Part shown: positions 1 to 64,000 of the stretch, in pieces
Layout: each line of letters opens with the position of its first letter
Position numbering within the stretch: position 1 is the stretch's first letter
Assembly (NCBI RefSeq): GCF_030811595.1
Contig: NZ_JAUSRB010000002.1
Coordinates: 4,898,001 to 4,962,000 of the forward strand
DNA from: Streptosporangium brasiliense
GTDB lineage: Bacteria > Actinomycetota > Actinomycetes > Streptosporangiales > Streptosporangiaceae
Direction of reading: 5' to 3'
Length of the DNA: 64,000 bases
Notes under the pieces: model-generated
Database searches by the model: none
What the model saw: the letters and a program-made list of their open reading frames with translations, nothing else
What the model was told of the DNA's origin: nothing
Program-made: the position numbers and the translations under genes

Positions 1-83
1 GCGATATTCGCGATATCCGGCCATGCTGAATATGAGAAGGTCCGTGTCGCCGTGCGGTCCGGCGCCGGCCTCCCGCGGCGGGC
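1..83. other. non-coding edge of window
   Basis: This stretch lies downstream of the E1 gene and is cut by the window edge. A short imperfect inverted repeat (GATAT/ATATC) occurs in the first 20 bases. No gene or convincing terminator is visible. Confidence 0.4.
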
Positions 84-2294
<2,211 letters not shown>

Positions 2295-2300
2295 AGCTTG

Positions 2301-2306
2301 ATTATG
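2301..2306 (-). promoter_or_regulatory. -10 box of a probable leaderless promoter for the E1 gene
   Basis: On the minus strand CATAAT is followed after 6 bases by the GTG start of the E1 gene, and there is no Shine-Dalgarno. This is the spacing expected of a leaderless transcript. No good -35 is evident. Confidence 0.5.
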
Positions 2307-2382
2307 TCCCCATCGATGGTCGCCGTCCCGGAGCTTGGCGTCTTTGGGCCCTCGGAGGGCTGTGGACCGGTCCTATTCGACA

Positions 2383-2394
2383 GTTATTAATAAC
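2383..2394. promoter_or_regulatory. AT-rich palindrome in the divergent promoter region
   Basis: GTTATTAATAAC is a perfect 12-bp palindrome in an unusually AT-rich patch between the divergent E1 gene and the secreted-protein gene. It may be an operator or part of the promoter of the downstream gene. No regulator is linked to it. Confidence 0.35.
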
Positions 2395-2501
2395 AACTTG
2401 TCAGATCTATCAACCAATTGCCTTTCTTGTACGTCTACTTGAGAGAAGCAACGTGGCACCCTCATGCCGCGTTCAGCCAACGGGGAGGATGGACAACCCG
2501 A

Positions 2502-3893
2502 ATGTTGCAACGCACCCGAGCCATCATCGTCGCGGTGGCCATGGGAGCCGGAGCAGTCGCTCTCGCTCCTTCCGCGACGGCTGTGGCGGGGACCTCAGCG
2601 GACCCCGTCGTCTCCAATGTGGAGATCGATCCGAGCCCGGTCGTGGTGACCGGATCGCCGGTCACGGCGAAGTTCAGCTTCACCACGACCGCCGCGGGCA
2701 AGGCCGAGTTCCAGATCAAGGCGCCGGGCGTCGGCGCGTGGACCTCGCTCGACGTCAAGCCCAGCCCGCACGGCACCGAGACCAAGTGGACCGCCTCCAG
2801 GACGTTCGACGCCAAGAGCACCGCCGGGCAGTGGAGCTTCCTCGCGATCGCCCACAGCGGCGACGGCAAGGAGGACTCGACGCGCGGCAAGTTCACCGTC
2901 GACGTCAGGAAGGCACTCGACACCAAGATCGTCAACTTCGACGCCTCTCCCGACGACGTCGCCAAGGGCGACGCCATCGAGGTCACCGGCAAGCTGCTGC
3001 GTGACAGCGGCGGCTGGAGCGGCTACGGCGACCAGCCCGTGACGATCACCTTCCGGGAGCAGGGCACCGACGCCTTCCGGCACGTCGCCAAGGTCGAGAC
3101 CGGCCGCAGCGGCTGGTTCAAGGCCAGGGTCAAGGCCGAGGCCACCGGCTGGTGGCGCGCGGAGTTCGCCGGTAACGGCGGCGCCACCTCATCGGTCAGC
3201 GATACCGACCGCGTCGACGTCAGGAACGCCCCCAGGGCCGTCGACAGCCGGATCGTCGACTTCGGCGCCCGGCCCGACCCGGTGGACGAGGGTGACCGGC
3301 TGAGCGTCCGCGGACGCCTGCAGCTCGACACCCGGCACGGCTGGGACGGCTACTCCGGCAAGAAGGTCGCCATCCTGTTCCGCGCCAACGGTTCCACCCG
3401 CTGGGACCACGTGGCCAGTGACTGGACCGACCGCTACGGCCGCTTCGGCGCCGACGTGACCGCCAAGCGTTCCGGTCACTGGCGTGCCGAGTTCGCCGGC
3501 AACGGCGGAGTCAAGGGCAGCAGCAGCTACGCCGACCACGTGACGGTCCGCAGGAACCAGCCGGAGCCGGAGCGCGAGGCCAGCCGCGTCATCAAGTTCA
3601 ACGCCTCGCCGGAGCCCATCCGCTACGGCCGCTACCTGAAGTTCACCGGCAAGCTCCAGGTCGACGACACCTCGGGCTGGGAGGGCTACCGCGCCAAGGT
3701 CGCCCTGTACTTCAAGGCCAAGGGCTCGCACACGTGGAGCTACGTCAAGACCACGCGGTCCAACGGCAGCGGCAACCTCTACACCAAGACCAAGGCCTAC
3801 AAGTCCGGTTACTGGAAGTTCGTCTTCAAGGGTGACGGCGACTTCTACGGTGACTCCAGCCAGAGCGACTACGTCAAGGTCGTCAGGCGCTGA
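2502..3893 (+). CDS. secreted Ig-like triple-repeat protein
   Basis: I do not recognise a named family. The start at 2502 is chosen because it gives a classical signal peptide (MLQRTR, then a hydrophobic stretch ending ATAVAG) and has GGGGAGG upstream. The 463-residue product has an N-terminal beta-rich domain and three clear repeats of about 100 residues. Each repeat opens with a (K/R)IV(N/D)F-A-P segment, carries a W-x-GY motif and closes with a W-(R/K)-x-x-F-(A/K)G(N/D)G signature. These look like immunoglobulin-like beta-sandwich domains as found in secreted actinobacterial proteins. There is no wall anchor or catalytic motif. A strong hairpin follows the stop, so it is probably monocistronic. 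Confidence 0.85.
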   Translation: MLQRTRAIIVAVAMGAGAVALAPSATAVAGTSADPVVSNVEIDPSPVVVTGSPVTAKFSFTTTAAGKAEFQIKAPGVGAWTSLDVKPSPHGTETKWTASRTFDAKSTAGQWSFLAIAHSGDGKEDSTRGKFTVDVRKALDTKIVNFDASPDDVAKGDAIEVTGKLLRDSGGWSGYGDQPVTITFREQGTDAFRHVAKVETGRSGWFKARVKAEATGWWRAEFAGNGGATSSVSDTDRVDVRNAPRAVDSRIVDFGARPDPVDEGDRLSVRGRLQLDTRHGWDGYSGKKVAILFRANGSTRWDHVASDWTDRYGRFGADVTAKRSGHWRAEFAGNGGVKGSSSYADHVTVRRNQPEPEREASRVIKFNASPEPIRYGRYLKFTGKLQVDDTSGWEGYRAKVALYFKAKGSHTWSYVKTTRSNGSGNLYTKTKAYKSGYWKFVFKGDGDFYGDSSQSDYVKVVRR

Positions 3894-3936
3894 GGTGAGA
3901 TCGGGGTCCACTCCCCGTGAGCGGACCTGACAGACG

Positions 3937-3966
3937 GCGGCCCGGGTGCTCGAGCACCCGGGCCGC
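3937..3966 (+). terminator. perfect 30-bp palindrome, rho-independent-type hairpin
   Basis: The 30 bases read identically on both strands, centred on TCGA, 43 bases after the stop of the secreted repeat protein. There is no T-run, as is common in high-GC actinomycetes. It could end transcription of that gene. Confidence 0.7.
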
Positions 3967-3990
3967 TCGCATGCTCCAGAAGGGGTCCGC

Positions 3991-4215
3991 ACGCTCCAGG
4001 AGACAAGCGCTCCGGGGGACAGGCACTTCAGAGGGATCCGCGCTCTCCGGGGGGCAGGGGACAAGCGCTCCGGGGGCAGACGCTCTGAAGGGACAACGCC
4101 TCAGGGAAGAGACGCTCGAAGGGACAACGCCCGGGGGTAGGCGCTCCGAAAGGACAACGCTCCGGGGACAGGCGCTCCGGGGGGACACAGGAGACGGGGG
4201 ACAAGCGCTCCGATT
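3991..4215. repeat. array of degenerate 15-17 bp repeats
   Basis: About fourteen imperfect units of the type ACAAGCGCTCCGGGGG (variants ACAACGCTCCGGGG, AGACGCTCGAAGGG) run head to tail. The clearest units start near 4003, 4061, 4156, 4168 and 4201. The unit lengths vary, so no frame is maintained, and I see no gene in this 400-base gap. Confidence 0.7.
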
Positions 4216-4299
4216 GCGGGGCGTCGCTTTGCCGGTAGCAGACACGGCCGGTGCGAGCATCGTCTGAGAGCCGGAGCCGATCATGCCAACGGGGGAGAG

Positions 4300-4581
4300 A
4301 TGCTTCGAGAACTGACCCTGGCCGCGGCCGTCGCGGCCGGACTGACGGTCGCCGCGCCGGCCGTCCGGGCGGCCGTCGCCTGCCCGCCCACATCCTCGTG
4401 CGCGACCGCCCGCTGCGGCGCCGGCCGGATCTGCGTGCCCTCCCCCAAGAAGTGCGTCACCGCGCCGTGTCCCCAGTACGACTGCGTGTCGGTGATCCCG
4501 CTCCCCATGGAACGCGTCCCGGCCCCCCGGCCGATGGTGACGGGCCCCCCGGCGGCCGCCTCCGCGCCCCTGCCCATGTGA
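4300..4581 (+). CDS. small secreted cysteine-rich protein
   Basis: The 93-residue product starts after a good GGGGGAG ribosome site. It has a signal peptide ending near AVRA, then seven cysteines within about 40 residues in the pattern C-x5-C-x4-C-x5-C-x6-C-x4-C-x4-C, and finally a Pro/Ala tail. The spacing resembles small disulfide-rich inhibitor or follistatin-like modules, but I cannot assign a family. The odd cysteine count suggests one free thiol or a dimer. The gene stands alone between a repeat array and a small membrane-protein gene. Confidence 0.7.
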   Translation: MLRELTLAAAVAAGLTVAAPAVRAAVACPPTSSCATARCGAGRICVPSPKKCVTAPCPQYDCVSVIPLPMERVPAPRPMVTGPPAAASAPLPM

Positions 4582-4618
4582 CCCTCCGCGTGAAGTGCCC
4601 TTTCACGGGGAGTGGGCT

Positions 4619-4999
4619 ATGGTCGAGACGATGAGGGAACCGCGGTGGGTCACACCCAGGCCCACTGCCGCAGCGGCCGTGGTGGGCCTCGTTCTTGCCG
4701 TCGTCCTGTCCGCCGTCGCCCCTTCCCCGTGGTCCGGCGGATGGCGTCCCACCGGGGCCGACACCGGTCTCTGGGTCCCGCCGCCCGCCGGCGCGCACCA
4801 GTCGACCGCGCCGAGGCTCACGCCGAGCGGGACGGAGCACCTGCCGACGCCGGGGCAGCTCCGTCACCTCCTGGCCGTGGTCGCCGCCGTGGCGTCCCCC
4901 GTCCTGCTGCTGCTCGCCTGGCTGAACGCGGGCCCGGCGGCCAATCCCCGGCGTACGGTCCAGCGGATCGTCACCCTGCGCAGTCCTCCACTCTCCTAG
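4619..4999 (+). CDS. small two-helix membrane protein of unknown function
   Basis: No family is recognised. The 126-residue product has two hydrophobic helices (about residues 16-36 and 84-105) joined by a Pro/Gly-rich loop that would be outside the membrane, and a basic C-terminal tail (NPRRTVQR). The start at 4619 is preferred because GGGGAG lies about 8 bases upstream. An earlier ATG at 4595 and a later one at 4631 are possible. It follows the cysteine-rich gene by only 37 bases, so the two may be cotranscribed. Confidence 0.6.
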   Translation: MVETMREPRWVTPRPTAAAAVVGLVLAVVLSAVAPSPWSGGWRPTGADTGLWVPPPAGAHQSTAPRLTPSGTEHLPTPGQLRHLLAVVAAVASPVLLLLAWLNAGPAANPRRTVQRIVTLRSPPLS

Positions 5000-5674
5000 A
5001 CCCTCCTCTTCTCCGGTCTCACCGGGCTTCTCCGGCCTCCACCGGGCCGCGGGCCCGGCAGGGGTCCCGGACCATGTGGTGCGGGCGGCTCGCCGTCCGG
5101 GACCGCCCCGCCGGGACCGCCCCGCCGGGGCGGCCACATGCCGGGGTCCGCGGCGGCGGGCGGGCCGGACCCGTCCTCGCCGCGGACATGCCGGGCGGGC
5201 CACCGGGATCGGCATGCCGGCCGGACGGCCGGACGGCCGGACTCCGGGCGGCCGGCCTCTGCCGGCGCGCGGGGCGTCCGTCGCGCCGCGGTGGCCGTGA
5301 CGGGCCTGCCGTACCCGGCGCGGTGCCGTCCGCGCGCCGGGCTGTCCGTGCTGCCTGCGCCGTCCGTGCTGCCTGCGCCTGCCGTGCCGTCCGCGTATGC
5401 CACGCCGTCCTCCGGGGCGGCGGCGCGGGGCGCGATCCCGGAGCCGGGCCGTGCCCGCGGCCGGACCGGGCTGTCACATCCGGTGAGTCGGCCGGGCTGT
5501 CACATCCGGTGAGTCGGCCGGGCTGTCACGTCCGGTGACCGGGGCCGGCCGGCACGCCCGTGGCCGGACCGGACGTCGTCCTCGGCGCGCTCCGACACTC
5601 GCGCGCGCCTCTTCACCTTCACCGCTTCACGTGTCTTCTTCGCTTCACGCGTCTTCCGAAAGGACCCGAACATC
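5000..5674. other. long GC-rich intergenic stretch without a supported gene
   Basis: Open frames here on both strands encode only Arg/Pro/Ala-rich low-complexity sequence and have no ribosome sites. The stretch contains short CGCCGTCCGTG and CCGCCGGGAC reiterations and the 26-bp tandem repeat listed separately. The last 100 bases must hold the promoter of the zinc-finger gene at 5675. Confidence 0.6.
5468..5545. repeat. three tandem copies of a 26-bp unit
   Basis: Units start at 5468, 5494 and 5520. Each begins GGGCTGTCACRTCCGGTGA. The first two are identical and the third differs mainly at its end. Confidence 0.85.
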
Positions 5675-6007
5675 ATGTCTGTCGACATCCACCTCAGCGC
5701 CGTCCAGCTCGGCATCCTCCGTGAGGAGCTCGAAGAGCAGCTGTTCCGCTGGACCAAGCAGCTCGCCGAGCTGGAGGCCGCGGTGAACGACGACGCGCTG
5801 GAGGTCTCGGCGAAGCCGGAGCTCCTGGCCGACATCGTCTCCGCCGAGCGGAGCACCGCCGTCGTGCGCCACGCCCTGCAGGACATCGCCGAGCTGACCT
5901 ACGGCCGGTGCGACGGCTGCGGCCTGGGCATCCCCTTCGAACGGCTGAAGGCCCGGCCCCTGGCCCGTTTCTGCATGGAGTGCCAGCGCCGCCACGAGAG
6001 CGGCTGA
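5675..6007 (+). CDS. DksA/TraR-type C4 zinc-finger protein
   Basis: The 110-residue protein has a helical N-terminal coiled-coil (about residues 8-75) and a C-terminal C4 zinc finger with Cys79, Cys82, Cys100 and Cys103 (CDGCG ... CMEC). This is the layout of the DksA/TraR family, whose members act at the RNA polymerase secondary channel. Actinobacterial members of this length are common but their function is poorly defined. The start is supported by GAAAGGA about 12 bases upstream. The gene is monocistronic, closed by a strong hairpin. Confidence 0.85.
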   Translation: MSVDIHLSAVQLGILREELEEQLFRWTKQLAELEAAVNDDALEVSAKPELLADIVSAERSTAVVRHALQDIAELTYGRCDGCGLGIPFERLKARPLARFCMECQRRHESG

Positions 6008-6010
6008 GAC

Positions 6011-6053
6011 GGTGACGCCCGTGGCCGCCCGCCCGGCGGCCACGGGCGTCACC
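6011..6053 (+). terminator. strong hairpin, 19-bp perfect arms
   Basis: Arms 6011-6029 and 6035-6053 pair perfectly around a 5-base loop, 3 bases after the stop of the zinc-finger gene. It is probably bidirectional, since the TetR gene also ends towards it. Confidence 0.85.
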
Positions 6054-6084
6054 CGGGGGACCCGCCCGTTGGAGATCCCTTGAT

Positions 6085-6100
6085 GTTAATAGGCGCTAAC
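6085..6100. promoter_or_regulatory. third copy of the TetR operator motif, at the 3' end of the regulator gene
   Basis: GTTAATAGGCGCTAAC matches the two operator-like sites in the divergent promoter. It overlaps the stop codon of the TetR gene (6096-6098), which is an unusual location. Confidence 0.55.
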
Positions 6101-6695
6101 TTTGCACCGCGGCGAGCGCGGTGCGGGCCATGCCCCGCAGCAGCTGGGCCATCGCCTCGGACGTGAGCTCGCCCGCGCTGTGCGGGGTGGAGTTGAGCAG
6201 GCCGAAGACGGCGTGGGTCGCGGCGCGCAGGCGCGGCGGGGGGCAGGCCGGGTAGAGCTCGCTCAGCACGGTGACCCACTCCTCCACGTAGAGGCGCTGC
6301 AGGCGGCGGATCTGGCGGCGGGCGGGCTCGGGGACGTTGCCCAGTTCGCGGTCGTGCACGGTGATCAGCGCGGGATGGCTGAGCGCGAACTCGATCTGGC
6401 CGGTCAGCAGCGAGTCGAGGGCGTGCTCGGCGTCGGGGGCCCCGGTCACGCGGCCCGCCGCCGAGGTGTGCAGACGCTCGCTGATGTCCAGCAGCATCTC
6501 CGCCAGCAGGGCCTCCTTGCCGCTGAAGTGCCGGTAGAGGGCGGGGCCCGAGGTGCCGACCGCGCCGCCGATGTCCTCGATGGAGGTGCCGTGGAAGCCG
6601 CGGGCCGCGAACAGCTCGGCGGCGGCCTCCAGGATCTCCGCGCGCCGGGACCCTCGGTTGCGGGAGGAGGTCTGGGCAGTCGTCACATCTCGCAT
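6096..6695 (-). CDS. TetR-family repressor of the leucine/acyl-CoA operon
   Basis: The 199-residue protein has an N-terminal TetR helix-turn-helix (about residues 18-64, with TSIEDIGGAVGTSGPALYRH) and a helical ligand-binding C-terminal domain. It is divergent from the methylcrotonyl-CoA carboxylase operon, and two GTTARTNNNNNCTAAC-type palindromes sit between them. By analogy with other TetR regulators of acyl-CoA catabolism it probably senses a CoA thioester, but the ligand is unknown. The start after the GAGAT segment is the only one that keeps the full HTH. Confidence 0.85.
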   Translation of the reverse strand: MRDVTTAQTSSRNRGSRRAEILEAAAELFAARGFHGTSIEDIGGAVGTSGPALYRHFSGKEALLAEMLLDISERLHTSAAGRVTGAPDAEHALDSLLTGQIEFALSHPALITVHDRELGNVPEPARRQIRRLQRLYVEEWVTVLSELYPACPPPRLRAATHAVFGLLNSTPHSAGELTSEAMAQLLRGMARTALAAVQS

Positions 6696-6708
6696 GGTAG
6701 ACGGTGAC

Positions 6709-6752
6709 GTTAATGATGACTAACATCGATAGTGAAGTTAGTGACCGCTAAC
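6709..6752. promoter_or_regulatory. two TetR operator sites in the divergent promoter
   Basis: GTTAATGATGACTAAC (6709-6724) and GTTAGTGACCGCTAAC (6737-6752) share GTTART-N5-CTAAC, with centres 28 bp apart. They lie between the TetR start (6695) and the carboxylase start (6784), where they could control both directions. Confidence 0.7.
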
Positions 6753-6783
6753 TCACGGCGACGGAGCCGGACAGGAGGCTCGC

Positions 6784-8352
6784 ATGAGTGGCTGGCCGGT
6801 GCTGCGAAGCACCTGCGACCCGGGCGGCGAGGAGTTCAAGGGCAACGCGGAAGTCAACGAGCGCCTGGCCGCCGACCTGCGAGAACGGCTCGCGGCCGCG
6901 GGGCTGGGAGGTCCGGAGAAGTCACGGGCCAGGCACGTCTCGCGGGGCAAGCTGCTGCCCCGCGACCGGGTGGACACCCTGCTCGACCCGGGCTCGCGTT
7001 TCCTGGAGCTCTCCCAGCTCGCCGCCAACGGACTGTACGGCGACGAGGCCCCCGCGGCCGGGATCATCACCGGCGTAGGCCGCGTCTCCGGCCGCGAGTG
7101 CGTGGTCGTCGCCAACGACGCCACGGTCAAGGGCGGCACCTACTACCCGATCACGGTCAAGAAGCACCTACGGGCCCAGGAGGTCGCCCTCCACAACAAC
7201 CTGCCATGCGTCTACCTCGTCGACTCCGGCGGTGCGTTCCTGCCCAAGCAGGACGAGGTCTTCCCCGACCGCGAGCACTTCGGCCGCATCTTCTACAACC
7301 AGGCCACCATGTCGGCGCGCGGCATCCCGCAGATCGCCGCGGTGCTCGGCTCCTGCACCGCGGGCGGCGCCTACGTCCCGGCGATGAGCGACGAGGCGGT
7401 GATCGTCCGCAACCAGGGCACGATCTTCCTGGGCGGCCCGCCGCTGGTGAAGGCGGCGACCGGAGAGGAGGTCACCGCCGAGGAGCTGGGCGGCGGCGAC
7501 CTGCACGCCCGGGTCAGCGGCGTCACCGACCACCTCGCCGAGGACGACCCCCACGCGCTGCGGATCGTCCGCGACATCGTGGCCACCCTCGCCCCGCGCT
7601 CCCCGGCGCCCTGGCAGCGCGTCCCCACCGAGGAGCCGGCCCACGATCCCCGCGACCTCTACGGGATCGTCCCCGCCGACACCCGCACGCCGTACGACGT
7701 GCGTGAGATCATCGCCCGCGTCGTGGACGGCAGCCGGTTCCTGGAGTTCAAGGCCGAGTACGGTGCCACGCTCGTCACCGGCTTCGCCCACATCCACGGC
7801 CACCCGGTCGGGATCGTGGCCAACAACGGCATCCTGTTCGGCGAGTCCGCGCTCAAGGGCGCGCACTTCATCGAGCTGTGCGACCGCCGCGCCGTCCCCC
7901 TGGTGTTCCTGCAGAACATCAGCGGGTTCATGGTCGGCAAGGCCTACGAGGCCGGGGGCATCGCCAAGCACGGCGCCAAGATGGTCACCGCCGTCGCCTG
8001 CGCCCGGGTGCCCAAGTTCACCGTGGTCGTCGGCGGCTCGTTCGGCGCGGGCAACTACGCGATGGCCGGGCGCGCCTACTCCCCCCGGTTCCTGTGGATG
8101 TGGCCCAACGCGCGCATCTCCGTGATGGGCGGCGAGCAGGCCGCGAACGTGCTCTCCACGGTCGGCAACGCCGACCCCGACGCCATCCGCAGGCAGTACG
8201 AGGACCAGGGCAACCCCTACTACTCCACCGCCCGCCTCTGGGACGACGGCGTCATCGACCCCCTCGACACCCGCACCGTCCTCGGCCTGGCCCTGTCGGC
8301 CTCGGCCAACGCCCCTCTCGACCCCGTCGGCTACGGCGTCTTCCGGATGTGA
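6784..8352 (+). CDS. mccB: methylcrotonyl-CoA carboxylase beta (carboxyltransferase) subunit
   Basis: The 522-residue protein is a full-length two-domain acyl-CoA carboxyltransferase that moves CO2 from carboxybiotin to 3-methylcrotonyl-CoA in leucine breakdown. Family blocks include [34 protein letters not shown], the [19 protein letters not shown] block of MCC-type enzymes, and a C-terminal domain with QNISGFMVG and [20 protein letters not shown] lies 7 bases before the ATG. It is the first gene of the operon with the alpha subunit, HMG-CoA lyase and an acyl-CoA dehydrogenase, which supports the leucine assignment over propionyl- or acetyl-CoA carboxylase. Confidence 0.9.
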
Positions 8353-8403
8353 CCGCCCCATGACCCACTCACCCGCTCCCCAACCGCCTCGCGGGGGCCG
8401 CTC

Positions 8404-10374
8404 ATGATGTTCGACACCGTCCTCATCGCCAACCGGGGCGAGATCGCCCTGCGGATCATCCGCACGCTCCGGGAGATGGGCATCCGCTCCGTCGCCGTCC
8501 ACAGCGACGCCGACGCCGGCGCGCGGCACGTCCGTGAGGCCGACGTCGCGCTCCGGCTCGGCGGCGGCTACCTCGACGCGGACCGGATCCTGGAGGCCGC
8601 CGCGGCCTCCGGGGCCCAGGCCGTGCACCCCGGATACGGCTTCCTGGCCGAGAACACGGCCTTCGCCCGGCGGTGCGCCGAGGCCGGGCTGGTGTTCATC
8701 GGCCCGCCGCCGTCGGCCATCGAGGCCATGGGCGACAAGATCCGTGCCAAGGCCACCGTCTCGGCGGCCGGGGTCCCGGTCGTCCCCGGCGGCGCCGAAC
8801 CCGGCGACGACCTGATCGACGCCGCCGGACGGATCGGCTTCCCCGCGCTGATCAAGCCCTCGGCGGGCGGCGGCGGCAAGGGCATGGTGCTGGTGCGCGC
8901 GGCCGCGGAGCTGCCGGAGGCGCTGGACTCCGCCCGCCGTACGGCGGCCGCCGCGTTCGGCGACGCGACCCTGCTGATCGAGCGGTATGTGGACAACCCC
9001 CGCCACATCGAGATCCAGGTGCTGGCCGACGCGCACGGCAACGTCGTCCATCTGGGCGAGCGCGAGTGCAGCCTCCAGCGCCGCCACCAGAAGATCATCG
9101 AAGAGGCGCCCTCCCCGCTGCTCGACGCCGCGGCCCGGGCGGCCATGGGCGCGGCGGCGGTCGAGGCCGCCAGATCCGTCGGCTACGTCGGCGCCGGGAC
9201 GGTGGAGTTCATCGTCGAGGGCGCGAGCGGTGACTACTACTTCATGGAGATGAACACCCGCCTCCAGGTCGAGCACCCGGTCACCGAACTGGTCACCGGC
9301 CTGGATCTGGTCGAGCTCCAGATCAGGGTCGCCGCCGGGGAACCGCTCCCGTTCACCCAGGACGAGGTACGGCTGCGCGGCCACGCCGTCGAGGCCCGCG
9401 TCTACGCCGAAGACCCCTCCCGCGGCTTCCTGCCGACCGGCGGCCGGATCCTGGCGCTGCGCGAGCCCGGCGACGTCCGGGTGGACTCCAGCCTGATGGC
9501 CGGCGGCGTGATCGGCAGTGACTACGACCCGATGCTGTCGAAGGTCATCGCCTGGGGGCCGGACCGGGCGAGCGCGCTGCGCCGGCTGGACGGGGCGCTC
9601 GCCGCGACGACCGTGCTGGGCGTGCCGACCAACATCGCCTTCCTGCGCGCGCTGGTCACCCATCCGCGGGTGGCCGCCGGAGAGCTCGACACCGGTCTGG
9701 TCGAGCGGCACCTCGACGCGCTGGTCCCCCACGAGGCCGTCCCCGCCGACGTCCTGGCCGCGGCGGCCCTGGTCCTGCACCGCGAGCGCGTGCCCGCGGC
9801 GCCGGCCGACCCGTGGGAGGTGCCCGACGGCTGGCGGCTGGGCGAGGCGGCGTGGACCACCTGGCGGCTGGAGAGCCGTGACGGCGTGGCCGAGGTGCTG
9901 GTGCGGGGGCTGCCCGGGTCCGCGGCCGGAGCCGAGGTCCGCCTGCCCGCGGACCGGGAGGCCGTACGGGCGAGCCTGTCGGGAGACGGCGACGAGCTGC
10001 TGGTCACCCTCGGCGGGACCCGGCGGCGCTACGCCGTCGCCCGGGACGGCGACACCGTCTGGCTGGGCCGCGACGGGAACGCCTGGGCGCTCACCCGGCA
10101 CCACCTCGGCGACCCCGGCGACCGGGCGGGCGCGTCCGGCACCGGGGACGGGGTGGTCCGCAGCCCGATGCCCGGCACGGTCCTCGTGGTCAAGGTGACG
10201 GCCGGGGAGCGGGTCGCCGAGGGGCAGCCGCTGCTCATCGTCGAGGCCATGAAGATGGAGCACACCGTGACCGCGCCGGTCGACGGAGTGATCGCCGAAC
10301 TGCCGGCCCGTGCCGGGCAGGCGGTCGACATGGACGCGGTGCTGGCGGTCGTCCGGCGGGACGGGGAGGCGTGA
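8404..10374 (+). CDS. mccA: methylcrotonyl-CoA carboxylase alpha subunit (biotin carboxylase plus BCCP)
   Basis: The 656-residue protein carboxylates its own biotin using ATP and bicarbonate. It has a biotin carboxylase N-domain ([15 protein letters not shown]), an ATP-grasp with GGGGKGM, the catalytic block [14 protein letters not shown], a middle region, and a C-terminal biotinyl domain with the EAMKMEH biotin-lysine motif near residue 618. The start is ATGATG, so 8407 is equally possible. A GGGGG stretch lies upstream. The stop overlaps the ATG of a 29-codon leader ORF (GTGATG), which suggests translational coupling onward to HMG-CoA lyase. Confidence 0.92.
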
Positions 10375-10463
10375 TGCGGGAGCCGTACGGGGCCGCGACG
10401 GCGGGGCGGACGGGCGTGACACGGGAGCCGTACGGGTTCCCGGCGGAGCCGGAGGAGTCATGA
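10374..10463 (+). CDS. 29-codon leader ORF between mccA and HMG-CoA lyase
   Basis: The ATG overlaps the mccA stop and the TGA overlaps the ATGATG start of HMG-CoA lyase, so a ribosome could re-initiate at each junction. The peptide begins MREPYG and contains TREPYGF in the middle, while the downstream enzyme begins MREPYMV. The three copies of the underlying CGGGAGCCGTAC sequence lie at 10377, 10422 and 10466, 44-45 bp apart. It may be a coupling device or simply a tandem duplication of the 5' end of the lyase gene. Confidence 0.4.
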   Translation: MREPYGAATAGRTGVTREPYGFPAEPEES

Positions 10464-11416
10464 TGCGGGAGCCGTACATGGTCCGGGCGGCGGGGCTGCC
10501 GGAGCGGGTCACGGTCTACGAGGTCGGGCCCAGGGACGGGCTGCAGAACGAGCCGATGGTCGTCCCCGTCGAGGTCAAGGCCGAGTTCGTCGCCCGGCTG
10601 GCCGCCGCCGGGCACCGTGTCATCGAGACGACCAGCTTCGTGCACCCCAAGTGGGTGCCCCAGCTCGCCGACGCCTCGGAGCTGCTGGCGGGCATGGAGC
10701 GGGTGCCCGGGGTGCGCTACCCGGTGCTGGTGCCGAACGAGCGCGGCCTCGACCGGGCGCTGGAGCACGGCGTCCAGGAGATCGCGGTCTTCGCCAGCGC
10801 CACCGAGACGTTCGCCCGCAAGAACCTCAACCGGACGCTGGAGTCGCAGTTCGAGATGTTCGAGCCCGTGGTCGCGCGGGCGCTGGAGCACGGCCTGAAG
10901 GTCAGGGCGTACGTCTCGATGTGCTTCGGCGACCCGTGGGAGGGGCCCACGCCGATCGGCCAGGTGGTCGCCGTCGGCCGCAGGCTGCTCGACCTCGGCT
11001 GCGCCGAGCTGTCGCTGGGCGACACCGTCGGCGTCGGCACCCCGGGGCACGTGGCCGCGCTGATCGGAGCCTTCGGCGGACCCTCCCGCCTGGCGGTGCA
11101 CTTCCACGACACCTACGGCCAGGCGCTGGCCAACACCCTCGCCGCCCTCCGCGAGGGCGTGACCGTGGTGGACGCCTCCACCGGAGGCATCGGCGGCTGC
11201 CCGTACGCCGAGAGCGCCACCGGCAACCTCGCCACCGAGGACCTGGTGTGGATGCTGCACGGCCTCGGCGTCGAGACCGGACTGAACCTCGAATCGCTGG
11301 TGGAGACCAGCACCTGGCTGGCCGCCGAGCTCGGCCGGCCCAGCCCTTCACGGGTCGTCCAGGCCATGGGCACCGGCCCGGCCCGCCCGACGACCGACCG
11401 AAACGTCAAGGAGTGA
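10460..11416 (+). CDS. mvaB: hydroxymethylglutaryl-CoA lyase
   Basis: The protein cleaves HMG-CoA to acetoacetate and acetyl-CoA, the last step of leucine degradation. It is a TIM barrel of usual length (about 318 residues). The metal and catalytic blocks are present: EVGPRDGLQNE, HFHDTYGQ, and the glycine-rich GGIGGCPYAESATGN loop with the active-site cysteine. GGAGG lies 4 bases before the first ATG and 7 before the second (10463), and the latter may be the real start. The acyl-CoA dehydrogenase gene follows after 2 bases. Confidence 0.93.
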   Translation: MMREPYMVRAAGLPERVTVYEVGPRDGLQNEPMVVPVEVKAEFVARLAAAGHRVIETTSFVHPKWVPQLADASELLAGMERVPGVRYPVLVPNERGLDRALEHGVQEIAVFASATETFARKNLNRTLESQFEMFEPVVARALEHGLKVRAYVSMCFGDPWEGPTPIGQVVAVGRRLLDLGCAELSLGDTVGVGTPGHVAALIGAFGGPSRLAVHFHDTYGQALANTLAALREGVTVVDASTGGIGGCPYAESATGNLATEDLVWMLHGLGVETGLNLESLVETSTWLAAELGRPSPSRVVQAMGTGPARPTTDRNVKE

Positions 11417-11418
11417 CG

Positions 11419-12576
<1,158 letters not shown>

Positions 12577-12585
12577 GCCGCTGAC

Positions 12586-12626
12586 GCACCGGGCACCGGC
12601 GCTCCGCCCCGGCGGGCGCCCGGTGC
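12586..12626 (+). terminator. hairpin after the leucine operon
   Basis: GCACCGGGC (12586-12594) pairs with GCCCGGTGC (12618-12626), with further CCGG/CCGG pairing inside, 10 bases after the dehydrogenase stop. Confidence 0.65.
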
Positions 12627-12742
12627 TCGGTCGAAGGTGATGAGGGGCCGGAGCGGAGGTAAGAGACTGTGCTGTGACATCGCCCCGGTCTCGGCCGCCG
12701 CCCTTGCCGGAGTGCCGGCGGTCCGGCCGTTCCGTGCATGCG

Positions 12743-12816
<74 letters not shown>

Positions 12817-12968
12817 GTCGTCCCGCGCTCTCGGGCGGGACGGCACAACCTTAGCGCAGATGGGGCGAGCACGCGCACCGTGGTGTCATGGGCGCATTCC
12901 GGACAGGCGGTGCACGAGAAACGCCGTCCGAGGCGGCCGGGACCGGGCGGGGCCGGCTGTCACGCGCG

Positions 12969-13020
12969 GCCGGATGGTCCATGCGCCGCCGGACGGCCCA
13001 TGCGCCGCCGGACGGTCCGG
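12969..13020. repeat. 19-bp tandem repeat, about 2.7 copies
   Basis: Units GCCGGAYGGYCCATGCGCC start at 12969, 12988 and 13007 (the last one partial). Confidence 0.75.
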
Positions 13021-13090
13021 AAGCCGTTGCGCCGCGCAAACGCCCGCCCTGGCGGGACGGGGCTCGAAGGAGGCGCCGTCGCCCGTCTCC

Positions 13091-13117
13091 CGTCCTGAAC
13101 GCTCTCCGCTCAGGACG
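13091..13117 (-). terminator. hairpin downstream of the nucleosidase gene
   Basis: CGTCCTGA (13091-13098) and TCAGGACG (13110-13117) form an 8-bp stem with an 11-base loop just beyond the gene end at 13124. Confidence 0.6.
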
Positions 13118-13123
13118 GGGGGA

Positions 13124-13714
13124 TCAGGACTGACGGGCCAGGTGCCGGTCGGCCCAGTCGGCCAGGACCCGGGCGCAGTCGGACACCGACTCGCGCCAGC
13201 TCCTCGCCGCGCCGTCCCCCGCGTCGTCACTGACGTGCTTGACGACGCGGATCGGGACGTCGGCCCGGGCGGCGGCCGCGGCCAGGGCGTAGCCCTCCAT
13301 GTCGACCAGGTCCGCCCGGGCCGCGAGGCGCTCGCGCGCGGCCTCCTCCGCGATGAAGGCGTCGCCGGTCGCCAGGACCGGGCCGCCGTCCGCGTTCAGC
13401 GTCAGCGCCGCCCCGTAGGTCTCGCCGGTGAGGGTGCGCAGCAGGTCGGTGTCCAGGTCGTGCTGGATGACGGTGCCGATGACGTGGGTGCCCGTCCACC
13501 CCGGGCGCAGTGCCCCCGCGGTGCCCAGGTTGACGATGTGGGAGGGGTGGGGCCTGCGGGCGAGGACCGTGGCCAGCGCGACCGCGGCGTTGACCTTGCC
13601 CATGCCGGTGAGCAGCACCGGTAGGTCCAGGTCAAGGAACTGTGCCTCTTCCCTGACCGCGAGCACGAGCAGTGGGCGGTCAGCGGTGATTCTCCCGACG
13701 AGTTCCATGGCCAT
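13124..13714 (-). CDS. MTA/SAH nucleosidase-like phosphorylase-superfamily protein
   Basis: The 196-residue protein belongs to the purine/uridine phosphorylase superfamily. It shows the TGMGKVNAA glycine-rich block, LGTAGAL, and the nucleoside-binding VDMEGYALAAAA motif with a following acid (VSDDAGD). By family it hydrolyses or phosphorolyses a nucleoside such as 5'-methylthioadenosine or S-adenosylhomocysteine. The sequence does not fix the substrate. The start at 13714 has GAGGA upstream. A second ATG lies two codons later (13708). The gene is alone between a hairpin and a large spacer. Confidence 0.8.
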   Translation of the reverse strand: MAMELVGRITADRPLLVLAVREEAQFLDLDLPVLLTGMGKVNAAVALATVLARRPHPSHIVNLGTAGALRPGWTGTHVIGTVIQHDLDTDLLRTLTGETYGAALTLNADGGPVLATGDAFIAEEAARERLAARADLVDMEGYALAAAAARADVPIRVVKHVSDDAGDGAARSWRESVSDCARVLADWADRHLARQS

Positions 13715-14018
13715 ACGGTAGGTCCTCGCTCCGGTGGCTCCGATACCGGGTGGACCGTCGCTCCCGCGGCGTCCTCCGCCTCCTGACCCCGTGCCGGAAT
13801 GCCAGGACGCCGGAATGCCGGAATGCCGGAATGCCGGGAGACTCGGTGGCCGTCGCCGGGAGTCCCTCGGAGGTCGACGCTCCGCGCGTCGGCGTGCCGC
13901 CCGTGATCCGGGCCCGCGCCGGCCACGGGTGGCATGCCGGGCAGGTCGAGGGTTTCTGGCGGGCCGCCGGCGGACCGGATCGCCTCCTCGTGGCCGTCCC
14001 CGCGCGCCGGACGGGCGC
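13715..14018. other. 304-bp spacer between the nucleosidase and membrane-protein genes
   Basis: No gene is supported. It holds the promoter for the nucleosidase (minus strand) and a short tandem repeat at 13812-13835. Confidence 0.5.
13812..13835. repeat. 8-bp microsatellite, three perfect copies
   Basis: GGAATGCC occurs three times in a row at 13812, 13820 and 13828. A related GGAATGCC lies just upstream near 13797. Confidence 0.8.
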
Positions 14019-15152
14019 TCACCCGGCCTCCGGGGCCGTCCGCGTGCGATCCGGTGTGCCGGCGACGGCGCAGACCGGGCGGGTCCGGGCGGCGTAGGAG
14101 CGTGCGGCCACGAGGAGACCGATGCCCAGGCCGGCGAAGGCCAGGCCACCGAATTCGATCATCCACGGGCTGACGGTGCCGCCGCCGGACGAGAGCCCCT
14201 TCCCCCCGGCGAGGAGCACGGCGCCGGTGACGGTGAGCGCCGTCCCGTACAGGGCCAGCGTGACGCCGGTCAGCCAGGCCGGGATCAACGGCAGCAGGCG
14301 CGGCACCCGCCGCCCGGACAGCGGCAGGGTCCACCGGGGGAACACCTGCCCCCACGGGTACATCAGGCCCAGCATCAGGAACCAGGCGAGCATCGCCGCC
14401 AGCACGGTGAAGTCGACGCCCACCGACGCCAGCGCCCTCACCAGCCCCGACCCGCCGGCGCTCGACTCCCGCCACTGCCGGGCGGTGATGCCGAGGGCGT
14501 CACCGCCCAGCGTCCAGACGGTCTTGGTGATCGCCCACGGAAGGAGCCCGCACATGCCGGCGTATACGGCCACGCGGACCCTCACCGACGCCGTGGAGGC
14601 GGCCGGGTGGGCCAGCGGGCCGTCGATGCCGCCGGAATGCGCCCGGCCGCACCGCGGGCACCGGCCGCGCAGCCGCCGCCGGAAGGACAGGCCGGTGACC
14701 AGCAGCAGCCCGGCGCCGGCGGTGTCCAGCAGCAGGTGGGTCAGGCCGGCGCCGCCCGACTCCACTCCGGATCCCGAGATCAGGAACACGAACTCGACCG
14801 GCGCGCCGAAGGTGCCCAGGACGAACACCGGGATCACGGCGCTCAGCGCCGCCCCCACCGCCACCCGGCCGGGCCCACCGCGGACACGGGTGCCGGCCAG
14901 GCAGGCCCCGGCGGCCAGGACCGCCAGGCCCGCCAGGGCGAGCTGAGCGGCGGGCGGCAACGGACGGTTTGCGAACGGCAAGGCTGTTCCGGTCACCACC
15001 CAGGCGACCTGGACGGCGGCGTACAGCACCCCCCACGCCGCCGCGGCGTAGGGCGCCCACAACGGCCACCGGCGCCAGCGCGCCGTCCACCCCGGGTCCC
15101 CGGACAGTGGCCAGGGGCCACCCGGCGCCTGAGAGTCCGCAGGGGCAGTCAT
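14019..15152 (-). CDS. polytopic membrane protein with a CxxC motif, unknown function
   Basis: No family is recognised with confidence. The 377-residue product has about nine to ten hydrophobic helices. Between two central helices is a cytoplasmic-looking loop with CPRCGRAHSGG, a single zinc-ribbon-like CxxC knuckle. GGAGG sits 5 bases before the ATG at 15152. An ATG at 15155 and one at 15179 are in frame but less well placed. No cotranscribed neighbour is close, so context gives no role. Confidence 0.7.
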   Translation of the reverse strand: MTAPADSQAPGGPWPLSGDPGWTARWRRWPLWAPYAAAAWGVLYAAVQVAWVVTGTALPFANRPLPPAAQLALAGLAVLAAGACLAGTRVRGGPGRVAVGAALSAVIPVFVLGTFGAPVEFVFLISGSGVESGGAGLTHLLLDTAGAGLLLVTGLSFRRRLRGRCPRCGRAHSGGIDGPLAHPAASTASVRVRVAVYAGMCGLLPWAITKTVWTLGGDALGITARQWRESSAGGSGLVRALASVGVDFTVLAAMLAWFLMLGLMYPWGQVFPRWTLPLSGRRVPRLLPLIPAWLTGVTLALYGTALTVTGAVLLAGGKGLSSGGGTVSPWMIEFGGLAFAGLGIGLLVAARSYAARTRPVCAVAGTPDRTRTAPEAG

Positions 15153-15337
15153 CATGACCTCCAGATGTTCCACGACCATTGACCCCAAGATCGCCCAGCG
15201 CCCATGGCGGTCACCTCCCCCACGCGGGCCAGCCGCTTCCCCCGCCCGGGGGAGCCCGGGGGAGCCCGGAGGGGAAGGCGCGGCCACGCCGGCGGGGCCG
15301 CCACAGCTCAGGGGCTGCCGTGGCCACGCGTCCGTCC

Positions 15338-15443
15338 CGGGCCGGGAGCCGTACTCTCTATGCCGCGTCCGTGGCCGTGAGCCTCCGTGCCGGGCCGGGA
15401 GCCGTATCCTCTACGCCGCGTCCGTGGACGCGAGTCCCCGTGC
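15338..15443. repeat. two tandem copies of a 53-bp unit
   Basis: Copies at 15338-15390 and 15391-15443 differ at only a few bases. Each starts CGGGCCGGGAGCCGTA. The core CGGGAGCCGTA also occurs three times in the mccA-lyase junction. Confidence 0.85.
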
Positions 15444-15458
15444 CAGGCCGGGGTGTGA

Positions 15459-16928
<1,470 letters not shown>

Positions 16929-16948
16929 CCCGGTGGCGCGGTCGGGGC

Positions 16949-16994
16949 CCGGTACGGCTCGCGTGGAACGTGCTCCCCGCGTGAGCCGTACCGG
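16949..16994 (+). terminator. hairpin after the cellulase gene
   Basis: CCGGTACGGCTC (16949-16960) pairs perfectly with GAGCCGTACCGG (16983-16994), 20 bases after the stop. Confidence 0.7.
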
Positions 16995-17268
16995 CTGTCC
17001 CCGTCTCCGGGAGATCCGGATCCGGGAGATCCGGGGCCCGGCGGCCTGACCGGGGACCGGGGGGACCACCGCCCGCGGCCGCGGATACCGGGGGAGCGAG
17101 GTCCGGAAGCCGGGGGACGGCTCCGGGGAGCGAGGGCGGGGCGGAGCCGGCGCCGCCGGCCCGGGATCGGGGTGGCCAGGCGCCCACCTGCGGGTATGAC
17201 CTCGGTGTCCTGGCCTCGGGGGAGGGGCGGGCCGAGACCCCCGCCGGCGAGCGGGGCTTCGACGGGGA
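16995..17268. other. spacer between the cellulase terminator and the permease gene
   Basis: It is G-rich with reiterations of CCGGGAGATCCGG near 17010-17030 and no supported gene. It should carry the permease promoter, but none is clear. Confidence 0.4.
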
Positions 17269-19221
17269 GTGGCGGCATTGGGTGGGAGCCCGGACGGGGC
17301 GGGGCCGGAGGGCGCGAGCGCGTGGGGACGGCTGTCGCGGTGGCTGCTGGCGGAGCCCTCCCCGAGGGCGCACGCGACCGCGCGCGAGGAGCACCCGTGG
17401 TGGCGCGTCATGTGCCTCACCGGGGTGGACTACTTCTCGACCCTGGGCTACCAGCCGGGGATCGCCTTCCTGGCCGCGGGCGTGCTGTCGCCGGTCGCCA
17501 CGCTGGTCCTGGTCGCGGTGACGCTGCTGGGCGCGCTGCCGGTCTACCGCCGCGTCGCGGCCGAGAGCCCGCACGGGCAGGGCTCCATCGCCATGCTCCA
17601 GCGCCATCTGCCCCGGTGGCGGGGCAAGCTCCTGGTGCTGGTCCTGCTGGGCTTCATGGCGACCGACTTCATCATCACCATCACGCTGTCGGCGGCGGAC
17701 GCCACCGCCCACGTCATCGAGAACCCCTTCACCCCGCACCTCCTGCAGGGGCACCGGATCGGTCTCACGCTGCTGTCGGTCGCGCTGCTCGGCGGGGTCT
17801 TCCTCGGCGGCTTCGGCGAGGCCATCGGCATCGCGGTGGGCCTGGTCGGCGTCTACCTGCTGCTCAACCTGGTCATCGTGGTGGCGTCCGCGCAGCGCGT
17901 CCTCGCCCGGCCCGAGACCGTCGCCGGCTGGGAGAACCTGCTGACCGCGCACTACTCCAGCCCGCTGGCCATGATCGGGGTGGCGCTGCTGGTCTTCCCG
18001 AAGCTGGCGCTGGGGCTGTCGGGCTTCGAGACCGGCGTCGCGGTGATGCCCCTGGTGCGGGGCTCGGAGGGCGACGATCCCGAGCGTCCGGCGGGCCGGA
18101 TCCGGGGGACCAGGCGGCTGCTCACCGCCGCCGCGCTGATCATGAGTTTCTTCCTCGTCTCCAGCAGCGTCATCACGGCGCTCCTCATCCCGCCGGAGGA
18201 GTTCCAGCCGGGCGGCAGGGCCAACGGCCGCGCCCTGGCCTATCTCGCCCACGAACACCTCGGAGCGGTCTTCGGCACCTGCTACGACGTCAGCACGATC
18301 ACGATCCTGTGGTTCGCCGGCGCCTCGGCCATGGCGGGCCTGCTGTCGATCGTGCCGCGTTACCTGCCCCGGTACGGCATGGCGCCGCAGTGGACGGCCG
18401 CGGCCCGTCCCCTGGTGCTGGTCCTCACCGCCGTCGCGGCCGCCATCACGATCATTTTCAGGGCCGACGTCGACGCCCAGGGCGGCGCGTACGCCACGGG
18501 CGTGCTCGTGGTGATCCTCTCCGCGGCCCTGGCCGTCACCCTGTCGGCCCGTTCCCGGGGCGAGCGCGGCGGAGCGGTCGCCTTCGGCGCGATCACGCTG
18601 GTGCTGGCCTACACCACCGTCGCCAACGTTTTCGAGCGCCCCGAAGGCATCAAGATCGCGTCGTTCTTCATCGCGGCGATCATCGTCACGTCCTTCGTCT
18701 CGCGGGCCAGCCGGTCGCTGGAGCTGCGGGTGGAGGAGGTGACGCTCGATCCCGGCGCCCGGCCGTACGTCGAGAAGGCGGCCGCGTCGGGCCGGCTGCT
18801 GCTGATCGCCGACAACCCGGACGACAGGGACCACCTGGGCTACCGGGAGAAGGAACGGCGGGCGCGCGAGCTGCACCACCTGCCCTGGGACGTCCCGGTG
18901 CTCTTCCTGGAGGTGACGGTGACCGACGCCTCGGAGTTCACCGCCAGGCTCGTGGTCAGGGGCGAGGAGCGGGAGGGCCACCGCGTCCTGGCCACCCGGA
19001 GCCCGGCGGTCCCCAACGCGATCGCCGCAGTCCTGCTCCACCTGCGGGACCGCACCGGCCTCATCCCGCAGATCTTCTTCCACTGGACCGAGGGCAACCC
19101 GGTGGTCGCCCTGCTCGGCTATCTCGTCCTCGGCGAGGGCGACGTCCCCGCGCTGACCCGGGAGATCCTCAGGAGGGCCGAACCGCGTCCGGACCGCCGG
19201 CCGCGGGTCCACGTCGGCTGA
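17269..19221 (+). CDS. APC-superfamily amino-acid/cation permease with long C-terminal domain
   Basis: The 650-residue membrane protein has about 12 transmembrane helices (residues 50-490) and a soluble C-terminal domain (about 490-640). It opens with the conserved [20 protein letters not shown] segment typical of a large actinobacterial APC permease family related to KUP/amino-acid transporters. The substrate cannot be read from the sequence. The chosen GTG start directly follows GGGGA. That is very tight spacing, and a start slightly further downstream is possible. Its 3' end overlaps the convergent MarR gene by 53 bp. Confidence 0.82.
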
Positions 19222-19705
19222 GGGACGCCGGACGCCCCGGCGGCTCGTCGGCCGCCCTCATCACCGCCGCGGCCTTCGACATGATCCGCGCCATGGCCCG
19301 GAGCTCCTCGGGGGTGAGCTGGTCGATCAGGAAGGCGCGGACGACGGCCACGTGACCCGGCGCCGTCCGCTCCAGGCAGCGCACGCCCTCCTCGGTGAGC
19401 ACGGCGAGGACCCCGCGTTCGTCGGAGGGGCAGGTCGTCCGCTCGACGAGCCCGAGCTTCTCCAGCTGGCCGATCTGATAGGTGAGCCCGCTTTTGGACA
19501 CGACCGTCTTACGCGCGAGCTCGGTCATCCGCAAGCGCCGCTCGGGGGCGGCCGAGAGTTTGGCGAGGATCTCGTACTGGGCGTGGGTGAGCCCGGAGTC
19601 GGCCTTCAGCTGCTCCTCGACGCGCCGCTCCAGCAGATGCGTCGCGGTGACGTACGCAATCCAGGCCTCCAGTTCGACCTCGCTGAGCCATCTCGTGTCC
19701 TTCAC
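19169..19705 (-). CDS. MarR-family regulator
   Basis: The 178-residue protein has a winged helix (about residues 40-110; [55 protein letters not shown]) typical of MarR regulators. It is divergent from a DoxX gene with an intergenic GTTCAAATTTGAAC palindrome, a layout common in actinobacteria in which the regulator represses the DoxX gene. The C-terminal 25 residues are low complexity and overlap the permease gene. Confidence 0.88.
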
Positions 19706-19723
19706 CGCCTCATTCTACGGGTT

Positions 19724-19767
19724 GTTCAAATTTGAACTGACGGCTAGGGTGTGGTTCAAATTCAAAC
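19724..19767. promoter_or_regulatory. MarR operator pair
   Basis: GTTCAAATTTGAAC (19724-19737) is a perfect palindrome, and GTTCAAATTCAAAC (19754-19767) is a near copy 30 bp on. Both lie in the short space between marR and doxX starts, so one regulator dimer at each could control both genes. Confidence 0.75.
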
Positions 19768-19784
19768 AAACAGAAGGAGTCGCC

Positions 19785-20216
19785 ATGCTTGACCGGCTAC
19801 GGTCCATTGCCCTGCTGGTGGGACGGATCGGCATCGGAGTGATCTTCTTCGTCCACGGTTGGCAGAAGTTCACGACGATGGGGCTGGGCGGGGTGACGGC
19901 CTTCTTCGACTCGCTGGGGATCCCGCTGGCGGGCGTGGCGGCGCCGGCGGTGGCCGTGCTCGAGGTCGTCGGCGGGATCGCGCTCATCCTGGGCGCGGGG
20001 CTGCCGGTCTTCGGCTCCCTGCTCGTGCTGAACATGATCGGCGCGATCGTGTTCGTCCACGGCGCGAACGGGTTCGCGGTGGACAAGGGCGGCTACGAGT
20101 TCGTCCTCGCCCTGGCCGCCGCCACCCTGGCCATCGCCTTCAGCGGCGGCGGCGCCCTCGCCGTCGACAGCCTCTGGCAGCGGCGCTCGGCCCCCGTCCC
20201 CGTGTCCGCGGCCTAG
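19785..20216 (+). CDS. DoxX-family membrane protein
   Basis: The 143-residue protein has four transmembrane helices and the DoxX hallmark of an R-x-G-x-G-x-x-F-x-x-H-G-x-x-K pattern in helix 1 (RIGIGVIFFVHGWQKF). DoxX proteins are linked to redox and thiol stress, and in mycobacteria one forms a membrane oxidoreductase complex. Here the function is only inferred. AGAAGGAG precedes the ATG. It is under the adjacent MarR operators. Confidence 0.88.
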   Translation: MLDRLRSIALLVGRIGIGVIFFVHGWQKFTTMGLGGVTAFFDSLGIPLAGVAAPAVAVLEVVGGIALILGAGLPVFGSLLVLNMIGAIVFVHGANGFAVDKGGYEFVLALAAATLAIAFSGGGALAVDSLWQRRSAPVPVSAA

Positions 20217-20330
20217 GCGGCACCCGGCGCGGACCGGTGGCCGGGCCGGCCGCACCGCGTCATCGGCTCCCCGGGCCGCGACGGGCCGGGGCCGGACGTG
20301 CGTCCGCGAGGTGTGCCCGGCCGGTCCGCG

Positions 20331-20437
20331 CCGTCAGGTCTCCCGGCCCCGGCGGGCGGGGAACCTCGGCGCGCGCCCGGGGCCGGGCCGTCAGGCTCCC
20401 CGGCCCCGGCGGGCGGGGAACCTCGGCGCGCGCCCCG
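20331..20437. repeat. two tandem copies of a 57-bp unit
   Basis: Copies start at 20331 and 20388 (the second is truncated at about 50 bases). Both contain GGCGGGCGGGGAACCTCGG. They fill most of the gap between doxX and the convergent gene ending at 20454, and no gene is present there. Confidence 0.85.
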
Positions 20438-20453
20438 CGGGCGGCTCCCGTGG

Positions 20454-22178
20454 TCAGCTGGGGAGCTGGGCGTCCAGGCGGTAGCCGTCCACGGTGACGT
20501 AGACCTGGTCGCCCGGCCGGGCGTTCAGGCGCATCAGCACCGGTTGGAGGGAGTCGAAGACCGGGTGGTCGCGCCAGACCAGCACCACCGCGTTGTCGCC
20601 GGGGCCGGTCACCGACAGCAGCGTGCCGGGACGCATGCCGAGCTGGGTGGCATACCCCTCCGGGACCGCCACCGGACCGCCCCGCAGGTGCTCGCTGGTC
20701 ACCTCGATCCGCTGCCAGCGGCTGGGATCGGTGGCCGGGGTGGTCTGCGGGTGCAGCGGGGCGCGCTGGCTGGTGATCAGGTGGGGCCGGGTGTTGCCGC
20801 CGGACAGGGCCGACAGCGTGGCCAGGGCGGCGCGGGGGTCGATGGAGCCGGCGCTCACCTGCGGGATGGGCTGGCCGCCGCGGTGGTGGTGGCCGTTGGC
20901 CCCCGGTGTGCGGCGGGGGAGCTGCTTGCCGCCCTCGGAGGCGGCCTCCTGGGAGGAGGTCTCCTCCTCACGGGTGGCGGTGCTGGCCAGCGCGTCCAGC
21001 CAGGCCTGCGCGGAGTGGGTGCGGATGCCGAGCTGGTGCTCCATGAGCGCCACCACGTCGGCGTCGGCGGGTTTGCCCGCCAGCAGCTGCCGGGTGCGGT
21101 CGCGCAGGCCCCCCAGGTCGCCGACGACGAGCCAGCCGTCCTGGAGCCGCCGGTCGGGCATGAGGGTGACCAGCACCCGCCAGAGCGGAGCGCGGAGCGC
21201 GGGGACCTCGACGGGGTGCGCGGGATCGGCGCCGATGAGCTGTTCCTGCGTGGCGGCGGCGCCCAGCCACTCGGTGAGCCCGAACATGTGACCGGTGAGC
21301 GGGGCGGACTCCGAGGAGCGCAGCCAGAGCAGGACGCGCTCCTCGGCGGCGCGCTGGGCCATGGACAGCGCGTCGCGGTCGGCGTTCAGCTTGTGCGCCA
21401 GCGCGCGCAGGCTGATCGGGTCGACGGCGAACAGGCGCTCCACGGCGACCGCGCGCTCCAGCGGGCCCCAGTCGCGGAACATGTTGTCCACCAGGCGGAC
21501 CAGCGGGTAGTCGCTGAGGTTGACCTGGGGCTCGGGAGCCGGCGCCTGCTGCGGCACCGGCGGCGCCTGCTGCGGCATGGACGGCTGTTGCGGCGCGGAG
21601 GGCGGCGGCACGGGCGTTTGCGACGGCATCGACGGCTGCTGCGGCATCGAGGGTGCCTGCGGCACGGAGGGCGCCTGGGGCGCCTGCTGCGCGGACGGGG
21701 CCTGCTGCTGCGCCGGGGCCGCCGCGGCGGCCGCCGCGGGCTGCTCGGTGACCACCGGGATCCGGCTGAGCACCTCGCGGAACATGGCGGTCACCACGAC
21801 CTCCGGCGCGGCGGGCGCCGAGGGGCCGCTCAGGTCTCCGGTGGTCAGGCGGCGCAGCCGGGACCAGCCGCCCAGCCCGGCGATGGCCGAGCGGGCGGGC
21901 TCGGACCAGCCGGGCAGGGTGGGGTCGACCGTGTGCACGTGCAGCGCGGGCAGCACGTCGCTCAGCGGCAGGTGGTCCCAGCGGGAGACCGAGAGCCGGG
22001 CCAGCCGGTCGCAGATCCAGTCGAGCCCGGCGGCGCCGAGGGCCTTGGGCAGGGTGACCGAGGACCACCAGCCCGCAGGCAGGCGGGGATCGGCCAGGGC
22101 TTCGGCGATCTGCTGTGGCCGGCTCCAGCGCAGGGCCGGGACCAGATCACTCAGGCAGATCGATGACTCGGCATCCAT
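20454..22178 (-). CDS. Pro/Gln-rich protein with sigma-region-4-like segment, unknown function
   Basis: I do not recognise a named family. The 574-residue product has an N-terminal globular part (1-140), a Pro/Gln/Ala-rich linker (146-217), and a helical domain starting LSDYPLVRLVDNMF. Residues about 240-287 read like the helix-turn-helix of sigma-70 region 4 (DPISLRALAHKLNADRDAL then AEERVLLWL). After another low-complexity stretch (410-440), a C-terminal beta-rich domain of about 85 residues (WQRIEVTSEHLRGG to the end) resembles a small barrel. There is no signal peptide or membrane helix. It reads towards doxX and lies downstream of psuK, 50 bases away. A DNA-binding or scaffold role is inference. 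Confidence 0.75.
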   Translation of the reverse strand: MDAESSICLSDLVPALRWSRPQQIAEALADPRLPAGWWSSVTLPKALGAAGLDWICDRLARLSVSRWDHLPLSDVLPALHVHTVDPTLPGWSEPARSAIAGLGGWSRLRRLTTGDLSGPSAPAAPEVVVTAMFREVLSRIPVVTEQPAAAAAAAPAQQQAPSAQQAPQAPSVPQAPSMPQQPSMPSQTPVPPPSAPQQPSMPQQAPPVPQQAPAPEPQVNLSDYPLVRLVDNMFRDWGPLERAVAVERLFAVDPISLRALAHKLNADRDALSMAQRAAEERVLLWLRSSESAPLTGHMFGLTEWLGAAATQEQLIGADPAHPVEVPALRAPLWRVLVTLMPDRRLQDGWLVVGDLGGLRDRTRQLLAGKPADADVVALMEHQLGIRTHSAQAWLDALASTATREEETSSQEAASEGGKQLPRRTPGANGHHHRGGQPIPQVSAGSIDPRAALATLSALSGGNTRPHLITSQRAPLHPQTTPATDPSRWQRIEVTSEHLRGGPVAVPEGYATQLGMRPGTLLSVTGPGDNAVVLVWRDHPVFDSLQPVLMRLNARPGDQVYVTVDGYRLDAQLPS

Positions 22179-22242
22179 CGGCGGACCGCAACCTCCCCAA
22201 AGTGACGCATGTGGCTAATGGTGCAGCCTACGCCGCAAGCTA

Positions 22243-23193
22243 TCAATTGGTGTTAAGAGGGTAAAGCTGGTTCGTACCCAAATCAGACGCGAGGATACGG
22301 GGCCGGCCGCCTACGGCTGTAACGGCCTCGGCTCCGGCCCGGCGTCCCGCGTCCAGTGCGGTCTCGTCGTCCGCCCCTCTCAGCATGGCGGTCAACAGGC
22401 CCGCGGCGAACGCGTCCCCCGCTCCGGTCGAGTCAACCACCTCCGTGGCGATTCCGGGAACCCGAGCGGTCAACTTTCCGTTCTTCGCCATCAGCGCGCC
22501 CTGGGAACCGAGCTTCACGGCCGCCGCGCCGTACCGGAGGCTCAGCCGCTCGGCGGCCCGCTCGGCGGAGCTCTCACCGGTGAGCAGCAGCGCCTCGTCC
22601 AGGTTGGGGATGATCAGCTGGGCGGCCAGGGTCTCCTGGATGAACCGCTCGGGGCCGAAGGAGCGCAGCGGGCCGGTCGAGGCCGGGTCGACACTGATCG
22701 TGACGCCGCGCTGGGCGGCCTGGGACAGCGCCAGCCGGGACAGCTGCAGCCCCGGTTCGGCGAACAGCGTGTATCCGGACAGGTGCAGGTGGCGCACCCC
22801 GTCGAGCAGGCTCTCGTCCCAGTCGTCGATGCCGATGTGCCCGCCCGCGCCCCGGTTGGTGAGCATGGAACGCTCCCCGCTCGCGTCGACCATGGCGATC
22901 ACCACCGCGGTCGGGCGGTCGGAGTCCACCCGAAGGTGGGGCCGGACCCCGACACGCCGCAGCTCGGCGGCGTGCCACTCGCCGGTGTCGAAGCCGACCC
23001 GGGTCAGGAACCGGGCGTCGGCGCCCAGATGGGCGGCCCAGGAGGCCGTGTTGGCCCCCGAGCCGCCCGGGCGCAGCACGATGTCGGCGTCGGTGTCGGT
23101 GCCGAGGGCCAGCCCGGCCAGGGCTGGCCCCCCGTGGAGTGCGACGACGTCGGTGACCACGTCGCCGATGACCAGCAGGCCTGTTCGGGTCAC
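22243..23193 (-). CDS. psuK: PfkB-family kinase, probable pseudouridine kinase
   Basis: The 316-residue protein belongs to the ribokinase/PfkB family, with the N-terminal sugar-binding GGSGANTASWAA and the C-terminal signature VVDSTGAGDAFAAGLL that holds the catalytic aspartate. The preceding gene encodes pseudouridine-5'-phosphate glycosidase, and the pair matches the psuK-psuG module in which pseudouridine is phosphorylated, then split. The start is GTG at 23193 with GAGGA 4 bases upstream, 7 bases after the psuG stop. Without the neighbour it would be only a sugar kinase. Confidence 0.85.
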   Translation of the reverse strand: MTRTGLLVIGDVVTDVVALHGGPALAGLALGTDTDADIVLRPGGSGANTASWAAHLGADARFLTRVGFDTGEWHAAELRRVGVRPHLRVDSDRPTAVVIAMVDASGERSMLTNRGAGGHIGIDDWDESLLDGVRHLHLSGYTLFAEPGLQLSRLALSQAAQRGVTISVDPASTGPLRSFGPERFIQETLAAQLIIPNLDEALLLTGESSAERAAERLSLRYGAAAVKLGSQGALMAKNGKLTARVPGIATEVVDSTGAGDAFAAGLLTAMLRGADDETALDAGRRAGAEAVTAVGGRPRILASDLGTNQLYPLNTN

Positions 23194-23200
23194 GGCGTCC

Positions 23201-24139
23201 TCAGTTTCCCCGGCTCCACGACGCCGCGATCTGCCCGGCGACGCGGGCGTTGCCCCGCACGGCGGCCAGATTCGCCTCAAGCGAGGCGCCGTCGGTGCCC
23301 CGGACCAGGTATTCCAGGAGGAACGGGGTGATGGCCTGGCCGGTGACACCCTGCCGGTCGGCCGCGGCCAGGGCCTCGGCGAGGACCCGGTCGTGCAGGG
23401 CGGGGTCGAGCTGCTCGGCCCGCGGCACCGGGTTGGCCACGATCAGCGCGGTCTCCGGGCCGCCGAGGGCGTCCTGGGCCCGCATGATGCCGGCGGCCTC
23501 GGCCGGGGTCTCGATCCGCCAGTCGACCGGCTCGCCGGAGGTGTGCAGGTAGAAGCCGGGGAACTCGTCGGTGCGGAACCCGGCGACGCTGACGCCCCGG
23601 GTCTCCAGCCGCTGCAGGGTGGCGGGGACGTCCAGGATCGACTTCACGCCCGCGCAGACGACGGTGATGCGGGTACGGCTCAGCATGTCGAGGTCGGCGG
23701 ACTCGTCCTGGCTGTCGGTCCACCCGCGGTGCACGCCGCCGAGACCGCCGGTGGCGAAGATCCGGACACCCGCCCGGGCGGCCAGGAACGAGGTCGCGGA
23801 GACCGTGGTCGCCCCGCTGGCCCGCAGCGCGACGGCCGCGGGGAGGTCACGGAAGCCCAGCTTGCGCAGGCCCGGCTCGGTGGCGATCCGCTTCAGCTCG
23901 TCCGGCCCCAGGCCGACGTGGGCGACGCCGTCCAGCACCGCGATCGTGGCCGGTACGGCCCCCGCCTCGCGGACGATCTCCTCCAGCTCCACCGCGACCT
24001 CCAGGTTGCGGGGCTGGGGCAGGCCGTGCGAGATGATCGTGGACTCGAGTGCCACGACCGGGGCGCCCTGCGCCAGTGCTTCGGCCACCTCCGGGGAGGG
24101 ACGGAGCACGCTGTCGATGGGCTGCTGGGTGGTACGCAT
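23201..24139 (-). CDS. psuG: pseudouridine-5'-phosphate glycosidase
   Basis: The 312-residue enzyme splits pseudouridine 5'-phosphate into uracil and ribose 5-phosphate. Family blocks are present: ALESTIISHGLPQP near the N-terminus, FATGGLGGVHRG, VCAGVKSILD with the likely catalytic lysine, and NPVPRAEQLD. The start at 24139 gives the normal family length. An upstream in-frame ATG at 24214 would add 25 atypical residues. GAGGAG lies about 12 bases upstream. The gene is cotranscribed with psuK. Confidence 0.93.
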   Translation of the reverse strand: MRTTQQPIDSVLRPSPEVAEALAQGAPVVALESTIISHGLPQPRNLEVAVELEEIVREAGAVPATIAVLDGVAHVGLGPDELKRIATEPGLRKLGFRDLPAAVALRASGATTVSATSFLAARAGVRIFATGGLGGVHRGWTDSQDESADLDMLSRTRITVVCAGVKSILDVPATLQRLETRGVSVAGFRTDEFPGFYLHTSGEPVDWRIETPAEAAGIMRAQDALGGPETALIVANPVPRAEQLDPALHDRVLAEALAAADRQGVTGQAITPFLLEYLVRGTDGASLEANLAAVRGNARVAGQIAASWSRGN

Positions 24140-24257
24140 GAGCTGGTTCTGTCTCCTCGTCCGGGCCGGATGGCCGCCCTGTTGGAACGATGTAAATGGG
24201 GTTCCCTGTTCCAAAGGTGCACGTTACGGGGGTTGTCGGGAGACGTCCACTTGAAGA

Positions 24258-25529
24258 TCAGCCGATGATGACCACGCCGAGCAGTGAGATCACGCCGATG
24301 ACCGCCGTGGCCATCCCGCCCAGCAGCAGGGATCGCCCGCCGCGTGCCAGCTCCCTGAGATTGACGCCTGTCCCCAGCCCGAAGAGTGCCGCCGCGAGTA
24401 ACACTCCTGTCACCTCCGGTAGCGTCCGGGTTACTCCGGCGGGCACCACGCCCGTGCTCCGCGCGATCACCATCGCCAGGAACCCCGCCACGAACAGGGG
24501 GATCACCGGCGGACGCCGCCCCGCCCGCGCCGGACCCCCCGGCGCGGCCTCCGCGCCCGTACCCGCCGCACCCGCCCGGTCCCGCGCGCCGTCCCCGGCG
24601 GCGCCGCCCGCGCCCCGCGCCGTGCCCGCCGCGCCGGCCTCCGCCGTCCCGTTCTCCGGCTCCCCGGCGGGGCGGGCCGCCGCGCCGCGGCGCAGGGCCA
24701 GGGAGGTCAGCCCCACGATCGGGGCCAGCAGCACGACCCGGGCCAGCTTGACCACCACCGCGCTGGCCAGCACCCCCGCCCCGGCCGCCGCGCCGATGGC
24801 CGCCACCTGGGCGACCTCGTGGACCGACGCGCCGGCCCAGATGCCGAACTGGTACGTCGTCAGGCCGAGCAGCCGCGCGAGCAGCGGCAGCACGACGATC
24901 ATGGCGCTGCCGTACAGGACCACCACGCTGAGCGCGCTCGCCACGTCGTCGTCGTCACTGTCGGCGACCTCGTGCATGGCGGCCACGGCCGCGGCCCCGC
25001 ACACGGAGACCCCGGTCGCGATGAGCAGCGACCTGCGCGGGCTCACCCCGATCCGTCCTCCGATCCACCGGGTGGCGAGGAACGTGCCGCCGGTGGCGGC
25101 GGCGATCACCATGAGCGCCCGCCAGCCGAGGGCGAGCACCTCCGGCAGGGCGATCTGCAGCCCGAGCAGCACGATCGCCACGCGGAGCAGCCGGCGGGCG
25201 GCGAACCGCAGCCCGGGGCGGAACGACGGGCGCAGCCCCCCGAGGTTGGTGAGCACGACCCCGCAGGCCACCGCGACGACCGCGGCGCTCACCCCGGGGA
25301 GGGCCCGGCTCAGGGACACCGAGGCGGCCACCGCGACGGCCGTCACGCCCAGGCCGGGCAGGAGGGCGCCGATCCCGGCCGCCGCCCGCCGTACCGGCCG
25401 GGGGCCGGAGGCCGGTGGGCCGCCGGGGGAGGGGCCCGGGCCCGGATCCCGGTGGGCGGGTGCGCTCCCCACCGAGACATTCCTGTTCGTGATATGTCCG
25501 GAAGAATCAGCAAATGGGGAGAAGGCCAT
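24258..25529 (-). CDS. YeiH/UPF0324-family putative sulfate-type exporter
   Basis: The protein has about ten transmembrane helices and UPF0324 blocks such as VACGVVLTNL, VCGAAAVAAM, FGIWAGASVHEVAQVAA and ALFGLGTGVNL. The family is annotated as putative sulfate exporters, but its substrate is not firmly known. A Gly/Ala-rich, 50-residue insertion (about 285-335) separates two helices and is longer than usual. Two starts are possible. The ATG at 25529 lacks a ribosome site. A GTG at 25472 has AGGA 8 bases upstream and removes 19 poorly conserved residues. The gene is divergent from a LysR gene and upstream of psuG. Confidence 0.8.
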   Translation of the reverse strand: MAFSPFADSSGHITNRNVSVGSAPAHRDPGPGPSPGGPPASGPRPVRRAAAGIGALLPGLGVTAVAVAASVSLSRALPGVSAAVVAVACGVVLTNLGGLRPSFRPGLRFAARRLLRVAIVLLGLQIALPEVLALGWRALMVIAAATGGTFLATRWIGGRIGVSPRRSLLIATGVSVCGAAAVAAMHEVADSDDDDVASALSVVVLYGSAMIVVLPLLARLLGLTTYQFGIWAGASVHEVAQVAAIGAAAGAGVLASAVVVKLARVVLLAPIVGLTSLALRRGAAARPAGEPENGTAEAGAAGTARGAGGAAGDGARDRAGAAGTGAEAAPGGPARAGRRPPVIPLFVAGFLAMVIARSTGVVPAGVTRTLPEVTGVLLAAALFGLGTGVNLRELARGGRSLLLGGMATAVIGVISLLGVVIIG

Positions 25530-25584
25530 GATCCGAGTGTTGACGCAGGTGGGCGCGGCCAGTAGCCGTCATCTCCCTGGAAGG

Positions 25585-25603
25585 TCATAGCCTAGGGCTA
25601 TGA
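25585..25603. promoter_or_regulatory. palindrome over the LysR start codon
   Basis: TCATAGCCTAGGGCTATGA has 8-bp perfect arms and includes the ATG of the LysR gene at 25600. It is a good candidate for autoregulation and for control of the divergent yeiH-like gene. Confidence 0.55.
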
Positions 25604-26523
25604 GCGAGTTGCCCGATCTCGGGTCCCTGCGGCTGCTCGTCGACGTCGACCGCCTGGGCAGTCTGGGCCAGGCGGCCCGGGCGGCGGGGATCGCCCAGCC
25701 GTCGGCGAGCAAGCGGATCGCGCTGCTGGAGCGCCGTCTCGGGCTGCCCCTGCTGGAGCGGACCCCGCGCGGCTCCACCCTCACCCCGCAGGGCGTGATG
25801 GTCACGGCCTGGGCGGCGCAGGTGCTGGCGGCCGCCGAGGAGCTGATGCGCGGCGCCGAGGCCGTACGGCACGGCCGGGCGGCCCACCTGCACATCGCGG
25901 CCAGCATGACCGTGGCCGAATACCTGCTGCCGCGCTGGCTGGGGGAGCTGCAGAACCGCGAGCCCCAGGTCCAGGTGGGGCTGGACGTGCAGAACTCCGC
26001 CGAGGTGGCCAGGCTCGTCAGCGGGGGGATCGAGCTCGGCTTCGTCGAGGGGCCCTCGGTCCCGCCGGGGCTCGCCTCCCGGGTGGTGGCCACCGACCGG
26101 CTCGTCGTGGTGGTCGCCCCCGGCCATCCCTGGACGCGCCGCCGGACCGCGCTGCTGGCCGCCGAGCTCGCCGCCACCCCGCTGGTCGTCCGCGAGCGCG
26201 GCTCCGGCACCCGCGAGACCCTGGACCTCGCGCTGGCCGGCCACGCCGCCGCCGTGCCCCGGCTGGAGCTCGGCTCCAACGCCGCCGTCAAGGGCGCCGC
26301 CCGCGAGGGCGCCGCCCCGGCCGTGCTCAGCGGCTACGCCGTCGAGGCCGAGCTGGCCACCGGCCGGCTGGCGGAGGTGGCCACCCGCGGCATCGACCTC
26401 GAACGCCGCCTGCGCGCGGTCTGGCGGCGGGGCCGCACCCCCACCGGGCCCGCCGCGACCCTCCTGAAGATCACGCTGTCCGCGGCCCGGGCCGCGGAGT
26501 CCACGGCCCGGCCGGCGCCGTAG
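25600..26523 (+). CDS. LysR-family regulator next to a YeiH-type exporter
   Basis: The 307-residue protein has an N-terminal LysR winged helix (about residues 8-66; SLGQAARAAGIAQPSASKRIALLERRLG is the DNA-binding segment) and a periplasmic-binding-like effector domain. E. coli YeiE, also beside yeiH, is its functional counterpart by position. No ribosome site precedes the ATG, which lies within a palindrome, so a leaderless or very short leader is possible. The inducer is unknown. Confidence 0.88.
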   Translation: MSELPDLGSLRLLVDVDRLGSLGQAARAAGIAQPSASKRIALLERRLGLPLLERTPRGSTLTPQGVMVTAWAAQVLAAAEELMRGAEAVRHGRAAHLHIAASMTVAEYLLPRWLGELQNREPQVQVGLDVQNSAEVARLVSGGIELGFVEGPSVPPGLASRVVATDRLVVVVAPGHPWTRRRTALLAAELAATPLVVRERGSGTRETLDLALAGHAAAVPRLELGSNAAVKGAAREGAAPAVLSGYAVEAELATGRLAEVATRGIDLERRLRAVWRRGRTPTGPAATLLKITLSAARAAESTARPAP

Positions 26524-26545
26524 ACCGATCCGCCGGTCCCGCTAT

Positions 26546-26620
26546 ATGGTGCGGAACATGGTGTCGATCGACGTACCGGGCGTGCTCCGTCCCGAGCCGC
26601 ACTGGCAGACCGGTCTCTGA
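26546..26620 (+). CDS. possible 24-residue peptide ORF upstream of the oxidoreductase
   Basis: The frame starts at ATG 26546 (a second ATG is at 26558) and ends at TGA 26618-26620. It encodes a short peptide ending HWQTGL. A weak promoter (TAGACC at 26521, TATATG at 26543, 16-bp spacing) overlaps the start, so it might instead be only the transcription start region. No clear ribosome site is present. Confidence 0.2.
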   Translation: MVRNMVSIDVPGVLRPEPHWQTGL

Positions 26621-26675
26621 CCGGCGGGTGCCCGCCCCGCCCCGTCGTCCCCTCACCACAACCCCGGGATGTCCC

Positions 26676-28193
26676 GTGTTCCGTTCTCGCTATGACGTCG
26701 TGATCGCCGGAGGCGGCCACAACGGCCTGGTCGCCGCCGCCTACCTCGCCCGGGCCGGCCGCAGGGTCCTCGTCCTGGAACGCCTCGACCACGTCGGCGG
26801 CCTCGCCGTGTCGGCGCAGGCGTTCCCCGGGGTCGACGCCCGGCTCTCGCGCTACTCCTACCTGGTCAGCCTGCTGCCCGCCAAGATCGTGTCCGACCTC
26901 GGGATCGGTGTCGAGCTGCGCCGCCGCCGCTACGCCTCCTACACGCCCGCCGGGGACACCGGCCTGCTGGTGGACGGCGGCGACGCCGGCCGCACCGCCG
27001 CCTCCTTCGCCCGGGTCACCGGCGGCACGGCCGAGCTGGAGGCGTGGCGGCGCTTCTACGCGATGACCGCCGAGGTGGCCGGGCGGGTCGCGCCGACCCT
27101 GCTGGAACCCCTCATGGACCGCGCGGCGATGCGGGACCTCGTCGGCCCGCAGGCGTGGCGGGACCTGTTCGAGCGGCCGATCGGCGAGGTCGTGGACGAG
27201 CGGTTCGCCGACGACATCGTGCGCGGCGTGGTGCTCACCGACGCCCTGATCGGCACCTTCACCGACCCCCACGGTCCGGACCTGCTGGCCAACCGCTGCC
27301 TGCTCTACCACGTGATCGGGGACGGGACCGGCGACTGGAACGTCCCGGTCGGCGGCATGGGCGCGGTCTCCGGCGCCCTGGCCGGCGCCGCCCGCGCCGC
27401 CGGGGCCGAGATCCTGACCGGGGCCGAGGTCGTCGCCGTCGACCCGGCGGGCGAGGTCACCTTCCGCGACGCGGGCGGCGAGCACACGGTCCGGGGCGGG
27501 CGGATCCTGGCCAACGTGCCGCCCGCGGTGCTCGCCCGCCTGCTGGGCACGGCCGACGGGCCCGCGCCCGAGGGCGCCCAGCTCAAGGTCAACATGGTGC
27601 TGTCCAGGCTGCCCCGGCTCAAGGACGCCGACGTGGACCCCGCGGCGGCCTTCAGCGGCACCTTCCACATCAACGAGGGCCGCGACCAGCTCGCCCGCGC
27701 CTACGCGCAGGCGGCGGCCGGGCGGATCCCGGAGCTGCCCCCGGCCGAGGTCTACTGCCACTCGCTCACCGACCCGTCCATCCTCGGCCCCGGTCTGCGG
27801 GCCGCCGGGGCCCAGACGATGACCCTGTTCGGCCTCCACATGCCCGCCCGGCTGTTCCGCGCGGACCCGGCCGGGGCGCGCGAGGCCGCGCTGCGGGCCA
27901 CGATCGCCTCGATCGACCGGGTGCTCGCCGAGCCGATCGAGGACTGCCTGCTGCGCGCCCCCGACGGAACGCCCTGCCTGGAGGTCAAGACCCCGGTCGA
28001 CCTGGAGAACGAGGCGGGCCTGCCCGGCGGCCACATCTTCCACCGCGACCTGTCCTGGCCCTACGGTGAGCCGGGCCGGTGGGGCGTGGAGACCGGTTCC
28101 GAGCGTGTCCTGCTCTGCGGCGCGGGCGCCCGGCGCGGTGGCGGCGTCAGCGGCATCCCCGGCCACAACGCCGCCATGGCCCTACTGGCCTGA
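26676..28193 (+). CDS. FAD-dependent oxidoreductase, PYROXD2/phytoene-desaturase-like
   Basis: The 505-residue protein has an N-terminal Rossmann FAD site (VIAGGGHNGLVAAAYLARAG) followed by the VLVLERLDHVGG block, and a C-terminal GGGVSGIPGHNAAMALL segment typical of the amine oxidase/CrtI superfamily. It is nearest in layout to PYROXD2-like proteins, whose reaction is unknown. The GTG at 26676 is preferred because it places the FAD motif 8 residues from the start. A GTG at 26628 is also in frame. Its end overlaps the convergent TetR gene by 12 bp. No carotenoid genes are nearby. Confidence 0.82.
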   Translation: MFRSRYDVVIAGGGHNGLVAAAYLARAGRRVLVLERLDHVGGLAVSAQAFPGVDARLSRYSYLVSLLPAKIVSDLGIGVELRRRRYASYTPAGDTGLLVDGGDAGRTAASFARVTGGTAELEAWRRFYAMTAEVAGRVAPTLLEPLMDRAAMRDLVGPQAWRDLFERPIGEVVDERFADDIVRGVVLTDALIGTFTDPHGPDLLANRCLLYHVIGDGTGDWNVPVGGMGAVSGALAGAARAAGAEILTGAEVVAVDPAGEVTFRDAGGEHTVRGGRILANVPPAVLARLLGTADGPAPEGAQLKVNMVLSRLPRLKDADVDPAAAFSGTFHINEGRDQLARAYAQAAAGRIPELPPAEVYCHSLTDPSILGPGLRAAGAQTMTLFGLHMPARLFRADPAGAREAALRATIASIDRVLAEPIEDCLLRAPDGTPCLEVKTPVDLENEAGLPGGHIFHRDLSWPYGEPGRWGVETGSERVLLCGAGARRGGGVSGIPGHNAAMALLA

Positions 28194-28754
28194 GCCCCGC
28201 AGGCCTGAGATCAGCCGGGTCGCCACGGTCATCGCCGTCGCGGCCCGCTCCTCCTCGGTCAGCTCGGGCCCGCCCATGAGCGGGACGCTGCCCAGGATGA
28301 GCGCGATCACCGCGAGCCGGGCCTCGAACTGCTCGACGGCCCCGTCCTCGGGCGAGCTCAGCACCGACACCATCGTCAGTATGCGTTCCTGCATCTGCGC
28401 CCCGGCCGGCAGCTCGGCCATCGCGGCCTGGTTGACCTGGGCGAAACGGATGAGCGGCCGCCACTGGTCGTTCAGCAGCGCCGCGATCCTGCCCAGGATC
28501 TCCTCGCGGGCCTCCCGGGTGTGCGGCTGGGCGGCGGCCCACTCGACGAGCTCGCCGATCGAGGCGTTCAGGTCCTCGATGACGCTGGAGAGGATCTCCT
28601 CCTTGGCCTTGAAGTGGTAGTAGAGCGCCGGTCTGGTGATCTCCAGCCGCTCCGCCACCTCCCGCAGTGAGGTCTTCTCGTATCCCCGCTCGGCGAACAG
28701 CTCCAGCGCGACCTGCTGGATCCGTTCCCTGGTGTCGCTACGCCGGGCACTCAT
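28182..28754 (-). CDS. TetR-family regulator divergent from a P450
   Basis: The 190-residue protein has the TetR helix-turn-helix (about residues 8-54; TSLREVAERLEITRPALYYHF) and a helical effector domain. It is divergent from the cytochrome P450 gene with a perfect TTACTTAC-N6-GTAAGTAA operator between them, so it probably represses the P450 and itself. The ligand is unknown. Confidence 0.9.
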   Translation of the reverse strand: MSARRSDTRERIQQVALELFAERGYEKTSLREVAERLEITRPALYYHFKAKEEILSSVIEDLNASIGELVEWAAAQPHTREAREEILGRIAALLNDQWRPLIRFAQVNQAAMAELPAGAQMQERILTMVSVLSSPEDGAVEQFEARLAVIALILGSVPLMGGPELTEEERAATAMTVATRLISGLRGSGQ

Positions 28755-28804
28755 CGCCGTTCCGCCACTCCTGTGTCGCGCAGTGCTTGACGACCGCTCG
28801 AACT

Positions 28805-28826
28805 TTACTTACTTTCGTGTAAGTAA
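28805..28826. promoter_or_regulatory. TetR operator upstream of the P450
   Basis: TTACTTAC (28805-28812) and GTAAGTAA (28819-28826) are perfect inverted arms with a 6-bp spacer, midway between the divergent starts at 28754 and 28858. This is the classical TetR-family operator geometry. Confidence 0.85.
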
Positions 28827-28857
28827 GCAAAGCGGCCGGTCTGTGAGGAGCAAGACT

Positions 28858-30075
28858 ATGGCTCAGAGCTTTCCCGCAACGCGCAGCTGCCCGTTCGCGC
28901 CCCCACCGGAGTACGAAGGGCTCCGCGAGGAAGCGCCGCTGGTCCGGGCGGATCTCCCCGGCAGCCGGGTCTGGCTGGTCACCCGGCACGCCGAGGCGCA
29001 GCAGGTGCTGTCCGACCCCAGGATCAGCACCGACCCCGCCACCCCTGGCCATCCGATGGCCGCGCTGTCGCCCGCGCCCGTCTCCGAGGAGGAACGGCGG
29101 GCGCGGGCGAGGTTCCAGCAGGGCCAGTTCATCGACATGGACCCGCCCCTGCACGGCGTCTACCGGCGGATGCTCATCCCCGAGTTCAGCGTCCGGCGGA
29201 TCAGGGAGATGCGCCCGGTCATCCAGGAGATCGTCGACCGGCTCCTCGACGACATGCTCAAGCAGGGCACCTCCGCCGATCTCGTCGAGACGTTCGGGCT
29301 GGCCGTGCCGTCGATGGTGATCTGCCGGCTGCTCGGCGTGCCGTACGCCGACCGCGACTTCTTCCAGTCCAGGACCCGCAGGATGGTCGGCGCCGCCCCG
29401 GAGGCCCCGCAGGACTCCATGCACGCGGCCATGGAGATCTGGGACTACCTCGACGGCCTGATCGCCGCGGCCGAACGCGAGCCCGGCGACAACCTCGTCG
29501 GGCGGCTGGTGACCGCCCGGCGGGAGAGCGGCGAGCTCTCCCACGACGCCCTGGTCGGCATGACGTTCCTGCTGCTGGTGGCCGGGCACGAGACCACCGC
29601 GAACATGATCCCGCTGGGCGTCCTGTCGCTGCTGCGCCACCCCGGGCAGCTCGCCGGGCTGTGCGCCGACCCCGGCGGCTGGCCGCTCGCGGTGGAGGAG
29701 CTGCTGCGCTTCCACTCGATCGTGGACTGGATCGCCTTCGACCGGGTCGCGACCGAGGACCTGGAGATCGGCGGCCAGGCCGTACGGGCGGGGGAGGGCA
29801 TCTTCGTGCTCGGCGCCTCGGCCAACCGCGACCCGCGGGCCTTCGAGCGCCCCGACGAGCTCGACCTGCGGCGTGGCGCCCGCAACCACGTGGCGTTCGG
29901 GTACGGCGTGCACCAGTGCCTGGGCCAGAACCTGGCCCGTGCCGAGCTGGAGATCGCGTATCGGACGCTCTTCGAGCGGATCCCCGGCCTGCGCGTCGTG
30001 GGGGACGTCGAGGAGCTGCCGTTCAAGTACGGCGGCCCGATCTTCGGCCTGCACGCGCTCCCGGTGGCCTGGTGA
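28858..30075 (+). CDS. cytochrome P450
   Basis: The 405-residue soluble P450 has the I-helix oxygen-binding AGHETT (242-247), the ExxR pair Glu281/Arg284 (EELLR), and the heme loop FGYGVHQCLG with Cys354 as the thiolate ligand. Its size and sequence resemble bacterial class I enzymes such as CYP105. GAGGAG lies 9 bases before the ATG. No ferredoxin or reductase is adjacent, so redox partners must be encoded elsewhere. The substrate is unknown. The TetR operator upstream suggests induction by a xenobiotic or metabolite. Confidence 0.93.
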   Translation: MAQSFPATRSCPFAPPPEYEGLREEAPLVRADLPGSRVWLVTRHAEAQQVLSDPRISTDPATPGHPMAALSPAPVSEEERRARARFQQGQFIDMDPPLHGVYRRMLIPEFSVRRIREMRPVIQEIVDRLLDDMLKQGTSADLVETFGLAVPSMVICRLLGVPYADRDFFQSRTRRMVGAAPEAPQDSMHAAMEIWDYLDGLIAAAEREPGDNLVGRLVTARRESGELSHDALVGMTFLLLVAGHETTANMIPLGVLSLLRHPGQLAGLCADPGGWPLAVEELLRFHSIVDWIAFDRVATEDLEIGGQAVRAGEGIFVLGASANRDPRAFERPDELDLRRGARNHVAFGYGVHQCLGQNLARAELEIAYRTLFERIPGLRVVGDVEELPFKYGGPIFGLHALPVAW

Positions 30076-30123
30076 GCGTGCGGCGCGGCGGCGTCCCCAC
30101 CGGACGGACTCCGCCGAGGGCGT

Positions 30124-30139
30124 TCATGGGGCTCTCATG
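30124..30139 (+). promoter_or_regulatory. direct repeat TTCATG-type box upstream of the response regulator
   Basis: TCATG at 30124 and 30135 are exactly 11 bp apart, the one-turn spacing seen for OmpR/PhoB-family binding. The second half also forms CTCATGATGAG. It could be the autoregulatory site of the adjacent response regulator. Confidence 0.45.
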
Positions 30140-30160
30140 ATGAGCCTCTAGCGTGGGGGC

Positions 30161-30871
30161 ATGGGTGACGGTGAGGCGGCACGCGTGCTGGTCGTGGACG
30201 ACGAGCCCGCGCTCAGGGAGGCGCTGCAGAGCAGCCTTGAGTACGAGGGATACCGGGCCGGCCTGGCCTGCGACGGGCAGGCCGCGCTGGAGATCCTGGA
30301 GCGTGAGCCGTACGACCTGGTCCTGCTCGACGTGATGATGCCCCGTCTCGACGGGCTGACCGCCTGCCGCAGGCTCCGGGCCTCCGGCAACCACGTGCCG
30401 GTGCTCATGCTCACCGCCCGTGACGCCGTGGGCGACCGGGTGTCGGGGCTGGACGCGGGGGCCGACGACTACCTGGTCAAGCCGTTCGAGCTGGACGAGC
30501 TGCTGGCCCGGGTCAGGGCGCTGCTGCGGCGCGGCGCCCTGTCCGCGCCCGCCGCCGCCGGCGACGACGGCGTGCTGGCCCACGGCGACCTGCGGATGGA
30601 CACCGCCAGCCGTGAGGTCACCCGCGCGGGCGAGCGGCTGGAGCTGACCCGGACCGAGTATCTCCTGCTGGAGCTGTTCATGGTCCACCCCCGCCAGGTG
30701 CTCACCCGCGAGCAGATCCTCAGCGAGGTGTGGGGCTTCGACTTCGAGCCGTCCTCCAACTCCCTCGACGTCTATGTCATGTACCTGCGCCGCAAGACCG
30801 AGACCGCCGGGCGTCCCCGGCTGATCCACACCGTCCGGGGCGTCGGCTACGTGCTGCGGACCTCCCCGTGA
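30161..30871 (+). CDS. OmpR/PhoB-family response regulator
   Basis: The 236-residue protein has a receiver domain with acidic pocket DDE (13-15), phosphoacceptor Asp57 and Lys107, and a C-terminal winged helix (about 140-234; LTRTEYLLLELFMVHPRQVLTREQIL). The sequence is MprA-like. GTGGGGG precedes the ATG. The histidine kinase start overlaps the stop by 4 bases (GTGA). The downstream genes are glycosyltransferases that it may control. Confidence 0.92.
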   Translation: MGDGEAARVLVVDDEPALREALQSSLEYEGYRAGLACDGQAALEILEREPYDLVLLDVMMPRLDGLTACRRLRASGNHVPVLMLTARDAVGDRVSGLDAGADDYLVKPFELDELLARVRALLRRGALSAPAAAGDDGVLAHGDLRMDTASREVTRAGERLELTRTEYLLLELFMVHPRQVLTREQILSEVWGFDFEPSSNSLDVYVMYLRRKTETAGRPRLIHTVRGVGYVLRTSP

Positions 30872-32262
30872 GCGGACGCCGCCGCTCCCTGCGCTCCCGG
30901 CTCACCGTACTGATCACCGTGGCCGTGGCCCTGGCCATCGCGGCCTGCGCCGGGACGTGCTGGCTCGTCGTCCGCGACCAGCTCCACACCCAGGTGGAGC
31001 GGACGCTCCAGGGCCCCCCGAGGGGAGGCCCGCCCGGACAGGGGCCGAAGGACCGGGACGCGTCCAGGATTCTCGAGATGTGCGCCGCGGGGCGGACCTC
31101 CCCCGTCGGCGGCGACGGGCTAAGGCCCTTCGTGCCCCTGGTGCAGCTCGTCTATTCGGACGGCCGGCGGTGCGTGCTGGGCCAGACGGCGGTCGCCGTG
31201 ACCGGGGCGGACCGGGAGGTGGCCGCCGGCGGGCCGGAGCGGCCCAGGCTGCGCGACGGCGTCACCGACACCGGAGAGCCGGTGCTGGTGCGGACCGAGA
31301 ACGTCGCGCCCGGCGTCGCGATGATGGAGTCACGGTCGCTGGCCCAGATCGAGTCGACCCTGACCTGGCTGGCGGGCGTCCTGTCGGGGGTCGCCGCGCT
31401 CGGCGTCCTGGGCGCGGCCCTGGCCGGCCTGCTCATCTCCCGCACGGCGCTGCGCCCGGTCGGCCGCCTGACCGAGGCCGTCGAGCACGTCGCCAGGACC
31501 GAGGACCTGGGCACCAGGATCCCGGTCGAGGGCACCGACGAGATCGCCCGGCTCGGCACCTCGTTCAACGCGATGACCAGCGCGCTGGCCGGGTCCCGGG
31601 AGCGCCAGCGGCGGCTGATCGCCGACGCCGGGCACGAGCTGCGCACCCCGCTCACCAGCCTGCGCACCAACGTCGACCTGCTGCTGCGCAGCGAGAACAC
31701 CGGCCGCCCGCTCGCCCCGGAGCCCAAGCGCAGGCTGCTGGCCAGCCTCAAGGCCCAGTTCGAGGAGATGTCCACCCTGGTCGGGGACCTGCTGCAGCTC
31801 TCCCGGCCGGAGGACGAGCACGAGCCGCACGTCGAGGTCGCCTTCCACGACGTGGTCGAGTCGGCCGTGCGCCGGGCCCGGCTCCGCGCCCCCGACACCC
31901 CGATGGAGGTCGGCCTCGGGCCCTGGTACGTCCACGGGGACCAGGCCGCGCTGGAGCGGGCGGTGGTGAACCTGCTGGACAACGCGGTGAAGTTCGCCAC
32001 CGGCCCGGTGACCGTACGGCTGCGCGACGGCGAGCTGACCGTGCGGGACCACGGCCCCGGCATCCCGCATGACGAGCTGCCCTACGTGTTCGACCGGTTC
32101 TGGCGGTCCTCCTCGGCCCGGAGCATGCCCGGCTCCGGGCTGGGGCTGGCCATCGTGGCGCAGGCCGTACGGGAGGCCGGCGGAGAGGTCGCCCTGGAGA
32201 ACGCCGCCGGCGGCGGGACCCTCGCCCGGATGCGGCTGCCCGGCTCCGCCGGCCGGAGCTGA
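30868..32262 (+). CDS. sensor histidine kinase
   Basis: The 464-residue protein has two transmembrane helices (about residues 12-33 and 166-190) flanking an extracytoplasmic domain of about 130 residues with two cysteines. After these come a HAMP domain, the phosphoacceptor box DAGHELRTPLTSLRTN, and the ATPase motifs (NLLDNAVKF, DHGPGI, GSGLGLAIV). The start is the GTG overlapping the response-regulator stop. It is the partner of that regulator. The signal is unknown, although the setting suggests a cell-envelope cue. Confidence 0.92.
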   Translation: MSGRRRSLRSRLTVLITVAVALAIAACAGTCWLVVRDQLHTQVERTLQGPPRGGPPGQGPKDRDASRILEMCAAGRTSPVGGDGLRPFVPLVQLVYSDGRRCVLGQTAVAVTGADREVAAGGPERPRLRDGVTDTGEPVLVRTENVAPGVAMMESRSLAQIESTLTWLAGVLSGVAALGVLGAALAGLLISRTALRPVGRLTEAVEHVARTEDLGTRIPVEGTDEIARLGTSFNAMTSALAGSRERQRRLIADAGHELRTPLTSLRTNVDLLLRSENTGRPLAPEPKRRLLASLKAQFEEMSTLVGDLLQLSRPEDEHEPHVEVAFHDVVESAVRRARLRAPDTPMEVGLGPWYVHGDQAALERAVVNLLDNAVKFATGPVTVRLRDGELTVRDHGPGIPHDELPYVFDRFWRSSSARSMPGSGLGLAIVAQAVREAGGEVALENAAGGGTLARMRLPGSAGRS

Positions 32263-32360
32263 CCGCCCCTCCCCTGAAATCCCCGTATACCAGTCGTTTC
32301 CAAGAGCCTCCGATCATCCTGGGGTCCCTTCGGTTTTCTCACGGGGCCTTAATGGTCGCC

Positions 32361-32386
32361 TCAGGTCCAGTCAAGATCACTTCAGG
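32361..32386 (+). promoter_or_regulatory. phased TCAGG direct repeats upstream of the glycosyltransferase gene
   Basis: TCAGG (32361), TCAAG (32371) and TCAGG (32382) are spaced 10 and 11 bp. A further TCA at 32339 keeps the 11-bp phase. This resembles an OmpR-family site, so the adjacent two-component system may directly control the glycosyltransferase genes. Confidence 0.45.
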
Positions 32387-32432
32387 AGCCTGAGCCCATG
32401 AGAGATCCGAGTCGCTACTCATGGGGGGAAGC

Positions 32433-33629
32433 GTGAAGCAGTTGACGGCACCGCCACGCACCCGGCTGGTCGAGATCGTGGTCCCCGTGCACAACGAGCA
32501 GCGGGTGCTCGCCGAGAGCGTCCGCCGCCTGCACGCCTACCTCACGGGCACCTTCCCGTACGGCTTCCGCATCACGATCGCCGACAACGCCAGCACCGAC
32601 GCCACCTGGACGATAGCCGCCGGCCTCGGCCGCGAGCTGCCCCACGTGCGCGCCGTCCACCTTGACGCCAAGGGACGGGGACGGGCGCTGCGCCGGGTCT
32701 GGTCCGGCAGCGACGCCGACGTGGTCAGCTACATGGACGTGGACCTGTCCACCGACCTGGACGCCTTCCTGCCTCTGGTGGCCCCGCTGCTGTCGGGCCA
32801 CAGCGACCTGGCCATCGGGACCCGGCTGTCCAAGGGCGCCAACGTGGTCCGCGGGCCGAAGCGGGAGTTCATCTCAAGGAGCTACAACCTGCTGCTGCGC
32901 TCGGCGATGGGCGCCGGCTTCTCCGACGCCCAGTGCGGCTTCAAGGCCGCCCGCACCGAGATCGCCCAGGCGCTGCTGCCCGCCGTCGAGGACGAGGAGT
33001 GGTTCTTCGACACCGAGCTGCTGCTCCTGGCCGAACGGCACGGCCTGCGCATCCACGAGGTGCCCGTCGACTGGGTGGACGACCCCGACAGCCGGGTGGA
33101 CATCGCCAGGACGGCCATGGACGACCTGCGGGGGATGGCCAGGGTGGCGCGGAAGACCCTGTCGGGAGCGGCCCGCATCCCGGTGCCGCCACGGGTCCAG
33201 AAGGCCCGGCTCCCCGCCGGCATGGCCCGGCAGCTGCCCAGCTTCGCCCTCATCGGGGTGATCAGCACGCTGGCGCACCTCGCCCTGTTCGTCACCCTGC
33301 GGCTGGTGGTGCCCGCCGTGGTCGCCAACGCCGTGGCCCTGCTCGTCACCGCCGTGGCCAACACCGCCGCCAACCGCCGCTTCACCTTCGGCGTCACCGG
33401 CCGCGCCGGAGCCCTCCGCCAGCAGCTCGAAGGCGGCCTGGCCTTCCTGATCGGTCTCCTGCTGAGCACCGGCGGCCTGACCCTGCTCGGCCACCTCATC
33501 CCCGGAGCCTCGGCCACCACCGAGATCGCCGCGGTCGTCGCCGCCAACGCCCTCGCCACCCTGGTCCGCTTCCTCCTGCTCCGCGCGTGGGTCTTCAACC
33601 CCCGGCGCACGAAGGAGGCCGCCCGATGA
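32433..33629 (+). CDS. GT2 glycosyltransferase fused to a GtrA-like membrane domain
   Basis: The N-terminal 240 residues form a GT2 domain like dolichol/polyprenyl-phosphate mannose synthase (IVVPVHNEQRVL, NASTDAT, MDVDLSTDL). Such enzymes load a sugar from a nucleotide donor onto polyprenyl phosphate. The C-terminal 120 residues hold four helices of the GtrA type (FALIGVISTLAHLALFVTLR, TAVANTAANRRFTFG, LRAWVFNP). The GTG at 32433 is preferred because GGGGG lies 4 bases upstream; an ATG at 32421 lacks a ribosome site. The stop overlaps the next start (ATGA), so the GT39 enzyme probably uses the lipid-linked sugar made here. Confidence 0.9.
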   Translation: MKQLTAPPRTRLVEIVVPVHNEQRVLAESVRRLHAYLTGTFPYGFRITIADNASTDATWTIAAGLGRELPHVRAVHLDAKGRGRALRRVWSGSDADVVSYMDVDLSTDLDAFLPLVAPLLSGHSDLAIGTRLSKGANVVRGPKREFISRSYNLLLRSAMGAGFSDAQCGFKAARTEIAQALLPAVEDEEWFFDTELLLLAERHGLRIHEVPVDWVDDPDSRVDIARTAMDDLRGMARVARKTLSGAARIPVPPRVQKARLPAGMARQLPSFALIGVISTLAHLALFVTLRLVVPAVVANAVALLVTAVANTAANRRFTFGVTGRAGALRQQLEGGLAFLIGLLLSTGGLTLLGHLIPGASATTEIAAVVAANALATLVRFLLLRAWVFNPRRTKEAAR

Positions 33630-35722
33630 CCTCCCGCACCTCCGGCCCGGCCGGGAGCCGTGCGGCGGGATCCGGCGCCGCCGTGCGGCGGGCGCTTCTC
33701 GGCGCCCCCGGCGACCCGCGCTGGGCCCGGCCCGGCCTGTGGGGCGTGCTCGCGCTGGCCGCCGTCCTGCACCTGTGGGCCCTCGGCCGCAACGGCCACG
33801 CCAACGGCTACTACTCCGCCGCGATCCTGTCGGGCACCCAGAGTTGGAAGGCGTTCTTCTTCGGCGCCCTGGACGCCGGATCGTTCATCACCGTCGACAA
33901 GCCCCCGCTCGCGCTGTGGGTGATGGGGCTGCCGGCGCGGATCTTCGGGTTCGGGACGTGGAGCATGCTCCTGCCCCAGGCCCTGGCGGGCGTCGCCGCC
34001 GTCGGCGTGGTCCACTCGGCCGTACGGCGGGCGCTGCCCGGCCCGCCGGGCCACGCCGCAGGCCTGCTCGCGGCCCTGGTGATGGCGCTGACCCCGATCA
34101 CGGTCGCCATCAACCGGGACAACAACCCCGACACCGTCCTCGTCCTGCTCCTGGTCCTGGCCGGCTGGTTCTGCCAGGAGGCGGTCCGCACCGGCCGCAC
34201 GCGCACGCTCGTCGTGTCGGCCGCCCTCGTCGGCCTGGCCTTCAACACCAAGATGCTCCAGGCATACCTGGTGCTGCCGGCCTTCGCCCCGGTCTACCTG
34301 GCCATGGCCCCCGGCTCGGTGCCCCGGCGGCTCGGCCGCCTGCTCGCGGCGGGCGTCGCCCTGGTGGTCTCCAGCGCCTGGTGGATGGCGATCGTGGACC
34401 TGTGGCCCGCCTCCGACCGCCCCTACATCGGCGGCAGCACCGACAACTCCGTCTGGGACCTGGTCATCGGCTACAACGGTCTCGGCCGCGTCTTCGGCGG
34501 TGGCGGCGGGCGCGGCGGGGGAGGGGGCGGGTTCGGCGGCGAGCCGGGGGCCGGGCGCCTGTTCAACGACATCATGGCCGGGCAGATCTCCTGGCTCCTG
34601 CCCTTCGCCGCGGCCGCCCTGGCCGCCGGGCTGATCCTGGCCGGCCGCCACCGCCTGCGCGGCACCCGCGTGGCCCTGCTGCTGTGGGGTGGCTGGCTCG
34701 CGGTCCACTACGTGGTCTTCAGCTTCTCCAGCGGCACCTTCCACCCCTACTACTCCACCGCCATGGCGCCGGCCGTCGCCGCCCTGACCGGGCTCGGCGG
34801 GGTGCTGCTGTGGCGCGCCTACCAGGAGTCCCGGGCCTGGGCGTGGGCGCTGCCGACGGGCGTCGCGGTCACCGGGGCCTGGGCCTTCACGGTGCTCCGC
34901 CGTACGCCGGACTTCGTGCCCTGGCTGGCCTGGGCGGTGGCCGCGGTGGCGGCGGCCGCGGCGGCCGGACTGCTCCTGGCCCGGCTCGGCCGGCGGCTCC
35001 GGCGGCGGGTCGCCGCGGTCGCCCTGCTCGCCGGGCTGGCCGCGGGCCTGGCCGGGCCCGCCGCCTACGCCCTGACCCCGCTCGGCTCGTCCGTCAACGG
35101 CACCAACCCCACCGCAGGGCCCGCAGGGGCCGCCGGCATGCGGGGACCGGGTGGTTTCCCGGGCGGGTTCCCGGGTGGGTTCCCCGGAGGAGGCCAGGCG
35201 GGCGGCCGGGGCGTGCTCCCCGGGGGGCTGCCCGCCGATCTCCCGGAAGGTCTGCCCGGCGGCCCCGGGACGGGCCTGCCCGACGGGTACCGGCGGGACG
35301 GGCAGCAGGGCCCGCCGGCCGGGACGCGGGGCGGCCCCGGCGGGGCCGTGGACCGGGAGCTGACCGAGTATCTGACGGACAACCGGGGTAGCGCGACCTG
35401 GCTGGTGGCGGTGGGCAGCGCGCAGAGCGCTTCGTCGGTCATCCTGTCCACCGGCCTGCCCGTCATCGCCATGGGCGGCTTCACCGGCAGCGACCCGGCC
35501 ATGACCGTGGACCGGCTCAAGGATCTCGTCTCCTCCGGGCGGCTCAAATATCTGCTGCCGGGCGGCGACCGGGGCGGCCCCGGCGGCCCCGGCCCCGGCC
35601 CCGGCGGTGGCGGTGGCGGTGGCTCCGAGGTGACCGCGTGGGCGCAGGCCAACTGCACCGCCGTCGCCCCCTCCGAGTACGGCGGCGCGGAGGGGGGCCA
35701 GACCCTCTACCGCTGCGGCTGA
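33626..35722 (+). CDS. GT39/ArnT-like membrane glycosyltransferase
   Basis: The 698-residue protein has about 11-12 transmembrane helices and PMT/ArnT blocks: SFITVDKPPLALWV in the first outside loop and NRDNNPDT. It should transfer a sugar from a polyprenyl phosphate donor on the outer face of the membrane. The acceptor is unknown. Two very Gly-rich insertions stand out, residues about 290-311 (mostly Gly, after NGLGRVFG) and 505-575 (GFPGGFPGG repeats). A C-terminal extracytoplasmic domain has two cysteines (NCTAV, YRCG). The gene is coupled to the GT2-GtrA gene by a 4-base overlap. Confidence 0.9.
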   Translation: MTSRTSGPAGSRAAGSGAAVRRALLGAPGDPRWARPGLWGVLALAAVLHLWALGRNGHANGYYSAAILSGTQSWKAFFFGALDAGSFITVDKPPLALWVMGLPARIFGFGTWSMLLPQALAGVAAVGVVHSAVRRALPGPPGHAAGLLAALVMALTPITVAINRDNNPDTVLVLLLVLAGWFCQEAVRTGRTRTLVVSAALVGLAFNTKMLQAYLVLPAFAPVYLAMAPGSVPRRLGRLLAAGVALVVSSAWWMAIVDLWPASDRPYIGGSTDNSVWDLVIGYNGLGRVFGGGGGRGGGGGGFGGEPGAGRLFNDIMAGQISWLLPFAAAALAAGLILAGRHRLRGTRVALLLWGGWLAVHYVVFSFSSGTFHPYYSTAMAPAVAALTGLGGVLLWRAYQESRAWAWALPTGVAVTGAWAFTVLRRTPDFVPWLAWAVAAVAAAAAAGLLLARLGRRLRRRVAAVALLAGLAAGLAGPAAYALTPLGSSVNGTNPTAGPAGAAGMRGPGGFPGGFPGGFPGGGQAGGRGVLPGGLPADLPEGLPGGPGTGLPDGYRRDGQQGPPAGTRGGPGGAVDRELTEYLTDNRGSATWLVAVGSAQSASSVILSTGLPVIAMGGFTGSDPAMTVDRLKDLVSSGRLKYLLPGGDRGGPGGPGPGPGGGGGGGSEVTAWAQANCTAVAPSEYGGAEGGQTLYRCG

Positions 35723-35963
35723 GGTCCGCCCCCGGCCATCCGGGACTCCGCCCACGCCGCTACGGGGCTCCGCCCGGACCCGCGGTGCCGGCCGGGAGTC
35801 CCGTGTGGCCGGAAGCTTCGCGTGCCAGTGGCGGGGAACCCTGCGCGGCGGGGCCCGTCTGCGGCCCCGGCGCCGCAGGCGGGGGACGGCCGGATGGCCG
35901 GTCAGTGGTGGCAGGGGCCCGCGGTGCCGCACCGGCGCGCCCGGACGCCTGTAGTCTTGCGCC

Positions 35964-36632
35964 GTGCACAGCGGAGGGGCGCGCGGCAGCCGCGCAGACC
36001 AGGCGGACCAGCGTCGCGCGGAGCTGCTCGAAGCCGCCCGGCGGGTCGTGCTCGAACGGGGGCTGGCGAGCACCCGCGTCGCCGACATCGCCAAGGCGAC
36101 CAACGTGAGCGGTGGGCTGATCCACTACCACTTCGCCACCAAGGACGATCTCATCACCGAGATGCTCCGCAGCACCAGCGAGTCGGAGGTCCAGCGGCTG
36201 AGGGAGATCGCCGCCGACCCGGGGACCGCCGTCGAGCGGCTGGACCGGGTCCTGCGCTTCTACATCCCGGCCTCCCGGTCCGACCAGAGCTGGATCCTCT
36301 GGCTCGACGCCTGGGCCGTCGGGGTCCGCGAGGCGCACATCCGGGCCATCCTGCTGGAGCTGGAGGGCGCCTGGATCGAGATCCTCGCCGAGGTGATCGC
36401 GGGCGGTGTGGCGGGGGGCGAGTTCGTCTGCGACGACCCTCAGGGGGCGGCCGAGCGGATCGACGGCATGCTCGACGGCCTGGTCGTCCGTTACACCCTG
36501 CACGCGGGGAACATGTCCCGCTCCCGGCTCCTGCACCACGCCCGGGTCGCCGCCGCCCGCGAGGTCGGTCTCGACCCCGCGATCTTCCCCGCCGAGCCGC
36601 TCGCCGACCAGCCGGCCCCCTCGGAGCCCTGA
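35964..36632 (+). CDS. TetR-family regulator (BetI-like C-terminal domain)
   Basis: The 222-residue protein has a TetR helix-turn-helix (about residues 19-65; STRVADIAKATNVSGGLIHYHF) and a C-terminal domain of the BetI type. It starts with GTG directly after a TAGTCT-like -10 element about 8 bases upstream and has no Shine-Dalgarno, so a leaderless mRNA is likely. No divergent partner gene exists, so its target is unclear. Confidence 0.85.
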   Translation: MHSGGARGSRADQADQRRAELLEAARRVVLERGLASTRVADIAKATNVSGGLIHYHFATKDDLITEMLRSTSESEVQRLREIAADPGTAVERLDRVLRFYIPASRSDQSWILWLDAWAVGVREAHIRAILLELEGAWIEILAEVIAGGVAGGEFVCDDPQGAAERIDGMLDGLVVRYTLHAGNMSRSRLLHHARVAAAREVGLDPAIFPAEPLADQPAPSEP

Positions 36633-36744
36633 CCCCGTCCGCGGTCAGCGGGCGGGCCGCTCCCCGGTCTCCCGTGACGCCTCACCGGCCCCGCGCCTGT
36701 CCGGGCCGGCGCCGCCTCGGCCGGGCGGCGTGCCGCGGCGGTGC

Positions 36745-37005
36745 TCAGGCCGGCATCGCGGCGAGCAGGAAGGCCAGACGCGCGGCGGCGCCCTCGATGT
36801 TGTCTGTGCTGCCCAGCCGGTAGCCCCACGAGGTGATGAAGCCCCCGTCCGGCGAGCATGTCACGGTCTCGACGAGCGTGCTGCTGAACCGGTTGCGGAC
36901 GCTCACGTAAGCGGGGTCCCCCAACGACATCCTCTGCACGCAGAGGTCGGCGTGCCGCCGCGTGGCAGTGGCGAACCTCTCCAGACAAGACAGCGTGTCC
37001 AGCAT
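36745..37005 (-). CDS. small conserved-looking protein downstream of the Scr1 regulator
   Basis: Function is not known. The 86-residue product is mixed alpha/beta with two cysteines (LSCLERF, ADLCVQR) and one in TCSPDGG. It has no signal peptide. GGAGG lies 9 bases before the ATG. The gene follows the Scr1-type regulator by 67 bases in the same direction, in the place where such regulators usually have a DUF397 partner, but the sequence lacks DUF397 features. Confidence 0.65.
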   Translation of the reverse strand: MLDTLSCLERFATATRRHADLCVQRMSLGDPAYVSVRNRFSSTLVETVTCSPDGGFITSWGYRLGSTDNIEGAAARLAFLLAAMPA

Positions 37006-37072
37006 CGTGCTTCACCTCCGTCTGGACAGAGAATTGCACGATCTTGGGAGGTTAATCAAGCAATTGCGGGGA

Positions 37073-37924
37073 TTAATCCGAGGATTGTCGTGCGAAGTCC
37101 TCCAGGACCCGGACGATCACCGCCCGGGCCTCCTCCCGGAAGGCCGCGACCTCACCGAACTCCTCGAAAGCCCGCTCGTAGAAGGCGATGTCATCGGGGT
37201 CGCGCAGGATCAGGTCCCGGGTCCTGGTGGGCACCGCGACCTGGTCGCCGTCGTAGATCCAGAAGCCGTTGAGCAGCGCGGAGGGGAGGGGGGCCTCGAA
37301 GGGGACCACGCCGAACTCCACGTTCGGCAGCGCGGTCACGGCCAGCAGCCGGTCCAGCTGGCCGCGGAGCACGTCCAGCGGGGCCAGCCGGTAGCGGAGC
37401 ACGGCCTCGGGCAGGATGAAGCGGAACTTCTTGGTCTGGTCGTAGAGGATCTCCTGGCGCTGCATCCGCACCCGGATGGCGGCGTCGATCTCGTCGGGCG
37501 CGTTGTAGAGGCGTTTGATCCGGGTGAAGATGCTCCGGGCGTACTCGGTGGTCTGCAGCAGGCCGATGACCACCCCCGGCTCGAACACCCGGAACAGCGT
37601 GGTCCGCATCTCCAGGTCGCGGATGTCCTCCTGGAGCGCGGCCAGCCCGCTGCGGTGCCGCTGCCGCCAGGAGTCCTGCCGCTCCAGCAGTCCGGAGGCC
37701 TGGTCGATCAGCTCCTCGACGACCTCGGGGGCGGCCTGCACGGCCCGCCCCCACTGGGTGATGTCGTCCTCGGTGGCGGTCTGGCGGGCGTTCTCGATCC
37801 GGGAGACCTTCGAGGGCTGCCACCGCAGCCGCTCGGCCAGCTCCTTGCCGGACAGGTGGGCCGCCTCGCGCAGCTGCCTGAGCTGCATGCCCAGATCGCT
37901 CCTGACCTGCTGGAACCCGCTCAC
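37073..37924 (-). CDS. Scr1-type helix-turn-helix regulator with DUF5753
   Basis: The 283-residue protein has an N-terminal XRE helix-turn-helix (about residues 12-60; ELAERLRWQPSKVSRIENARQT) and a C-terminal DUF5753 domain (about 95-275; VIGLLQTTEYAR is its signature). Actinomycetes carry many copies. They are annotated as antitoxin-like regulators and usually pair with a small DUF397 protein. The GTG start has GAAGGAG 5 bases upstream. It lies between two small genes in the same direction, 38070-38276 upstream and 36745-37005 downstream. Confidence 0.9.
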   Translation of the reverse strand: MSGFQQVRSDLGMQLRQLREAAHLSGKELAERLRWQPSKVSRIENARQTATEDDITQWGRAVQAAPEVVEELIDQASGLLERQDSWRQRHRSGLAALQEDIRDLEMRTTLFRVFEPGVVIGLLQTTEYARSIFTRIKRLYNAPDEIDAAIRVRMQRQEILYDQTKKFRFILPEAVLRYRLAPLDVLRGQLDRLLAVTALPNVEFGVVPFEAPLPSALLNGFWIYDGDQVAVPTRTRDLILRDPDDIAFYERAFEEFGEVAAFREEARAVIVRVLEDFARQSSD

Positions 37925-38069
37925 CCGTTCTCCTTCGCCGGCCGCGGGGGCAGGGTGCGGCGGTGCCCGCCGGCCCGCTCGCTCACGCGACCTCCCGTTA
38001 TGGTGCGCATGAGGCTAGACCCGGGTGGGCGGCTCATGCCATAGGAGTCTCCCCAATCGTGATCAATAT

Positions 38070-38276
38070 TTACAGAACCACCCGGCGGGCGATGTCCACG
38101 AGCAGCTCTCGGGGGACCTCCACGGCGCTCTCGCCGTCCAGGACGTGGCGGAGGTCGGACAGGGCCTCGGCATCGGTCAGGTGGAGGCCCTGGACGACGA
38201 TGGTGCCGCGGTCGGTCTCGTAGAGGGACGGACAGGCGCCCGCCTCCGAAGTGGAGCCAAGGAACCGCAAACGCAT
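38070..38276 (-). CDS. 68-residue small protein upstream of the Scr1 regulator
   Basis: I know similar small proteins beside Scr1-type regulators in Streptosporangiales, but no function. The sequence is compact and acidic with a TDRGTIVVQG strand and ends VELLVDI-like helices. AAGGA lies 8 bases before the ATG at 38276. An ATG 12 codons upstream is less likely. It is probably the first gene of a three-gene cassette, with a 145-bp gap to the regulator. Confidence 0.7.
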   Translation of the reverse strand: MRLRFLGSTSEAGACPSLYETDRGTIVVQGLHLTDAEALSDLRHVLDGESAVEVPRELLVDIARRVVL

Positions 38277-38442
38277 GACTGAATCCTTCCCCGAGCCAAC
38301 CGCATGGTGCAATTGCGGGCAATCCTAGAGTTTGGAAGGTTGCAGGGTGGTTTCAATCACCAAATTACGCATATTTCGCCCATCCGGTAAGGGATGGCGG
38401 GGATCCGCCCGGCCGTGAGGCCCGTACGGCCCGCTCTCGGGT

Positions 38443-38489
38443 GCGCCCTCACGCGAGGCTCTGGGCGCGCCCTCACATGAAGCTCCGGG
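38443..38489. repeat. two copies of a 24-bp unit at the end of the phosphotransferase gene
   Basis: Copies at 38443-38465 and 38467-38489 start GCGCCCTCAC and end in a GGG. The second overlaps the stop codon and last codons of the gene, so the 3' end has been duplicated outwards. Confidence 0.7.
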
Positions 38490-39501
38490 CGCGGGCGAAC
38501 AGGCTGAGCGTGGTGGCGTGCAGCAGGTCCCCGATGTCCTTGGGGGCCTTCCCGGCGCACGCGCGGGCGTGGGTGCCCTCAAGGACGATGCCGAGCTTGA
38601 AGCAGGCCAGCACCGCGTACCAGTCGACGGCCGAGGTGTCCCGGTCCGACAGGGCCGTGTAGCAGGCGGTGATCTCCCCGGCGGTGGGCAGCCCGGCGAC
38701 GTGGCCGGTGAGCATGCCGCCGCCGTCCGGGGCCGGCCAGGTGGCCAGCAGCCACCCCAGATCCAGCAGCGGGTCCCCGACCGTGCACATCTCCCAGTCC
38801 ACGATCGCGGCGACCCTGGGCCCGTCGTAGGCGAACATCAGGTTGGCCAGGTGGTAGTCCCCGTGCATGATCCCGGGGGAGAAGCTCCGCGGCCTGTTCC
38901 GCTCCAGCCAGGCGGCGGTCTCCTCCAGGCCGGGGATCTCGGGCCCCGGATAGCCGTCGAGCGCGGCGTAGGTCTCCAGCTCGCCCATCCACCGGGGCAC
39001 CTGCCGTTCCAGGAACCCCTCGGGTCGCCCGAAGCCGTCGAGGCCGCGATGGTCCACCCGGCCCAGCTCGGCCAGGGCCGAGGTCGCCTCGAACCCCATC
39101 CGGTGCCGGATCGCCGGATCGCCGGCGTGCGGCTCGGGCAGGCCGACGGTGGCGTTGAACCCCCGGACCGGCTCCATCAGGTAGAAGACGGCGTCCCCCA
39201 TGACGGTCTCGTCCGCGCAGGCCGCGACGAGGCGGGGCGCCGCCACCGGGGTGTCCCGCAGCGCCGCCAGCACCCGGGCCTCCCGCCTGAGCACCTCGTT
39301 GCTCGCCGCCCGGGGGTGCAGCGGCGGCCTGCGCAGCACGTAGGACGCCCCGCCCCGCTCGAACCGGACCATGATGTTCTGCGTCCCGCCGGTCACCGGC
39401 CCGACGTGCTCGAACGTCCCGCCCGGCAGCCCCTGGCCGTCCATCCACGTCCCCAGCGCGCCGAAGTCGATCGCGTTGAGGTCGATGTGCGCGGAGACCA
39501 T
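38473..39501 (-). CDS. APH-family phosphotransferase (ACAD10/11-like kinase domain)
   Basis: The 342-residue protein has the aminoglycoside-phosphotransferase/choline-kinase fold, with the Brenner-type motif HGDYHLANLMF and metal-binding IVDWEMCTVGDPLLDLGW. The close relatives are the APH domains fused to acyl-CoA dehydrogenases in ACAD10/11, which phosphorylate 4-hydroxyacyl-CoA. A role in acyl-CoA breakdown fits the neighbouring operon, while antibiotic resistance is less likely. It lies 120 bases downstream of the AtuA-family gene in the same direction. Confidence 0.85.
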   Translation of the reverse strand: MVSAHIDLNAIDFGALGTWMDGQGLPGGTFEHVGPVTGGTQNIMVRFERGGASYVLRRPPLHPRAASNEVLRREARVLAALRDTPVAAPRLVAACADETVMGDAVFYLMEPVRGFNATVGLPEPHAGDPAIRHRMGFEATSALAELGRVDHRGLDGFGRPEGFLERQVPRWMGELETYAALDGYPGPEIPGLEETAAWLERNRPRSFSPGIMHGDYHLANLMFAYDGPRVAAIVDWEMCTVGDPLLDLGWLLATWPAPDGGGMLTGHVAGLPTAGEITACYTALSDRDTSAVDWYAVLACFKLGIVLEGTHARACAGKAPKDIGDLLHATTLSLFARARSFM

Positions 39502-39621
39502 GTGCCCACCCTAACCGAATGATGTTCTGTTCGTGACGAATCTATGATCCCCCTGCGCGGGGGTCAATAGCACCGCCCCCTCATCCCGGCGCCCCGCCCG
39601 CCGCCGCCCGGCCCTGTCGCG

Positions 39622-41511
39622 TCAACCGGCGTCTCGGGAGGGGAGGAGGGACCGGGGGATGTCGGTGTGCGCGGCGCGGAGCTCCTCGCCGAGGGCCTTG
39701 GCCTGGGCGTCGAGGCGGGGGCTGGCGGCCACGCCCCGGCCGAGGAGGCCGTGGACGACGAAGTTGAGGGCGTGGAGGTTGGGGAGGTCGAAGCGTTCGA
39801 TCTCCAGGCCGGCGGTGGCCGGCAGCAGCTCCCGGAGACGTCCGGCCGTCAGATGGTCCGACAGCCACCGGAACTGCTCGGCCGTGCGGACCCAGACGCC
39901 CAGGTTGACGTTGCCGCCCTTGTCCCCCGAGCGGGCGCCCATGATCGTGCCCAGCGCGGCCCGCACGGTCTCCCCGCCGTCGGCCGCCTGCTCCGCCCCG
40001 CCGTCGGCCGCGGGACCCGCCCCGCCCTGTCCCGGCCCCGCCCGTTCCGGCGCCCGGTCTCCGGTCTCCGGGGCCCCGGCCTCCCCGCCGCCGGCCTCCC
40101 GGCCGCCGGACCGCGCGCCGTCGGTCTCCAGGGTGTCGAGCTCCCGGCCGTCGAGCCAGACACGCGCCCGGACCGTCTCCGCCGGGACGAGGGTCGGCCA
40201 GTAGACGCCGTAGGGGGAGGCGTCGCCCGGAGGGGTGAGGCCGTAGAAACCGGGGTAGCTGGCCAGGCCCGTCTCCACCACGGCGGAGGAGAAGGCGCGC
40301 CCGGCCTTCTTCCGGTCGGCGTCCATCACGGTGACGCGGAGCAGGGCGGTGCCGGCGGCCGGGGCCGCGCCCGCCGCACCGTCGCCCGCGCCCGCCGTGT
40401 CGTCACCCGAGGCGTCGCCCGCGCCGGGGACCGGGCCCGTGGGCGGGGCGGTGCCGGTGAGCGGGGTCAGCTCGACGTGGACCTGGTCGAAGGACTCCCT
40501 GGGGACGCGGGACCAGATGGCCTCCTGCGCGAGCCGGGCCTTGGCCTCGATGTCCAGGCCGGTCAGGACCATGGTCATGGTGTTGCGGTAGCCGCCCACA
40601 TAGTTGACGGCGACCTTGAGGGTGTCCGGCGGGGCCTCGCCCCGCACCCCCGAGATCCGGACCCGGTCCGGGCCCTGCTGGCGCAGCTCGATCGTGTCGA
40701 AGCGCGCCACCACGTCGGGCCCCGGGTAGCGCGGCGAGGCGATCTCGTACAGCAGCTGAGCGGTGACCGTGCCCACCGAGACCAGCCCGCCGGTCCCCGG
40801 ATGCTTGGTGACCACGCTGGACCCGTCGGAGTCCAGCTCCACGAGCGGGAACCCGCAGTGCGCCAGGTCCGGCACCTCGCCGAAGAAGGCGTAGTTCCCG
40901 CCGGTCGCCTGGCAGCCGCACTCGATGACGTGCCCGGCCACCACCGATCCGGCCAGCGCGTCGTAGTCGCCGGGCCGCCAGCCGTACCGCCAGATCCCCG
41001 GCCCGGTGACCAGCGCGGCGTCCGTGACCCGGCCGGTCACCACCACATCCGCCCCGGCCGACAGGGCGGCGGCGATCGGCCTGCCCCCCAGGTAGGCGTT
41101 GGCGGTCAGCGGGGCGGCGGGCAGCCTCTCCCCGGTGTCGAGGTTCGGCGCGCCGCCCAGATCGTGCCCCGACAGGTCGTCGCCGGTGACGTGCGCCACC
41201 TTCACCGGCAGCCCGAGCCGGCCGGCCAGCTCGGCCACCGCCCCGGCGCACCCGGCCGGATCGAGGCCGCCCGCGTTGGACACGATCTTGATGCCCCGCT
41301 CCAGGCACGTCCCCAGGACCTGCTCAAGCTGCCGGAGAAAGGTCGGCGCGTAGCCGGGGCGGCCCTTCAACCGGTTGCCGGCCAGGATCAGCATGGTCAG
41401 CTCGGCGAGCCAGTCGCCGGTGAGCACGTCGATCGGACCGCCCTCGACCATCTCCCGGGCGGCCGACAGCCGGTCGCCGTAGAAGCCGGAGCAGTTGGCG
41501 ATGCGCAGCAT
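39622..41511 (-). CDS. AtuA-family (acyclic terpene utilisation) protein
   Basis: The 629-residue protein has the AtuA/DUF1446 core from the N-terminus (MLRIANCSGFYGDR, LAELTMLILAG, IKIVSNAGGLDPAGC, VTGRVTDAAL) and a C-terminal AtuA-like domain (MGARSGDKGGNVNLGVWV). Two low-complexity Gly/Ala/Glu linkers (about 360-390 and 465-510) make it longer than its relatives. AtuA belongs to the citronellol/geranyl-CoA gene cluster of Pseudomonas, but its reaction is unknown. A strong hairpin lies between it and the carboxylase operon upstream, so it may be transcribed separately. Confidence 0.88.
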   Translation of the reverse strand: MLRIANCSGFYGDRLSAAREMVEGGPIDVLTGDWLAELTMLILAGNRLKGRPGYAPTFLRQLEQVLGTCLERGIKIVSNAGGLDPAGCAGAVAELAGRLGLPVKVAHVTGDDLSGHDLGGAPNLDTGERLPAAPLTANAYLGGRPIAAALSAGADVVVTGRVTDAALVTGPGIWRYGWRPGDYDALAGSVVAGHVIECGCQATGGNYAFFGEVPDLAHCGFPLVELDSDGSSVVTKHPGTGGLVSVGTVTAQLLYEIASPRYPGPDVVARFDTIELRQQGPDRVRISGVRGEAPPDTLKVAVNYVGGYRNTMTMVLTGLDIEAKARLAQEAIWSRVPRESFDQVHVELTPLTGTAPPTGPVPGAGDASGDDTAGAGDGAAGAAPAAGTALLRVTVMDADRKKAGRAFSSAVVETGLASYPGFYGLTPPGDASPYGVYWPTLVPAETVRARVWLDGRELDTLETDGARSGGREAGGGEAGAPETGDRAPERAGPGQGGAGPAADGGAEQAADGGETVRAALGTIMGARSGDKGGNVNLGVWVRTAEQFRWLSDHLTAGRLRELLPATAGLEIERFDLPNLHALNFVVHGLLGRGVAASPRLDAQAKALGEELRAAHTDIPRSLLPSRDAG

Positions 41512-41556
41512 CGAGCCTCCTAGGGCTGGGGATCCGGGACGAGCGGCCGGGACGGC

Positions 41557-41583
41557 GGATCCCGGCGCGCGGCGCCGGGATCC
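41557..41583 (-). terminator. hairpin between the enoyl-CoA hydratase and AtuA genes
   Basis: GGATCCCGGCGC (41557-41568) and its exact complement (41572-41583) form a 12-bp stem with a 3-base loop. Reading in the minus direction it follows the hydratase stop by 18 bases. Confidence 0.75.
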
Positions 41584-41601
41584 CTGGGGCCGCCGGGGCG
41601 G

Positions 41602-42405
41602 CTAGGACCGGGGGATCCAGGAGGCCGGCCGCTTCTCCATGAAGGAGGCGATGCCCTCCTGGCCCTCGGCGGAGGTGAAGCGCTGGGCCGACAGCTCGGC
41701 CATCTGACGCAGGCCCTCCTCCACCGGCAGCGTGGGCACGGTCCGCACGAGCTGTTTGGTGAGCGCCAGGGACTCGGGGCCGCCGCGCAGCAGCATGCCG
41801 GTGTAGTGGGCGACCGCGCTGTCCAGATCTTCCTCCGGGACGGCGCGGGTGAGCAGGCCGATCTCCTGGGCGCGGGCGGCGTCGAAGACCTCTCCGGTGA
41901 GGAGGTATTCGGCCGCGGCCCGAGGTTCGAGCCGCCGCAGCACGGTCACCGAGATCATCGCGGGGACCACGCCGAGCCGCACCTCGGTGAAGGCGAACGA
42001 CGCCGTGTCCGGCGCGATCGCGAAGTCGCAGGCCGCCACCAGGCCCAGCCCTCCGGCGCGCGCGGTGCCGTTCAACCGGCAGACGACCGGCTTGGGGCTC
42101 TCCCAGATCAGGTTCATGATCTCCGGGAACGAGGCGGTCACCGGCGCCTCGTGCGCGTTGCCCGGCTCGATCCGCTGCTCCTTGAGGTCCGCCCCGGCGC
42201 AGAACACCGGTCCGGTGCCGGTGAGCACGATGACCCGCACGCGCTCCTCGGCGAGCGCCCAGTTGAGCCGGTCCTCCAGGTCGCCCAGCAGCCGCACGGA
42301 CAGCGCGTTCCGGTTGCGCGGGGAGTCCAGGGTGATCGTCGCGACCCCTCCGGACAGCTCCTTGTGCACCAGGCGCTCCATCGGCCAGCCCCCATCGGTG
42401 TTCAT
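41602..42405 (-). CDS. enoyl-CoA hydratase/isomerase family protein, possible methylglutaconyl-CoA hydratase
   Basis: The 267-residue crotonase-fold protein has the oxyanion-hole segments CAGADLKE and ARAGGLGLVAACDFAIA, and the catalytic-loop region TEVRLGVVPAMIS. Hydratases with this neighbourhood hydrate methylglutaconyl-CoA (leucine) or isohexenylglutaconyl-CoA (Atu pathway). This is a context-based guess. The ATG overlaps the biotin-carboxylase stop (ATGA) and has GAGGAG upstream. It could supply the hydratase missing from the leucine operon at 6.8-12.6 kb. Confidence 0.88.
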   Translation of the reverse strand: MNTDGGWPMERLVHKELSGGVATITLDSPRNRNALSVRLLGDLEDRLNWALAEERVRVIVLTGTGPVFCAGADLKEQRIEPGNAHEAPVTASFPEIMNLIWESPKPVVCRLNGTARAGGLGLVAACDFAIAPDTASFAFTEVRLGVVPAMISVTVLRRLEPRAAAEYLLTGEVFDAARAQEIGLLTRAVPEEDLDSAVAHYTGMLLRGGPESLALTKQLVRTVPTLPVEEGLRQMAELSAQRFTSAEGQEGIASFMEKRPASWIPRS

Positions 42406-44405
42406 GCCTGCTCCTCGATCACGGCCAGTACGGCCTCCGCCTCGACCTGCCGGCCCGGCGCGACGTTCAGCGCGGACACCGTGCCCGCCACCGGGGCGGT
42501 GATCTGATGTTCCATCTTCATGGCCTCCAGCACCACGACCACCTGGCCCGCCACGACGGGCTCGCCGGACTTCACCTCGACGCGGAGCACGGTACCGGGC
42601 ATCGGCGCCAGCAGGGAGCCCGGGGCCACGTGTTCGACCGGCTCGGGGAGCCGGGCCAGCGGCGTCAGCCGTACCGCGCCGAGGGGGGAGTCGACGTGGG
42701 TCACGCCGTCGTAGCGGGCGACGGCGAAGCGGTGCCGGACGCCGGAGGTCTCCAGGACGACCAGGCCGGGCGTGGCGCCGACCAGGACCGTGTCGGGGAA
42801 ACCCTCCGCCCGCAGGCCGTCCCGGGTGATCCGGTAGGCGACCTCCGCCTCCTCGAAGGCCGCGCGCTGCGGCTGCGAGACCACGTTGCGCCACCCGCTG
42901 GGCAGCGCGGCCTGCACGGTCGCCGCCCGCCTTTCCGCCGCGGCCTGGGCGAGGGCGGCGGCGAGCGCGGACAGGCCCACGGCGCGCTCCCCGGCGGCCG
43001 GGACGGACCCGTGCTCGGCGAGGAAGCCGGTGTGGGTGTCGCCGGCCAGGAAGGCCGGGCTGCGCAGGACCGCGACCAGCAGGTCCCGGTTGGTGACGGG
43101 GCCGTGGATCGTCGCCCTCGACAGGGCGGTGGCGAGTCTCCGCACGGCGTCGGCGCGGCTGGCCCCGTAGGAGACGACCTTGGCGAGCATCGGGTCGTAG
43201 TGGACGCCGATCTCGGAGCCGTCCTCCACACCGGAGTCCAGCCGGAGGCCGCCGGAGGCGCCACGCGGCACGGGGGAGAAGCGGGAGGTCACGCCGGGGA
43301 CGTCGAAGCGGTGCAGGGTCCCGGTCTGCGGGAGCCAGTCGCGCGCGGGGTCCTCGGCGTACAGCCGCGCCTCGACGGCGTGGCCGGAGGGCGCCGGTGC
43401 GGCCCCGGGGAGCCGGGCGCCCTCGGCGATCCGGAGCTGGAGCTCGACCAGGTCGACGCCGTAGACGCACTCGGTGACCGGGTGCTCGACCTGGAGCCTG
43501 GTGTTCATCTCCAGGAACGCGACCGTGTCGTCCTTGACGAGGAACTCGACGGTCCCCGCCCCGACGTATCCGATGGCCTGCGCCGCCTTGACCGCCGCGC
43601 CGCACAGCCGTGCCCGCATCGCGGGGGAGACCGCCGGGGAGGGGGTCTCCTCGATCACCTTCTGGTGCCGCCGCTGGATGGAGCACTCCCGCTCGCCCAG
43701 CGTCCACACCGTCCCGTGCCGGTCGGCCAGGATCTGGACCTCGATGTGCCGGGCGTTCTCCAGCAGGGGCTCGACGAAGACCGTCCCGTCCCCGAACGCC
43801 GACTCGGCCTCCCGGCGGGCCGACTCGACCGCGCCGGGCAGGTCGTCGGTCAGCGCCACGATCCGCATCCCGCGCCCGCCGCCGCCGGCCGACGCCTTCA
43901 CCAGCAGGGGGACCCGCCATCCGGACGCCGATCCGCTCATCCGGGTGAACACGGTGTCGAGGTCGTGTTCGAGATCGTCCATCGAGTAGCCGGGCCTGGC
44001 GGTGAAGCCCGGGAGCACCGGGACCCCGGCCTCGGCCATCAGGGCCTTCGCCCTGATCTTGGAGCCCATCGCGGCGATGGCCTCGGGGGAGGGGCCGACC
44101 CATGTCAGACCCGCGTCGAGCACGGCCTGCGCGAACGCCTCGTTCTCCGACAGGAAGCCGTAACCGGGATGGACCGCGTCGGCCCCGGCCGTGAGGGCCG
44201 CGCCGACGACCCTGTCCACGGACAGGTAGGTGTCGGCGGGCTTGACGCCGGCGAGCCGCACTGCGTGGTCGGCCTCCGCCGCGTGAGGCGCCCCGGCGTC
44301 GGCGTCGGAGAAGACCGCGACGGTCTCGATGCCGAGGTCGCGGCAGGTGCGGAAGACGCGCCGGGCGATCTCACCCCGGTTGGCGACGAGAAGACGGCTG
44401 ATCAT
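42402..44405 (-). CDS. acyl-CoA carboxylase alpha subunit (biotin carboxylase plus BCCP)
   Basis: The 667-residue protein has the biotin-carboxylase start (LLVANRGEIARRVFRTCR), ATP-grasp [21 protein letters not shown] and a C-terminal EAMKMEHQ biotin motif. It partners the carboxyltransferase encoded 8 bases upstream. The ATG at 44405 has no strong ribosome site; a GTG at 44417 overlapping the upstream stop is an alternative. It is a second, diverged copy relative to the mccA at 8404. The AtuA gene nearby makes geranyl-CoA or another methyl-branched acyl-CoA a candidate substrate. Confidence 0.9.
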   Translation of the reverse strand: MISRLLVANRGEIARRVFRTCRDLGIETVAVFSDADAGAPHAAEADHAVRLAGVKPADTYLSVDRVVGAALTAGADAVHPGYGFLSENEAFAQAVLDAGLTWVGPSPEAIAAMGSKIRAKALMAEAGVPVLPGFTARPGYSMDDLEHDLDTVFTRMSGSASGWRVPLLVKASAGGGGRGMRIVALTDDLPGAVESARREAESAFGDGTVFVEPLLENARHIEVQILADRHGTVWTLGERECSIQRRHQKVIEETPSPAVSPAMRARLCGAAVKAAQAIGYVGAGTVEFLVKDDTVAFLEMNTRLQVEHPVTECVYGVDLVELQLRIAEGARLPGAAPAPSGHAVEARLYAEDPARDWLPQTGTLHRFDVPGVTSRFSPVPRGASGGLRLDSGVEDGSEIGVHYDPMLAKVVSYGASRADAVRRLATALSRATIHGPVTNRDLLVAVLRSPAFLAGDTHTGFLAEHGSVPAAGERAVGLSALAAALAQAAAERRAATVQAALPSGWRNVVSQPQRAAFEEAEVAYRITRDGLRAEGFPDTVLVGATPGLVVLETSGVRHRFAVARYDGVTHVDSPLGAVRLTPLARLPEPVEHVAPGSLLAPMPGTVLRVEVKSGEPVVAGQVVVVLEAMKMEHQITAPVAGTVSALNVAPGRQVEAEAVLAVIEEQA

Positions 44406-44413
44406 GGGCGTGG

Positions 44414-45997
44414 TCACATCCGGAAGACGCCGAAGCCGGCGGGCTCCGGGACGGGGGCGTTGTTGACGGCCGACAGGCACAGGCCCAGGACGGTCCGGGT
44501 GTCGCGGGGATCGATGACCCCGTCGTCGTAGAGCCGCCCGGACAGGAAGAACGGCAGCGACTCGGCCTCGATCTGCGCCTCGACCAGCTGGCGCATCGCC
44601 GCGTCGCCCTCCTCGTCGTAGACCTGCCCCCTGGCCTGGGCGGCGCTCCGGGCGACGATGGACAGCACCCCGGCCAGCTGGGCGGGGCCCATGACGGCGG
44701 ACTTGGCGCTCGGCCAGGCGAACAGGAAACGGGGGTCGTAGGCGCGGCCGCACATGCCGTAGTTGCCCGCGCCGTAGGAGGCGCCCATGACGATCGTGAT
44801 GTGCGGGACGGTCGAGTTGGAGACCGCGTTGATCATCATGGCGCCGTGCTTGATGATGCCGCCCTGTTCGTAGTCCTTGCCGACCATGTAGCCGGTGGTG
44901 TTCTGCAGGAAGACCAGCGGGGTCCGCGCCTGGTTGGCGAGCTGGATGAACTGGGCGGCCTTCTGCGCCTCCTCGCTGAACAGCACGCCCCTGGCGTTGG
45001 CCAGGATCCCGACCGGGTAGCCGTGCAGCCGGGCCCAGCCCGTCACCAGGCTCCCGCCGTACAGGGGCTTGAACTCGTCGAAGTCGCTGCCGTCGACGAT
45101 CCGCGCGATCACCTCACGCGGATCGAAGGGGATCTTCAGGTCCTCCGGCACGATCCCCAGCAGCTCGTCCTCGTCGTGCAGCGGGTCGCGCACCGCCCCC
45201 GCCGGGGTCCCGAGCCTGCGCCAGTTCAGTCCCCTGACGATCTGCCGCCCGATCCGCAGCGCGTCGTGCTCGTCGGCGGCCAGGTAGTCGGCCAGGCCGC
45301 TGACGCGGGCGTGCATCTCGGCGCCGCCCAGCGACTCGTCGTCGGACTCCTCCCCGGTGGCCATCTTGACCAGCGGCGGCCCGCCGAGGAAGACCTTCGC
45401 GCGCTCCTTCACCATGACCACGTGGTCGCTCATCCCGGGGACGTAGGCCCCGCCGGCCGTGGAGTTGCCGAACACCAGGGCGATCGTCGGGATCCCGGCG
45501 GCCGACAGCCGGGTCAGGTCCCGGAACACCCGGCCGCCCGGAATGAAGATCTCCTTCTGCGTCGGCAGGTCGGCGCCGCCGGACTCCACGAGGTTGACCA
45601 GCGGCAGCCGGTTCTGGAAGGCGATGTCGGCGGCCCGGAGCGTCTTGCGCAGGGTCCACGGATTGGACGAGCCGCCCCGCACGGTCGGGTCGTTGGCGCT
45701 GATCACGCACTCGACGCCCTCGATCACGCCGATCCCGGTGACCACGCTGGCCCCGACGGGGAAGTCGCTGCCCCAGCCGGCCAGCGGCGACAGCTCCAGG
45801 AAGGCCGAGGCCGGGTCGATCAGCAGCTCGATCCGCTCCCGGGCGAGCAGCTTGCCCCGCCTGCGGTGCCGTTCGACGTATTTCTCCCCGCCGCCCGCCA
45901 CGGCCTTGGCGTGCTCGGCGTCGAGCTCGGCGAGCTTGGCCAGCATCGCCTCGCGCCGCGCCAGGTAGTCGTCCGCGGAGGTGTCCAGCCGGCTCAT
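44414..45997 (-). CDS. acyl-CoA carboxylase beta (carboxyltransferase) subunit
   Basis: The 527-residue carboxyltransferase has [20 protein letters not shown], the [22 protein letters not shown] block and [20 protein letters not shown]. It differs from the methylcrotonyl enzyme at 6784 in this central block ([10 protein letters not shown] in place of [10 protein letters not shown]), which suggests another substrate. Geranyl-CoA is a reasonable candidate by analogy with AtuC, but that is unproven. Its ATG overlaps the TetR stop, so regulator and enzyme are cotranscribed. Confidence 0.9.
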
Positions 45998-46731
45998 GTG
46001 CCCTCTCCCTGGGTTGACGCGGACGCGGCCGGTGACGTCTCCGCAGGCGCGGCCCCGGCCGGGGCGGGCGCGGCGGAGCCGGGCGCGGTCGGGGCGGACG
46101 TGATCGGGACGGGCGTGGTTGACGCCGATGTCAGGCCGATGGCCCGCGCCCAGAGCGTGGTGAGCATCGCGACGGCGGTCCGCTCGTCGGCCTGTTCGCC
46201 GAGATCGAGCCAGACACGGGCGAAGTGCTCCACCATCCCGCCCAGCATCACGGCGGTCAGCCGGGGGTCCAGCCCCGGGTCGGCCAGGCCCTGCTCCTGA
46301 AGGCGGCGCAGCCCCTCGGCGCCCCGCCGCACGAAGACCTCGCGCAGTTCGAGCAGGAGCCCACGGAAGCTCTCGTCGGTGGCCGCGGCCTGCTCCAGCA
46401 TCCGCACCAGCCGGGAGTTGGAGGCCCAGGCGCGCAGGTAGAGCAGGTTGGCCGCCTCGATGCGGGCGTAGGGGTCGCCGGGCGCGGCGGGGCCGACCAC
46501 GCTGGCGGCGAACATCTCGCCCACCACCGTGCCCGCCACCTCGCGGAACAGCTCCTCCCGCGAACCGAAGTAGGTGTAGAAGGTGCCGTGCGAGACCCCG
46601 GCTCGGGCACAGACGTCATCGACGCGCACGGCCTCGAACCCCTGCTCCTCGAACGCCTCCCGCCCGGCCTGGATGAGGGCCGCCCGCGTCCGCCTGCCAC
46701 GGCTGGTCAGCACCTCGGACTTGACGATCAC
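45994..46731 (-). CDS. TetR-family regulator, first gene of the second carboxylase operon
   Basis: The 245-residue protein has a TetR helix-turn-helix (about residues 12-60; [27 protein letters not shown]) and an effector domain, then a low-complexity Ala/Pro/Ser/Thr tail of about 45 residues which is unusual for the family. The GTG at 46731 is the best-placed start. It is transcribed with the enzymes it probably regulates (ATGA overlap with the carboxyltransferase), giving autoregulation. A short GTTA-AGG-TAAC palindrome lies just upstream. Confidence 0.82.
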
Positions 46732-46735
46732 GTCA

Positions 46736-46746
46736 GTTAAGGTAAC
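46736..46746. promoter_or_regulatory. short palindrome upstream of the TetR start
   Basis: GTTAAGGTAAC has 4-bp perfect arms (GTTA/TAAC) five bases before the TetR GTG. It echoes the GTTA...TAAC half-sites of the other carboxylase operon at 6.7 kb. It is a weak operator candidate. Confidence 0.35.
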
Positions 46747-46810
46747 CCACCCCCCGCGTTCCCGCCAGGCCGTCGCTGGAGCCCCGGCACGCGGGCCGGG
46801 CCGGCTGGGC

Positions 46811-46890
46811 CGGAGGACCGGAGAACCGGAGGACCGGAGGAGGCCCGAAAAGCCGGAGGAGAAGACCGGCGGGACCGGAGGAAAGACCGG
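46811..46890. repeat. degenerate purine-rich CCGGAGGA repeats
   Basis: CCGGAGGA-like 9-bp motifs recur about eight times with gaps. The first four are nearly contiguous (46811-46845). No gene is supported here. Confidence 0.6.
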
Positions 46891-46891
46891 A

Positions 46892-46942
46892 TGACAGGGA
46901 CGGACCCGGGCGGCGTCACGCCGTCCGGGTCCGTCCCTGTCA
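46892..46942 (-). terminator. long hairpin, 22-bp arms with one mismatch
   Basis: Arms 46892-46913 and 46921-46942 pair at 21 of 22 positions with a 7-base loop. It lies 47 bases beyond the kinase stop in the minus direction and should separate the kinase from the carboxylase operon. Confidence 0.85.
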
Positions 46943-46988
46943 CTCGATGCCTGCCACTCGTCGCCGCGGGCCTGTCCACCCGCTCGGC

Positions 46989-48860
46989 TCAGCCGCAGTG
47001 GCTCCAGCCGCTCTTCCACGACAGCGAGCCGTGCGAGCCGCCCCAGATGACGCACTTCTTGACGGCGGCGAGCCGTACCGGGCCCGCGTAGGCGGTGAAG
47101 GAGCCCGGGTTGCTCCCCGACGAGCCGCCCTGCACCTGGAGCGTCGCGTTCATCTTGACCTTCGCGGGGGCCACGTACTTGGCCATGGTGACGACGCAGT
47201 TCTTGCCCGCGCCGGTGTTGTAGAGCAGATAGATGGTCGCGGCGCTGCCCAGGGCCCGGGAGGCGATCACCTTGTAGCCCGTGCCGCAGACCACGGTCGG
47301 GCTGTAGGGGTTCGGCTTGGGCGGCGAGACCGTCTGCTTGGACGGCGACGGCGACGGCTTCGGCGTGGGCTTGGCCGTGGACGGCTTGGCCGTGGGCTTG
47401 ACCGACGGGGGCGGGCTCGCCTGGCCCGCGTCCGTCGGCTCGATCACCGACGGCGGCTCCGACGCGGTCTCCTCCGGCTCCGGCTTCCCGTCCCCGGAGC
47501 CCCCGCCCGCCTTCTTGGTCGACTGCCCGGTCGGCCGGTGGGACGGCTGGGCGACCGGTTCACCTGTGATCTGGACGGGGGGCGAGGGCACGGGGGTACG
47601 GCTCTTCTTGGGTCTGGGGGACTCCCACACCGCGGGCGGCTCGTCCGGGGTGAGCGCCGGATCCGACTCCTCCGCCTCCTGGGAGGGGGAGGCCGACGTC
47701 ACGGGCCGCACCGCCGCGGCCTTCTCGTCGCCCTGCAGGACCACCACGGTCCCGGTCGCCACGCTCAGCGCGGCCACTCCCGCGATCATGAGCCCGACCG
47801 GCCACCGTCCCTTCCGTCCGCCGCGCGGCGCGGCGGTGGGGCGGGCGGCCTGCGGCGGGACGGTGGCCGCGGAGGCGTGCGGCGGGCCAGGGGGCGGGCC
47901 GGCGGGCGCGTGCGGCGGGCCGGCGGGCACGGGCGCACCAGGGGTCATGTGCGGCGGGCCGGAGTGCTGCGGCGGACCGGAGTGCTGCGGCGGGCCGGCG
48001 GGCGAGGGAGCGGCGGGCGCGGGGGCCTGCCGCCGGGGGGAGACCGGGGAGGCGAGCGTCGCGCCCATCAGGTGGCTGACGAGCTCCTCGGCGGTGGGAC
48101 GCAGCGACGGGTCCTTGGACAGGCACGCGGCCACGAGGTCGCGCAGCTGTCCCTCCAGCCCGCCGAGCTCGGGCTCGGTGGTCAGGATCCGGTTCATCAC
48201 CACGGCGATGGAGTCGGCGCCGAAGGCCGGCCTTCCCGTCGCGGCGAAGACCATCGTGACGCCCCAGGCGAAGACGTCCGCGGCGGGCGTGATCTCGCCC
48301 TCGCTGAGCTGCTCGGGCGCGAGGTAGGACGGCGTCCCCATCGCCGTCCCGGTCGCGGTCACCCCGGGGGAGTCCAGGGCCCTGGCGATGCCGAAGTCGA
48401 TCACCACCGGGCCTTCGGGGCCCATCAGCACGTTGGCGGGCTTGAAGTCGCGGTGCAGGATCCCCGCACGGTGGATCGCCGACAGCGCGGTCGCCGTGCT
48501 GATCGCGAGCCGCTCCAGCGAGGCGCCGCGCCGCGGGCCCTCCTTGTCGACGAGCTGGCGCAGGGACGGCCCCGGCACGTACTCGCTCACGATGTAGGGC
48601 TGGCTGCCCGCGAGGTCGGCGTGGAGCACCGGGGCGGTGCAGAACCGCGCCACCCGCTGGGCGACCGAGACCTCCCTCAGGAACCGTGTCCGGGCCTCGG
48701 GATCGGCCGCCAGCCCGTGGTGGAGAAGTTTGACCGCGACCTGTTCCCCCGTCGGCCCCTTCCCCAGGTAGACGACCCCCTGGCCGCCCTCCCCGAGCCG
48801 ACTGGTCAGCTCGAAGGGGCCCAGCCGTTGAGGATCCTCCGCCGAGAGCGGCTGCACCAC
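46989..48860 (-). CDS. membrane Ser/Thr protein kinase with SapA-like extracellular domain
   Basis: The 623-residue protein has a cytoplasmic Hanks-type kinase domain (about 14-260) with Lys44 (VAVKLL), HRDFKPAN (Asp138) and DFG (Asp155), then a Pro-rich juxtamembrane linker. One transmembrane helix follows (about 353-376), then a Pro/Ser/Thr-rich outside stalk and a C-terminal domain (about 523-623) with four cysteines. That domain (CGTGYKVI, KNCVVTM, YAGPVRLAA, CVIWGG, ending SHCG) matches the pattern of spore-associated protein A of Streptomyces as I recall it. The domain probably senses or binds something outside the cell. The GTG at 48860 is chosen because GGGGGG lies 5 bases upstream. 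Confidence 0.88.
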   Translation of the reverse strand: MVQPLSAEDPQRLGPFELTSRLGEGGQGVVYLGKGPTGEQVAVKLLHHGLAADPEARTRFLREVSVAQRVARFCTAPVLHADLAGSQPYIVSEYVPGPSLRQLVDKEGPRRGASLERLAISTATALSAIHRAGILHRDFKPANVLMGPEGPVVIDFGIARALDSPGVTATGTAMGTPSYLAPEQLSEGEITPAADVFAWGVTMVFAATGRPAFGADSIAVVMNRILTTEPELGGLEGQLRDLVAACLSKDPSLRPTAEELVSHLMGATLASPVSPRRQAPAPAAPSPAGPPQHSGPPQHSGPPHMTPGAPVPAGPPHAPAGPPPGPPHASAATVPPQAARPTAAPRGGRKGRWPVGLMIAGVAALSVATGTVVVLQGDEKAAAVRPVTSASPSQEAEESDPALTPDEPPAVWESPRPKKSRTPVPSPPVQITGEPVAQPSHRPTGQSTKKAGGGSGDGKPEPEETASEPPSVIEPTDAGQASPPPSVKPTAKPSTAKPTPKPSPSPSKQTVSPPKPNPYSPTVVCGTGYKVIASRALGSAATIYLLYNTGAGKNCVVTMAKYVAPAKVKMNATLQVQGGSSGSNPGSFTAYAGPVRLAAVKKCVIWGGSHGSLSWKSGWSHCG

Positions 48861-48987
48861 AATGACCCCCCGACAAAGCATGCAAAGTTGTGTTAGGTGG
48901 TGTAGAACGCTACCAGTGTGGGCAGGGGTACGGGCGATCTGTTGAGATTCGTCCCCTCGTTGAGGTTGATGGCCAGGGGATAACGGT

Positions 48988-50349
48988 TCAGATTGCCTTG
49001 CCGGGATTGAGAATGCCGAGCGGGTCGAAGAGCTGCTTGATCCCGTGGTGGAGCTCCTCGGTGACCGGCCCGGTCTCCAGGGAGAGCCAGCGCCGCTTCA
49101 GCAGCCCGACGCCGTGCTCGCCGGTGAGGGTGCCCCCGATCTCCAGGGTCTCCCGGAAGATCTCGTCGGCCGCCGCCCACACGTTGGGGGGCGGTTCCAC
49201 CAGCCCGTGGTCGAAGATGAAGACGGGGTGCAGGTTGCCGTCGCCCGCGTGGGCCACCGTGGCGATCAGCACGTCGTGCTCCAGCGCGATGGCCTCGATC
49301 TTCTCGATCATCTGGGGCAGCGCCGAGCGCGGCACGCAGACGTCCTCCACCAGGCACTTGCCGAGCCGTTCCTTGGCCTGGTAGGCCATCCGCCGCACCC
49401 CGATCAGCTCCTCGGCCTCCTGCGGCGACGACGACACCGCGACGAAGGGGGAGCCGTTGGCGGTGCACAGCTCGGCCATGCGCTCGGCGACCGCCGGCCC
49501 GTCGGCCGCGTCCGACTGCGCGATCAGCATCGCCCGGGTCGACTCCTCCAGCCCGATGTTCTTCCAGTCGTCGATGGCCTTGAGCGTGGTCCGGTCGAGC
49601 ATCTCCAGCAGTGACGGCTGGCAGCCGGCCGCGATGATCGCCGCGACCGCGGCGGCGGCGTCCCGGAGGGAGGTGAACTCGGCCGCGATCGTCGCGGGGT
49701 AGACCGCCGGGGCCCGGCGCAGCCGTACGGTAGCCGCGGTGATCACGCCGAGCGTCCCCTCGGAGCCGACGAACAGCCCGGTCAGGTCGTAGCCCGTCAC
49801 GCCCTTCACCGTGCGCCTGCCGGTGTTGAGGACCCGCCCGTCGGCCAGCACGACCTCCAGGCCCAGCGCCGAGTCGCGGGTCACGCCGTACTTGACGCAC
49901 CGCAGGCCGCCGGCGTTGGTGGCCAGGTTGCCGCCGATCGTGGAGATCTCGTAGGAGGAGGGGTCGGGGGCGTACATCAGCCCGTGCGCGCGGGCGGCCC
50001 GGTCCAGGTCCGCGGTGATGACACCCGGCTCCACCACGGCGATCTCGTCGGCGGGGGAGAGCTCCCTGATCGCCGTCATCTTGTGCAGCGCCAGCACGAC
50101 GCCGCCCTCGACCGCCGTCGCCCCGCCGGCCAGCCCCGTCCCGGCCCCCCGGGGCACCACCGGCACCCGGTGCTCGCCGGCCCACCTGAGGGTGGCGACG
50201 ACGTCGTCGCGGCTCTCGGCCAGCACGACGGCCAGCGGCCTGCCCGGTTCGAGGAAGGTCCGGTCCCGCGCGTAGGAATCGGTCACATCGGGATCCGTCA
50301 GCACCTTCTCCGGTGCCAGCGCAGCAACAAGTTCGGCAATAGCGGTCAC
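48988..50349 (-). CDS. FAD-linked oxidase, GlcD/D-lactate dehydrogenase family
   Basis: The 453-residue protein has the PCMH-type FAD domain ([48 protein letters not shown]) and the FAD-oxidase C-terminal domain ([21 protein letters not shown]). Such enzymes oxidise a 2-hydroxyacid such as glycolate or D-lactate. No GlcE/GlcF partners are present, so it may be a single-subunit dehydrogenase. It starts with GTG and has no evident ribosome site. Confidence 0.9.
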
Positions 50350-50643
50350 AGGGGGACTTTACGGCCTGGGGTCCGCGTGGCCGTCACAGGACGTCCGCCG
50401 CGCGGCCGGGAGCGGCCGCCCCGGCCCGGCCGGGGGTGCGGGGTCCCCGACGTGCCGAGGCACGGACGCCGAGCGCCCATTTGGGCGATAAAAGGGAAAT
50501 TTCTTGGAAAGAGCATCTCTGTAGGCGCTTGTGGCTTTCTGTATGGGGTGTCTGTTTCGCGGAAGCCGGGCAAGGGGGAGATGGGTGGACGGACAGGAGG
50601 AGCCCCGCCGCACCCTGCTGCCGCCGACGGGAGGGAGCCGGCT
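50350..50643. other. divergent promoter region before ctaD
   Basis: A relatively AT-rich core (50478-50570) with ATAAAAGGGAAATTTC and CTTGGAAAG probably carries the ctaD promoter. No defined -10/-35 pair can be assigned. An in-frame ATG at 50581 with GGGGGAG upstream could extend ctaD. Confidence 0.4.
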
Positions 50644-52317
50644 GTGACCACTGTGCAACAGCGGCCCACGCTTGCACCTAGGAGTAAGGGATCGTTGCTC
50701 GTGTCGTGGCTCTCCACGACCGACCACAAGATCATCGGATATCTCTACCTGATCACTTCGTTCGTTTTCTTCCTGCTCGCCGGGGTCATGGCCCTGATCA
50801 TCCGGGCCGAACTCGCCCATCCCGGGCTCCAGATGGTCAACGAGCAGCAGTACAACCAGCTGTTCACCATGCACGGCACCGTGATGCTGCTGTTCTTCGC
50901 CACACCGCTGTTCGCCGGGTTCGCCAACGTGGTCATGCCGTTGCAGATCGGGGCGCCCGACGTGGCCTTCCCCAGGATGAACATGGTCAGCTACTGGCTC
51001 TTCCTGTTCGGCGGGCTCATCGCGATGAGCGGTTTCGCCACCAACGGGGGCGCCGCCGACTTCGGCTGGACGGGATACACCCCGCTGTCGGTCGCCACGT
51101 TCTCCCCGCAGGCCGGCGGCGACCTGTGGATCGTCGGCCTGGCGATGTCCGGCCTCGGCACGATCCTCGGCTCGGTCAACTTCATCACCACGATCATCTG
51201 CATGCGCGCGCCCGGCATGACCATGTTCCGGATGCCGATGTTCACCTGGAACGTGCTGCTGACCGGTGTGCTCGTGCTGATCGCCTTCCCGGTGCTGGCG
51301 GCCGCGCTGCTCGTCCTGGAGGCCGACCGCAAGCTCGGCGCGCACGTCTACGACTCGGCCACCGGCGGCCCGCTGCTCTGGCAGCACCTGTTCTGGTTCT
51401 TCGGCCACCCCGAGGTCTACATCATCGCGCTGCCGTTCTTCGGCATCATCACCGAGGTGATCCCGGTCTTCAGCCGCAAGCCGCTGTTCGGCTACATCGG
51501 CCTGATCGGCGCGACCATCGCCATCGCCGGGCTGTCGATCACTGTGTGGGCCCACCACATGTTCGGGACGGGCCGGGTGCTGCTGCCGTTCTTCTCGTTC
51601 ATGACCTTCCTCATCGCGATCCCGACCGGGGTGAAGTTCTTCAACTGGATCGGCACGATGTGGCGGGGACACCTGTCCTTCGAGTCGCCGATGCTGTTCG
51701 CCGTCGGCTTCCTGGTCACCTTCCTGTTCGGCGGCCTGACCGGCGTCATCCTCGCCTCGCCGCCGCTGGACTTCCAGGTGACCGACAGCTATTTCGTCGT
51801 GGCCCACTTCCACTACGTCGTCTTCGGCACCGTGGTGTTCGCGATGTTCGCCGGCTTCTACTTCTGGTGGCCGAAGATGACCGGCAAGATGCTCAACGAC
51901 ACCCTGGGCAAGGTGCACTTCTGGCTGCTGTTCATCGGCTTCCACACCACCTTCCTGGTCCAGCACTGGCTGGGCGCCGAGGGCATGCCCCGCCGCTACG
52001 CCGACTACAGCGCGTCCGACGGCTTCACCGGCCTGAACCTGCTCTCCTCGGTCGGCGCCCTCATCCTCGGCGTCTCCACGCTGCCGTTCCTCTACAACGT
52101 GTGGAGGACCCACAAGATCGCGCCGAAGGTCACCGTGGACGATCCCTGGGGCTTCGGCAACTCCCTGGAGTGGGCGACCTCCTGCCCGCCGCCGCGGCAC
52201 AACTTCGCCTCGCTGCCGCGCATCCGCTCCGAGCGCCCGGCGTTCGACCTGCACTATCCCCGGGTCCAGGCCCAGCCCCGCCAGCTCGACCCGACCGCCC
52301 CGAGCGAAGAGATCTGA
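50644..52317 (+). CDS. ctaD: aa3-type cytochrome c oxidase subunit I
   Basis: The 557-residue protein has twelve transmembrane helices and the heme-copper ligands: HGTVMLLFF (heme a), the copper B/Tyr block [17 protein letters not shown] and [10 protein letters not shown] (heme ligands). It reduces oxygen at the end of the respiratory chain. The GTG at 50644 is preferred because GGGAGG lies about 6 bases upstream. No ctaC, ctaE or assembly genes are adjacent, so this is probably an additional or isolated copy. Confidence 0.95.
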
Positions 52318-52402
52318 GGGGCCCGTCAAGGCGTCCCGGGGCCTCCACCGTCCGGCCGCCGGAGCCCCGCGGGGCGCCCTGACGCTCTGACGCCGGCCCG
52401 TC

Positions 52403-52595
52403 CGCGCTCGGCTCCGCCCGTCGGCTGCCCGCCGTCGGTCCGCCCGCGCTCGGCTCCGCCCGTCGCATGGGCTGCCCGCCGTCGGGCCTGTCCGCCGTCG
52501 GGCCTGTCCGCCGTCCGGCCCGTCCGGTCCGTCCGCCGTCCGGTCTACTCGCCGTCCGGTCCGTCCGCCGTCCGGTCCGCGGGCCGTACGGCGGG
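52403..52595. repeat. tandem 42-bp and 16-17 bp GC-rich repeats
   Basis: Two copies of a 42-bp unit begin at 52403 and 52445. They run into about six degenerate GTCCGCCGTCSGGYCC units. Confidence 0.7.
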
Positions 52596-52779
52596 TCCGC
52601 GCGGAGACCGGGCGCGCTCCGATGCCCGGTGCCGCCGTTGGACCGGTCCCGCGCCAGGGGCGCTGCCCGCGCCCAATCCCGCGTCCCGGCCTGACTCGCT
52701 GACCTGCCGTTCAGTGACGCATGGCCGAATTGGAGTGGAAATCGTCATCTATTTCTGACAAACGATGATTTATTGCAGT

Positions 52780-52808
52780 TTGACAACATCATTTGGCGCT
52801 TTTACTGC
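52780..52808 (+). promoter_or_regulatory. probable promoter of the M6 protease gene
   Basis: TTGACA at 52780-52785 is a consensus -35. TACTGC at 52803-52808 is a partial -10 at 17-bp spacing. The surrounding 100 bases are far more AT-rich than anywhere else in the window. Confidence 0.45.
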
Positions 52809-52902
52809 TGCTTTACCTTCTCGTCTAACCTCCCGCTCGGTGCGTGCATAAGGCGCGCCGGGGACGTCCGCGCCCGGCGAACCCGGGCAGGGAGGGTATG
52901 CG

Positions 52903-55677
52903 TTGTCCAGCAGAGGCAGAGGCGCTCGCAGGCGCCTTCTCGCGATAGTGCCCGTGGTCGGCCTGGCCGCCGCGGGACTGGCGGTGGGGGGAACGTCGGC
53001 GGAGGCCGACACCTCGGTCGCGCGGTACCAGCCGACCGCGGCCGACTACTACATCAACTACGCACCGCCCAGGGATGAGCCGGAGGCGGACGAGCCGGCC
53101 GCGCCCGACTCCAGGGCACGCAAGGTCAGCCCCTCGGAGAAGATCCAGCAGAAGTTCTCCAGCGGTAACCCCGCCGCCGCCCGGGTGCTGGCCGCCCGCG
53201 AGGCCGAGGCGATCCGGACCGGGCTCAACCCCGCGGACTTCCTGTTCAAGAAGGCGAAGACCGCGAAGACGGCCAAGCTCCTCACCTTGCTGGTGGAGTT
53301 CAACGACAAGGCCAACGACGACTTCTCCGGCTTCAGCCGTCCGGCGAACGTCGACAGCGAGGACCCCGCCGAGTGCGTCACCGAGCCGCCGGGCACCCTG
53401 CTCAACGGCCCGCTGCACAACAAGATCCCTGACCCGGCGTCGCTGCCGCGCAAGGACAACAACAGTTTCTGGGTGCCGGACTTCAGCCCCGAGCACTTCA
53501 ACAAGATGCTTTACAGCAAGGACGGCATCACCCAGCGCGTCCGCCCCGACCTGACCGATCCCCGGGACGGCCGTAAGGGCATCGACATCTCCAAGTACAC
53601 GATGAAGAACATGTACGAGGAGATGTCCAAGGGCGCCTACACCGTCACCGGTCAGGCCAGCCCGTGGATCAAGGTCCCGCACTCCGAGGCGTACTACGGC
53701 GCGCGCGCCTGCGGCCAGGAGGTCCAGGACATGAGCGGCCACCCGAGCAACCCGCTCGGCCCTGGCCAGCTCGCCATCGACGCGGTGAACACCCTGGCCG
53801 CCGCCGACCCGAACTTCCCGTGGGCCGACTACGACGTCGAGGACGTCGCCGACTCCGACGGTGACGGCAACTTCGCCGAGCCCGACGGGGTGGTCGACCA
53901 CCTGGTCCTGGTCCACGCCGGCAAGGACAAGTCCTCCGACGGCGGCGCCGAGGGCACCTACGCGATCTGGGCGCACTCCAGCGCGGTGGCGGGCGGCTAC
54001 CAGGTCCCCGGCAAGAACGTGAAGATCTCCAACTACATCGTGCAGCCGGAGGACTCCGGCGTCGGCGTCTTCGCCCACGAGTACGGCCACGACCTCGGCC
54101 TGCCGGACCTCTACGACACCAGCGGCCAGGCCTCCTCGGCCGTCGACTTCTGGGACCTGATGTCCAGCGGCTCGCACAGCGGCCCGATCTTCCAGTCGAT
54201 GCCGACCCACATGGGCCTGTGGGACAAGTGGATCCTCGGCTGGGCCAGCCCCAAGGTCTTCAACCCCGGTGACCGCGCCCGCGCGGTGACGGTGGGCCAG
54301 ACCTCGCGCACGCCCAAGCTCACCGAGGACGGCGTCCGGGTCAACCTGACCAGCGCGCCCCTGAAGATGGTCGAGCCGCACAGCGGCACCAAGATGCTCT
54401 GGTCCAACCTGGACCAGGAGTGGGCCGACTCCAAGATCACCCGCGAGGTCCAGGTGCCCGCCGGGACCGACGTGAAGTTCTGGCTCTGGAACAACTACGA
54501 GATCGAGCAGGACTGGGACTTCGGCTTCGTCGAGGTCTCCGTCGACGGCGGCGCGACCTACGCCCAGCAGAAGGTCTACACCGAGGGCGGTGCCCTGGTC
54601 TCGACCGACGACGGCTACGGCGACCCGAACAAGAACCTCGTCAAGTTCGGCAACAAGAAGTACGCCCTCACCGGCAACACCGACGGCTGGCGGCACGACT
54701 ACGTCGACCTGACCCCGTTCGCCGGCAAGACCGTCAAGCTCCGCCTGACCTACGACACCGACGCGGCCTTCACCCCCCGCGGCTGGCACGCCGACGACTT
54801 CGCCCTCACCAACGGCGCCGAGACCGTCTGGAGCGACGACGTCGAGGGCGGCCTGAACGGCTGGACGCCCAGCGGCGGCACCTTCACCAACACCCACGGC
54901 CAGGGCTGGGTCGTCAACAACGGCGAGCGCGAGGTCTCGCGGTTCTACCTTGCCGAGTGGCGTAACTTCGACGGCTTCGACAAGGGCCTGCAGTACGCCT
55001 ACGACACCAACTACGCCCGCGACGGCGCGTGGAAGGTCGAGAAGTTCAAGTACAACGCCCCGGGCCTGCTGGTCTGGTACCGCGACTCGACCTTCACCAA
55101 CAACTCCCTGATCAACAACCTCCAGCTGGCGCCGAGCATCGGCTCCAAGGGCAGTCTGATGGTCGTCGACTCGCACTACGAGCCGCTCCGCCGTACCGGT
55201 GTGGCGGCGGAGAAGGACGGCGAGCTCAGGGACAACCTGCAGGGACGCGTCCAGACCGGCAACGCGGCCTTCTCCTTCGGCAAGACCTACCCCTTCACCG
55301 AGTGCGTGGAGGCCGCGGACGAGCCGTTCAGCGAGTACTGCACCAAGATCGGCTCGCAGGGCGGGGTCCCGGAGTTCACCGACGCCAAGACCTGGTACCC
55401 GGGCATGGAGGTCCGTGACGGGGCGCTCGGCTACCGCGACTTCGACGCCTCGGTGGTCGTCCCGTCCAAGGGCGACCAGCCCTACAGCACGCGGGTCGTC
55501 AACGTCGACGGCACCCCGGCCACCGAGCTGTACGGCACCGACCTCGGCAACGGCCACGTCCTGGGCACCGGTAACCCCGGCGACGAGGGCAAGGCCCTGG
55601 GCGTGAAGCTCAAGCTGCTCACCCCGCTGCCGGGTAACCTCGGCGCGATCGTCCATGTGACGCCGCCCAAGCAGTAA
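52903..55677 (+). CDS. secreted M6-family metalloprotease (immune inhibitor A type)
   Basis: The 924-residue preproprotease starts at TTG, with GGAGG 7 bases upstream. No ATG or GTG in frame fits better. It has a signal peptide (RRRLLAIVPVVGLAAAG ... AEA), a propeptide to about residue 125, and the M6 catalytic domain with the zinc motif HEYGH (392-396) in FAHEYGHDLGLPDLYD. Beta-rich C-terminal domains with repeated W/G-rich strands follow. Family members such as Bacillus InhA degrade host or environmental proteins. The gene is closed by a strong hairpin and has its own AT-rich promoter. Confidence 0.93.
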   Translation: MSSRGRGARRRLLAIVPVVGLAAAGLAVGGTSAEADTSVARYQPTAADYYINYAPPRDEPEADEPAAPDSRARKVSPSEKIQQKFSSGNPAAARVLAAREAEAIRTGLNPADFLFKKAKTAKTAKLLTLLVEFNDKANDDFSGFSRPANVDSEDPAECVTEPPGTLLNGPLHNKIPDPASLPRKDNNSFWVPDFSPEHFNKMLYSKDGITQRVRPDLTDPRDGRKGIDISKYTMKNMYEEMSKGAYTVTGQASPWIKVPHSEAYYGARACGQEVQDMSGHPSNPLGPGQLAIDAVNTLAAADPNFPWADYDVEDVADSDGDGNFAEPDGVVDHLVLVHAGKDKSSDGGAEGTYAIWAHSSAVAGGYQVPGKNVKISNYIVQPEDSGVGVFAHEYGHDLGLPDLYDTSGQASSAVDFWDLMSSGSHSGPIFQSMPTHMGLWDKWILGWASPKVFNPGDRARAVTVGQTSRTPKLTEDGVRVNLTSAPLKMVEPHSGTKMLWSNLDQEWADSKITREVQVPAGTDVKFWLWNNYEIEQDWDFGFVEVSVDGGATYAQQKVYTEGGALVSTDDGYGDPNKNLVKFGNKKYALTGNTDGWRHDYVDLTPFAGKTVKLRLTYDTDAAFTPRGWHADDFALTNGAETVWSDDVEGGLNGWTPSGGTFTNTHGQGWVVNNGEREVSRFYLAEWRNFDGFDKGLQYAYDTNYARDGAWKVEKFKYNAPGLLVWYRDSTFTNNSLINNLQLAPSIGSKGSLMVVDSHYEPLRRTGVAAEKDGELRDNLQGRVQTGNAAFSFGKTYPFTECVEAADEPFSEYCTKIGSQGGVPEFTDAKTWYPGMEVRDGALGYRDFDASVVVPSKGDQPYSTRVVNVDGTPATELYGTDLGNGHVLGTGNPGDEGKALGVKLKLLTPLPGNLGAIVHVTPPKQ

Positions 55678-55696
55678 CCCCGGTCCGCCGGCCGTG

Positions 55697-55725
55697 GGGC
55701 CCCGCCGTCACCGACGGCGGGGCCC
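55697..55725 (+). terminator. hairpin after the M6 protease gene
   Basis: GGGCCCCGCCGTC (55697-55709) pairs perfectly with 55713-55725 around a 3-base loop and is followed by TACGATTT. Confidence 0.8.
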
Positions 55726-55764
55726 TACGATTTGCAGGGGAACATCCGACCGAAGAGGGGCAGC

Positions 55765-56703
55765 GTGGGAGAGCTTCGCAGCAAGGCCGAGCACACCGAG
55801 GCCGTCCGGACCGGGCGCCGGGTCTGCGTGGTGGTCAACACGCGTTCGCGCCGTGGCCGCCGGCTCTATCCGGAGGTGGTCCGCACGCTCCGGGCCGAGG
55901 GCTTCGAGCCGCTCCGCCTCTACTCCCTGGACGACCCCAGGCGCCTGCGCGCCACGCTGGAGGCGGCTCTGGACGCCGGGCCCGACCTGCTCGTCGTGGG
56001 CGGCGGCGACGGCACGCTCAGCGCCGCCGTCAAGCACGTGGCCCACCGTGACGTCGCCCTCGGCGTGCTGCCCCTGGGCACCACCAACAACTTCGCCCGC
56101 AGCCTCGGCCTCCCGCTCGACCTGCCCGGCGCGATCCGGGTGTTCCACACCGGCAAGGTCGCCGACATCGACCTGGGGATCGCCGGTGACCGGGAGTTCG
56201 CCAACCTGGCCAGCTTCGGCGTCTCGGTCGAGGTGGCGGGCACGGTCAAGCCCTGGCTCAAGCGCATCCTCGGCCGTGCGGCCTACCCGCTCACCGCGCT
56301 GACGATCCTCCCCCACCACCAGCCCTTCCGCGCCTTCATCACGGTGGACGGCCACCGCCACGAGCTGCTCACCCACCAGCTCAACATCGCCAACGGCCGC
56401 TTCCACGGCGGCTGGCAGGTGGCCAAGGACATCAGCATCGACAACGGCCGCCTGGTCGCCTACCAGCTCGGCTCGGGCAAGCGCCTGCGGCTGCTGGTGG
56501 AGACCCTCATCCGGGCCACCACGGGCCGCTGGAGCAGCCTGGCGGGCGGCCCCTTCGTGGTCGGCCGGGAGATGCTCCTGGAGACCGACCCCCCGATGGC
56601 CGCCGACGTCGACGGCGAGGTCCGCCTGATGACCCCCATCACGATCCGGACCGTCCCCAACGGCCTGCGCGTGATGGTCCCCGACGGCTTCGTGGACTCC
56701 TGA
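55765..56703 (+). CDS. diacylglycerol kinase-family lipid kinase
   Basis: The 312-residue protein has the DAGK catalytic core with the ATP-binding GGGDGTLSAA motif near residue 83 and PLGTTNNFARSLG. It phosphorylates a lipid hydroxyl, probably diacylglycerol or a related lipid, at the inner membrane face. The GTG at 55765 has GAGGGG 4 bases upstream. It stands alone between the protease and the 51-residue gene. Confidence 0.9.
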   Translation: MGELRSKAEHTEAVRTGRRVCVVVNTRSRRGRRLYPEVVRTLRAEGFEPLRLYSLDDPRRLRATLEAALDAGPDLLVVGGGDGTLSAAVKHVAHRDVALGVLPLGTTNNFARSLGLPLDLPGAIRVFHTGKVADIDLGIAGDREFANLASFGVSVEVAGTVKPWLKRILGRAAYPLTALTILPHHQPFRAFITVDGHRHELLTHQLNIANGRFHGGWQVAKDISIDNGRLVAYQLGSGKRLRLLVETLIRATTGRWSSLAGGPFVVGREMLLETDPPMAADVDGEVRLMTPITIRTVPNGLRVMVPDGFVDS

Positions 56704-56816
56704 CCGGGCGGCCCCGGCCCGGCCCCCGATCCGGCCCCTGACCGGGCTCCCGGGCCGGGCCGCTGATTGGGGCCGGGTCTGGGGGGTAGGCGGTCATCAG
56801 AGGGTTGGAGGATGAC

Positions 56817-56972
56817 ATGGCATCTCTGGTCGACCGAATCCGGAGTTATCTGAGCAGCCCGCAGGGGCGGAGAAACGTCGAGAAGGCCAAGACGATGGCC
56901 CGCGACCCGCGCAACCAGCGCAGGCTCCGCGAGCTGATGAACCGTTTCCGCTCCGGCGGACCCAGGCGCTAG
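56817..56972 (+). CDS. 51-residue basic protein
   Basis: The short frame starts at ATG 56817 with GGAGG 5 bases upstream and has the strong third-position G/C bias of a real gene. The product is basic and helical (about eleven Arg, two Lys), with LVDRIRSYLSSPQGRRN at its start and an RRLRELMNRFR helix, and no hydrophobic segment. Small proteins of this type are common in actinomycetes, but their function is unknown. A hairpin follows at 57010. Confidence 0.75.
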   Translation: MASLVDRIRSYLSSPQGRRNVEKAKTMARDPRNQRRLRELMNRFRSGGPRR

Positions 56973-57009
56973 GAGCCTCCCGGCGCCGGGAGAACGGCAC
57001 GCGGGGCGA

Positions 57010-57036
57010 GCCCCGGGGTGGTCGCCACCCCGGGGC
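57010..57036. terminator. hairpin between convergent genes
   Basis: GCCCCGGGGTGG (57010-57021) and CCACCCCGGGGC (57025-57036) form a 12-bp stem with loop TCG, 38 bases after the 51-residue gene. Confidence 0.75.
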
Positions 57037-57099
57037 CCGCCGTCTCGGCCGCGCCGCATGGCCGGCTCAGGAAGATCCCCGGCGGCCGGGCCGATCCGT

Positions 57100-57275
57100 G
57101 CCGTTCCTGCTCCGCGTTCCGCCGGTCTCCGTGATCGGCCCGCGCTGTTCCTGCTCCGGGTTCTGCCGGTCTCCGTGATCGGCCCGCGCTGTTCCTGCTC
57201 CGGGTTCTGCCGGTCTCCGTGATCGGCCCGCGCTGTTCCTGCTCCGGGTTCTGCCGGTCTCCGTGATCGGCCCGC
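57100..57275. repeat. four tandem copies of a 44-bp unit
   Basis: Copies start at 57100, 57144, 57188 and 57232. The last three are near identical and the first has several substitutions. Each contains GCCGGTCTCCGTGATCGGCC. The array ends 5 bases before the kinase-like gene's stop. Since 44 is not divisible by three it is not a protein repeat. Confidence 0.95.
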
Positions 57276-57279
57276 GCCG

Positions 57280-58692
57280 CTACCGCCCGGACATGCGCTT
57301 GAACCTGCTCCGGAGCCGGTCGAGCAGCAGCGGCTCCCGCTCGGCCACGATCCCCTCCCGCGCCCGCCGCAGGGCGCCCAGGGCCTCCACCGCGTCCGGC
57401 CGCTTGGCGGGCGAGTGGTCGCGCATGCGCCGCAGCAGCTCCATGACCTCGGCCGGGACGCCGTTCACGGCGGTCTCGGCGTCCGGGCTCGCCGGAGGCA
57501 GCTCGCCGGCCAGCAGCCGGAAGGCGATCACCCCGGCCGCGTACACGTCGGAGGCGGCCGTCATCCGCTCGGGCCTGCCCTGGCACTCGGGGGCCACGTA
57601 GTGGGTGTCGAGGACGTTGGGGAGCTCGTTGGCGACGGTGTGCGCCCGGGGGCCCGGCTTGGCGTAGTCGAACCCGGTCAGCATCGCCCGGCCGTCCTCG
57701 GTCACCAGGACGCAGGCCGGGTTGAGCGCCCGGTGGATGACGTTGTTGGCGTGGACGTGGGCCAGGCCCAGCAGCATGTCGTCGACCACGTCGAGCATGG
57801 CGCCGGTGGACAGCTCCGGCCGGGAGGCGGTCAGGTGCAGGTGCAGCGCCTGGCCGTGCACGTCGTCGAGGACCAGCACGAACCGGCTCTCGTCGTCGAT
57901 GGCGAAGAAGTCGCGGGAGCGCACCACGCACGGGTGCGGCGGGATCCGGGTGAGGGACTGGTAGGCGTTGGCGATCAGCCGCCGCTCGGCCGCGCGCGGC
58001 TCCTCCTGGGCCAGCGGGTCGGCCCGGTAGACCCGCAGCAGGACCGTCTCGCTCCCCGGGACCGTGGCGTTGAACGCGCGATACTCGGTGACCCGGGTGT
58101 CCCCGCCGAGCTGCTCCTCCACCTCCCAGTTGCCGAAGCGCGGCGGCGCGGTGGACCGCCGCACGGTGCCGTTGAGGGCCTCGATGATCGGGGTGCGGTA
58201 CGGCGTCACGTCCGGGGTGTAGCCCCGCCTGACGCGGGAGACGTCGCTCAGCGTGCCGATCAGGCCGGGCAGGTCGGTGACGTGCCGCGAGTCACGGCCG
58301 GCCGGGTCGACCAGCTCGGTGTCGGGCCCGGTCAGCACGACGACGCTGTCGACGTAGATCCGCTCCAGCTCGCGGCGCTCCTGGGTGAGCAGCCCCTTGA
58401 GCGCGCGCCCGTTGCCGCGGAGCTTGGTCACCGGGGAGCCGAACGCGTCCCGCCGGGCGGGGAACCAGCGCGTCCCGGAGACCTCGATCCGGCCGCGCGT
58501 GCCCTTGACGTCGATGACGCAGAGCGAGTGGCCGGTCAGGACGATCGCGTCGACCTCGAAGGTGTCGTCGCCGCGCGGCACCTCGATGTTGTGCAGCAGC
58601 AGCCAGTCGTCGGGCGCGTTGTCCCGCAGGTGGGCGATGACCCGCCGCTCGGCGTCGTTCACCGGCTGTCCGCCGCCGACGATCTGTGCCAT
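57280..58692 (-). CDS. NERD-domain protein fused to a degenerate (pseudo)kinase domain
   Basis: The 470-residue protein has an N-terminal NERD nuclease-related domain (about 10-125) with the restriction-fold catalytic pattern FEVDAIVL (Asp48) and CVIDVKG (Asp61, Lys63). The C-terminal half (about 185-440) is a protein-kinase fold with APE-like VAPE and the SDVYAAG helix. Its catalytic positions are lost: HRD is HRA (320-322), the KPxN lysine and asparagine are Asn324 and Cys327, DFG is GFD (340-342), and the ATP lysine appears to be Arg220. So the nuclease motif is intact while the kinase is probably inactive. PglW of phage-defence systems also combines NERD and kinase domains. No defence genes are adjacent. 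Confidence 0.85.
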   Translation of the reverse strand: MAQIVGGGQPVNDAERRVIAHLRDNAPDDWLLLHNIEVPRGDDTFEVDAIVLTGHSLCVIDVKGTRGRIEVSGTRWFPARRDAFGSPVTKLRGNGRALKGLLTQERRELERIYVDSVVVLTGPDTELVDPAGRDSRHVTDLPGLIGTLSDVSRVRRGYTPDVTPYRTPIIEALNGTVRRSTAPPRFGNWEVEEQLGGDTRVTEYRAFNATVPGSETVLLRVYRADPLAQEEPRAAERRLIANAYQSLTRIPPHPCVVRSRDFFAIDDESRFVLVLDDVHGQALHLHLTASRPELSTGAMLDVVDDMLLGLAHVHANNVIHRALNPACVLVTEDGRAMLTGFDYAKPGPRAHTVANELPNVLDTHYVAPECQGRPERMTAASDVYAAGVIAFRLLAGELPPASPDAETAVNGVPAEVMELLRRMRDHSPAKRPDAVEALGALRRAREGIVAEREPLLLDRLRSRFKRMSGR

Positions 58693-58893
58693 CTCTAGCG
58701 CGCCGTCCTTCCCACCTCACCGTGCATCGAAGTAGGGCAAGGGTCTCATGCTCCCGCGTATCTTTACTTTTCCGCCACTCTGACGTGCCCGAGTATCTAT
58801 GATCATGGGCGCCCCGGCCGCGGAGAAGCGGGCGAAATGTCCGGTATGGCGGTCAAGTGCTGAACCGTTCGGCGGGGAGTACGCTCGGCTGAC

Positions 58894-59415
58894 GTGGAAC
58901 CCATGGAGATCACCGCAGGGACGCTCCACCTCCGGCCGTGGCGCCCGGCCGACGCCGAGGTGGTGACCGCGGCGCTGCGCGATCCGGAGATCCGCCGGTG
59001 GGCGGCCGCCGCCCCGGCCGAGCCCGACGGGCGGGCGTGGATCGCCGACCGGACCGCGGGCTGGGCCGACGGTTCGTCGGGCTCGTTCGCGATCGCCGAC
59101 GCGACGACCGGGGAGGTGCTGGGCCACACCAGGGTCAAGATCACCGGTGACGGGGTCGGCGAGGTCGGCTACTGGGTCCTGCCGGCCTCCCGCGGCAGGG
59201 GCGTGGCCGGCCACGCGGTGGGCGCGGTCGCGCGGTGGGCCTTCGCCTTCCTGGAGCTGTCGCGGCTGGAGCTGCGGCACGCGGCCGGCAACACCCCTTC
59301 CTGCAGGGTCGCGCAGAAGAGCGGGTTCGCGCTGGCCAGGCTGCTCGCCGAGCCGTCCTGGCACGAGGGAGAGGGGACCGTCGAGGTCCATCTTCACACG
59401 CTCTCACCCACATGA
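58894..59415 (+). CDS. GNAT-family N-acetyltransferase
   Basis: The 173-residue protein resembles RimJ/RimL-type acetyltransferases (LHLRPWRPADAEVV, GYWVLPASRGRGVAGHAVGAV with the acetyl-CoA R-G-R-G-V-A-G loop, and KSGFALA). The acceptor is unknown. It starts with GTG (58894) 10 bases after a TACGCT -10-like element and without a ribosome site, so a leaderless mRNA is likely. A second start at ATG 58903 is in frame. It is divergent from the NERD-pseudokinase gene. Confidence 0.85.
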   Translation: MEPMEITAGTLHLRPWRPADAEVVTAALRDPEIRRWAAAAPAEPDGRAWIADRTAGWADGSSGSFAIADATTGEVLGHTRVKITGDGVGEVGYWVLPASRGRGVAGHAVGAVARWAFAFLELSRLELRHAAGNTPSCRVAQKSGFALARLLAEPSWHEGEGTVEVHLHTLSPT

Positions 59416-59463
59416 TCTAGTCTGTCCGCCGTCATATTCGCCGACGGAACGGACGGGGCAGAG

Positions 59464-61410
59464 GTGGATCTCCTGGCGACCGGGATCATCGTGATCACCG
59501 TGCTGGTGGTGCTGGCCGGGTTCACGCTGATCGCCCGGAGGCTGCTCGACCTGCGGTTCGGGGTCGTCCGCACGCTGCTGGCCGGGGTGTTCGTGTTCGT
59601 GATCGGCGGGCCGGTCACGAAAGCGTTCGTCGGCCTGGTGGACCCGGACGACGGGGGTGTCACGCCGCTGTGGTTCCTCATCCTCGCCGTGGTCTGCACG
59701 CTGCTCGGCGGGATGGTCTTCCTGGTGATCGCCGAGGCCCTGGTGCCGCCGGGATCGCTGCCCGGGCCGCTGGAGCTGATCAGAGGGCTGCGCGGCCGGG
59801 TGGCCCGCTCGCGCCGCTACCTCCAGATCACCCGGATCCTCGTACGGCACGGCCTCGGCCCCTACCTGCGCGGCCGCGACCCCGACCTCGGCGCCCCCTC
59901 CAGCCGGGCCCGGCTGGCCACGTCGCTGCGTGAGGCCCTCGACGAGGGCGGGGTCACCTTCGTCAAGCTCGGCCAGATCCTCTCCACCCGGGGCGACCTG
60001 CTGCCGGTGGAGTTCGTCGAGGAGCTGCGGCTGCTGCAGGACAAGGTGGCCTCCGCGCCCTGGCCGGAGATCGAGCCGGTGCTGGTGGCCGAGCTCGGCC
60101 GGCCGGTGGCCGAGATGTTCGCCGAGTTCGAGCGGGAGCCGCTCGCCGCGGCCTCGATCGCCCAGGTCTACCGCGCCCGGCTGAAGACGGGCGAGGAGGT
60201 GGTGGTCAAGGTCCAGCGCCCGGGGATCGCCGCCGTGGTCGAGCAGGACCTCGACATCGTCGCCCGCCTGGCCCGGACGCTGGAGCGGCGGACCCGGTGG
60301 GGCCGGGCGTTCGGGGTCGCCGACCTGTCCAGGGGGTTCGCCGAGGCGCTGCGCGAGGAGCTCGACTTCCGCATCGAGACCGCCAACATGGCCGCCGTGG
60401 CCGCCGCCACGGCCGGGGAGCCGGTCCGCGTGCCGGTGCCGTACCCGGAGCTGTCCGGGCGGCGGGTGCTCGTCATGGAGCGGCTGGAGGGCACCGCGTT
60501 CGGCTCCGCCGTACCCGACGGGCTGGACCGGCAGGAGCTGGCCAGGACCCTGCTCGACACGCTGCTCCGCCAGATCATGCTGCACGGGGTGTTCCACGCC
60601 GACCCGCACCCGGGCAACATCATGCTGCTGGCCGACGGGCGGCTGGCCCTGCTCGACTTCGGCTCGGTGGGACGGCTCGACGGCTCGCTGCGCGGCGCCC
60701 TGCAGCGCCTGCTGGGAGCGATGGACCGCGGGGACCCGCTCGGGGTGAGCGATGCGCTGCTGGAGGTCGTGCCGCGGCCCGACGAGATCGACGAGCGCGA
60801 GCTGGAGCGCGAGCTCGGCCGGTTCATGGCCCGGCACCTGGTCACCGGCGTCACCCCGGACATGCAGATGTTCGGCAGGCTGTTCCGGATCGTCTCCGCG
60901 CACGGCCTGTCCGTCCCGCCCGAGGTGGCCGCGGTGTTCCGGGCGCTGGCGACGATCGAGGGCACGCTCGCCCGGCTGGCTCCCGGGTTCGACATCGTGG
61001 CCGAGGCGCGGGCCTTCTCGGTCCGCCATCTCGGCGAGCAGAGCGGCCCCGGGTGGGTACGGCAGGCGGTCGAGCAGGAGGCGCTCAGCCTGCTGCCCAT
61101 GCTGCGCCGCCTGCCCCGCCGGATCGAGCGGATCGCCGGGGCAGCCGAGCACGGCCGCTTCAGCCTGAACGTGCGCCTGTTCGCCGACGAGCGCGACCGG
61201 CGGCACGTCACCGGCCTGCTCCACCAGGTGCTGCTCACCGTGCTGGCGGCCACCACGGGCATCATGGCCGTGCTGCTGCTCGGCGCCGACAACGGTCCCC
61301 CGGTCACCACCGACGTGGGCCTGTACCAGCTCATCGGCTACAACCTGCTGGTGATCAGCGCGATCCTGGCCCTGCGGGTGCTGGTGATCATCTTCCGGCG
61401 GGACGGCTGA
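59464..61410 (+). CDS. ABC1/UbiB-family atypical kinase
   Basis: The 648-residue membrane-associated protein has N-terminal helices (about 5-80), then the ADCK/UbiB core: the KxGQ motif FVKLGQILSTRGDLLP, VVVKVQRP (ATP lysine), HADPHPGNIML (catalytic Asp) and DFGSVGR. Two C-terminal helices follow (about 590-645). UbiB-type proteins support quinone or lipid metabolism. Actinomycetes use menaquinone, so the exact role is open. The start is GTG at 59464. The end overlaps the convergent MFS gene by 23 bp. Confidence 0.9.
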   Translation: MDLLATGIIVITVLVVLAGFTLIARRLLDLRFGVVRTLLAGVFVFVIGGPVTKAFVGLVDPDDGGVTPLWFLILAVVCTLLGGMVFLVIAEALVPPGSLPGPLELIRGLRGRVARSRRYLQITRILVRHGLGPYLRGRDPDLGAPSSRARLATSLREALDEGGVTFVKLGQILSTRGDLLPVEFVEELRLLQDKVASAPWPEIEPVLVAELGRPVAEMFAEFEREPLAAASIAQVYRARLKTGEEVVVKVQRPGIAAVVEQDLDIVARLARTLERRTRWGRAFGVADLSRGFAEALREELDFRIETANMAAVAAATAGEPVRVPVPYPELSGRRVLVMERLEGTAFGSAVPDGLDRQELARTLLDTLLRQIMLHGVFHADPHPGNIMLLADGRLALLDFGSVGRLDGSLRGALQRLLGAMDRGDPLGVSDALLEVVPRPDEIDERELERELGRFMARHLVTGVTPDMQMFGRLFRIVSAHGLSVPPEVAAVFRALATIEGTLARLAPGFDIVAEARAFSVRHLGEQSGPGWVRQAVEQEALSLLPMLRRLPRRIERIAGAAEHGRFSLNVRLFADERDRRHVTGLLHQVLLTVLAATTGIMAVLLLGADNGPPVTTDVGLYQLIGYNLLVISAILALRVLVIIFRRDG

Positions 61411-62740
61411 GGAGCAGGACCCCACCGCCCGCCGCGGCCGCCACCACGGCGCAGACCACCAGGGCGCCGTCGGTCCCCGCCGACAGGCCGGCGGTGCCGA
61501 CGACCGCGGCCATGAGGGCCACGCCCAGCGGCGAGCCGACGTAGCGGGCGGTGTTGTTCGCCCCCGACCCCATCCCGGCCCGGTGCGGCGGCACGCTCTC
61601 GATCGCCAGGTGGGTGAGGGAGGCGTTGATCAGGCCGCTGCCGATCCCGGCGACGGCCAGGCCGAGCACGATCCGGACCCAGGGGGCGTGACCGGCCACA
61701 TCCAGGAGGGGGAGCGTGCCCGCGGCCGACAGCAGCAGCCCGAGAGCGAGGCGGCCCCGCCCGGCCAGCGGCAGGCGGCGCGCCTGCAGCGCGGTCAGGA
61801 ACGACGTCCCCGACCAGACGGCGAACAGGGCGGCGCTGCCCAGCGGGGACAGGCCCCGGGCGAGCTGCAGCACGGTCGGCAGGAAGCTCATCAGCCCGAT
61901 CACCACCATCCCGACCACGAGTGCTCCGCCGGTGGCGACGGCGAAGAGGGGGCGCCGGAACAGCCCCAGGTCGAGCAGTGGGACGGGGCGGCGCCGCTCG
62001 ACCACGGCGAAGGAGCCCAGCAGCAGCGCCGCGGCGGCGGCCGCGACGGCCACGACCGGCTGGGACCAGCCGCCGCGGCCCTCGGTGACGGCGGTGACCA
62101 GCGCGGCCAGGCCGGAGGCCAGCAGCAGGACGCCGGGCAGGTCCAGCGGCCGGCGCTCGGCCGCGCGTGACTCGGGCAGCAGCCCGGCCCCCAGCAGCGC
62201 CAGCGGCACCGCGGCCGCGGCGACCACCCAGTAGACCGCCCGCCAGCCCGCCACGGCGGCCAGCCCGCCGGAGATCAGCGGGCCGACGGCGATGCCCAGG
62301 CCGAGCATGGCCCCGTAGCGGCCCGTGGCGTGCAGCCGCCCGCGGCCCTCGGGGAAGGCGTGGCCGAGGGCGCCCAGGCTGGCGGTGAGCAGTCCCGCGC
62401 TGGCGGCTCCCTGCACCAGCCGGGCCGTCACGAACATCGCCGTGTTCACCGACAGGGCCGCCATGACGCTCGCGGCGGCCAGCGCCCACATCCCAGCCAG
62501 GTAGATCCGCCGCCGCCCGTAGTTGTCGGCCAGGTCTCCGGCGATCAGCAGCAGCGCCGCCAGGCCCAGCGCGATCGCGTTCAGCAGCCAGGCCGGTCCC
62601 GCCGGTCCCGAGCCAAGGGCCCGCGCGGCCTGGGGCAGCGTGACCATGGGGGCGGTGTAGTTGATCAACACCAGCAGCGGTGCGGCACAGGTGAGCGCGA
62701 GGGTGAGATCCGGGGGACGGCGGGTCGCGGTGAGCGTCAT
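61388..62740 (-). CDS. MFS drug-efflux-type transporter (DHA2 family)
   Basis: The 450-residue protein has about 14 predicted transmembrane helices and the MFS motif GDLADNYGRRRIYLAG between helices 2 and 3. It resembles proton-driven multidrug exporters. The start at 62740 has AAAGG about 8 bases upstream. An in-frame ATG at 62761 lies inside the operator. It is divergent from an HxlR regulator with a large inverted repeat between, so it is probably induced when that regulator senses its signal. Confidence 0.88.
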   Translation of the reverse strand: MTLTATRRPPDLTLALTCAAPLLVLINYTAPMVTLPQAARALGSGPAGPAWLLNAIALGLAALLLIAGDLADNYGRRRIYLAGMWALAAASVMAALSVNTAMFVTARLVQGAASAGLLTASLGALGHAFPEGRGRLHATGRYGAMLGLGIAVGPLISGGLAAVAGWRAVYWVVAAAAVPLALLGAGLLPESRAAERRPLDLPGVLLLASGLAALVTAVTEGRGGWSQPVVAVAAAAAALLLGSFAVVERRRPVPLLDLGLFRRPLFAVATGGALVVGMVVIGLMSFLPTVLQLARGLSPLGSAALFAVWSGTSFLTALQARRLPLAGRGRLALGLLLSAAGTLPLLDVAGHAPWVRIVLGLAVAGIGSGLINASLTHLAIESVPPHRAGMGSGANNTARYVGSPLGVALMAAVVGTAGLSAGTDGALVVCAVVAAAAGGGVLLLSRPAGR

Positions 62741-62756
62741 GGGGAGCCTTTCATGG

Positions 62757-62810
62757 TTCATTCACTGAACTCACAACTACCGTAACACACGTGAGTTCAG
62801 TGAATGAACT
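62757..62810. promoter_or_regulatory. 19-bp perfect inverted repeat, HxlR operator
   Basis: GTTCATTCACTGAACTCAC (62757-62775) and GTGAGTTCAGTGAATGAAC (62792-62810) are exact complements with a 16-bp spacer. They cover both promoters of the divergent MFS and HxlR genes. Confidence 0.88.
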
Positions 62811-62822
62811 AGCATGGGGAGC

Positions 62823-63344
62823 ATGGCGCTCGGCAAGAACTACGAAGGTCAGGACTGCTCGCTGGCCCGCGCTCTGGAACTGATCGGGGAGCGGTGGACG
62901 CTGCTGGTGGTCCGCGACGCGCTGTACGGCGTGCGCCGCTACGGCGACTTCCTCGCCCACCTCGACATGCCGCGCGCCGTGCTCTCCCAGCGGCTGCAGG
63001 CCCTGGTGGAGGCGGGCGTGCTGGAGCGGCGCCGCTACCAGGACGCGCCGCCGCGCGACGAATACGTCCTGACCGCGATGGGGCGCGAGCTGTGGGGCCC
63101 CGTCTACCTGCTCGCCCAGTGGGGGGAGCGGAACCTGTCCTCGGCGGGCCCCCGCCGGATCTTCTTCCACGCCTCCTGCGGCACGCGGATCGACCGCGAC
63201 GGGCTCTGCCCGGTGTGCGGGGGACGCGCCCCGCTGGAGGAGATCGAGGTGCGGCCCGGCCCCGGCGCCGAGCTCGCCCGCGAGGACCCGGTCAGCGTGG
63301 CCCTGCGCCGCCCCCACCGGATGCTGCGGCCGCTGCCCGGCTGA
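62823..63344 (+). CDS. HxlR-family regulator with zinc-ribbon tail
   Basis: The 173-residue protein has the HxlR winged helix (about 10-100; CSLARALELIGERWTLLVVRDALYGVRRYGDF is the family start, with a conserved cysteine near residue 13 that may sense redox or electrophiles). Its C-terminal extension has CGTRIDRDGLCPVCGG, a likely zinc knuckle. The start at 62823 gives MALGKNY as in relatives. An ATG at 62814 lies 4 bases from the operator and is less likely. It regulates the divergent MFS gene. Confidence 0.9.
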   Translation: MALGKNYEGQDCSLARALELIGERWTLLVVRDALYGVRRYGDFLAHLDMPRAVLSQRLQALVEAGVLERRRYQDAPPRDEYVLTAMGRELWGPVYLLAQWGERNLSSAGPRRIFFHASCGTRIDRDGLCPVCGGRAPLEEIEVRPGPGAELAREDPVSVALRRPHRMLRPLPG

Positions 63345-63540
63345 TCCGCCGGTCGCCACGGCCGCCGCGCGGCGCGACCGGGTGGCCGCGCGTCAGGAAG
63401 ACCCCGGCCAGGCCGTAGCCGGTGCCGCCGGCGACGACGGTGTTCTTGGTCGTGTCCGCCTCGTGGAGGGAGTCCGTGGGCGACGGCGCGGGGCGGCCGC
63501 CGCCGGGGAGCCGGCGGGCGGCGGCCGGAACCGGTCCCAT
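63292..63540 (-). CDS. possible small protein opposite the HxlR tail
   Basis: A minus-strand frame from ATG 63540 encodes about 82 residues. The segment HEADTTKNTVVAGGTGYG and LAGVFLTRG has perfect G/C third positions and looks like a real peptide with a short hydrophobic stretch. The rest is Arg/Gly/Ala-rich. It overlaps the convergent HxlR gene by 53 bp and has no clear ribosome site, so it may be a remnant or a chance frame. Confidence 0.25.
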   Translation of the reverse strand: MGPVPAAARRLPGGGRPAPSPTDSLHEADTTKNTVVAGGTGYGLAGVFLTRGHPVAPRGGRGDRRISRAAAAASGGGGAGPR

Positions 63541-63652
63541 GCCCGTGCCCGCACCCGGTCCAGCCGTGATCACCCGTCGCCGGGCGGAGGTTTGCCGTGA
63601 CAGGAGAGGGTAGCGCCTTCCCCTATAGAGGTCTGCAGGGAGGAGGAACGTC

Positions 63653-64000
63653 ATGACCGGCAGTCCCAAGGACACGCTGTCCACGGCCGAACTGATCCGG
63701 CAGCTGTCGGAGGAGGTCTCACGCCTCGTCAGGGACGAGCTCCGCCTCGCCAAGCTGGAGCTCGCCGAGAAGGGCAGACACGCGGGGATCGGCGCGGGAC
63801 TGTTCGGCGGGGCCGGCGTCGTGGCCCTGTACGGAGGCGGCGCCCTGGTGGCCGCGGTGATCCTGCTGCTCGCCATGGTGATGCCCGCGTGGGTCGCCGC
63901 GGCGGTCGTCGGCGTGGTCCTGCTGGCCGTGGCCGCCGTTCTCGGACTCCTGGGCAAGCGGCAGGTGACCGAGGCCGGCCCGCCCGCCCCCGAACGGACC
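63653..64000 (+). CDS. DUF1469/holin-4-superfamily membrane protein (5' part)
   Basis: The visible 116 residues are truncated by the window end. An N-terminal amphipathic helix (LIRQLSEEVSRLVRDELRLAKLEL) precedes two hydrophobic helices (about 52-80 and 82-103). This is the layout of the actinobacterial phage-holin-family/DUF1469 proteins, which usually sit in operons with small DUF3618 proteins. GGAGGAGG lies 5 bases before the ATG, and CTATAGA upstream could be its -10. Confidence 0.85.
   Translation, partial: MTGSPKDTLSTAELIRQLSEEVSRLVRDELRLAKLELAEKGRHAGIGAGLFGGAGVVALYGGGALVAAVILLLAMVMPAWVAAAVVGVVLLAVAAVLGLLGKRQVTEAGPPAPERT

Follow-up and report, generated by a model that had tools for sequence, protein, structure and literature searches.

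A free-standing NERD-pseudokinase gene of Streptosporangium brasiliense and its relatives, probably domesticated from a MADS antiphage operon

A gene of the soil bacterium Streptosporangium brasiliense that encodes a NERD domain joined to a pseudokinase very likely originated from a decayed antiphage locus of the methylation-associated defense system (MADS). The complete reading, according to which this fragment of the operon was domesticated and probably works as a nuclease gated by its pseudokinase, is given a somewhat better than even chance, with the weight on the origin. The gated mode of action, taken by itself, stands at about even. The pairing of a NERD domain with a pseudokinase is already known from PglW, from some DndF proteins and from MAD6. 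What is new here is the orphan state of the protein, i.e. a NERD domain and a dead kinase that are free of the active kinase and of the operon.

The gene was analysed in a window of 64,000 nucleotides, the whole stretch of DNA under study. Its limits, 57280 to 58692, had been given exactly by the initial annotation. The gene is read from the minus strand in an intact, frameshift-free frame that starts with ATG and comprises 470 codons and a stop, and both flanking genes were called on the plus strand. The features discussed below are the following, with the evidence for each.

57280..58692, minus strand: standalone NERD-pseudokinase gene, 470 aa (intact open reading frame; one full-length match in its own genome, G000)
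58330..58659, minus strand: NERD nuclease-related domain, residues 12-121 (Pfam PF08378, 66.2 bits, and predicted secondary structure)
58504..58650, minus strand: span with the nuclease-type residues E15, E46, D48, D61 and K63 (identical in all 81 standalone orthologues)
57373..58137, minus strand: pseudokinase domain, about residues 186-440 (Pfam PF00069, 72 bits; Foldseek; motif counts)
57283..57345, minus strand: basic C-terminal tail, residues 450-470 (DRLRSRFKRMSGR), where MAD6 has its second kinase (charge and tail pattern)
58715..58783, minus strand: decayed relic of the mad5 3' end, directly upstream of the start codon (protein-level and co-linear DNA scores)

The NERD model of Pfam aligns with the N-terminal part of the protein over model positions 3-111 of 111, well above its cut-off of 22.1 bits. 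The nuclease-type set reads E15, E46-x-D48 and D61-V62-K63 in the query, and each of these five charged residues is kept in all 81 standalone orthologues, query included, while 50 of the 110 columns of the domain are invariant. The intact D-x(n)-D-x-K pattern announced by the initial annotation is thus present and conserved. The secondary structure predicted for this half runs through a helix (13-25), three strands (31-40, 43-52 and 57-63), a second helix (87-105) and a last strand (114-120). A helix, three strands, a helix and a strand is the order expected of the PD-(D/E)XK fold, and the elements of the NERD half follow this expectation in the predicted structure of the query (mean pLDDT 81.5, pTM 0.64). 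No solved structure matches this half in sequence at E values up to 1. The lack of a nuclease fold, envisaged at the outset as an argument against the annotation, was not what was found: the profile match and the predicted secondary structure both fit a fold of the nuclease type. Nuclease is the putative function of this half.

In the second half of the protein, the Pfam Pkinase model matches residues 239-415, its cut-off being 31.7 bits. Foldseek, used with the predicted structure, returned PknB and other kinases as best matches, with a TM-score by target of up to 0.77 among the matches listed; these were kinases only, with none for the NERD half. The alterations claimed for HRD, KPxN, DFG and the ATP lysine are all seen in the query, which carries VLLR220 for VAIK, H320-R-A322 for HRD, N324-P-A-C327 for KPxN and G340-F-D342 for DFG. 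The ATP-lysine site is R220 in 81 of 81 standalone orthologues, the site of the HRD aspartate (A322) is alanine in 80 and serine in one, and the site of the DFG aspartate (G340) is glycine in all. The beta3 lysine, HRD aspartate and DFG aspartate of an active Hanks-type kinase are consequently missing from the 81 proteins. C and S predominate at position 327, with N in one row. Other positions are just as stable: R321 and E369 occur in 81/81, and so does the pair R220-E236, which we align with the canonical Lys-Glu pair. In the kinase N-lobe, 49 of 93 columns are invariant.

These counts refer to the best 80 of 101 relatives from named genomes, to which the query was added. The 80 relatives were found by means of two peptide patterns, one of which, TVLLRVY, covers the R220 site and biases the R220 count. 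A pattern-independent set of 24 standalones and two long forms has R220, GFD and HRA or HRS in 26 of 26 members, and because this set agrees, the motif losses are a fixed property of the family and not the product of chance or local decay. A frameshift or a sequencing artefact is ruled out by the occurrence of the same losses in 81/81 orthologues. The initial annotation had foreseen that intact kinase motifs might be the rule among homologs and the present gene a frameshifted exception; none of the 81 has intact motifs and the query is no such exception.

The closest kin of this protein is MAD6. The NCBIfam MAD6 model, NF047741, scores 510.7 bits against the query for a cut-off of 460, over positions 1-462 of 612 only, and the PglW model NF033442 reaches 113.2 bits, below its cut-off of 990. 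The PADLOC profiles matching the query are PglW, mad6 and MkoA. In two genomes of the same family, the best matches lie in frames of 1352 and 1382 aa, with 63% identity over query residues 1-447 and 58% over residues 1-442, respectively. One of these two long forms belongs to a MADS locus (L123), in which MAD2, MAD3, MAD5, MAD6, MAD7 and MAD8 each score over their NCBIfam cut-off. Seven long forms (1351-1438 aa) were aligned. All of them continue, after the pseudokinase, with a kinase in which K524, HCD616, K618, N621 and D633 are kept in 7/7, and their C-terminal half contains a P-loop-like sequence with an AAA_16 match below cut-off. Further MAD-type genes adjoin five of the seven (L123, L140, L141, L143 and L144). 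The long form of L124 is accompanied by a MAD7 over cut-off, and that of L145 lies among plasmid genes arranged in the same order, as judged by annotation alone. The structure predicted for MAD6 residues 1-790 (pLDDT 74.4, pTM 0.45) was of too low confidence for a judgement on domain packing and was left aside.

By alignment, the query corresponds to the front third of a MAD6-type protein, devoid of the active kinase and of the C-terminal half. Both have a NERD domain followed by a pseudokinase, and the HRA and GFD motifs are also found in four same-family long forms. The long forms, however, carry on with the second, active-type kinase and the C-terminal half, whereas the orphans end at 441-611 aa with a basic tail, and no MAD2, 3, 5, 7 or 8 is present in their fetched flanks. 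A search for these five genes by tblastn at E values up to 1e-3 was negative in 80 loci and the window, several loci covering less than 10 kb on one side. Membership in a MADS system is ruled out by the lack of the other MAD genes in these loci together with the lack of MAD7 in the query genome. A split gene with its other half elsewhere is unsupported: the last 561 aa of the L123 MAD6 match nothing in the query genome at E values up to 1e-5. Their full-length matches are restricted to two Streptosporangium genomes with a long MAD6, and one more genome gives a weak partial match (30%). When the back half of MAD6 was compared with the fetched flanks by tblastn, the 152 hits all fell in its first 255 residues, which correspond to the second kinase; the orphan gene itself accounts for 128 of them and the other 24 lie elsewhere, and none falls in the part of MAD6 behind the second kinase.

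NF047741 passes the query in spite of the missing active kinase. It is matched at 1e-10 or better by each of the 37 members scanned (33 standalone and 4 long), the cut-off having been compared for the query only. Because the model accepts a protein without an active kinase, the name MAD6 would be misleading for the query. Annotation based on single hits, and defence counts derived from it, could report MADS where none exists. A divergent MAD6-like protein of 1268 aa (24% identity; L142:9935-13741), with NERD and one kinase match in Pfam, adjoins a MAD7 over cut-off in genome G097, which also has a standalone.

The standalone gene is a core gene of its clade. Among 100 genomes of the family, query genome included, 24 have the standalone, 2 the long form and 4 a match to the kinase half only; by our count of this table, the standalone occurs in 15 of 68 genera. 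In the eight standalone genera with at least two genomes sampled, all sampled genomes are positive, and in the other multiply sampled genera none is. A match was found in 16/16 genomes of Streptosporangium, 54/54 of Nonomuraea and 15/15 of Microbispora, in stop-to-stop frames of 478-630, 447-933 and 485-1073 aa, respectively. The exceptions are two frames of 1355 and 1357 aa, which are second, long copies in 2/16 Streptosporangium genomes. The position of the stop was checked for the 80 fetched relatives. MAD7 is present in 3 of the 100 family genomes, the query genome not being one of them. At class level, 21 of 394 genomes have a match, 15 of them in frames of 462-548 aa, all in Streptosporangiaceae, and six in long frames of 1382-1571 aa, five of which lie outside this family. 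At phylum level (396 genomes), two long frames were the only matches besides the query. Four candidates were scored per genome in the class and phylum searches.

A tree of 34 of the 81 standalones and seven long forms gathers the standalones in one clade (100/99) and the four same-family long forms in another (100/99). With the three distant long forms (95/94) as the root, the standalones come out as sister to the same-family MAD6. The position of the root is less secure than the clades because the distant rows have long branches. L142, whose branch is very long, had put the root inside the standalones; it was dropped and the tree rebuilt. The gene is under purifying selection, with dN/dS values of 0.065-0.322 in 11 pairs, some of which have few changes; the range is 0-0.318 for NERD and 0-0.367 for the kinase part.

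A trace of the former operon can be read directly upstream of the gene. In L123, the stop of mad5 lies a few bases before the ATG of mad6 (4855 and 4859). The DNA preceding the standalone ATG aligns co-linearly with this mad5 end: the query leader scores 26, the best of 1341 controls scoring 23, and 28 of 42 non-Nonomuraea leaders, query included, lie above the best control. In Nonomuraea, 0 of 39 leaders do so in the same test. With the condition of co-linearity removed, the DNA test gives a weaker signal: just 20 of the 81 leaders lie above the 99% level of the controls, and seven controls, besides one self-match, outscore the query leader. At the protein level, with X written at stops, the query leader ...EWRKSKDTREHETLALL... 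aligns with MAD5 ...YRWRDEADLKEDRALALL... at a score of 51; the best of 1341 controls reaches 37 and 22 of 81 leaders, query included, lie above it. The control leaders belong to other genes of the same loci, predicted with our own simple gene caller, with L123 and L124 left out of the 1341, and since orthologous leaders depend on one another, the counts do not stand for independent observations. The pattern at the mad5 end is probably older than the orphan because a similar sequence is present at the end of the distant MAD5 of L143. The relic could have been kept as a regulatory stretch.

The basic tail follows a linker of variable length in the standalones. The net charge over the last 18 residues is +3 to +9 in 81/81. 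A pattern of the R-L-R-x-x-L-R-R type, composed after the tails had been inspected, is found in its strict form in 74/81, the query failing; 300 shuffles yielded 1.6 on average and never more than 6. The looser form is matched by 77/81, the query failing again, and the form with K allowed by 78/81, this time with the query (shuffles: mean 4.7, maximum 13). A derivation of the tail from the second kinase of MAD6 was considered and is unsupported, the tail scoring below the best controls.

Genes in the present neighbourhood encode a diacylglycerol-kinase-like protein, an M6 metallopeptidase, a cytochrome oxidase subunit, an acetyltransferase, an ABC1 protein, a transporter and a PknB-like kinase, and no known defence operon lies beside the gene. 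Gene order around the orphan differs between genera. In 83 stretches (81 with the orphan and two MADS loci), the commonest other cluster occurs in 34. An operon partner was sought by synteny and none is conserved across genera, so that the function cannot be read from gene context. Neither a sigma-70 promoter nor an intrinsic terminator was found at the gene. 

Several other elements were recorded in these stretches. A 44-base tandem repeat (57096-57277; 4.1 copies, 97% match) comes to within 2 bases of the 3' end of the gene; it is missing from the other fetched loci and has one weak partial match elsewhere in its own genome. In five Nonomuraea loci (L082, L085, L102, L118 and L120), repeated palindromes of the TTGTCA/TGACA type lie about 30-70 bases upstream of the standalone gene, where they may form an operator common to this gene and its divergent neighbour. 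The gene for a PknB-like Ser/Thr kinase (46989-48881), about 8 kb away, belongs to a cluster present in 12/83 stretches, with no evidence for it as a partner, and a large immune-inhibitor-A-like M6 metallopeptidase (52903-55677) belongs to one present in 13/83.

Comparable domain arrangements have been published. In PglW, of type 2 BREX or Pgl systems, a NERD motif is described together with two kinase domains, the first of them atypical and the second alone with a predicted ATP site (PMC4365076). In Streptomyces coelicolor, this N-terminal NERD is likewise followed by an atypical kinase without predicted ATP site (195-490); PglW differs from the orphan by its second kinase, in which K677 is needed for autophosphorylation, and by a long C-terminal half (PMC4365076). 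The tie to PglW proposed in the initial annotation is borne out by these published domains and by the PADLOC and PglW model matches. In PglW and in some DndF proteins, NERD is reported to be followed first by an inactive pseudokinase and then by an active kinase (PMC12839542), and tandem inactive and active kinase copies are reported for DndF (PMC10853773). Such DndF proteins share the tripartite N-terminal arrangement (PMC12839542, PMC10853773). In them, however, NERD and kinases are fused to the DndF core as a part of DndFGH, a likeness drawn from the published descriptions alone. The initial annotation was right to join a pseudokinase to a NERD nuclease, the pseudokinase being conserved, but the novelty it gave to this pair is unsupported, the pair being published for PglW and some DndF (PMC12839542) and seen in MAD6. 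It also took no account of MAD6 as the closer relative, nor of the missing second kinase, the distribution as a core gene, the mad5 relic or the tail.

Query residues 10-446 align with positions 9-468 of the PADLOC MkoA model (PDLC03921), which we take to represent the Mokosh system protein; this model extends over 1607 positions, whereas the orphan has no further domain. Staphylococcal SmdA is likewise encoded by a conserved gene for a NERD-like protein, but it is a predicted membrane protein, lacks several conserved NERD residues and is described, in the accessible text, with no mention of a kinase domain (PMC9040797). In the bacterial pseudokinase family ActPs2 the lysine is likewise replaced by Arg, but the HRD motif carries Asn; NERD goes unmentioned in the accessible part of this 2025 review of bacterial pseudokinase families (PMC12599244). 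A search on NERD with kinase, PglW, nuclease and phage, covering for the most part literature outside subscription, returned no description of a free NERD-pseudokinase core gene.

An evolutionary scenario can be proposed in which an ancestral MADS locus of Streptosporangiaceae decayed and left the front of mad6, NERD and pseudokinase, as a free gene. This fragment, deprived of the active kinase and the C-terminal half and provided with a basic C-terminal tail, would then, in the presumed order of events, have become a core gene of the clade. A leftover of the decayed operon with no function at all is very improbable. Two thirds of MAD6 are indeed missing and the mad5 relic is still visible upstream, but the low dN/dS ratios in the 11 pairs, the matches in 85/85 genomes of three genera and the 80/80 fetched relatives open from ATG to stop speak against it. 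Under the preferred reading of a domesticated, gated nuclease, NERD would act as a metal-dependent nucleic-acid-cleaving domain. The dead kinase, lacking the residues for ordinary phosphate transfer, may serve as a docking or ligand-sensing lid that restrains or aims NERD, and the tail may tether the protein to nucleic acid or to another acidic partner.

Other functions were weighed against this reading. A stand-alone antiphage effector, i.e. a one-gene immune system whose pseudokinase would detect infection and set NERD free, is an improbable but not negligible alternative. The protein is kin of the defence protein MAD6, and the NERD domains of PglW and DndF have been proposed as suicide or back-up nucleases (PMC12839542, PMC10853773); against this role, a match occurs in every genome searched of the three genera, whereas MADS is patchy, and PADLOC matches 2/9 neighbours, both kinase-like proteins matched through kinase profiles. 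It is less likely that NERD is non-catalytic and that the fold is used by a housekeeping protein for binding or structure. SmdA, a NERD-like factor of cell morphology, offers a precedent; SmdA nevertheless misses several of the most conserved NERD residues (PMC9040797), whereas the five of the orphan are invariant. Slightly further down the scale comes a regulator or antidote of MADS, in which the free MAD6 front would compete with MAD6 and dampen self-damage upon acquisition of a MADS operon. The identity of domains with MAD6, the coexistence of both forms in 2/16 Streptosporangium genomes and the presence of MAD7 with a standalone in G097 are in favor of it, but of the 24 family genomes sampled that carry a standalone, 23 lack a MAD7 match.

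The domesticated gated nuclease remains the preferred interpretation, and a putative role as an antiphage or stress switch is possible. A bolder and tentative proposal, held with well below even confidence, is that an immune module was recruited for a core function of the cell: a nuclease gated by a dead kinase and freed of its kinase partner would perform a housekeeping or developmental job, such as chromosome handling in these actinobacteria, by means of the newly gained basic tail. A natural and conserved protein of about 470 aa that consists of NERD and the dead kinase only isolates the role of this kinase, which in PglW, DndF and MAD6 sits between NERD and an active kinase, and opens it to biochemistry and gene deletion. 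The same gene would also show how a defence operon can decay into a core gene while the fossil of an adjacent gene stays readable.
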